Source: a virus. Taken from it: a stretch of 28,946 nt of DNA. Position numbers and translations under genes: made by a program. The notes under the pieces were generated by a model. The model was not told the DNA's origin. It made no database searches and saw nothing but the letters and a program-made list of their open reading frames with translations. The stretch spans positions 1 to 28,946 of the IMG/VR virus record IMGVR_UViG_3300033273_000440; one strand, given 5' to 3'. Below, in pieces: positions 1 to 28,946 of the stretch. Every line of letters begins with the position of its first letter. Position 1 is the stretch's first letter.

Positions 1-927
1 AAGAAATTCCTGATCGCGAAGATTGAATCAACTTACGGGACGGATCCAACTCCCGTCGGTGGTTCTGACGCTGTTCAGGTCACCAACCTTGAGGTGACTC
101 CTATTGAGTCTGACAACGTTCAGGCTGCAGCTTTCCAAGGTTTTCTAGGCAATAGCAGCCGTGCAACCCTAGTTGCCAACAAGCGCGTGAGCGTCACTTT
201 CGACGTTGAGCTTGCTGGTTCCGGGACTGCTGGTACTGCACCTGCATTTGGCCCGCTGCTCAAGTCCTGCGGTCTGAGTGAAACCACTGTTGCCGACACC
301 AGCGTTACCTATGCGCCTGTCAGCAGCAGCTTTGATTCGGCAACGATCTACTGCTTCTACGACGGCACCCGCCACAAGATCACTGGCGCACGTGGTTCGG
401 TGAGCTTTAACTTCACCGCTGGTCAATTTGCTGTTGCCAGCTTCAACTTCATCGGGATCTACAACGCTCCTGATGACACTGCACTGTCTGGCACCTTCAC
501 CGTTGCCAACCAAGTTGCAGCACTGGAAGTCAACAACACCAACCTGACCACGGCCACCTTCTTTGGTGAAACCAGCCAGCGCATTGAGTCATTTGATCTT
601 GCTCTGAACAACGAGCTGATCTACAAGGAGACGGCTTCCAGCAAAGAGGTGCTGATCACTAACCGTGCTGTTGGCGGCACTGCTGTAATCGAGGCTCCCG
701 CAGTTGGCACCACTGATTACTTCGCTGATGCAGTGGGTGCTTCTACTGCTTCCAGCAGCCTGGTGTTGGGTGCAACCGGTGGCAACATCGTCACCCTGAC
801 TGCAGCTCAAACGGATGTTACCGGAGTATCCTACGGTGATACCAACGGCGTCATCTCGCTGTCCATGCCTTACCTGGCTCTGCCAACCACGGCTGGAAAC
901 AATGAGCTGTCGCTAGCTTTCACCTGA
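1..927 (+). CDS. Major tail tube protein, 5'-truncated
   Basis: The reading frame is open from base 1, beginning KKFLIAKIESTYGTDPTPVG, so the true start lies before the window. The visible part is 308 residues rich in Thr, Ser, Ala and Val with little charge, as expected for beta-sheet tail tube subunits. The opening (a short FLIAKIESTYGTDP-type segment followed by paired beta strands) is typical of siphovirus tail tube proteins. It is followed at once by a G-like chaperone, a frameshifted T-like segment and the tape measure gene, the standard order in lambda-like phages. Tube subunits stack as rings around the tape measure. The assignment rests mainly on position and composition. The first ATG-like codons inside the frame are not the real start. 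Confidence 0.8.
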   Translation, partial: KKFLIAKIESTYGTDPTPVGGSDAVQVTNLEVTPIESDNVQAAAFQGFLGNSSRATLVANKRVSVTFDVELAGSGTAGTAPAFGPLLKSCGLSETTVADTSVTYAPVSSSFDSATIYCFYDGTRHKITGARGSVSFNFTAGQFAVASFNFIGIYNAPDDTALSGTFTVANQVAALEVNNTNLTTATFFGETSQRIESFDLALNNELIYKETASSKEVLITNRAVGGTAVIEAPAVGTTDYFADAVGASTASSSLVLGATGGNIVTLTAAQTDVTGVSYGDTNGVISLSMPYLALPTTAGNNELSLAFT

Positions 928-933
928 TTCTGC

Positions 934-1260
934 GTGGCATTCGTCCTCAAGAAGACTGCTTCCTACAAGTGGGAAGTAAAGGTTGAAGTCCCTATTGACG
1001 GAAACCAGTTTGAAACCCAAGCGTTTGAAGCAGTCTTCAAGAAGATCAGCCGTTCAGCGTTTAATGATCTCGTCGATAAGGGTGATGATGCCCTTGTTGA
1101 CGAGATTTTGCTTGGCTGGGAAGGCATCAACGACGAGGCTGGTAAGCCTGTGCCTTTTACCGAGAAGAACAAAAAGCAGCTTTGCGATGACCCCTATGTG
1201 TTGCGCGGCCTGATTCAGGCTTATGCAGACAGCGTCACTGGGGTGACGGCAAAAAACTAA
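934..1260 (+). CDS. Tail assembly chaperone, lambda G-like
   Basis: A 108-residue acidic/basic mixed protein beginning at a GTG six bases after the tail tube stop. It lies between tail tube and tape measure, where tailed phages encode tail assembly chaperones. The sequence (KWEVKVEVPIDGNQFETQAFEAVFKK near the N-terminus, then helical acidic segments) resembles the small chaperone family that coats the tape measure before tube polymerisation. Its last codons, GCA AAA AAC followed by TAA, form a slippery site, so most ribosomes should stop here and a fraction should shift into the -1 frame to make the longer fusion. The function is inferred from position plus the frameshift arrangement. Confidence 0.8.
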   Translation: MAFVLKKTASYKWEVKVEVPIDGNQFETQAFEAVFKKISRSAFNDLVDKGDDALVDEILLGWEGINDEAGKPVPFTEKNKKQLCDDPYVLRGLIQAYADSVTGVTAKN

Positions 1261-1598
1261 AAGACGCCGCTAGGTACTGGGCCAGGGGCGGCGTAGTTGA
1301 CGAGAGAGAGGCTGACCTAAAAGCATTAGGTGCCAGCCCTGAGCAGATTTCTGCAGCCCGTCTGGAGGCTGTTGAGCAGGACTGTGAGGTGTGGGAAGAG
1401 AATTGGGAAACAGTGTTGATGTTCGTGCGAATGTCGACGCAATGGAATACGAGCATGGCTGGGCTTACGGGATTGAACTACCCGAGTCTTGAATGGCTCT
1501 GTAAGCTGTATTCAGTCAAGGATCCTGTCGCTTTATTTGAAGGCGTACAGGTGATGGAAACGACGGCGCTGTCGGTCCTAAACGCGGAACGCAAATGA
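934..1598 (+). CDS. Tail assembly chaperone G-T fusion made by -1 frameshift
   Basis: A -1 slip on the AAAAAAC heptamer at 1251-1257 bypasses the TAA and re-reads the C at 1257. Translation then continues as LKDAARYWARGGVVDEREAD and ends at 1598. The product would be 221 residues: 108 shared with the short form and 113 from the extension. The downstream frame has no good independent start near its beginning but is open from the slip point and reads as an ordinary helical protein, ending in a GLNYPSLEWLCKLYSVKDPVALFEG-type segment. In lambda the equivalent gpGT recruits tail tube subunits to the tape measure. The stop overlaps the tape measure ATG (ATGA at 1595-1598). Confidence 0.8.
1251..1294 (+). 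promoter_or_regulatory. Programmed -1 frameshift signal (slippery site plus stem-loop)
   Basis: The heptamer A AAA AAC (1251-1257) is in the correct phase in the G-like frame, just before its TAA stop. Six bases later a perfect 7-bp inverted repeat begins: ACGCCGC at 1264-1270 pairs with GCGGCGT at 1288-1294 around a 17-nt loop. This is the classic X XXY YYZ plus spacer plus stimulatory hairpin layout. A pseudoknot through the loop is possible but I did not establish one. Confidence 0.82.
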
Positions 1599-3823
1599 GC
1601 ATCACCTCTGAGATCAGGCTAAGGATCAAGAAAGAAGGTGATGTTGCGCTTACTCAGCTGAGTGCAAAGCTGAATGATGTTGCGTCGCGCTCTGTTGTTT
1701 CAAATAAAAAGTTTAAAGATCTTGCGGCAACTCTTAAGCAAAACGACAACCAAATTAAAGGCAAAAGCATTAATGCACTGAATGATTACAGCCGCGCTTG
1801 GCGTGAACTAGCAAACAGTGTTGATGTAACTAGCAGAGAATTTAGAGAGGCCACAAGAGAGGCTCAGCGTTTTGAGCGTGAGGCTGCCAGGGCGCAGGGT
1901 AGGCGCGGGGGTGGTCGATTAATGCGTGCAGCCCAGGGCGTCGGTGCCGTAGCTGCTGCGGGCATTTTTGGCGGCCCTGAAGGTTTTATTGGTGGCTTAG
2001 GTGGTCTTGCTCTCGGTGGCGTTGGGGGCGCCGCTGTTGGCGGTGCAATTGGTGCTTACGTCAAAAATATCCGCGAAGGACTAGGCGAAATTGCATCTTT
2101 TTCGGCCGCCATTCGTAGGCAAGAAATAGCACTGCAGGGGGTCGTAGGAACAGGCAATGAATACGCTTTTGCGCTAAGTGCTATCAATAAAGCGACAAAA
2201 GATTTTGCGATACCAACTAGTGTCCTAACTCGCGAATTCACAAAATTGCAGGCATCTGTGCAGGGTGCAGGCGGCAACGTTCAGGACACTGATAAAACTT
2301 TTAGAGCAATTGTTTCTTCAATTCGCGCTACTGGTGGCTCAATTGAAGACGTTCGCTCTGCTTTGACGGCAACAGCGCAGGTCTTTAGTAAAGGCAAGGT
2401 TTCTGCAGAGGAACTTCGCCAGCAAATTGGTGAGCGCTTGCCAGGTGCATTTACGTTGTTTGCTGAGTCAATTGGTAAAACACCTGCGGAGCTTGATAAA
2501 GCGCTTGAAGACGGACAAGTAAGCCTTCAAGACTTTATGAGTTTTGTTGAGCTGCTTCTTAATCGATATGAAAACAATGCCAAAAAAATTGCTAGCGGAC
2601 CAGAAGCAGCGGGTGATCGCTTGAAAGTTGTTCTTGAAGATCTCAAGAAAACGACAGGACCTATTTTGGCTGACATAGGCGCATCCTTTCAGTCATTTGC
2701 AGCTGATGCAGCCGAGGCCATTGGCGGGTTAATTAAAACGCTCGTCAAATTTGGCAAAGAAATGGAGGAAAAATTGGGCGGCAAATTGCTGGATAACGCT
2801 ATTAAAAATGTAAAAATACAAGATGCTGTAATCAAAAGACTTGAAGATCGGCGCAAGGCTGGATTACAACTGACTGATGACGAAAAGAGGCAGTTGGAAC
2901 TTGCTCAAACATTGCGTGCAGGCAGCATGCAGATCATTGAGGGCAGAAAACTTGGGCCAGCATTGCCAAGCGCTCCAAGTGCATTGCCTAGTACGCCAAT
3001 AGAAGACGAAGATAGCAAAACCCAAAAAATACGCACGTCAAGCAAAGAGATGCTTGCCTTGGCAGAGCGTAGAAATCAAGCCGCACAAGATCGCAACGAT
3101 CTGGCAGTCGCCTTGATTGATTACGAAATGACGGTGCAGCAAAACACCGAACGTTTCAACGCAAAAGAGATTGATTTTAATACAGCAAAAATAAACACCC
3201 TGAAGGGTGAGGAAGTTTTGCGCGACAGAATTTTAAGGTTGCGTCGCCAAGAGCAAAAAGAGCTTGCTCAACTTTCAAAGAAACAGAAAAACGTAAATAA
3301 GGAGTTGACTGAAGCAGAGGAGATCTCAAAAGCTCTTCTTTTAAATTTTGCTGACGGCATGTCTCGCGCCTTTATTGATTTGACCATGAAGGCAAAATCA
3401 TTCGGGCAAGTTTTAGGCGGCTTGCTTCAAAGTACTGCTCAACTATTGATTCAATTGAGCATGCAATCTGCCGTCAAGGGTCTGTTCCCTAACTTGTTTG
3501 CCATGGGTGGAGTCATGAGTAATGACGGCGCATTCCCTCTCAAACGCTACGCACGAGGCGGTGTTGCCAATAGCCCTCAATTGGCCATGTTTGGTGAGGG
3601 CAGCACCCCAGAGGCTTACGTGCCCTTGCCTGATGGCCGCTCCATCCCTGTGACCATGAAGAACGGCGGGAAAGGAATGGGCAACGTTGTTGTGAACGTG
3701 GATGCGACTGGAAGCAGTGTTGAAGGCGATAATGAGCAGGCCAATAGACTTGGTGAAGCAGTTGGCGTCGCAGTGCGTCAAGAACTCATTCGCCAGAAGC
3801 GTCCCGGAGGCCTGCTCGCGTAA
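1595..3823 (+). CDS. Tail tape measure protein
   Basis: At 742 residues this is a long gene just after the chaperones. The N-terminal ~105 residues are charged and helical. Residues ~110-156 are a hydrophobic Gly/Ala-rich stretch (GGLGGLALGGVGGAAVGGAI). Residues ~170-340 match the conserved tape-measure N-terminal domain (AINKATKDFAIPTSVLTREF, then EELRQQIGERLPGAFTLFAE and a KTPAELDKALEDGQVSLQDF-type segment). Helical coiled coil follows, and the C-terminus is Gly-rich (GEGSTPEAYVPLPDGRSIPV), a segment common at the end of lambda H-like proteins. It sets tail length and is ejected through the tube on infection. The length would predict a fairly short siphoviral tail, roughly 110 nm by the usual 0.15 nm per residue rule (inference). 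The stop (TAA, 3821-3823) shares its last base with the next ATG. Confidence 0.92.
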   Translation: MSITSEIRLRIKKEGDVALTQLSAKLNDVASRSVVSNKKFKDLAATLKQNDNQIKGKSINALNDYSRAWRELANSVDVTSREFREATREAQRFEREAARAQGRRGGGRLMRAAQGVGAVAAAGIFGGPEGFIGGLGGLALGGVGGAAVGGAIGAYVKNIREGLGEIASFSAAIRRQEIALQGVVGTGNEYAFALSAINKATKDFAIPTSVLTREFTKLQASVQGAGGNVQDTDKTFRAIVSSIRATGGSIEDVRSALTATAQVFSKGKVSAEELRQQIGERLPGAFTLFAESIGKTPAELDKALEDGQVSLQDFMSFVELLLNRYENNAKKIASGPEAAGDRLKVVLEDLKKTTGPILADIGASFQSFAADAAEAIGGLIKTLVKFGKEMEEKLGGKLLDNAIKNVKIQDAVIKRLEDRRKAGLQLTDDEKRQLELAQTLRAGSMQIIEGRKLGPALPSAPSALPSTPIEDEDSKTQKIRTSSKEMLALAERRNQAAQDRNDLAVALIDYEMTVQQNTERFNAKEIDFNTAKINTLKGEEVLRDRILRLRRQEQKELAQLSKKQKNVNKELTEAEEISKALLLNFADGMSRAFIDLTMKAKSFGQVLGGLLQSTAQLLIQLSMQSAVKGLFPNLFAMGGVMSNDGAFPLKRYARGGVANSPQLAMFGEGSTPEAYVPLPDGRSIPVTMKNGGKGMGNVVVNVDATGSSVEGDNEQANRLGEAVGVAVRQELIRQKRPGGLLA

Positions 3824-4200
3824 TGGCTACTTTTGATGATTCCACTGTTGGCACCAGCACGGGTGGCACCACACCTGATTTTGGTGCAATAAGAAAATCG
3901 GAGCCTAAAACTCGCACTGTGCAGTTTGGCGATGGATATCAACAGCGCTTGCTGTATGGAATTCCTTCCCACATGAATCCCAAAGTTTGGGATTTGAGAT
4001 GGACCGCTACAAGCAACTCTGACGCTGATGCGATTGAGGCATTCTTTGATGCTCGTGCAGAGGATGCTGCAAGTTTTGATTGGAGCCCGATAGACGACAC
4101 CAGCACTTACAAATGGATTTGTCGCAGTTGGCAGCGGACCCATCAATACGCAAACATCAATATCATCACGGCCACGTTTGAGCAGGTATTTGAACCGTAA
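3823..4200 (+). CDS. Minor tail protein, lambda M-like
   Basis: This 125-residue protein contains the features of the phage minor tail family that includes lambda gpM: PDFGAIRKSEPKTRTVQFGDGYQQR at residues ~19-45, then a central W-rich strand region (KVWDLRWTA) and a C-terminal TATFEQVFEP. In lambda gpM joins the tail tip complex after H, K, I, L and J have assembled. The gene starts at the base that ends the tape measure stop and its own stop shares a base with the next ATG, which implies tight translational coupling. Family and position agree. Confidence 0.88.
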   Translation: MATFDDSTVGTSTGGTTPDFGAIRKSEPKTRTVQFGDGYQQRLLYGIPSHMNPKVWDLRWTATSNSDADAIEAFFDARAEDAASFDWSPIDDTSTYKWICRSWQRTHQYANINIITATFEQVFEP

Positions 4201-4940
4201 TGGCTATCCCTGTTTCTGAGCTACAGAAAATCAACCCAAGCAGCATTATCGAGCTGTTTGAGCTAGTTACCGTCGAGGCCCTGCATGGTTCTGCGACGAC
4301 ATATCGCTTTCATGCTGGCAGCACTGATGTTGGCTCCGGAGATATTGTTTGGGATGGCAACACTTACAGCAAATTTCCAATCCAAATTGAAGGCTTTGAA
4401 TACAACGCAGAAAGTGGGAGTCTGCCAAGACCGACAATTAGGGTTGCAAACCTTCTGGGAACTATCACCACGATCTTGCTTGGTGTTAATGCAACAACGC
4501 CTGGCAATGACCTGACTGGCGCCAAAGTCACTCGCATTCGCACTTTGGTGCGTTATATCGATGATGTTAATTTTGACGGCGGTAGCAATCCATTTGGAAC
4601 GCCAGACACTACAAGCAAGCTGCCCGATGAAATTTATTATGTCGCTCGAAAGGTAAGTGAGACAAGGGATGTTGTTACCTTTGAATTGGCTGCAGCTTTT
4701 GACCTAGCTGGCGTTCGTGCGCCAAAACGTCAATGCAGTGCAAACCTTTGCCCCTGGATTTACAAGGGTTCTGAATGCGGTTATAGCGGTACAAAATATT
4801 TTGATGAAAACGACAATACAGTAAGCAGCTCTGCTGACGACAAATGCGGCAAGCGCTTAAATAGTTGCGCAATTCGTTTTGGTTCAACCGCTGAGCTACC
4901 TTTCGGTGGATTCCCCGGCATCGGCGCATTCAACGGATGA
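4200..4940 (+). CDS. Minor tail protein, lambda L-like
   Basis: The protein has 246 residues. The N-terminal two thirds are beta-rich (a [18 protein letters not shown]-type segment, [20 protein letters not shown]). The C-terminal third has the cysteine cluster of gpL-type proteins: C179, C184, C193, C216 and C223 within [17 protein letters not shown] and [17 protein letters not shown]. In lambda these cysteines hold an iron-sulfur cluster and the protein forms the distal ring of the tail tip. It lies between M-like and K-like genes exactly as in lambda. It overlaps the next gene by four bases. Confidence 0.9.
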
Positions 4941-5644
4941 AGGCCACCGCTAAAGCAAAAGCACTGGAGCACGCTAAGGCGGAGGACCCGCGTGAATCAT
5001 GCGGTTTGCTTGTCATCGTTAAGGGTCGCGAGCGGTATTGGCCATGTAAAAACTTGGCTGAGACAACCGAGTTTTTCATACTCGATCCAGTCGACTACGC
5101 CGCCGCCGAAGATAAGGGTGAAGTCGTAGCAGTCATCCATAGTCATCCTGTTACGCCACCTATTCCTAGCGAGGCCGATCGTGTTGCTTGCGAAAAGTCT
5201 GGACTGCCGTGGTACATCGTCAATCCGAAGACTGAGCAATGGGGTGAGCTGTCGCCTGAAGGCTACAAAGCACCGTTGATTGGACGCTCCTGGGTTTGGG
5301 GTGTTTCTGATTGCTGGACATTGGTTCGTGACTGGTATTCAGAGCAAGGCCTTAAGCTTCCTGATTGGGATCGTCCGGTGACTCCCGATGAATTCAATGC
5401 AAATCCCATGTTTGATAACTGCTGGGAGGAGGCCGGGTTTTACGAAGTTGATATCAGTGAAATGCAGCCAGGCGATGCAATGCTGATGGCCATCGACTCA
5501 GGCAAGCTCAATCACGTTGGGGTTTACATCGGCGATCAAATGGTTTTGCATCATTTGCGTGGCCGCCTGAGTAGCAGAGATTTATTGGGTGAGTGGCTTT
5601 TAAAATGCACAGGACGAGTGTTGCGCCATGGAACGAGAAGTTAG
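4937..5644 (+). CDS. Tail tip peptidase, lambda K-like (JAMM plus NlpC/P60)
   Basis: A two-domain protein of 235 residues. The N-terminal half is a Mov34/JAMM metallopeptidase-like domain: E20 in ESCGLLV, then HSHP at 68-71 and S78/D81 as metal and catalytic residues. The C-terminal half is an NlpC/P60-type cysteine peptidase: C126 in [13 protein letters not shown]193 in [10 protein letters not shown] and H205/H206 following. Lambda gpK has the same architecture and is needed for tail tip assembly; the NlpC/P60 half may open peptidoglycan during entry. All expected catalytic residues are visible. The 3' end overlaps the I-like gene by 17 bases. Confidence 0.9.
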
Positions 5645-6290
5645 GCTTTATGGCCCTTTGGCCAAGTTTGTTGGTCAGCGCAAATTTTTAGCTGAGATCA
5701 GCAGCGCAGGAGAGGCTGTGCGGATGCTGTTAGCCAATTTCCCAGGCATTGAGAGGCACATGGCTGATCAGTATTACAAGGTCATTGTTGATGGGATCGA
5801 ATCGGATGTAAAAGAGATTAATTATCCTGCTAGCCAGACAATCAAGATCGTCCCTGTTTTAGGTGGTGCTGGTGGCGGTGTTGGCAAAATCATTGCTGGT
5901 GTCGCCTTAGTTGCAACCGCGATCGTTCTTGGCCCTGTTGGTGGTGGTTTTCTTGGCCTAGGCATGGGCGTAGGTGGAGGTGTTGGTTTTGGTGCTTTAG
6001 GCACGGTCGCGTCAACTTTGATTGGTGCTGTTGGTGCCTCTTTGGTGCTTGGCGGTACTTCGCAACTTTTGAGTCCAACACCTCAAATCGGTCAAATTGG
6101 CCCTGCGTCGACTAGCGGTGGTTTCCGTCAAACAACGACTGAAGGCACAGAAATGGATCCGCAAGAGTCGTACAGCTTTAGCGGAATTCAAAACACCTCA
6201 CGGATGGGATTGCCCGTACCCTTGGTGTATGGAGAAACTGTCGTTGGATCGGTAGTTATCTCTGCTGGCATCGACGTTGACACGATCTGA
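5628..6290 (+). CDS. Tail assembly protein, lambda I-like
   Basis: A 220-residue protein. The first ~80 residues form a ubiquitin-like beta-grasp segment ([20 protein letters not shown], then [20 protein letters not shown]) as in lambda gpI. A Gly/Val-rich hydrophobic middle follows (about residues 85-145, including [20 protein letters not shown]). The C-terminus ends with a conserved [19 protein letters not shown]-type motif. The gene lies between K-like and J-like genes as expected. Its ATG is inside the K-like gene, which suggests coupling. In lambda gpI is needed for tail tip assembly but is not clearly found in the mature virion. Confidence 0.87.
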
Positions 6291-6292
6291 CG

Positions 6293-9200
6293 ATGGCTGA
6301 AAAAGAAACCAAGCAGATCATTGGCGCTGGCGGCGGTGGCGGTGGTGGTGGGGGCGGCCAGACAATTGTTCAGCAGACGGTTGTTGTTCAGCAGTCGGCC
6401 CCACCAGCTGTCAGGACGCCGACTAGGACTAGTGACAACCTTGCTTCTACAGCCAATGCCAGCATTCTTGATTTGCTGAGTGAGGGTGAGATTGAAGGAT
6501 TTCCGTCAGCTCGTGCTTATACCAGGGGCACAGATAATTACAACTTGGCATTGCTTAAAGATGTCTTTTTGACTGATACGCCGATCTTGCGTGCTGGTGC
6601 TGATGTAACGAACCTTACGGACGCGGATTACAACTTCAAAGGAGTCACTGTAAAGACCAGATACGGCACCAACGCTCAAACGTATATCGATGGTTTCGGC
6701 GCAACAGAAGATGTAAAGAGCGTTAATGCCGAGATCACAAAAGATACACCAATCACGCGGCAGATTACTGACACCAACGTCGACGCCGTTAGGGTCAGCA
6801 TTGCGGTGCCTAGGCTTGAGCGTGGCACTGCTCAGGGTGACGTTCTTGGGACAAGCGTTGAGCTAGACATCCAAGTTCAGTACAACGGCGGTGGCTTCAC
6901 TAGCGCCAAGACTGACGAGATTAGCGGCCGTACTGCTGACAAGTATGAGCGTGATTATTTGATCACTTTAGATGGAGCATTTCCTGTCGATATTCGTGTT
7001 GTTCGAGTTTCTGACGACGCAACAGATACCAACGTCAATCCAACCTTTTTTACAACGTATACCGAGATTATTTACGAAAAACTTCGTTATCCAAACAGCG
7101 CATTAGCAGCTATTCGTTTTCAGGCAGAACAGTTTAATAGTATTCCTGCCCGCGCTTATCGCATTCGCGGTATCAAGGTCAAAATTCCCAATAACGCAAC
7201 CGTTGATTCTGATACTGGCCGTTTAACTTACAGCGGCACTTGGACTGGAACATTTGGCGCTGCGCAATGGACCACCTGTCCAGCCTGGATACTTTATGAC
7301 CTTTTAATTTCTAAAAGGTATGGATTTGGTGATCACATTGCCGAATCTCAGCTTGATAAATTTGCGTTTCTTTCTGCTAGTCAATACGCAAATGAGTTGG
7401 TTGATGATGGCACGGGCAATAATACAAAAGAGGCTCGTTTCAGCTGCAACGCGCTGATTCAAAACCAATACGAAGCTTACAAGCTTGTCAATGATCTTTG
7501 TTCGGTCATGCGCTCGCAGCCGTTCTGGGCAACGGGCTCGTTGACGATTTCGCAGGATAAGCCGACCGATTCCAGCTACCTATTCAACCGCTCAAACGTT
7601 CTTGAGCCTGGTTTTAGTTATGCAGGTTCTGATCTAAAAACTCGCCATACAGTTGCTGTCGTCAGTTATCTCGATCTCAACTCACGTGAGCAAAATTACG
7701 AGATTGTCGAGGATCGCGACGCCATTGAAAAATATGGTTGGGTAGCCACACAAATCAAAGCTTTTGCCTGTACATCAAGAGGGCAAGCAAACAGGCTCGG
7801 GCAATGGATTTTATATTCCGAGCAAAACGAAACTGAGGTTATTAGTTTTACCTCTTCAATTGATGCGGGTGCACTGGTTCGTCCTGGCGCTGTTATCGAC
7901 GTTCAAGATCCTGTGCGTGCTGGCGTTCGATACGGCGGTCGCATTGCAAGCGCAACCACAACTGTCATCACGGTTGACGACACAACTGATTTGCCAACGT
8001 CCGGGGGCACTCTTTCTGTTCTGTTATCTGATGGCAGCGTGGAAACCAAGTCTGTTGACAGTCGTGATGGGGCTGCAATAACCGTTAGCAGTGCGTTCTC
8101 CTCTGCACCTAACACGAATAGTGTTTGGATTTATCAAACTGACGGCGTTCAAACCCAACAATATCGCGTACTGACAATTCAAGAAAAAGAAGGCAATTTA
8201 TACAACATTACTGCCCTCAAATACAACGCAAGTAAATATGACTATGTCGAGCGCGGTTTTGAGCTTGCTGCACGTGATATTACTAATCTCAACCCAATTC
8301 CTAATCCGCCGACAAGCCCTGCAGCCGTAGAGAAATTTTACGCTGTTGACAACAAGGCAAAAGTCAAAATTGTTGTTAGCTGGGCCGGAATCAAAGGTGT
8401 ACCTCAATACAAAGTTCGTTATCGCGCAGACAATGACAACTGGCAAACATTGGTCGTCGCAAGACCTGATGTAGAAATACTTGATACGCGAGCTGCTCAA
8501 TATCAAATTCGCATTTATAGCGTCAGCGCATTAGGTCGCCAATCAACCAGTTTTGCGAGCCTGACATTTAACGCAATCGGTAAAACGGCCGTCCCTGCGG
8601 ATGTTCAAAATCTTACTTTTGAGCCTATCAGCGCCAACTCTGGCCGTCTTCGTTGGGATGAAGCAACTGATCTTGACGTAAAGGCTGGCGGCAAGGTCTA
8701 CATCCGCCATAGCAATCTCACTGACGGGTCAGGCACTTGGAGTAATAGTGTCAACCTGATCGAAGCGAAGGCGGGGAATTCGACAGAAGCGATCATCCCG
8801 CTTGTAGAAGGCGAGGTGATGGTGAAATTTGCCGATGATGGCGGCAGACTTAGCACTAACGAAACCAGCGTAATTATTGATCTGCCCGACACATTGGGCA
8901 GCTTGTTAGTTGCTTCACGCCGAGAAGATCAGGACACCCCTCCATTCCAAGGCACGCGAACGGATGTTTTTTACGACGAAGATTTAGACGCTCTGACCTT
9001 GGACGGCACAGAGGATATTGATGATGTGACGGATGTGGATGATATGCCGACGTTTGACGTGATCGGTGATGTCTCGTCTAGCGGAAGCTATGAGTTTGCA
9101 ACAACGCTTGATCTTGAAGGCGTCTACAGCTTGGACCTGAGCCGGTACTTCGTCACTCGTAGTTACTTTCCAAGTGATCTGATCGACACTCGCGCTGAGA

Positions 9201-9712
9201 ACGTTGATGACTGGGACGATTGGGATGGCGGAGTCACAGACAAAGTAAATGCAACTTTGATGGTCCGCAGAACAAATGATGATCCTTCTGGGTCACCTAC
9301 ATGGGGTAACTGGCAAGAGTTTGTCAATGGAACTTTTAAGGCAAGAGCCTTTCAATTCCGCGCTGACATGACAAGTCAAGATATTGCGCAGAACATTTTG
9401 ATTGATGAGCTTGGCTACAACGCCACGTTCCAGCGCCGTCAAGAGCAGGCCAATGGAGCCATTGCAAGTGGTGCTGGTGCTAAGGCGGTGAGCTTCACAA
9501 ATGCTTTTTGGACTGGCACTGCGAGCTTGGGCGGGACCAATGCTTATTTGCCGAGCGTTGGTATCAATGCAGAAAACATGCAGACCGGTGACTTTTTTGA
9601 GGTCAGCAGCGTTAGCGGCACTGGCTTCACTGTGACGTTTAAGAACAGCAGCGGTACAGCCGTTGATCGAAATTTCACATGGTCTGCGGTGGGGTATGGC
9701 AAGGCTGGGTAG
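6293..9712 (+). CDS. Central tail fibre / host specificity protein, lambda J-like
   Basis: The protein has 1139 residues and starts two bases after the I-like stop. An N-terminal polyglycine run (residues ~12-22) and a Gln/Val stretch precede the conserved J core, which includes the NLASTANASILDLLSEGEIE segment and a tip-attachment region with TCPAWILYDLLISKRYGFGD near residue 325. Two fibronectin type III-like modules follow at ~665-755 and ~763-865. The C-terminus (ending in NFTWSAVGYGKAG) is beta-rich and probably fibrous. J trimers form the tail tip and, in lambda, bind the receptor. Here a separate adhesin with hypervariable tip follows, so receptor contact may be shared. Confidence 0.9.
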   Translation: MAEKETKQIIGAGGGGGGGGGGQTIVQQTVVVQQSAPPAVRTPTRTSDNLASTANASILDLLSEGEIEGFPSARAYTRGTDNYNLALLKDVFLTDTPILRAGADVTNLTDADYNFKGVTVKTRYGTNAQTYIDGFGATEDVKSVNAEITKDTPITRQITDTNVDAVRVSIAVPRLERGTAQGDVLGTSVELDIQVQYNGGGFTSAKTDEISGRTADKYERDYLITLDGAFPVDIRVVRVSDDATDTNVNPTFFTTYTEIIYEKLRYPNSALAAIRFQAEQFNSIPARAYRIRGIKVKIPNNATVDSDTGRLTYSGTWTGTFGAAQWTTCPAWILYDLLISKRYGFGDHIAESQLDKFAFLSASQYANELVDDGTGNNTKEARFSCNALIQNQYEAYKLVNDLCSVMRSQPFWATGSLTISQDKPTDSSYLFNRSNVLEPGFSYAGSDLKTRHTVAVVSYLDLNSREQNYEIVEDRDAIEKYGWVATQIKAFACTSRGQANRLGQWILYSEQNETEVISFTSSIDAGALVRPGAVIDVQDPVRAGVRYGGRIASATTTVITVDDTTDLPTSGGTLSVLLSDGSVETKSVDSRDGAAITVSSAFSSAPNTNSVWIYQTDGVQTQQYRVLTIQEKEGNLYNITALKYNASKYDYVERGFELAARDITNLNPIPNPPTSPAAVEKFYAVDNKAKVKIVVSWAGIKGVPQYKVRYRADNDNWQTLVVARPDVEILDTRAAQYQIRIYSVSALGRQSTSFASLTFNAIGKTAVPADVQNLTFEPISANSGRLRWDEATDLDVKAGGKVYIRHSNLTDGSGTWSNSVNLIEAKAGNSTEAIIPLVEGEVMVKFADDGGRLSTNETSVIIDLPDTLGSLLVASRREDQDTPPFQGTRTDVFYDEDLDALTLDGTEDIDDVTDVDDMPTFDVIGDVSSSGSYEFATTLDLEGVYSLDLSRYFVTRSYFPSDLIDTRAENVDDWDDWDGGVTDKVNATLMVRRTNDDPSGSPTWGNWQEFVNGTFKARAFQFRADMTSQDIAQNILIDELGYNATFQRRQEQANGAIASGAGAKAVSFTNAFWTGTASLGGTNAYLPSVGINAENMQTGDFFEVSSVSGTGFTVTFKNSSGTAVDRNFTWSAVGYGKAG

Positions 9713-9740
9713 ACTTGCTTCATTGATATTTGATTGATTC

Positions 9741-11240
9741 GTGGCGCAGCACGATTACAACATTGCCAACGGCACAGGCGCCGCAGTCCGCAGCGACCTC
9801 AATAATGCCCTTTCGGCAATCGTTAGCAATAACAGCGGCTCAACTGAACCGGCTACTACGTTTGCTTTTCAGTGGTGGGCGGATACCAACGCAAGCCAAC
9901 TGAAGCTGCGCAACGCTGCGAACGACGCATGGATCGTCATTCAGGAACTGGATGGCACCTTATTGATGGAGGATGGCACGGCAGGATCACCGGGTCTTGC
10001 CTTTGCGTCTGATCTCAATACTGGATTCTTCCGACCTGCTGCTGATCAGCTAGCGATTGCAACTGCTGGCACTGAACGGGTTGAGTTTGGCACCAGCGAG
10101 GTGGTATTTAACGATGGCGGCGCAGATGTTGATTTCAGGGTTGAAGGTGACACTGAAGCAAATTTGCTTTTAGTTGATGCAGGAAACGACGTTGTAAGGA
10201 TTGGTGGTGGGTACAACATTCTGAAAGGATTTAATCGCCGCCCACCCGTTCATCGCGGCCCATTGTTTTATAAAACCGCAGCAGCAACAATTAGCATCGT
10301 TGCAAATTCTGCGTTAAACGGTTTCTTTTACGATGCGGCCACGGCAGTCACGATGCCAGCAAGCCACAGCAACAACACCGATTATGCCATCTGGCAGCAT
10401 CCGACTACTGGTGCATTAGTTGCTGATGCGAGCTTTACATCAGCCCCTGCTGGAGCAAGTGGCGGTTCAATTGTTGGTGGTTATCACTACATTCCGAGTG
10501 GACGTCCTACAGCAGTAAATAACGGCAGTCCTACTGCGGCAGCGGAGATTCTGGAGTACAGCATTTGGGATTTGACATGGCGGCCATCATGCCCTGATCC
10601 CCGTGGGATGGCATGTATTGACGAGCGATTCTGGTGTGATCTTTATTTTTGTGGGAGCACGTCTTATGCAGGAACTGATTTTAGTGCAGTACCAAGCAGC
10701 AAGATCGGATTGACAATTGCTGATGGCACTAGTCATCCATTGATTCCTGCGTTTTATGGTGGCGACGGTTCTACTGCTTATGCAGATGCCAGCCCCTTGC
10801 TTGCTGGATGTTGGTATGACTTCTGTGAAGTTGCCAGCAGTTTTGGCAAGCGTTTGTTAACAATGAGCGAATTTCAGGTTGCTGCATTTGGTGCTCCTGA
10901 AGCCGGAAGTCGCGGCAGTGATCCTGGAACTGTGCAATGGGAACGCGCAAGCAAATGGGGCTTAGCACAAGCAACCGGCACGCTTTATTCGTGGGGTGCT
11001 GACCTATTGTTTAGAGATGTAAACTCTCAAACATTTGGTTGGCAGTCGCACGGAACACGCGGTCGCGGTGATGTGTATCAACAAGGTAATGATGATTCGC
11101 TTGTTGCGGTCATCCTGGGTGGCAACTGGCTCCATGGTTCCAGTTCCGGTTCACGCACGTCAGGCTGGGACGTTCGGCCCTGGCTTGCGAGCGACGCCCG
11201 TTCGGCTCGCTTTGCCGCCGAGCACCTTGTAACTTGCTAA
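9741..11240 (+). CDS. DGR-diversified tail fibre adhesin (variable protein)
   Basis: This 499-residue protein begins with GTG at 9741. The first ~155 residues (AQHDYNIANGTGAAVRSDLN, then AFQWWADTNASQLKLRNAAN and DVDFRVEGDTEANLLLVDAG) resemble cyanophage tail-fibre attachment regions. Residues ~260-499 look like a C-type-lectin fold of the formylglycine-generating-enzyme kind used by many DGR targets: CPDPRGMACIDERFWCDLYF, a LLTMSEFQVAAFGAPEAGSR-like helix and a final GGNWLHGSSSGSRTSGWD strand region. Codons 455-493 coincide with the variable repeat. Ten of the residues there sit on AAY codons in the template, so this surface should vary between phage progeny while the GGNW..GS.SGSR scaffold stays fixed. 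It most likely binds the host receptor. Confidence 0.9.
   Translation: MAQHDYNIANGTGAAVRSDLNNALSAIVSNNSGSTEPATTFAFQWWADTNASQLKLRNAANDAWIVIQELDGTLLMEDGTAGSPGLAFASDLNTGFFRPAADQLAIATAGTERVEFGTSEVVFNDGGADVDFRVEGDTEANLLLVDAGNDVVRIGGGYNILKGFNRRPPVHRGPLFYKTAAATISIVANSALNGFFYDAATAVTMPASHSNNTDYAIWQHPTTGALVADASFTSAPAGASGGSIVGGYHYIPSGRPTAVNNGSPTAAAEILEYSIWDLTWRPSCPDPRGMACIDERFWCDLYFCGSTSYAGTDFSAVPSSKIGLTIADGTSHPLIPAFYGGDGSTAYADASPLLAGCWYDFCEVASSFGKRLLTMSEFQVAAFGAPEAGSRGSDPGTVQWERASKWGLAQATGTLYSWGADLLFRDVNSQTFGWQSHGTRGRGDVYQQGNDDSLVAVILGGNWLHGSSSGSRTSGWDVRPWLASDARSARFAAEHLVTC
11104..11220 (+). repeat. DGR variable repeat (VR)
   Basis: A 117-bp segment at the 3' end of the adhesin gene that aligns without gaps to 11672-11788 (constant offset 568). 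There are 19 mismatches; 18 lie where the template has A, and one is T to G. The final 19 bases (11202-11220) are identical to the template and lack A entirely, which fits the initiation-of-mutagenic-homing core that defines the recipient end. The VR ends six codons before the stop codon. Confidence 0.96.
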
Positions 11241-11242
11241 GA

Positions 11243-11256
11243 GGCGCGACAGCGCC
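11243..11256 (+). promoter_or_regulatory. DGR target-site hairpin/cruciform downstream of VR
   Basis: GGCGC at 11243-11247 pairs with GCGCC at 11252-11256 around the loop GACA. It starts 22 bases after the VR and two bases after the adhesin stop. In BPP-1 and other DGRs a short GC-rich hairpin with a GRNA-type tetraloop just past the VR promotes retrohoming; GACA fits GRNA. The stem is short (5 bp versus the 7-10 bp usually described). It is absent after the TR, as expected for a target-only element. Confidence 0.6.
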
Positions 11257-11263
11257 GACGGCT

Positions 11264-11653
11264 ATGACAGCAAAAAGAGCAACAGCACAACCAGGCAAAG
11301 AGGCTCATGGCTTTTACATGCTTGAAAAATATGAACGTGTTATTGAATACCTCTACCCAATTGCTCAAAACATTCCAAGAAAACACGGTGTCTTTCGTGA
11401 TCTATTGATAGAACATTTGTTTCACACCGCACAACTTCTTGCTGACGCCATCAAGGTTAATCAATTGAATCGTTGCTATTTGCTTGATTCAGCTATCGCT
11501 CAACTCAGGCTGCTTACTCGTTTTATGGTGCATCACAAAAGAAAAATGATTACTGAGCATCAACTTGAAGTAATACAAGAGCTGATTGCAGAAGTTGGCA
11601 GCATGTTGGGCAAGTGGATTTGCAGATTAAAGAAAAAACCTGCAGTATGCTGA
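11264..11653 (+). CDS. avd: DGR accessory variability determinant (Avd-like)
   Basis: A small, basic, strongly helical protein: 129 residues from ATG 11264 or 111 from ATG 11318, close to the usual Avd length. The core (MLEKYERVIEYLYPIAQNIP, a KHGVFRDLLIEHLFHTAQLL-type helix, then LNRCYLLDSAIAQLRLLTRF and a fourth helix) has the pattern of the barrel-forming four-helix Avd family, including the YLYP..QNIPR motif near the start. Avd binds the reverse transcriptase and the template RNA and is required for mutagenic cDNA synthesis. The frame stays open up to a TTG at 11234 that overlaps the adhesin stop, but that start would translate through the hairpin. An AGAGG lies 14 bases upstream of ATG 11318. 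Which start is used is uncertain. Confidence 0.87.
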   Translation: MTAKRATAQPGKEAHGFYMLEKYERVIEYLYPIAQNIPRKHGVFRDLLIEHLFHTAQLLADAIKVNQLNRCYLLDSAIAQLRLLTRFMVHHKRKMITEHQLEVIQELIAEVGSMLGKWICRLKKKPAVC

Positions 11654-11671
11654 TACTGGGTGCAAAGGGTT

Positions 11672-11788
11672 TTGCGGTCATCCTGGGTGGCAACTGGAAC
11701 AATGGTTCCAATTCCGGTTCACGCACGTCAAACTGGAACAATCAGCCATGGAATGCGAACAACAACATTTCGGCTCGCTTTGCCGCCG
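11672..11788 (+). repeat. DGR template repeat (TR)
   Basis: The 117-bp template lies between avd and the reverse transcriptase. It has 29 adenines, 18 of which are substituted in the VR. Ten AAC/AAT codons lie in the diversified stretch (in VR phase); AAY codons cannot become stop codons by substitution at A, a hallmark of selected DGR templates. An eleventh AAC, in the GGNW motif near the start, is unchanged in the VR. The last 19 bases contain no A. It would be transcribed as RNA and copied by the RT/Avd complex. Confidence 0.96.
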
Positions 11789-11945
11789 TGGCAACTGATC
11801 TGTGCCATTATGCTCCTTTGTTCTTACGAGGCATTGGGCAGGTACTAAAACAAGGTGCCAGCCTTTGCATCCAGCTTCGGCAAACTCAGGGCCGAGTGGT
11901 GGCAATAGCAGGGAGTAGTTCATCGAAACCTGCCGCTACCTTCTG
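11789..11945 (+). ncRNA. TR RNA 3' spacer between TR and RT
   Basis: This 157-bp stretch separates the template from the reverse transcriptase gene. In BPP-1 the equivalent spacer RNA folds, binds RT-Avd and primes cDNA synthesis, so this segment is the probable counterpart (inference from position). An open frame runs through TR and spacer to a TGA at 11944-11946, but the spacer part has no recognisable protein character. No factor-independent terminator is visible, so TR and RT may share a transcript. Confidence 0.5.
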
Positions 11946-12920
11946 ATGGGCAAAAAGTTTCGCAACCTCTACGAACAGATTTATGCTTGGGACAACTTGC
12001 TCGTTGCCTATACAGAAGCACGGCGCGGCAAGACCTACAGCAGTTCGTACTTACGTTTTAAGGAATATCACTTAACCAACCTGCGTCATTTGCAGTTGCG
12101 GTTGATTGAAGGCGCATGGACGCCGGATGAACAGCTGCAGTTCGACATCATTGACCCCAAGAAACGCACCATTGCGTGCCAGAGCTTCCGCGACAGGGTG
12201 TTGCACCATGCCCTGATACAGGTCGTGGGGCCAATTCTGGATGCCGCGACAATGCCGCAGGTGTTTGCCTGCCGGGTTGGTTTAGGCACGCACCGCTGCG
12301 TCACGCGGATGCAACAGCTGATGCGGCAGAACCCAAATGGCTGGGTGTTGCATGTGGATTTCAGCAAGTTCTTCCCGTCTATTCCGCAGGATCTGCTGCT
12401 GACACACCTTGCCAAGAAGCTCAGCTGCCAGCGGACGCTGTTGCTAATCGAGCAGGTGTTGAGCGTGCAGGAACGCGGCCTGCCCATCGGTGCGCTAACC
12501 AGCCAGACCTTTGCCAACTACTGGGGCGGCAAGTTAGACCGCTTCATCGCATTGAAAGGCATCGGCAGCTTTGTGCGCTACATGGACGACGCTGCTGTGA
12601 TCGTGACCAATAAGGCTCAGGGGCTACAGCTCAAGGACGAGATTTGCGCCTTTGTTGCCAGCGAAATGAACCAGCGCATCGGCAAATGGAGCTTGGGGCC
12701 GGTAGAACGCGGCATCACGTTCTGCGGATTTCGGATCCGGCGCAAATACAAGTTGATCAAGCGGCAATCCATGATCCGTCAACGCCGCAAACTTAAGATC
12801 CTGCTTGAGCATGAGGATTATGAGAGCTGGCGTCATTCGCAAATTGCTTTTATGGGTCACATACGGCATGGTGATGGGCAGAATGGTCTAAGACATTTGG
12901 ATTTGGCAGCACCATGCTGA
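11946..12920 (+). CDS. DGR reverse transcriptase
   Basis: The protein has 324 residues, usual for compact DGR enzymes. Motifs in order: FRDRVLHHAL (81-90), FACRVGLGTHR (107-117), motif 3 HVDFSKFFPSI with catalytic D138, motif 4 GLPIGALTSQ (178-187), motif 5 RYMDD with D214/D215, and ITFCGFRI (257-264). SQ in motif 4, in place of the QG of retroviral and group II intron enzymes, is diagnostic of DGR reverse transcriptases. There is no maturase or endonuclease domain. All three catalytic aspartates are present, so it should be active. With Avd it copies the TR RNA, misincorporating opposite adenines, and the cDNA replaces the VR. The stop overlaps the next ATG (ATGCTGA). Confidence 0.96.
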   Translation: MGKKFRNLYEQIYAWDNLLVAYTEARRGKTYSSSYLRFKEYHLTNLRHLQLRLIEGAWTPDEQLQFDIIDPKKRTIACQSFRDRVLHHALIQVVGPILDAATMPQVFACRVGLGTHRCVTRMQQLMRQNPNGWVLHVDFSKFFPSIPQDLLLTHLAKKLSCQRTLLLIEQVLSVQERGLPIGALTSQTFANYWGGKLDRFIALKGIGSFVRYMDDAAVIVTNKAQGLQLKDEICAFVASEMNQRIGKWSLGPVERGITFCGFRIRRKYKLIKRQSMIRQRRKLKILLEHEDYESWRHSQIAFMGHIRHGDGQNGLRHLDLAAPC

Positions 12921-13162
12921 TCAACACTGCCACCGACCTTGCGGCAACAGAACCCAGCCCAGAGCGCACTGCGTTTCTAAACAACCTGCTGAACGACTAC
13001 ATCACCTTTGATGATGCGATCTATCCCCAGGACTATGACCACAACTTGCAGCCTGGCGATGCTGGCTACATTGCCCCTGTAAATCGTCAGGAGTGGAACG
13101 CTGGCGCTGCTGCGCAATGGGGCTTTACTGATCGCGCTGCTGTTGAGGCAGCTCTCGTCTGA
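12914..13162 (+). CDS. Hypothetical protein downstream of the RT
   Basis: This 82-residue acidic protein starts at an ATG inside the last codons of the RT gene, so it is translationally coupled to it. The sequence (SPERTAFLNNLLNDYITFDD, then PGDAGYIAPVNRQEWNAGAA and FTDRAAVEAALV) has no signal peptide or membrane segment. I do not recognise a family. Coupling to the DGR cassette is striking but may simply reflect phage gene packing; a fibre-related role is a guess. Confidence 0.75.
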   Translation: MLINTATDLAATEPSPERTAFLNNLLNDYITFDDAIYPQDYDHNLQPGDAGYIAPVNRQEWNAGAAAQWGFTDRAAVEAALV

Positions 13163-13164
13163 TA

Positions 13165-13299
13165 ATGGCAGTCCGCAGCAAAACCGGCACCGCTCGCATT
13201 GAGCACCAGCCCGGCAAGCCTAAAAAATCCCGTCAAGGTGCAGGTCAACATTCACGGCCTCGCCACAATAAAAAAAGGTATCGCGGCCAGGGCAGGTGA
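13165..13299 (+). CDS. Small highly basic protein
   Basis: A 44-residue peptide (MAVRSKTGTARIEHQPGKPK onward, ending KKRYRGQGR) beginning two bases after the previous stop. About one third of residues are Lys or Arg. The ending resembles small basic proteins that I recall in Synechococcus phages and hosts, with a KSRQG...R..KKYRGQGR pattern. The next gene begins at the base after its stop. It probably binds nucleic acid or packs with virion components; its function is unknown. Confidence 0.7.
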   Translation: MAVRSKTGTARIEHQPGKPKKSRQGAGQHSRPRHNKKRYRGQGR

Positions 13300-13452
13300 A
13301 TGGATCGGCACACCCGCAACAACTGGCGCAAGATCAAACGAGTGCTGGAAGAAGCGGGTAAGACCGATTGCTACTTCTACAAACGGGCTTGCAAGATCGT
13401 GGTCGGCGGTCGAGATCCATTTGAGGATCCAGTTGATCAACCGCCCACATAG
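13300..13452 (+). CDS. Small hypothetical protein
   Basis: A 50-residue peptide starting immediately after the preceding TGA. It reads MDRHTRNNWRKIKRVLEEAG, then CYFYKRACKIVVGGRDPFED, ending in DQPPT. The helical basic N-terminus, two cysteines and the GGRDPF segment read as a genuine protein, and I recall similar peptides in cyanobacterial genomes. A longer frame on the same strand (13199-13465) is a shadow of this pair. The function is unknown. Confidence 0.65.
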   Translation: MDRHTRNNWRKIKRVLEEAGKTDCYFYKRACKIVVGGRDPFEDPVDQPPT

Positions 13453-13497
13453 ACAGCACCAGTAAACTCGCGGGGATGTTGTGTTACGACACTCCAA

Positions 13498-13866
13498 ATG
13501 TTTAAAGCTGCTTCTGCTGCTCTTGCCTGTGTGGCCCTGGGTGTTGCATTCGCTCCTGCAGCCAAAGCTGATGGTTTCTATGTGAATCCTGAGTACAACC
13601 TCGGTTTTTCCGGCAACCAGACCAACGGCGGTGGTGCAATTGACGCCCACGTCGGTTACGAGGCTGGCCCCTGGTATATCCAAGGCGGCCCCACCGTTGT
13701 CTTCCCTGAAGACGCTGCCACTGACTATCAGTTCTCTGCCAAAACTGGCCTGAGTGCTGATGTCACCGCTGACGGCAAGCTCGGTATCTACACCGAGGTC
13801 AGCATGATCACTGGCGACAAAAGCAACAGCTACGGCCTTAAGCTCGGTTCCAAGTACAAGTTCTGA
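13498..13866 (+). CDS. Secreted outer-membrane-like beta-barrel protein
   Basis: The 122-residue protein has a clear signal peptide (MFKAASAALACVALGVAFAP, predicted cut after AAKA-D). The mature part alternates polar and hydrophobic residues (GFYVNPEYNLGFSG, HVGYEAGPWYIQGGP, YGLKLGSKYKF) and ends in Phe, as outer-membrane barrel strands do. It is too short for a complete porin but could be a small 8-strand barrel or part of an oligomer. I recall similar proteins in marine cyanophages and cyanobacteria. If made during infection it would go to the host periplasm or outer membrane, for instance to alter receptors or envelope properties (inference). It is followed by a terminator. Confidence 0.8.
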   Translation: MFKAASAALACVALGVAFAPAAKADGFYVNPEYNLGFSGNQTNGGGAIDAHVGYEAGPWYIQGGPTVVFPEDAATDYQFSAKTGLSADVTADGKLGIYTEVSMITGDKSNSYGLKLGSKYKF

Positions 13867-13876
13867 TCGTCAACAT

Positions 13877-13894
13877 GGCCCGCTTCGGCGGGTC
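13877..13894 (+). terminator. Hairpin with UUCG loop after the beta-barrel gene
   Basis: CCCGC and GCGGG pair around a TTCG tetraloop, and a flanking G-T and G-C extend the stem to seven pairs. It lies 10 bases after the stop. There is no T-tract, so it may stabilise the mRNA 3' end rather than terminate alone. Confidence 0.5.
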
Positions 13895-13917
13895 CTCGAT
13901 CAAACCATTGTTGTTAG

Positions 13918-13954
13918 CAACTACTTGTCAGCCTTCTGGCGGGTGGTTGTTTTT
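13918..13954 (+). terminator. Factor-independent terminator
   Basis: CAACTAC (13918-13924) pairs with GTGGTTG (13943-13949) including one G-T pair, with an inner GCC/GGC stem, followed by TTTTT at 13950-13954. It closes the rightward unit that contains the tail, DGR and beta-barrel genes. The rest of 13867-14078 holds no gene I can support. Confidence 0.6.
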
Positions 13955-14078
13955 CCTTGTTTAACAAACCCCGACAACTGGGAGTATTGCTGGCCACCTG
14001 ACTGGCTAATCCCCTATGTGCAGGATGCCGTCGACCTCCTTACAGTCGAGCCATACGCCAAAGAAAAGGCAATCATCA

Positions 14079-14303
14079 ATGCGGTTTTTCGTTGATCTCA
14101 TGGCCGTCACTGGGTTCATGCTCAGTGCATCCATGACCGCTGGGCTGATCATTTCCTATTACCAGATGGATGACATCATGCGCAACACTTTGGAGCGCGT
14201 GACTGATGGCATTGGCAATGAGTTAGAGAAGAAGCTGCAGGACAAGATCGACAAAGCGATGCCCAAGGTGCCGGGTGGAGCCGCTAATTCTTCCTTCCTT
14301 TGA
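14079..14303 (+). CDS. Small membrane-anchored protein
   Basis: The product has 74 residues from ATG 14079, which has AAAAGG about ten bases upstream; the frame also contains an earlier ATG (14016) without such a site. One hydrophobic segment near the N-terminus (VTGFMLSASMTAGLIISYY) is followed by a charged amphipathic helix (MRNTLERVTDGIGNELEKKL). The pattern is a type II membrane anchor with a coiled-coil outer domain. It overlaps the next gene by 29 bases. The function is unknown; an envelope or lysis role is possible given the neighbours. Confidence 0.65.
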   Translation: MRFFVDLMAVTGFMLSASMTAGLIISYYQMDDIMRNTLERVTDGIGNELEKKLQDKIDKAMPKVPGGAANSSFL

Positions 14304-14823
14304 GCTTCCAGGTCCGCTTGACCTGCCACGGATGGAGATAGCGGTGCCGGTGTTCCCTGCGCCGTCTCATCCTGTTCTTATACCGCCAAGCGTCAAACCG
14401 AAGCCTCCGCCGGAGCCGCCCAAGGCGGTAGATCCAGGTGCCAGACAAGCGGTTGAAAAAGTTCAAGATCAAGTCAGGCAGCTAAACAACAACATCAAAG
14501 CGCAACAACAGACGCTTGATATGTTGCTGGAGCCGCCAGAGATTGAAGAAGTTGACCCTAAAACGACAACGGTAAAAGTACCTGGCACACCACTTGAGTT
14601 TGCGTTACCTGCGCCTGAAGTGCTTACGGTTGCGACGGTGACAGCTGGGGCTGCTGCTGCTGCGTCTGTTGGGGCAACATTGGTGGCGCAGAATTTAGCG
14701 AAGCGGCTGAAGCCTGTTTTCCAGGCTGTGCTGAAGAAGATTGCGAAGGCTCGAGGGAAAGACCCACTGACTTTCGGTAGACATCGATTGAAACTACGTC
14801 GGAACAGAGAGAAGCCAATTTAG
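14275..14823 (+). CDS. Proline-rich membrane-associated protein
   Basis: The protein has 182 residues and starts with GTG at 14275 inside the preceding gene. Layout: a proline-rich N-terminus (residues ~5-55, with PPSVKPKPPPEPPK), a heptad-like helix (VEKVQDQVRQLNNNIKAQQQ), a short PPEIEEVDPKTTTVKVPGTP linker, a hydrophobic Ala/Val stretch (TVATVTAGAAAAASVGATLV) and a strongly basic tail. The composition and order suit an envelope-spanning or membrane-tethered protein. Its last 200 bases are also open on the opposite strand, where the end of a leftward gene lies. I do not recognise the family with certainty. Confidence 0.68.
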   Translation: MEPLILPSFELPGPLDLPRMEIAVPVFPAPSHPVLIPPSVKPKPPPEPPKAVDPGARQAVEKVQDQVRQLNNNIKAQQQTLDMLLEPPEIEEVDPKTTTVKVPGTPLEFALPAPEVLTVATVTAGAAAAASVGATLVAQNLAKRLKPVFQAVLKKIAKARGKDPLTFGRHRLKLRRNREKPI

Positions 14824-15382
14824 CTTCGGGGTGAATCATGAATCCCTTTTCGAATAATTCTGCGCAGCGCAAAGCCCGGACAAGGTGATAGTCCAATTGT
14901 TCCTTGTCTAGTTTTTGCTGCTCCATGCGTAAGCGCTTACGAGCCAACTCCTTGCACATCTCAGTAATTGAGCCATCAAGCGGAATGTTGATGCTCAACT
15001 GCGCACCCATGTTCTGCATCCGGGTGTAATCCTCGTTTGGGATTGGGTCGGCGTGTGCCTCAAGGTGAAATGGTGTGATCACCAATGTTGCGCCATTGCA
15101 GGAATGGCCCGCTGAGAAGTGCTGCCGACTAGGTGCGCCGTTGTTATTAAATTGGACGCTCTGGTTGGTGTTGTTGCTAGTGGCCTGCGCACGTGGCGCC
15201 GAGTTGTTGGTAGTCTCAGCAGCTGCAGGCCCAGCCAGTACTACTGCGAGAACACACTGAGCGATGTGGTGGTGGAGTCGGTTTCGATGGTGCGGTCGAT
15301 GTCGATCTGCTCGATCAATGTATCGGCCGAGCGAGTTGTGATCTCCAGAGTGAACGGATCTCCAGCGGTGTGAACGTCCCAT
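14624..15382 (-). CDS. Secreted conserved protein, start uncertain
   Basis: The leftward frame encodes a protein-like segment from about 15290 down: a hydrophobic signal (IAQCVLAVVLAGPAAAE), an Asn/Ser-rich linker, then a conserved-looking core (LVITPFHLEAHADPIPNEDY, LDGSITEMCKELARKRLRME, LRCAELFEKGFMIHPEAKLA). The part before the signal (Arg/His-rich) is a shadow of the upstream gene, yet the only ATG is at 15382 and I find no ATG, GTG or TTG nearer the signal. A rare start (ATT/ATC/CTG), a frameshift or a sequencing error must be considered. The last ~65 residues are Gln/Ser/Pro-rich and antisense to the rightward proline-rich gene. I recall similar cores in cyanophages; the function is unknown. 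Confidence 0.6.
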   Translation of the reverse strand: MGRSHRWRSVHSGDHNSLGRYIDRADRHRPHHRNRLHHHIAQCVLAVVLAGPAAAETTNNSAPRAQATSNNTNQSVQFNNNGAPSRQHFSAGHSCNGATLVITPFHLEAHADPIPNEDYTRMQNMGAQLSINIPLDGSITEMCKELARKRLRMEQQKLDKEQLDYHLVRALRCAELFEKGFMIHPEAKLASLCSDVVSIDVYRKSVGLSLEPSQSSSAQPGKQASAASLNSAPPMLPQQTQQQQPQLSPSQP

Positions 15383-15603
15383 GTGGTGGAGCTGTTTCTG
15401 ATGTCGGAAGCGCTAGGAGTAACGTTTTCGCCGGAATAAGTTTCAAGCGCAGCGCCATAAATTTGGTGCTGGATTGTTTCAGTAATGGTTTGAGTTGTAG
15501 TGGTAGTTGATTGCATCGAACCTGTCGACCACGTTGGTGTGACAGTTTGAGCAATGGCAGGGGCGGCGGCCAGCACAACCGCAAGGGCTAGAAGTCTTTT
15601 CAT
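15241..15603 (-). CDS. Secreted conserved phage protein
   Basis: A 120-residue protein with a signal peptide (MKRLLALAVVLAAAPAIAQ, cut after AIA-Q). The mature part is Thr/Ser-rich and beta-like (TTTTTQTITETIQHQIYGAA, a TWDVHTAGDPFTLEITTRSA-type segment), ending in DIDRTIETDSTTTSLSVFSQ. Similar repeats of this ending occur in cyanophage proteins from memory. It starts inside the last codons of the holin-like gene (four-base overlap) and precedes the uncertain-start gene. It is probably exported to the periplasm; the role is unknown. Confidence 0.75.
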   Translation of the reverse strand: MKRLLALAVVLAAAPAIAQTVTPTWSTGSMQSTTTTTQTITETIQHQIYGAALETYSGENVTPSASDIRNSSTTWDVHTAGDPFTLEITTRSADTLIEQIDIDRTIETDSTTTSLSVFSQ

Positions 15604-15863
15604 TTTTGTGTGGTGCCTGATTGGACTTTAGGTTCTTCCTTTTTCTTGGCGTTATTACGGCCGACAGTAAGGCCATAGCTAGCAGCCATAGAAGAAAGTA
15701 GCGATGCACTGAACGTCACATCAATTGATTGTTTAAACAAACCCATGTAATTGGCAGTGATCACGCCACATGCCCAGATCATTAAGCCAAGACGGACAAG
15801 ATGGCCTAAAAGACCATGTTTATCGTCATCTTCGTGCGGTGACGTTTGCTGTTGATCTGCCAT
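15600..15863 (-). CDS. Small two-helix membrane protein, holin candidate
   Basis: The 87-residue product has a charged N-terminus (ADQQQTSPHEDDDKHG), two hydrophobic segments (LLGHLVRLGLMIWACGVITA and VTFSASLLSSMAASYGLTVG) and a Lys/Glu-rich tail (NNAKKKEEPKVQSG). Length and layout match class II holins, but no family was confirmed. It heads the leftward three-gene block and lies 24 bases from a divergently oriented membrane protein gene, with a C39-like peptidase nearby, so a lysis role is plausible. Confidence 0.65.
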   Translation of the reverse strand: MADQQQTSPHEDDDKHGLLGHLVRLGLMIWACGVITANYMGLFKQSIDVTFSASLLSSMAASYGLTVGRNNAKKKEEPKVQSGTTQK

Positions 15864-15887
15864 GATGTCGCTGTTGAGGGGCGGCCA

Positions 15888-16139
15888 ATGATGGAGATTT
15901 TGGCGGCCGTTACCGGCGCTTCAATTACGGTAGCGGCTGTGGGACTCGGGAACTATGGTCGCCGCGCTACAGAAAGCAGAGACGCTGTAATACGCCTGAC
16001 TGCAGCAGTGGAGAACGTGGCAACTCGGCTGAATATCTTGCACACCGATATGAAGAGCCGTGACGCTGAAGTGTTTAGTCGCTTACGTGATCTTGAAGCT
16101 GCTGTGGCACGGCTGGAAGGCCCTAAAAATCCGCACTAG
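15888..16139 (+). CDS. Membrane-anchored coiled-coil protein
   Basis: The protein has 83 residues from ATG 15888 (a second ATG follows at once), with GAGGGG about seven bases upstream. An N-terminal membrane segment (EILAAVTGASITVAAVGLG) is followed by a long amphipathic helix (DAVIRLTAAVENVATRLNIL, then EVFSRLRDLEAAVARLEG). This is the type of small protein often found in phage lysis regions. It is the first gene of a rightward unit with the next membrane peptide and the peptidase. Confidence 0.68.
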   Translation: MMEILAAVTGASITVAAVGLGNYGRRATESRDAVIRLTAAVENVATRLNILHTDMKSRDAEVFSRLRDLEAAVARLEGPKNPH

Positions 16140-16160
16140 AGTTGGAGTATCAGCTGACAA

Positions 16161-16343
16161 ATGATGATCGCGCTCGTACGTCCTGTCCTGTTCAGCTTTC
16201 TGCAGTCAAAAGCAGTGAAGAAGCTGGTGATCGATTTGCTCCGTGCATTGGCCACCAAGACTGACAACACCGTCGATGACCGAATGGTCGATTTCATTGA
16301 GGCCAATCTTTTTACAGAACAAAAACCGGTGGCTGATGCTTGA
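16161..16343 (+). CDS. Small hypothetical helical protein
   Basis: The 60-residue product starts at ATG 16161. A basic hydrophobic N-terminal half (MIALVRPVLFSFLQSKAVKK, then LVIDLLRALATKT) and an acidic second half (NTVDDRMVDFIEANLF) suggest an amphipathic or membrane-peripheral peptide. Its last codons overlap the ATG of the peptidase gene by eight bases, so the two should be co-translated. It resembles small proteins placed beside lysis genes in cyanophages from memory. Confidence 0.65.
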   Translation: MMIALVRPVLFSFLQSKAVKKLVIDLLRALATKTDNTVDDRMVDFIEANLFTEQKPVADA

Positions 16344-17034
16344 TTGGCTCGCTACTGCCATGGTGAGGCTTGATTCTTTTTTCAAGTACTTCAATGGCAA
16401 TAGCCACCAATTGGCTGCCATTCAGCAGCTTCAAGAAGAGCTGCCACCACATCTGCTAGATCACAAAGCAACCTGGGTGGAGCTATGGAAGGCAGGAGGC
16501 AAGTACACCTACCTGCCTACTCCCTACTACCACCAGCTTGATCTCATCGACGGGATCGATAAGTGCGTCACCGCAGCCGTTGCAATGGTTGCTGGCCACT
16601 ATGTGCTGGTCACATCAGGGCAGGAATACGACAAAGTCCGCAGCCGTTTTGGCCCGTCCCAGGAGTTGTGGGTGCATGTCAGGGCATTGGAGAGCCTGGG
16701 CATGAAATCTGAATTCATCCAAGATGGCACGGCAGATTTGATTGAGGCTGAGATTGACGCCGGTCGCCCTGTTGCTGTTGGCTGGCTGCACAAAGGTGAT
16801 ATCAGCACTGGTCGTCCTGCTGAAGGATTTGGTCACTGGTCTGTGATCGTCGGCTACACCGATCAATACTTCATCGTTAATGACCCTCGCGGTCGCTTCA
16901 ACCTCAAGACAGGAAAACTCGAAACCGAAAGCGGGTTCAACGTGAAATACAACCGAGAAGATTTTCTGCATCGCTGGGAGGCAGACGGCCCAGGTACTGG
17001 CTGGGCTTTACTCGTAGATGACCTGTCCTTGTAG
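16336..17034 (+). CDS. C39-like cysteine peptidase, endolysin candidate
   Basis: A 232-residue protein; the start at ATG 16336 overlaps the previous stop, whereas the longer frame from 16243 would run over the whole preceding gene. The papain-fold C39 layout is visible: C77 in IDGIDKCVTAAVAMVAGHY (helix with the nucleophile), then VAVGWLHKGD (147-155), catalytic H167 in GFGHWSVIVGYTD, and D183 in FIVNDPRGRF. In cyanophages such proteins occur near holin-like genes and may cut the peptide stems of peptidoglycan. No cell-wall-binding domain is visible. Lysis is the best guess; a tail-associated or maturation peptidase is an alternative. Confidence 0.75.
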   Translation: MLDWLATAMVRLDSFFKYFNGNSHQLAAIQQLQEELPPHLLDHKATWVELWKAGGKYTYLPTPYYHQLDLIDGIDKCVTAAVAMVAGHYVLVTSGQEYDKVRSRFGPSQELWVHVRALESLGMKSEFIQDGTADLIEAEIDAGRPVAVGWLHKGDISTGRPAEGFGHWSVIVGYTDQYFIVNDPRGRFNLKTGKLETESGFNVKYNREDFLHRWEADGPGTGWALLVDDLSL

Positions 17035-17037
17035 CCT

Positions 17038-17053
17038 GGGAAAAGCCTTTCCC
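17038..17053 (+). other. Perfect hairpin just upstream of the dCTP deaminase gene
   Basis: GGGAAA (17038-17043) pairs with TTTCCC (17048-17053) around AGCC. It sits between the peptidase stop and the deaminase ATG, seven bases before the latter, so it could affect ribosome access. No T-tract follows. Confidence 0.45.
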
Positions 17054-17060
17054 TGACTGC

Positions 17061-17582
17061 ATGGTTCTGCCAGATCATGAAATCAAACGACTCTGCGTTG
17101 AGCATGCAATGGTCGTTCCGTTCAACCAAGATCTGCTGAACCCTGCGTCAATTGACCTGCTGTTGGGCGATCACTTAATGATCGAAGACCCAATGAACAT
17201 TGAGCAGCGTCTGATCAGCATCAAGGGCTATAGCCAAGAAAATCCCTACTGGCTGCGCCCTGGTGAGTTTGCCTTGGCCGAGACACAGGAGACCTTCAAC
17301 CTGCCCGACCACATTTCTGCACAGTTTGTACTGAAGAGCAGCAGGGCACGCTCGGGATATTCCCACATGCTCGCTGGCTGGTGTGATCCCGGCTGGCATG
17401 GATCCAAGCTCACCCTGGAGCTGCAGAACGCACGCCGCATGCATGCGCTTCCGTTATATCCAGGCCTGAAAATTGGTCAAATGATCTTTTTTGAGATGCA
17501 AAGTATGCCGATTATGTCATACGCTCAAGTTGGTCATTACAACAATGACACTCAGGTTTCCGCGAGTAAACAAGTCCCTTGA
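17061..17582 (+). CDS. dcd: dCTP deaminase / dUTPase-family protein
   Basis: The 173-residue product has the Dcd signature motifs: NPASIDLLLGDHL (27-39), the WLRPGEFALAETQE strand (64-77), LKSSRARSG (91-99, phosphate and subunit contacts), AGWCDPGWHGSKLTLELQNA (105-124, with E120 as the likely catalytic Glu) and PGLKIGQMIFFEM (134-146). dCTP deaminase makes dUTP, which feeds dTMP synthesis for phage DNA. Length is close to the bacterial enzyme. It stands alone, followed by a convergent HNH gene that overlaps its 3' end by 71 bases. Dcd versus bifunctional or dUTPase activity cannot be settled by reading. Confidence 0.85.
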   Translation: MVLPDHEIKRLCVEHAMVVPFNQDLLNPASIDLLLGDHLMIEDPMNIEQRLISIKGYSQENPYWLRPGEFALAETQETFNLPDHISAQFVLKSSRARSGYSHMLAGWCDPGWHGSKLTLELQNARRMHALPLYPGLKIGQMIFFEMQSMPIMSYAQVGHYNNDTQVSASKQVP

Positions 17583-17880
17583 ATTGATACAACCATTCCC
17601 AGATAACTATTTCACGGTGCAATGTGTAAAAATCTTGCTGTCTGTACCAAAGCGTCCATTCTGTTGATCCTTTGGTTCCATTGCACCGCAGGCATGCTGG
17701 GACTAGGTTCTCTATCACGGTCTGTCCGCCGCGATGCCTAGGAACGACGTGATCTAGCGACTCTGCGTGTTCACCGCAATAGGCACATTTGCAGTGAAAG
17801 GATTCGAAAATTCTTAACCTAAATCGTGTCCTTGTTTCTCTCTTGGTGATCAGACTTGTCTCGTCGATCCAAGAGCGCAT
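17512..17880 (-). CDS. HNH endonuclease
   Basis: A 122-residue leftward protein with the compact HNH layout: CAYC (C32, C35), LDHVVPRHRGG with D43-H44, then the IENLVPACLRCNGTKG segment with N58 and C63/C66. The two CxxC pairs hold structural zinc and the DH/N set binds the catalytic metal. It starts RSWIDETSLITKRETRTRFR, like short HNH proteins common in cyanobacteria. It could be a stand-alone homing endonuclease or an accessory of DNA packaging. An extra C-terminal CHCC at 111-114 is unusual. Its 3' end is antisense to the end of dcd. Confidence 0.88.
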   Translation of the reverse strand: MRSWIDETSLITKRETRTRFRLRIFESFHCKCAYCGEHAESLDHVVPRHRGGQTVIENLVPACLRCNGTKGSTEWTLWYRQQDFYTLHREIVIWEWLYQFKGLVYSRKPECHCCNDQLERMT

Positions 17881-18105
17881 AAAGACTCCGGTGTTTTTTG
17901 GATCTTAAAGAAGCAGGGCTAGCAAAGCCAGGAAGAGATTCAGTGACTCCACCGCCTTTTTCCGCCGATGCATGCGGCGCTGTATGGGTTTCTTTTGGCG
18001 TCAGCGGGTGGTACAGAGCTTGGTATATAAAGACAAACACTGTGTTTTATTTGCCAGACTGCTTTGATTGCGAAAGTACGGCAATAACTGCTGCCGAGGC
18101 TAGTT
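17881..18105. other. Divergent intergenic region
   Basis: This spacer of 225 bases lies between the leftward HNH gene and the next rightward gene. A TATATAAA around 18020-18030 could be a -10 region, but I see no convincing -35 box. A rightward frame from TTG 17898 crosses it, but it lacks clear protein character. Otherwise nothing is visible. Confidence 0.4.
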
Positions 18106-18360
18106 ATGGATATGCATCCAATTCGGCGCACAACTGAGAGTGAATTCTCAGAAGCTGCTACTGCAAAGATGCTGGAAGGCTGGTTGAAAGAAGGCGACAT
18201 TAACGCCATCTACAACGCAGCACTTCTGCTTAATACTTGCCTGCATCAGCAGCGCATGATGACCAAGTGGCTGGCTGGTGAGGCTGCCCGCAACGTCGGC
18301 AGAGCCGAGCTGGAGGATGAGATTTTGCAGCAGGCAATCCTTAACAGTGATCAGAACTGA
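18106..18360 (+). CDS. Hypothetical helical protein
   Basis: The 84-residue protein starts at ATG 18106. It is helical and mildly acidic (TESEFSEAATAKMLEGWLKE, then AIYNAALLLNTCLHQQRMMT and AELEDEILQQAILNSDQN). It has no membrane segment or metal motif. It is the only rightward gene in the 17.6-20.9 kb region and converges on the leftward operon with a 20-base overlap. Family not recognised. Confidence 0.65.
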   Translation: MDMHPIRRTTESEFSEAATAKMLEGWLKEGDINAIYNAALLLNTCLHQQRMMTKWLAGEAARNVGRAELEDEILQQAILNSDQN

Positions 18361-18538
18361 CCCGACCGGTCAAGTGATCGCAGTAGATCTCAGCCTGCCA
18401 TAGGTCGTCGGAATATCGACAGTACCCGTTGGCACAGCTGCGATAAAGGATGTGCGGGCCGTCTTCCAGCACTTCGATTGTCGCGCCACTGGGTTTCGAG
18501 ATTGTTGATGAAATCTTCCAGTTCCGGTAGATGCTCAT
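18341..18538 (-). CDS. Small hypothetical protein, last gene of the leftward operon
   Basis: The 65-residue product reads like a real small protein: MSIYRNWKISSTISKPSGAT, then IEVLEDGPHILYRSCANGYC and RYSDDLWQAEIYC. Four cysteines are present. Its first 149 bases overlap the end of the next upstream gene in another frame. Either two genes truly overlap or a frameshift joins them. The function is unknown. Confidence 0.55.
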   Translation of the reverse strand: MSIYRNWKISSTISKPSGATIEVLEDGPHILYRSCANGYCRYSDDLWQAEIYCDHLTGRVSSDHC

Positions 18539-18842
18539 CAGTCAGCTCCTGCTCGCCTTCATCTTCTTCATCATTCGGCGTTGCTTCAATCACCTCAAGC
18601 AAACGCAAACTCCAAACCTTGAGATCAACGAGTCCCTCGCGGCAAAACATCAAGTTGTCGGAAGGAGTCTCGCCACCGCGCATGATCTCGGCGATGGCTT
18701 CCTCCACCCAGTCTTGGTGTGCATTGCACATCCACAAGAGCAGCCGGACGTGGCCCTCCGTGAATTGCATGTCCGCGTTTGGTGCCATAACGGGAAGCCA
18801 CCTACCTGAACGGTAGCGAGGTAATCCAAACCGCCCCTTCAT
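18390..18842 (-). CDS. Hypothetical acidic protein
   Basis: A 150-residue leftward protein beginning MKGRFGLPRYRSGRWLPVMA. The middle is helical (EGHVRLLLWMCNAHQDWVEE, IAEIMRGGETP), followed by an acidic stretch (NDEEDEGEQELTDEHLPELE). The last ~40 residues turn Arg-rich and lose protein character, exactly where the overlapping downstream frame starts to look better. Its ATG overlaps the stop of the preceding gene (ATGA). The family is unknown. Confidence 0.65.
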   Translation of the reverse strand: MKGRFGLPRYRSGRWLPVMAPNADMQFTEGHVRLLLWMCNAHQDWVEEAIAEIMRGGETPSDNLMFCREGLVDLKVWSLRLLEVIEATPNDEEDEGEQELTDEHLPELEDFINNLETQWRDNRSAGRRPAHPLSQLCQRVLSIFRRPMAG

Positions 18843-19054
18843 GCACCTTTGACGTACTTCTGGTACAGCCCTGTGTACGTGTGATGGAACGGATGATCAG
18901 GCTTGTCCCGCCCATCCATGCCGTACAAAGCGTCTAGCAGGAAAACGCGGTTCTCCATCGCAAAGGTGTCTTGCGCACCCGGCTTGTAAGGATGCACTTC
19001 AAGAAAAAATGCCACCGACTCTTCAAGGTCGGTCAGGTTGAACTTTCTGGTCAT
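18839..19054 (-). CDS. Hypothetical protein
   Basis: The 71-residue protein reads MTRKFNLTDLEESVAFFLEV, then PYKPGAQDTFAMENRVFLLD and ends HTYTGLYQKYVKGA. It is a plausible soluble small protein rich in aromatic residues. It is coupled to the genes on both sides: six bases after the upstream stop, with a four-base overlap downstream. No family recognised. Confidence 0.65.
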   Translation of the reverse strand: MTRKFNLTDLEESVAFFLEVHPYKPGAQDTFAMENRVFLLDALYGMDGRDKPDHPFHHTYTGLYQKYVKGA

Positions 19055-19060
19055 GCGGGG

Positions 19061-19321
19061 TCAAGCCTTCTTAGATGAAGTGGAGATTTTGCGTCCTTTG
19101 CCGATCTCGACAATTGAGCAATCCGGGTGGCGGTTGTTGAGAATGCGGATGGCGTCTTTTTTGTCAATAGCGCGGATGCAACCGCGCAAACACCGCTCGC
19201 CAGCAAGAAGTAATTCATAGTCGAACATCCGTGCGTTTTTTGCGACGCAGTACGAGATGCCTGGGCCGCGATTGGGTTCGTTCCAGTCAGGAACAAGTTC
19301 AGGAAAGTTGGCCTTACTCAT
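19061..19321 (-). CDS. Hypothetical protein
   Basis: An 86-residue leftward protein starting MSKANFPELVPDWNEPNRGP. The second half (RCLRGCIRAIDKKDAIRILN, then NRHPDCSIVEIGKGRKIST) suggests a small alpha/beta fold with a basic tail. An overlapping frame of similar length (19051-19296) is a shadow. It overlaps the upstream gene by eight bases. The function is unknown. Confidence 0.65.
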   Translation of the reverse strand: MSKANFPELVPDWNEPNRGPGISYCVAKNARMFDYELLLAGERCLRGCIRAIDKKDAIRILNNRHPDCSIVEIGKGRKISTSSKKA

Positions 19322-19517
19322 CCTTGGCTTTGTAATACTCGTTGATCAGGGTTTCGTTGCTGGCTGCGAAAAGATCAGCAATGGCATTGAGCCGACGGCC
19401 ATCGGACTCTGCATAGCCACGCTCCTCAGCAGAACGCAAATTCTTCAACATCAGTTGTAGAGCGTTGATCTGCTGCATTTCCTCTCGCATCGCAGCAACG
19501 AGTTTGTCCCTGTCCAT
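19314..19517 (-). CDS. Small helical hypothetical protein
   Basis: At 67 residues, it is almost entirely helical and likely coiled coil (MDRDKLVAAMREEMQQINAL, then MLKNLRSAEERGYAESDGRR and FAASNETLINEYYKAKDE). Its ATG overlaps the upstream stop. It could act as an oligomerisation or adaptor peptide in the recombination operon. No family recognised. Confidence 0.65.
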   Translation of the reverse strand: MDRDKLVAAMREEMQQINALQLMLKNLRSAEERGYAESDGRRLNAIADLFAASNETLINEYYKAKDE

Positions 19518-19810
19518 CAGAAGATTGTGTTGGGAATGCTGCCCTCAGACTTCTTGGCCCAGACTTTGCCGTTGATGTAACGGGTGCCGGTTTTGGACTC
19601 TGCGTTCCAACCGGAGATGGGAATCTTGACGACAGTAGTGCCGCCGTAACCCTCTTCGCCGGGCTGTGCAGTCAACCACTCAGCCAGCTTCATAGCCTCG
19701 CTGAGTTCGATCTCAATGGATCCGGTTTTGTCGGGGCCGCGTTCCGACTTCTTTTCTTTCACGTCAAACAACGTGAACTTGGCGTCAAACGCCGATTGAA
19801 AGTCACTCAT
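19517..19810 (-). CDS. Hypothetical protein in the annealing-protein operon
   Basis: The protein has 97 residues from the ATG at 19810 (MSDFQSAFDAKFTLFDVKEK). A TTG four codons upstream is possible but less likely. The charged body includes TGSIEIELSEAMKLAEWLTA, then YGGTTVVKIPISGWNAESKT and a basic end. The position downstream of the annealing protein, and the beta-rich TTVVKIPISGW segment, are compatible with a small DNA-binding or SSB-like helper, but I cannot assign a family. Confidence 0.65.
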   Translation of the reverse strand: MSDFQSAFDAKFTLFDVKEKKSERGPDKTGSIEIELSEAMKLAEWLTAQPGEEGYGGTTVVKIPISGWNAESKTGTRYINGKVWAKKSEGSIPNTIF

Positions 19811-19982
19811 CGTGAGACTCAAGAATTGCGTAGTGAGATTTGATGATCTCGTTGGCTAGGGATGACTCCGTAACCCGGTGCTGGGTGTCGTAGCGCTGAA
19901 TGATTTCGCGCTGCATGGCCTCGTATGCCCTCGGGTCAAGAAGCACTTGCACCTTGTACTTGTTGCCCGCAGGAATAGCCAT
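19803..19982 (-). CDS. Small protein with ribbon-helix-helix-like pattern
   Basis: The 59-residue product starts at ATG 19982, overlapping the annealing protein stop. The N-terminal strand (NKYKVQVLLDPRAYEAMQRE) followed by two helices (IIQRYDTQHRVTESSLANEI, then IKSHYAILESHDE) resembles a short ribbon-helix-helix DNA-binding protein, with the strand supplying base contacts. This is judged from pattern only. It may regulate the operon or act as a DNA-binding helper. Confidence 0.6.
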   Translation of the reverse strand: MAIPAGNKYKVQVLLDPRAYEAMQREIIQRYDTQHRVTESSLANEIIKSHYAILESHDE

Positions 19983-20704
19983 CACTGTGTCAGCCCCGGC
20001 TTAATCGAGAGCTCGTCAATGCAGGACTGCAGTTGATCCACAGTCATTTGCTTGAGTTTGCTGCCGTCGCCGTCAAGGTTCCATTTTGTTGCCTTGTCAG
20101 CGATCCAGCCAATCTGCGCAGTCTTGTCCAGTTTTTCCTGGATGAGATCCATGCACTTGGCGATCAGTCCGTCGGTGTCTACCCTTGTGGGTGCGGAGGA
20201 ACCTTTGGGCGTGGCAGGACGCCCTTTTTTCTTGGCCGCAGGTATTGACTGCTGGAGCTGGACTTCGGGTTGGGTTTCAACCTTCTGCTCAGCTGCTGCA
20301 ACCTCTTCCCTGGCCCACAGCTCGTAACCAAGCGAGAAGAAAGCAGCGGCTGCGCTGCAGATGCCACGGCGGTGACTGTCTGCAAGATCACGTGCGCTTA
20401 TCTTGTCGTAGGCGATGGCGTTGTTGCGGTTGTCCATCACGGCGTACGTCCACACAGGGGTGCCGTAGGTGCCGTTAACAAACTGAATGCAGAGGTAGCC
20501 GGTGCCGTTGGGAGCCTTGTGGACAAGCTCGCCGTTGGGGTCCTTAATTAGCTCTGGGAGCCAGCCGTTGGCCTTCTCATTGAGAAGCTGCATGACCTTG
20601 GCCCAGGGAACGTAGTCCGCTGCGTAGGAGCCAGACCCCTTCTGTTTTACGTCAGAAAGGGTGATGACCCCCGCCAAGCTTGGAAGTTCGGGGGTGCTAA
20701 ACAT
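19982..20704 (-). CDS. Single-strand annealing protein, DUF1071-like
   Basis: A 240-residue protein. The N-terminal ~130 residues carry hallmarks I associate with the DUF1071/Sak-type annealing proteins: GSGSYAADYVPWAKVMQLLN, YLCIQFVNGTYGTPVWTYAV, MDNRNNAI and an ADSHRRGICSAAAAFFSLGYE helix. A Lys/Pro-rich linker with an AT-hook-like KKKGRPATPKG follows (residues ~157-167), then a helical C-terminal domain. Such proteins anneal complementary single strands during phage recombination and pair with an exonuclease; a RecB-like nuclease is encoded on the rightward operon. The DUF1071 assignment is from memory of motifs. Confidence 0.75.
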   Translation of the reverse strand: MFSTPELPSLAGVITLSDVKQKGSGSYAADYVPWAKVMQLLNEKANGWLPELIKDPNGELVHKAPNGTGYLCIQFVNGTYGTPVWTYAVMDNRNNAIAYDKISARDLADSHRRGICSAAAAFFSLGYELWAREEVAAAEQKVETQPEVQLQQSIPAAKKKGRPATPKGSSAPTRVDTDGLIAKCMDLIQEKLDKTAQIGWIADKATKWNLDGDGSKLKQMTVDQLQSCIDELSIKPGLTQ

Positions 20705-20883
20705 CAGGCAGCAGAAGCGGCTTCGATTTCGGTGATGCCCTGCTCAAGAATCTGGCGCATGGCAGCGGATGCAGCGATGTTGTGTTGCTTGGCGGCGACC
20801 TTGATGCGTGCGTAGAGATCAGGATCGATCTGCAACATCACGGTCTTGGTAGTGGTTGCTTTGGAGGTGAGAGAGATAGCCAT
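20704..20883 (-). CDS. Ribbon-helix-helix regulator, too short for ordinary gene finders
   Basis: The 59-residue product starts at ATG 20883 and stops at 20704-20706, overlapping the annealing protein ATG. The sequence reads MAISLTSKATTTKTVMLQID, then PDLYARIKVAAKQHNIAASA and AMRQILEQGITEIEAAS. The strand TKTVMLQIDPDLYARIK followed by two helices is a classic CopG/Arc-type ribbon-helix-helix. As first gene of the leftward operon next to a palindromic control region, it is a good candidate autorepressor and early switch between the divergent operons. Confidence 0.78.
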   Translation of the reverse strand: MAISLTSKATTTKTVMLQIDPDLYARIKVAAKQHNIAASAAMRQILEQGITEIEAASAA

Positions 20884-21034
20884 GAATAGCTATGTAGTAC
20901 CCCAACACCATAACCGGATAATCCGAGTTGAGTTGAGTCTTAAAAAATTTGGTTGAGACGTGCCGAAAAAGTACCGATTGATACTTGACCGCACCAGAAG
21001 TTACCCGTAACTTGCAGCGGCTTCAAATCACTTC
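20884..21034. promoter_or_regulatory. Divergent early control region
   Basis: This spacer of 151 bases separates the leftward (annealing protein) and rightward (exonuclease) operons. It contains ATAGCTAT, an AAGTA...TACTT inverted repeat (20969-20986) and the long palindrome described separately. The GTACC word recurs near 20896 and 20971. A TTGAGA at 20953 and GATACT at 20980 are too far apart for a standard promoter, so the real start sites remain unclear. Confidence 0.5.
20998..21013. promoter_or_regulatory. Palindromic operator candidate
   Basis: AAGTTAC CC GTAACTT is a perfect 7+7 bp palindrome with a 2-base centre, 21 bases before the ATG of the rightward operon. Its size and symmetry suit a dimeric regulator such as the ribbon-helix-helix protein encoded 115 bases away. 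That pairing is inference. Confidence 0.5.
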
Positions 21035-21619
21035 ATGGCACCCGAGGTCACCACAAGTACAGACGCTTCAATGGTCATTAAGCTCACTTTGGACGCTTTT
21101 ACAGCCGAGAAACTTTTGGTAACAAAGCCCAGATCCCTTCCAGCAGCTACGTTTTGCGCACTTTTAATCGAGCAAGCGCTTGACAAGCCCAGTACGCTGG
21201 CGGAGCGAACCGAAGGGAGCGAAGCCTCTACTTCTTCTTTATTAGATAATACTAATAAAGAAAAACAATCAATTAAAGCTGTTAGCGCTAAGAAAAAACG
21301 CGGTCGGCCTGCTTACAGCGAAGAATTCAAAGCCTTTTGGAACGTGTATCAATCTGCGTCTCATAAGGCAACTTCACAAAGCAAGAACAAGGCGTTTGAG
21401 CAGTGGAAGGTGGCCCTGCAGGATGAAACGCCGGAGAGGCTCTCAGAGGCCGCTAGGAGGGCCGTGGAGGCCATCAACCACGCCTTGACCAATGACGAGT
21501 GGTGCGCACCCCTTCCAGACGCTTTCCGCTGGCTCAGGGACGAGCGCTACGCCGTCTTCCTTGAGAACCACCAGGCAAGCGGCCCTCGCGTCATTGATGG
21601 CATCACGGTGATCGACTGA
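21035..21619 (+). CDS. AT-hook DNA-binding protein, replication accessory candidate
   Basis: The 194-residue protein has an N-terminal ribbon-helix-helix-like segment (ASMVIKLTLDAFTAEKLLVT, then LPAATFCALLIEQALD), a Ser/Thr/Lys linker with an AT-hook (KKKRGRPAYS at ~87-96), and a C-terminal domain (FKAFWNVYQSASHKATSQSK, then AFEQWKVALQDETPERLSEA and PLPDAFRWLRDERYAVFLE). The W..Y..A..K......W plus PDAFRWLRDERY pattern is typical of the C-terminal domain found in many phage replication proteins. It leads the rightward operon and probably acts at an origin or as loader or regulator. Confidence 0.7.
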   Translation: MAPEVTTSTDASMVIKLTLDAFTAEKLLVTKPRSLPAATFCALLIEQALDKPSTLAERTEGSEASTSSLLDNTNKEKQSIKAVSAKKKRGRPAYSEEFKAFWNVYQSASHKATSQSKNKAFEQWKVALQDETPERLSEAARRAVEAINHALTNDEWCAPLPDAFRWLRDERYAVFLENHQASGPRVIDGITVID

Positions 21620-21942
21620 TGAAGCTGTATCAGCCTGAGTTTGCTGGCATGACAGTTTGGTCTGTCGCTGACCCCAAATCCAACAAAGGCACCTACACGG
21701 CCACCCGTGGCACCAGTCCGCCGCCTAACGCCTCTCACGGCCACCCCATTGGCCGCTACGACAGCGAGGGCAGCTACTGGACGTTCTGCCCCAACGTCGG
21801 TGTCGAAGACCCCAACAGCCCGCAGTCCTCGCGTTGGTGCAAACACCCTGGTGCTGACGACGAGCGCCGCAAAGCGATCAAGGAGAAGGCCTGGGGCAAT
21901 CTCAACTCAATGGGTTCTTACAAGGAGACTGACTTTTCATGA
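21619..21942 (+). CDS. Hypothetical protein
   Basis: The 107-residue protein begins one base before the previous stop ends (TGATG). It is rich in Pro, Ser, Gly and Trp (SPPPNASHGHPIGRYDSEGS, then YWTFCPNVGVEDPNSPQSSR) and ends with a charged helix (DDERRKAIKEKAWGNLNSMG). There are two cysteines but no zinc motif. No family recognised. Coupling to the neighbours suggests an early function. Confidence 0.7.
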   Translation: MKLYQPEFAGMTVWSVADPKSNKGTYTATRGTSPPPNASHGHPIGRYDSEGSYWTFCPNVGVEDPNSPQSSRWCKHPGADDERRKAIKEKAWGNLNSMGSYKETDFS

Positions 21943-22178
21943 GACGAGGTTTCAAGCGATCGTTTGAAGTCGCATCTGCCGTCAAGATCTTGCGCGACGG
22001 CATCGACAAGGGGTACTGGACTCTTGAGGATCTAGACAACCCGCCGCCAGGAACGCAAATGAACTTTGCGGATTACAAGCGGTTCTGTGTAGCCCAGTCG
22101 TATATAGGAAAAGATCCTGTGTACAAAAACCTTTTGCGTGAAGCTGAAAAGAATAAGGAGGATGATTTCATTCTGTGA
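21939..22178 (+). CDS. Hypothetical protein
   Basis: The 79-residue product starts at an ATGA overlap. The sequence (FEVASAVKILRDGIDKGYWT, then LEDLDNPPPGTQMNFADYKR and AQSYIGKDPVYKNLLREAEK) is helical and charged, with an acidic end. It sits directly upstream of the exonuclease and shares its last bases with the exonuclease GTG start. It could be a partner of the nuclease. Family unknown. Confidence 0.7.
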   Translation: MRRGFKRSFEVASAVKILRDGIDKGYWTLEDLDNPPPGTQMNFADYKRFCVAQSYIGKDPVYKNLLREAEKNKEDDFIL

Positions 22179-22906
22179 GACTCGTTACTATCACAGAAAG
22201 CAATGGCGTAGCAGTGCCTTTGCAGCGGCTCCCGCTAATTCAGCGAAACCCAGTAGGCCAACCGCGCTACTACTGGAACGAGGCGCGTCCTGATCTCAAG
22301 TACAGCTCGATCACGTCAATCTTATCTGCGACTCAATCTGAGAGTACAAAGCACGCTTTGCGCAGGTGGAAGCAAAAGATCATCAGTGAGGGCGGTGATC
22401 CTGATGAGACTCGTGATCAAGCCGCTAAGCGTGGCTCTCAGATTCACGACTGGTTTGAGGCGTTTTTGCATCACGAAGCACCGGAACCGCCTGAACACAT
22501 TGCGCCATGGTGTGAGCGCCTAGCAGCCTCACCGCTGTGGAAGCACCTGGATCACGTCGTCTGCACGGAGCATCAGGTCTGCAGCGATGAAGGCGTTGTG
22601 CCGTTTGCAGGCACCCTCGACGCCCTAGTCAAGCTCAACGGTGAGTTCGTGCTGTTGGACCTCAAAACCAAGGCTGAGAACAAGGCCAAGCCAACCAAGC
22701 AGATCAGCGATGAAGCAATGTGCCAGCTGCAGGCCTACAGGATCTGTCTTGCTGAGAACTACGGCATTCAGGTAGATCGCTTTCTGGCTCTTTATGCCTT
22801 CCCTGATCAGCCCGCGGTTCCTGTGGCAGCCAGTGGTGCAGAGCTAGAGCGGCATGAGTCGCATTGGACACAACGAATTCAAGCTTTTAGTCTTCTCAAC
22901 CCGTAG
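22175..22906 (+). CDS. RecB-like PD-(D/E)XK exonuclease
   Basis: The 243-residue protein starts at GTG 22175, overlapping the previous stop. RecB-family motifs are clear: KRGSQIHDWFE (85-95, H91 as metal ligand), a GTLDALVKLNGEFVLLDLKT run (146-165) with D149, D162 and K164, and QLQAYRICLAENYGI (184-198), where Q184 and Y188 fit the QxxxY element. Such enzymes resect double-strand ends 5' to 3' and work with annealing proteins, here the DUF1071-like protein of the divergent operon. The N-terminal ~55 residues are not conserved in pattern. Confidence 0.87.
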   Translation: MRLVTITESNGVAVPLQRLPLIQRNPVGQPRYYWNEARPDLKYSSITSILSATQSESTKHALRRWKQKIISEGGDPDETRDQAAKRGSQIHDWFEAFLHHEAPEPPEHIAPWCERLAASPLWKHLDHVVCTEHQVCSDEGVVPFAGTLDALVKLNGEFVLLDLKTKAENKAKPTKQISDEAMCQLQAYRICLAENYGIQVDRFLALYAFPDQPAVPVAASGAELERHESHWTQRIQAFSLLNP

Positions 22907-22951
22907 GACTGCCGGTAGTATTGGATCACGAGGCACCCAATCGCCGCCTCG
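22893..22951 (+). promoter_or_regulatory. Promoter candidate with 5' hairpin before 22961
   Basis: TTCTCA (22893-22898), a 17-base spacer and TAGTAT (22916-22921) make a weak sigma70-like promoter overlapping the exonuclease 3' end. A start near 22928 would place a perfect hairpin (CGAGGC 22929-22934 with GCCTCG 22946-22951) at the mRNA 5' end. The loop contains CCCAATCGC, a word repeated in leaders of the GC-rich region. The hairpin ends nine bases before the ATG at 22961. Confidence 0.4.
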
Positions 22952-22960
22952 CCTCCGGCC

Positions 22961-23149
22961 ATGAAAACCAAAAACTTCTACTTCCACATCTCAAACACTG
23001 GGGTGCGTGATTTCGTCAACGCATACAGCTTTGTTGATGCTCAAGCCCGCGCTTGGCGTCAATACCCAGACGAGGTTGGACGCTTGGTTTGGGAAGACCC
23101 AACTGATCCCGTCCCTGACGTTCCTAACCCTGCACCCCTTGCCGCTTAA
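22961..23149 (+). CDS. Small hypothetical protein
   Basis: The 62-residue product starts at ATG 22961. The sequence (NFYFHISNTGVRDFVNAYSF, then VDAQARAWRQYPDEVGRLVW) has an alpha/beta look and ends in a Pro/Asp-rich tail (EDPTDPVPDVPNPAPLAA). It begins a new block after a 54-base gap with a possible promoter and hairpin. The function is unknown. Confidence 0.68.
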   Translation: MKTKNFYFHISNTGVRDFVNAYSFVDAQARAWRQYPDEVGRLVWEDPTDPVPDVPNPAPLAA

Positions 23150-23151
23150 TC

Positions 23152-23490
23152 ATGGACACCTATCAAAACTCTGCTGAAAATCTTTTGCGCGAACTGGCGC
23201 ACCTCAAGTCAAAGGAGCGTTTCCTGCAAGACGACATCAGAGCTGTTCAAACCCTGCTCAATCATCACGTAGACAACGGCGATCTTGACCATCTCAAAAC
23301 AGAAGCATCCAGCACCTATCGGTTCGAGGAGGCCAACTTTGTTTATAGCTCTGGCCGCATTACTTGGAGCTACGACAATTGTCCAGATGTCCAGGCTGCT
23401 GCTGAAAATCTCAAGGAACTTCAGGAGACTGCGCAAGCTATTGGCCAAGCTGTTCGCAAACAAGGCAAACCGTTCTGGACAGTGCGATGA
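23152..23490 (+). CDS. Coiled-coil hypothetical protein
   Basis: The 112-residue product starts two bases after the previous stop. Two long helices (ENLLRELAHLKSKERFLQDD, then VQAAAENLKELQETAQAIGQ) flank a short beta segment (YRFEEANFVYSSGRITWSYD). This is probably a dimeric accessory protein. No recognised family. Confidence 0.68.
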   Translation: MDTYQNSAENLLRELAHLKSKERFLQDDIRAVQTLLNHHVDNGDLDHLKTEASSTYRFEEANFVYSSGRITWSYDNCPDVQAAAENLKELQETAQAIGQAVRKQGKPFWTVR

Positions 23491-23729
23491 CCTACGGAAT
23501 CGGCCCCGTTGAGTTGTTGGTCTATCACGCAAACAACAGGCTGCGTAAACCCAACCGCCACATCAATCAAACCCAAGCACGCGCTGTCCTAGAGGAAACA
23601 GCAAAACTCCTTGAGAAATCAATGGACGCAAAGAACGATCCAGGAATTGATGCCTACAGCATCATCAACTGCATCAGATTCCTTGCACGCACACCATCTG
23701 ATTACTTCGAACTTCACACCCAGGAATGA
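23487..23729 (+). CDS. Small hypothetical protein
   Basis: The 80-residue product overlaps both neighbours by four bases. It is helical (PVELLVYHANNRLRKPNRHI, then ARAVLEETAKLLEKSMDAKN and YSIINCIRFLARTPSDYFE). There is no signal, metal or membrane motif. Its function is unknown; it is co-translated with the following DNA-binding protein. Confidence 0.68.
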   Translation: MTYGIGPVELLVYHANNRLRKPNRHINQTQARAVLEETAKLLEKSMDAKNDPGIDAYSIINCIRFLARTPSDYFELHTQE

Positions 23730-24475
23730 TCGGCTCCAAGTACACCAGAACCTGTGTCAAATGCAAAAAAGAGTTTGACGTAAAGATCATGCGCAATGGC
23801 AGACCGTCAAAGCGCAAGACCTGCAGTCATGCTTGTCATCACTCCATCAAGGCTCCACGCAAACCTGTATGGAAAAAAGAAGAACTTGAATACCTTGATC
23901 AGTTGGCCTTGGCAATGCCAATCGTGTCTGTGTACAGAACGTACAACAGATGGGCTTCTGAGAATGGCTTCGAACGTCGCACCTTGAATTCCATTCAGCA
24001 CAAGGTTTACAGGGAATGCGGCTCAACAAAGCCAATCCTTGGCTACTTCACCTTCAGGGAAATTGCTGACCTATTGCAAATCTCTCCCTGGACAGTTGCT
24101 TTCTGGAAGCAATTAAAAACCAACCCCTTGGAGGTCTACCAAAGGCACAAAAACAAAGGCATCAACTACATCAGCAGGAAAAACTTCAAGCAATTTGCCT
24201 TGAGCCATCCAGAAAAACTTGGTGGCACAAATCGACGCGGCCTTCTTGTTTTGCTTGAAGACGAAAAGTTGGTTGATGAGATCTTGAAGGCGCATCCCAA
24301 GCGCAACACCTCTGTGCTTCCGCCAAAACGTGTCCGGTGCATCGAGACAAACAAGATTTACCCAAGCATCCACGAAGCAAGTCGTGCCAACTTCGTTGCC
24401 CGTCCAACGCTCACACGTGCCATCAAACGGGGGTGGCGTGCCAATGGTCATCACTTTGAATTCCTGGACTGGTGA
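23726..24475 (+). CDS. Multi-domain DNA-binding protein (zinc finger, HTH, NUMOD-like)
   Basis: This 249-residue basic protein has three modules. Residues 10-37 form a zinc finger (CVKCKKEF ... KTCSHACH). Residues ~108-129 form a helix-turn-helix (FREIADLLQISPWTVAFWKQ). Residues ~205-247 (CIETNKIYPSIHEASRANFV, then TLTRAIKRGWRANGHHFEF) resemble the NUMOD1/intron-encoded-nuclease repeat that anchors homing endonucleases to DNA. No GIY-YIG, HNH or other nuclease motif is visible, so it may be a regulator derived from a homing endonuclease tail. It is coupled to a zinc-ribbon gene that starts within its stop. Confidence 0.72.
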   Translation: MIGSKYTRTCVKCKKEFDVKIMRNGRPSKRKTCSHACHHSIKAPRKPVWKKEELEYLDQLALAMPIVSVYRTYNRWASENGFERRTLNSIQHKVYRECGSTKPILGYFTFREIADLLQISPWTVAFWKQLKTNPLEVYQRHKNKGINYISRKNFKQFALSHPEKLGGTNRRGLLVLLEDEKLVDEILKAHPKRNTSVLPPKRVRCIETNKIYPSIHEASRANFVARPTLTRAIKRGWRANGHHFEFLDW

Positions 24476-24852
24476 AGCTCAACCGAAGACTTTGCCCGCA
24501 ATGCAAACACAGGAGCGTCAAACCTCTTAGCAGCAACAACCAGTCCGACGGCACTCGCTACAGAAGCTTTCGTTGCAACTCCTGTTCACACGAGTGGAAA
24601 ATCTGGGAATTAAACGAAGACCAAATCGTTCACTACCGCCTTCTCAAAAAAATCATGCGGCACCAATGCACCAAATGCGAAGGCACCACCTTCTTCGTCA
24701 AAGAAACCTTTCCCTACACCCGCTACACCTTGCGACAACTCAAATGCAAGTCCTGCGGAGCCAGCTTCTTCACCCGTGAATACATCATGGAAGAAGCCGA
24801 ATACTGTTGGCAAATGATCGGCGGTAAGTCGAAGCTGGTACTAAGGAAATGA
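24472..24852 (+). CDS. Double zinc-ribbon protein
   Basis: The 126-residue product starts at GTG 24472 inside the preceding stop. It has two treble zinc ribbons: C8/C11 with C35/C38 (CPQC ... CNSC) and C66/C69 with C92/C95 (CTKC ... CKSCG). The spacing resembles NrdR- and TFIIS-like ribbons. It is probably a nucleic-acid-binding regulator of phage transcription or replication. It overlaps the RusA gene by four bases. Confidence 0.75.
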   Translation: MKLNRRLCPQCKHRSVKPLSSNNQSDGTRYRSFRCNSCSHEWKIWELNEDQIVHYRLLKKIMRHQCTKCEGTTFFVKETFPYTRYTLRQLKCKSCGASFFTREYIMEEAEYCWQMIGGKSKLVLRK

Positions 24853-25292
24853 ACCATTGCTACTCCTGGAAAACTGTCGGGATCCCTGCACCACAGGGCA
24901 GTAAGACCCTTGGCCGATATGGTCAGCTCATTGAAAGCAGCAAGGCGCTCAAACCTTGGCGTCAGTTGATCGTTGACGATGCCAAGACGCTGCCCCTTGA
25001 AAAACCGCTTGACACTCCTATTGGTGTCTCGCTGGTATTTCTGTTTCCCAGGCCTAAACGGCACTTCACCACCAACGGGCAGATCAAGGCCAATGCACCC
25101 AGGTTCAAGACAACGCGGCCTGATCTTGATAAATGCACCCGCGCTGTCCTAGATGCCCTCACGATCGCTGGCGTGATCAAGGACGACAGCTTGGTGTACA
25201 GCATTTCGGTCTACAAGCGCTACTGCGCACGCAACGAAGACCCTGGGGTGCAGATCACTGTCATGGACACCGAAGACCTGCCGTTCAAGTGA
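24849..25292 (+). CDS. rusA: RusA-family Holliday junction resolvase
   Basis: A 147-residue protein with the RusA pattern: an N-terminal GIPAPQGSKTL strand (11-21), the SLVFLFPRPKRHF segment (61-73), then the acidic catalytic core RPDLDKCTRAVLDALTIAGV with D92, D94 and D102, and KDDSLV with D112/D113, ending with a beta strand (DPGVQITVMDTE). RusA cuts four-way DNA junctions, resolving branched intermediates before packaging. It completes a recombination set with the annealing protein and exonuclease and is the last gene of the rightward early operon. Confidence 0.9.
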   Translation: MNHCYSWKTVGIPAPQGSKTLGRYGQLIESSKALKPWRQLIVDDAKTLPLEKPLDTPIGVSLVFLFPRPKRHFTTNGQIKANAPRFKTTRPDLDKCTRAVLDALTIAGVIKDDSLVYSISVYKRYCARNEDPGVQITVMDTEDLPFK

Positions 25293-25293
25293 G

Positions 25294-25302
25294 TGCTATA
25301 CT
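25294..25302 (+). promoter_or_regulatory. Extended -10 promoter candidate
   Basis: TGC directly followed by TATACT matches an extended -10 element (TGnTATAAT type) with only one mismatch in the hexamer. It lies just after the rusA stop. No -35 box is visible, which extended -10 promoters tolerate. Transcription would start around 25309, only about ten bases before the hairpin. Confidence 0.45.
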
Positions 25303-25317
25303 CCATATGCGATTGGG

Positions 25318-25360
25318 TCGCCCTGAGCTGAGGCTGTGGTCTCACCGGGGCGATTTTTTT
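25318..25360 (+). terminator. Factor-independent terminator after rusA
   Basis: TCGCCC (25318-25323) pairs with GGGCGA (25348-25353), with an inner TGAG/CTCA stem, followed by seven T. It ends the rightward early operon. Because a promoter-like box lies just upstream, it could also end a very short RNA or act as an attenuator for the next gene. Confidence 0.75.
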
Positions 25361-25385
25361 ATGCTGGTGTCACGCAGGGGGCAGC

Positions 25386-26153
25386 ATGGAGATCACCATT
25401 GAGTTCGATGCAAAGGACATCGTTGGCAAGCTGACGGAGTTCGGCAAGGTGCAGCTCCCTACTGCTGCCAACAATGCGCTCAACCTCACCGCCTACCAGC
25501 TGCAGCAGACATATCGGCAAGAAGCTCAGAAGGTTTTCAAGAACGTCAGCAAGTACACCCTGAGTGGTTTTCTGTACGAGAAATCGACGCCTGAAACCCT
25601 GGAAGCGAGGGTCTACATCAACCCAGACCCACAGAAAGGCAACGCAAGGGCTGCTTACCTTGCACCTCACATCTACGGCGGTCCTGCTTACAGAACCCGG
25701 TTTCAGCAAGCTCTGTCAAACACGCAAGACCCATCCCGTGCTGCTTTTGGGGGTTCGATACTGGCCCCCAATCGGGTCATGGTTCCAACCCAGTCCCCCC
25801 GTGGCGTGCGCTTCAACCAGCAAGGCAACATGAGCCCTGGGCAGTACACGCAGATCTTGTCCTACCTGCGCAATACGGACTCGACTGGCACAGCGCAGAC
25901 CGGCCGAAAGCAGGCAAGGAAGGCAGGTATCAGCTACTTCTACATGAACCAAGCGATGGTGGATGAGCGCAGGAATTTACGAAATCGGAAGCCAGGTATC
26001 TTCATGCGTCGTGGAGGTCGTCTGCCATTGATGCGTGTGATGAGCGAGGCTCCCGTGCCGCATTTCAGTCAAACTTTTATGTTTCAAGAAATCGGCGAAG
26101 CAACTGCGAACTATTTGTTCCCGCAGTTTTTGGCGAAGCAAAAATTTCTGTAA
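25386..26153 (+). CDS. Minor tail protein Z-like
   Basis: The 255-residue protein starts at ATG 25386 after a GGGGG ribosome-binding stretch. The N-terminal half (IEFDAKDIVGKLTEFGKVQL, then TAANNALNLTAYQLQQTYRQ and NVSKYTLSGFLYEKSTPETL) resembles lambda gpZ/minor tail Z family proteins, where a basic helix binds the tail end near the head. A Gly/Arg-rich middle and aromatic end (MFQEIGEATANYLFPQFLAK) follow. In lambda Z lies just upstream of the tube gene; here it stands alone after the recombination operon. The family call is moderate. Confidence 0.6.
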   Translation: MEITIEFDAKDIVGKLTEFGKVQLPTAANNALNLTAYQLQQTYRQEAQKVFKNVSKYTLSGFLYEKSTPETLEARVYINPDPQKGNARAAYLAPHIYGGPAYRTRFQQALSNTQDPSRAAFGGSILAPNRVMVPTQSPRGVRFNQQGNMSPGQYTQILSYLRNTDSTGTAQTGRKQARKAGISYFYMNQAMVDERRNLRNRKPGIFMRRGGRLPLMRVMSEAPVPHFSQTFMFQEIGEATANYLFPQFLAKQKFL

Positions 26154-26239
26154 GTTCTTGCGGGCATTCGGTTTATGTCACCCGAAGTTCTTGCGAGGTG
26201 TCGGTTTAAGGGGCCAAGTTCTTGCGGGGTATCGGTTTA
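26152..26239 (+). repeat. Three direct repeats (iteron-like)
   Basis: Copies at 26152-26175, 26185-26208 and 26216-26239, periods 33 and 31. Each is 24 bp: an invariant 11-bp half AAGTTCTTGCG, a 5-bp variable core (GGCAT, AGGTG, GGGTA) and an invariant 8-bp half TCGGTTTA. Spacing near three helical turns puts all copies on one DNA face. The first copy begins inside the stop codon of the Z-like gene. They look like protein-binding sites, perhaps an origin or enhancer. Confidence 0.75.
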
Positions 26240-26297
26240 GGGCTGTACCGGAATCAGCCTGGTTTACTATTCTTTTCACACACACGGTTGGCATTAG

Positions 26298-26331
26298 TAA
26301 TACCCTCACAATCGCAATCTGAAGGGTATTA
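26298..26331. repeat. Inverted repeat near the iterons
   Basis: TAATACCCT (26298-26306) and AGGGTATTA (26323-26331) are perfect complements 16 bases apart. The loop contains ATCGCAAT. The element lies about 60 bp after the third direct repeat in AT-rich DNA, which suits an origin or a regulatory site. Confidence 0.6.
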
Positions 26332-26356
26332 GAATGCACAAGCAATCACACATGCA

Positions 26357-26372
26357 AGCAATTAGAATTGCT
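26357..26372. repeat. Short palindrome in the AT-rich tract
   Basis: AGCAATT AG AATTGCT is a 7+7 bp palindrome. The GCAAT word recurs on both strands between 26310 and 26420, and again near 28785-28840, which suggests a shared DNA-binding site family. Confidence 0.5.
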
Positions 26373-26704
26373 CACACATGAAATTGCAAGTACAAACAAA
26401 TGCAATTAAATAAATGTAGACGCAATTACAAATAACGCTTACAAAATGTGCAAAGTATAAAGAATAAACAATTAGGGGCATCCGGGACGCACCCGGCACC
26501 CGCCGCCCACGCGGCCCCCGCACCCTGCCCCTGGCCGTCCGTGCCTGTCAGCGGCCCACGCGGTCAAGCCGGATCATCCCGCCGCACAGTGTGCCAATCA
26601 AAAAATCGGCACCAATTTCGGCACGCTGCTAGCTACCGGTGGCCTTACCGGCTATTGTCTCTATTAAGCGCGGTCCCAATCGCATCCGCCGCGCTTCTAA
26701 AGCC

Positions 26705-26887
26705 ATGACCCTTTCCATCATCTGGTGGGGCTTGCTGCCCCTGCTGCTTGTGATCGCAGCGGTCGACCTGCTGACGATGAGTCAGCCCCGCCGCGTCCGA
26801 CTGCTCCGCCGTTCCGGCATGACTCAAGCGGCCATCGCTGACCGCTTGGGGATCAGTCGCTACCGCGTCCGCCAGGCTCTCGCCTGA
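26705..26887 (+). CDS. Small membrane protein with helix-turn-helix tail
   Basis: The 60-residue product starts at ATG 26705. The first ~22 residues form a membrane segment (TLSIIWWGLLPLLLVIAAVD). The rest (SQPRRVRLLRRSGMTQAAIA, then DRLGISRYRVRQALA) is a helix-turn-helix of the resolvase or sigma-like kind. Membrane-tethered HTH peptides of this form occur in marine Synechococcus and their phages from memory. CCCAATCGCATCC lies in the leader (26675-26687). It may regulate the cassette or attach DNA to the membrane. Confidence 0.7.
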   Translation: MTLSIIWWGLLPLLLVIAAVDLLTMSQPRRVRLLRRSGMTQAAIADRLGISRYRVRQALA

Positions 26888-26914
26888 CCCGTCCACCATT
26901 ACCCAATTGCACCC

Positions 26915-27160
26915 ATGACCCGTTTTATTCCCGCCGCGCTGCTTGCAGCCGGTTCAATTGCCCTAGGACTTGTGGCAGGCAATCAAGCCCGCCTCATTTC
27001 TGAATCCGACAGCGCCGCCGCTGCTGCCCCTGCTGCTCTGCCCTTTCTTTTCTTCGCTACGGCTGCCGCGACTACGGGCTTTGCTGCCGCTGTGTCCGCT
27101 TCTGACGCCACTGCCCGCCGGGGGGGCGCTCACCTTTCCGCTCTGGAGCGCTGCCTGTGA
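26915..27160 (+). CDS. Small two-segment membrane protein
   Basis: The 81-residue product starts at ATG 26915, directly after a CCCAATTGCACCC motif and without a Shine-Dalgarno site. Two hydrophobic segments (IPAALLAAGSIALGLVAGNQ and LPFLFFATAAATTGFAAAVS) are joined by a short polar link, with a basic tail. It is of unknown function. Its TGA overlaps the GTG of the next gene, so the two are coupled. Confidence 0.65.
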   Translation: MTRFIPAALLAAGSIALGLVAGNQARLISESDSAAAAAPAALPFLFFATAAATTGFAAAVSASDATARRGGAHLSALERCL

Positions 27161-27306
27161 CCTACCCCCTAGATCTGCCCCTATGGCTCGAGCAGGCAGA
27201 AATTGCCGAAGAACAACGACAGGCGCACATTGCCGCTAATGATCTGCCGGATGATTGGCAGCCCGACTCTGAAGACGTCGCCCCATGGTGGCGCCAACCT
27301 GACTAA
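27157..27306 (+). CDS. Small acidic hypothetical protein
   Basis: A 49-residue peptide from GTG 27157, too short for routine gene finding. It reads MTYPLDLPLWLEQAEIAEEQ, then RQAHIAANDLPDDWQPDSED and VAPWWRQPD. It is acidic with five Trp residues. The GTGA overlap with the previous stop and the next gene's similar leader support it. The function is unknown. Confidence 0.6.
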   Translation: MTYPLDLPLWLEQAEIAEEQRQAHIAANDLPDDWQPDSEDVAPWWRQPD

Positions 27307-27327
27307 CCCCATCGCACCCCCTAACCC

Positions 27328-27519
27328 GTGACCTTTCAACCTGACGCCCCATACGATCCCGCCGACAACCTGCCCCCCGCTGACATCCGAGAAGACTTTT
27401 CAGGTCTGACCTATGAAGCGGGATACAACCCCCAGCGCCTGCTTGATCGGCTCGCCGTATGGCTGCCTGCCGATCGGCTCGCTGAATTCATGGACGACCT
27501 GGCAATGGGTCGCATCTAA
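27328..27519 (+). CDS. Small acidic hypothetical protein
   Basis: The 63-residue product starts at GTG 27328, eight bases after a CCCCATCGCACCCC motif. It is acidic and Pro-rich at first (DAPYDPADNLPPADIREDFS), then helical (NPQRLLDRLAVWLPADRLAE, FMDDLAMGRI). No family recognised. It is followed by a terminator. Confidence 0.65.
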   Translation: MTFQPDAPYDPADNLPPADIREDFSGLTYEAGYNPQRLLDRLAVWLPADRLAEFMDDLAMGRI

Positions 27520-27525
27520 CCCCCT

Positions 27526-27548
27526 GCCCGCCATTGCGCGGGCTTTTT
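27526..27548 (+). terminator. Factor-independent terminator
   Basis: GCCCGC (27526-27531) pairs with GCGGGC (27538-27543) around CATTGC, followed by TTTTT. It begins seven bases after the preceding stop and is a strong GC-rich stem. Confidence 0.85.
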
Positions 27549-27575
27549 ATTTCCTACCCAATCGCACCCCAGGAA

Positions 27576-28265
27576 ATGCTCCAAACGCTCCGCTTCCATC
27601 TGACCCGCGTCAGTTCAAACGCTAAAACCGGACCAATCCCCGTCAGCACAAGCAGCAAGACCACTTGCCCCGCCACTTGCCCATTTATGGGCAATGGCTG
27701 TTATGCGGCCAGCGGTCCGCTTGCGATCCATTGGCAGGCGATCACGCGCGGCGACCGTGGCACCCCCCTAGCTGATTTCCTAGATCAGATCCGCAAGCTT
27801 CCCGCCGGTCAGCTGTGGCGCCACAACCAAGCGGGCGACCTGCCGCACAGCGGGGGCAAGATTTCCCGCCGCTTTATTCGTGCCATCGTCGACGCCAATC
27901 GGGGGCGCCGTGGTTTCACCTATACCCACCACGACCTGACCAAGGGCGAGAATCTGCCCCTCTTGCGGTATGCCAACCGCAACGGCTTCCGCGTCAACGT
28001 GTCGACCGAATCCGAAGCGGCCGCCGATCGCGCCATTGAAGCTGGCCTACCGGCCGTGATGGCCTGCCCTAGCACTGAAACCCGCAACACGTGGCGCACC
28101 CTTGCAGGCAATGCCGTCTTGGTCTGCCCAGCCCAGCGCAGCGACTCGAAGCAGTGCGCAACCTGCGAGCTTTGCCATACAAGAGGCCGCCGCGTGATCA
28201 TCGCTTTTAAAGCCCACGGAACGGGCAAGAAGAAGGCCGATGCGGCCATTGCCGCCGCTCAGTAG
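27576..28265 (+). CDS. Cys-rich conserved phage/plasmid protein (DUF7227-like)
   Basis: The 229-residue protein starts at ATG 27576 (AGGAA just before it); an upstream start at 27534 would lie inside the terminator. Motifs: SSNAKTGPIPVSTSSKTTCP (15-34) with CPATCPFMGNGCYAASGPLA following, QLWRHNQAGDLPHSGGKISR, RRGFTYTHHDLTKG, and a late cysteine set (LVCPAQRSDSKQCATCELCH) before RRVIIAFKAHGTGKKKADAA. This combination matches a widespread phage/plasmid family that I believe is DUF7227 (name from memory). The Cys groups suggest metal binding. The function is not known to me. Confidence 0.75.
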   Translation: MLQTLRFHLTRVSSNAKTGPIPVSTSSKTTCPATCPFMGNGCYAASGPLAIHWQAITRGDRGTPLADFLDQIRKLPAGQLWRHNQAGDLPHSGGKISRRFIRAIVDANRGRRGFTYTHHDLTKGENLPLLRYANRNGFRVNVSTESEAAADRAIEAGLPAVMACPSTETRNTWRTLAGNAVLVCPAQRSDSKQCATCELCHTRGRRVIIAFKAHGTGKKKADAAIAAAQ

Positions 28266-28291
28266 CCTGCAACCAATCACACCTACCCACG

Positions 28292-28314
28292 GCCCCCAAT
28301 GCGGGGGCTTTTTT
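28292..28314 (+). terminator. Factor-independent terminator
   Basis: GCCCCC (28292-28297) and GGGGGC (28303-28308) pair around AATGC, followed by six T. It ends the Cys-rich gene. Confidence 0.88.
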
Positions 28315-28399
28315 ATTGTCTAGGCTTGGGATACGTTCAGCCCCACGGGGCCGCAGTCAGCCGCGCATGGAACGGGGTGCGGTACTGCCGATCCGACCC

Positions 28400-28582
28400 A
28401 TGGCACCCATTAACACCCTGGCCCTCGTGCGCCAACAGTTGACCAAGCAGCAGCGCCTACGCTCAGCGCAACTGCTCACCGCCAAGGCTTATAGGGGCGT
28501 CCCGTACACTCAGGCACCCCATACGGCCCCACAGCCTGCCGATCTGACCTACAGGGGCAAGGCCTACCACGTCGACCGCTGA
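28400..28582 (+). CDS. Small protein with two YRG motifs (DUF4278-like)
   Basis: The 60-residue product starts at ATG 28400; the longer frame from 28316 has a non-conserved Arg-rich extension. After a helix (ALVRQQLTKQQRLRSAQLLT) come AKAYRGVPYTQ and LTYRGKAYHVDR. The twin L.YRG..Y pattern is characteristic of small cyanobacterial proteins (DUF4278-like, from memory), which supports a cyanobacterial host. It is basic; the role is unknown. Confidence 0.65.
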   Translation: MAPINTLALVRQQLTKQQRLRSAQLLTAKAYRGVPYTQAPHTAPQPADLTYRGKAYHVDR

Positions 28583-28618
28583 GCGCTCACAGCCCATAGG
28601 CCCCACGGCTGACCCTTC

Positions 28619-28645
28619 GCCCCTGCCATACGGTGGGGGCTTTTT
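28619..28645 (+). terminator. Factor-independent terminator
   Basis: A nine-pair stem (GCCCCTGCC with GGTGGGGGC, two wobble pairs) closes on ATAC and is followed by TTTTT. It ends the last gene of the GC-rich cassette. Confidence 0.85.
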
Positions 28646-28925
28646 CATGCCTGCCCACCACCGGCCCGGCCTGCCCTGCTGCGGCTCACTCTGTGCAGTT
28701 GTTATAAATAATAGCTAACTAGTATTTGTTGCTGATAATTCGGTGTGCTGTGCAGTCTGTGTTGTTGTTAATTGTTATTGCTTTGCAATTTATGTTGTTT
28801 GTAATTAATTATGCTTGCAATCGCAATAGTTGGCAATTGTAATAGCCCAAATGTGCAGGCCAGGGGCTTGCTCAGCCGGACAATGTGGGTCCTTTCCGCG
28901 TGCTCGCGTGCGGGTAATTTCGAAC
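28646..28925. other. Non-coding AT-rich end region
   Basis: There is no supported gene. About 28697-28850 is AT-rich, with repeated TTGTT, TTGCAAT and AATTG words (for example GCTTTGCAATTTATG and CTTGCAATCGCAATAG), similar in vocabulary to 26310-26440. The rest is mixed composition up to the adapter. Confidence 0.6.
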
Positions 28926-28946
28926 AGATCGGAAGAGCGTCGTGTA
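28926..28946. other. Illumina sequencing adapter, not biological
   Basis: The last 21 bases begin AGATCGGAAGAGCGTCGTGT, the start of the standard Illumina TruSeq adapter read-through sequence. They mark an untrimmed read end. The true sequence ends at or before 28925, and this end of the contig is artificial. Confidence 0.95.

Follow-up and report, generated by a model that had tools for sequence, protein, structure and literature searches.

Cyanophages shape populations of Synechococcus and Prochlorococcus, and a central question about these viruses is by what means they follow their hosts' receptors as these change. A 28.9-kb linear fragment of viral DNA (IMG/VR record IMGVR_UViG_3300033273_000440, 28,946 nt, referred to below as the window) raises it in a specific form: does the stretch at 9741-12920, read in an earlier note as a complete diversity-generating retroelement (DGR) aimed at a cyanophage tail fibre, encode such a system, and is that system still in use? 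We conclude that it is very probably a complete DGR of the BPP-1 type, carried by a tailed phage of marine Synechococcus-type cyanobacteria and diversifying the receptor-binding protein Mtd. At the level of sequence, this reading draws on the presence of all parts, adenine-directed variation, recent variation between contigs from the same sample and intact motifs; RNA priming, the homing route and receptor switching we infer from BPP-1. The features are as follows.

9741..11240, + strand: DGR target, Mtd-like receptor-binding protein, 499 aa, GTG start (PF21916, phrog_11262, S-CBS1 mtd, Mtd in PDB)
11104..11220, + strand: variable region (VR), 117 nt (84% identity to TR; 18/19 mismatches at TR adenines)
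11200..11220, + strand: adenine-free 3' end of the VR, likely homing start, IMH-like (VR/TR alignments, comparison with BPP-1 VR/TR)
11243..11256, + strand: DNA hairpin or cruciform GGCGC-GACA-GCGCC, between mtd stop and avd start (33 VR/TR loci, stem covariation)
11264..11653, + strand: avd, accessory variability determinant, 129 aa from the ATG at 11264 (PF22296, NF033474, PDB 4dwl)
11672..11788, + strand: template repeat (TR), 117 nt, with AAC/AAT codons holding most of its 29 adenines (repeat search, VR/TR alignment)
11789..11945, + strand: conserved non-coding TR-RT spacer, with a stem just before the RT start (family alignment, consensus fold)
11946..12920, + strand: DGR reverse transcriptase (RT), 324 aa, with LPIGALTSQ and YMDD (RVT_1, phrog_1423, PDB 8ub7, tree)
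12914..13162, + strand: conserved neighbour gene phrog_30757, marking the insertion context (immediately downstream of mtd where relatives have no DGR)

Anatomy of the cassette

A repeat search of the window returned a single direct-repeat pair near the claimed place, with the two 117-nt copies spaced by 568 nt. They differ at 19 positions, 18 of which face TR adenines and one a T (T>G; hypergeometric P 8.9e-13). The changes in the window VR comprise 9 A>G, 6 A>C and 3 A>T, and first or second codon positions account for 18 of the 19 mismatches. Between the end of the VR and the stop codon of ORF 9741-11240 lie 17 nt. The earlier note was therefore correct, in parts and coordinates, in placing a 117-bp VR at the adhesin C-terminus with a matching TR, and the gene order that it gave (target with VR, avd, TR, RT) is that of BPP-1. 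VR and TR diverge immediately 3' of the adenine-free stretch at 11200-11220, which is likely to be an IMH-like element. The identical 3' ends were at first read as a missing IMH/IMH* difference; comparison with BPP-1 set this reading aside, as both simply part right after the GC-rich element.

The target protein contains the second domain of Mtd (PF21916, E 2.6e-19) and matches phrog_11262 (E 5.6e-116). Residues 175-497 match the Mtd crystal structures (PDB 1yu4, E 1.4e-46), and the Mtd part as a whole (165-499) is 71% identical to mtd of phage S-CBS1. The N-terminus (1-119) resembles fibres of Prochlorococcus siphoviruses, with 56% identity to MED4-184/MED4-117, and is also similar to fibres of Roseobacter and Pelagibacter phages. 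A full-length model of the protein was set aside (pLDDT 54). Foldseek with a weak model of the C-terminus (pLDDT 55) gave Mtd first, followed by formylglycine-generating enzymes. A C-type-lectin fold, as proposed earlier, is thus expected at the C-terminus, from the Mtd sequence match and the fold match of this weak model.

Avd was recognised by PF22296 (E 4.5e-20), by phrog_3206 ('Avd protein of DGR') and by PDB 4dwl (Bbp7, E 1e-27). With 90.9 bits it passes the cut-off of the NCBIfam DGR-Avd model NF033474 (80 bits). The RT matched RVT_1 (E 1.8e-12), phrog_1423 (E 1.7e-84) and the BPP-1 RT structure 8ub7 (E 1.2e-63); BPP-1 brt was the best solved structure, with 218 bits against 65 for the top group II intron RT. 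The DGR motif [ILV]GxxxSQ, as LPIGALTSQ, and the catalytic YMDD are intact, as is D138, and D138, GALTSQ and YMDD are invariant across 25 aligned family members. A position outside the DGR clade had been named as evidence against the reading; in a small tree of 17 RTs, the window RT was found inside that clade, sister to BPP-1 brt (support 100/97) and apart from group II intron RTs (100/99).

The window Avd is 96-97% identical to those of L041 and L052, the closest carriers of a window-type TR, yet the window RT is only 75-79% identical to theirs. Its nearest RTs (87%) are those of L002 and L009, where Avd identity is 70%. The TR of L052 is 98% identical to that of the window, and the flanking spacer 86%. 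The window cassette looks like a mosaic in these comparisons, with a breakpoint between avd/TR and RT.

Two non-coding elements accompany the genes. The hairpin lies 22 nt downstream of the VR and was found in all 33 VR/TR loci examined. Its stem covaries across loci (GGCGC/GCGCC to GGCCC/GGGCC), with a family loop of GNNA. Hairpins or cruciforms of phage DGRs have been described as lying 4-34 bp behind the VR, with a stem of 7-10 bp and a GRNA loop (PMC3240598); the window hairpin agrees in distance and, with GACA, in its loop, whereas its stem has 5 bp and the family loop is the wider GNNA. Conservation of the TR-RT spacer is strong; the spacer has a 12-pair stem in its consensus fold, with some compensatory changes, and is probably part of the DGR RNA. 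A conserved reading frame in it is unlikely because of indels among relatives.

Natural variation in the viral family

Searches of IMG/VR with the window RT gave 41 loci, and with an RT profile 47. There was no RT relative in an alignment against 85k bacterial and archaeal genomes, and hence no sign of prophages. Among the first VR/TR pairs examined, L019 alone was not adenine-specific. When 32 loci were pooled, 499 of 870 TR adenines (57%) were changed in the VR, as opposed to 5 of 2151 C/G positions (0.2%) and 21 of 723 T positions. T>G made up 19 of the 21 T changes and of the 26 non-adenine changes overall. These T>G changes occurred at window position 11200 (TR position 97) and at TR positions 10, 13 and 42; besides the window they were located in L004, L005, L009, L014, L018, L020, L029, L030, L031 and L050. 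Template drift does not explain them, since 13 lie where all 32 TRs have T. They may reflect a second, weak error specificity of the RT; alternatively, selection may have retained rare errors, several of which yield Arg or Ala.

Several loci combine one template with different variable regions. A single TR is common to L006, L011, L012, L025 and L037, which have five different VRs. The TRs of L041 and L052 differ from that of the window by 3 and 2 nt, while their VRs differ from the window VR at 20 and 16 of 28 adenine sites. The contigs L011 and L012 come from the same sample and have identical TR, Avd and compared RT stretch; their VRs differ at 8 of 28 adenine sites and at 0 of 89 other sites (Fisher 4.6e-6). 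These are 8 of the 13 differences in a shared 3 kb, the other 5 being spread over 2.9 kb. Differences confined within the VR to adenine sites are the signature of recent retrohoming, and such natural contig pairs support recent homing for the family, the L011/L012 pair comparing cassettes and not strains, as the two differ outside the shared stretch.

L011 and L012 are otherwise different phages, with 99.6% identity over the shared mtd-avd-TR-RT stretch, as would result if the cassette had recently been exchanged as a module or if the assembly were chimeric. The near-identical contigs L015 (2735-2903) and L017 differ at about 28 sites, all within the 160 bp before the VR and at its start, and L017 has a 60-nt in-frame deletion inside the VR. 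This pair was left out as homing evidence, as most of its differences lie upstream of the VR. L008 and L021 were set aside (Avd missing in both; VR and TR fused in L008), with possible assembly collapse between the repeats.

Templates also vary. The TRs of L019, L020 and L048 have lost 15, 5 and 4 of 24 conserved adenines. In L020, all five TR differences from its sister L018 are A>G, and each equals the letter of L020's own VR; a mutated copy appears to have replaced its template.

Loss of the element and competing explanations

Two cultured Synechococcus phages, S-CBS1 and S-CBS3, retain mtd, the VR and an identical hairpin. Directly adjoining these is a remnant of the RT gene, its final 45 codons, and next comes the homologue of gene 12914-13162; what has been deleted is Avd, TR and RT residues 1-277. 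Their records annotate mtd and none of the other parts, the RT remnant included. Contig L042 carries a full cassette and aligns to S-CBS1 over 18.1 of 20.8 kb at 88.7% nucleotide identity. The alignment is interrupted by a gap of 1.5 kb that opens immediately downstream of the hairpin and closes near RT codon 278, with a short shared sequence at both ends. Further deletions with other junctions were found in L063, L080, L102 and L107, all of which kept mtd, VR and hairpin. Altogether at least five deletions differ in their junctions, which suggests that the element was lost more than once, leaving the adhesin frozen. Another 17 Mtd loci showed no part of a DGR, and in most of these the homologue of gene 12914-13162 lies within about 50 nt after mtd. 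On a tree of the non-variable part of Mtd (45 rows), presence of an intact DGR changes at least 13 times, a count that does not separate gain from loss and that cassette recombination, as in L011/L012, may inflate.

In most DGR-less loci the VR differs from relatives' TRs mainly at adenines, for example at 17/19 mismatches in L102 and 13/17 in S-CBS3; S-CBS1 by itself is weak, at 13/26. The test is biased by the choice of the reference TR for few non-adenine mismatches. Marinomonas phage P12026 has an unannotated Avd fragment (3001-3174, residues 2-64) directly behind an Mtd-domain gene, and no RT within the 6-kb stretch read. It is probably another DGR fossil in a cultured marine phage.

Such losses bear on whether the window element is a DGR by anatomy only, its VR written long ago and its machinery heading for deletion as in S-CBS1/S-CBS3. 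Loss appears frequent in the group, given the state changes on the Mtd tree and the fossils with different junctions, and the adenine-depleted templates of L019 and L020 point the same way. In the window, however, TR, hairpin, spacer and all RT motifs are intact, the VR pattern is still almost purely adenine-directed, without the neutral drift expected after long inactivity, and relatives with the same TR type have other VRs; we consider present inactivity unlikely. Alternatively, the repeats could have arisen when a variable part of the adhesin was simply duplicated and then diversified through selection or recombination, next to an unrelated RT. Codons with A probably specify surface residues of the lectin face, where selection would cause variation in any case, and L015/L017 document recombination just upstream of the VR. 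The adenine specificity seen across the family contradicts this explanation: within the same codons, bases other than A are scarcely altered, and mismatches are directional from TR across the 32 loci. With an RT that is a DGR RT and adjoins an Avd, we give it almost no credence.

For the preferred reading, a complete DGR acting on Mtd, we propose the following course. A transcript of TR and spacer would be copied by an RT-Avd complex that misreads template adenines. The mutated cDNA would then replace the VR, with the adenine-free VR 3' end and the hairpin behind it as the landing site. The outcome would be a phage population in which the C-type-lectin face of Mtd is varied at many residues, so that some members could still adsorb after a change of the host surface. 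In relatives the machinery appears to have been deleted repeatedly, leaving a fixed adhesin.

Host, known systems and meaning

The earlier attribution to a Synechococcus-type phage holds. The protein encoded at 13498-13866 matched 431 phage records, 428 of them named Synechococcus phage, Prochlorococcus phage or cyanophage and 3 uncultured phage. The J-like protein is nearest to Prochlorococcus phages MED4-117 and P-HS2, and among deposited phages Mtd is nearest to S-CBS1 and S-CBS3, which also have close homologues of gene 12914-13162. J, Mtd, this gene, RusA and recombination genes are common to the window and Synechococcus/Prochlorococcus phages. Several genes are shared with phages of the S-CBS1/S-CBS3 type, the tail genes at 1595-9712 being closer to L051/L011 and J to Prochlorococcus phages. 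Megablast of the whole window against phage records gave no match. Picocyanobacteria as hosts are well supported, judging from these relatives.

The right end of the window (26300-28946) has a higher G+C content (62% in 27-28 kb) and gene content not shared with the S-CBS relatives; gene 27534-28265 (phrog_2554) is most similar to genes of a Synechococcus phage and of Pseudomonas phages. A virus of a non-cyanobacterial marine host that merely borrowed cyanophage-like genes would accommodate this deviating composition, a gene common mostly to Pseudomonas phages, and the likeness of the Mtd N-terminus to Roseobacter and Pelagibacter fibres. It sits poorly with the protein at 13498-13866, matched only in cyanophages and the three uncultured phages, and with the genes listed above as common to Synechococcus/Prochlorococcus phages, and we hold it to be very unlikely.

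The system resembles that of Bordetella phage BPP-1 (mtd-avd-TR-brt) in gene order, in protein identity (Mtd 39% over 176-497, Avd 45%, RT 38%), in a TR-RT spacer of similar length with a shared GCTTCGGCRAAC motif and in the hairpin behind the VR. It differs in its cyanobacterial setting, lambda-type tail genes, Mtd N-terminus, repeat length (117 against 134 nt) and hairpin (stem of 5 against 8 bp, and the GNNA loop of the window family). S-CBS1/S-CBS3 have an Mtd 66-71% identical to that of the window, including a VR, share the hairpin and the downstream gene, and, unlike the window, are without Avd, TR and RT 1-277.

A metagenomic catalogue of DGRs (Roux et al. 2021, PMC8144416) reported phage-encoded DGRs on attachment proteins of the CLec fold with adenine bias; the word Synechococcus is absent from its main text. 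No description of this DGR was found in the open papers searched, though the paper that first described the S-CBS genomes (Huang et al. 2012, cited in PMC6157547) may mention it; nor did those papers hold anything relevant that links S-CBS1/S-CBS3 to a reverse transcriptase or to tropism, or cyanophages to a major tropism determinant. The mechanism is of the known BPP-1 kind; the clade, the fossils and the template erosion are the new parts. The hairpin, the conserved spacer, the relatives and the fossils in cultured phages go beyond the earlier note.

We tentatively suggest, at somewhat short of even confidence, that the DGR is a transient tool in these cyanophages. It would diversify Mtd and then be removed by small illegitimate deletions sparing mtd, with the adhesin frozen at its current specificity; S-CBS1 and S-CBS3 would be such frozen descendants. 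The template too could be overwritten by an adenine-mutated copy, as in L019, L020 and L048, shrinking the reachable repertoire. If this is true, the intact, fossil and absent states amount to a natural series in which the costs and benefits of targeted hypermutation could be measured.

Specialists may be surprised by DGR remains in cultured Synechococcus phages, and by intact, decaying and absent states side by side in one clade. A DGR on a cyanophage receptor-binding protein would be a specific mechanism for tracking receptor change. As the fossils sit in phages that have already been cultured, it should be possible to isolate intact sister phages, and with them loss and retention of targeted hypermutation could be compared within one phage group.
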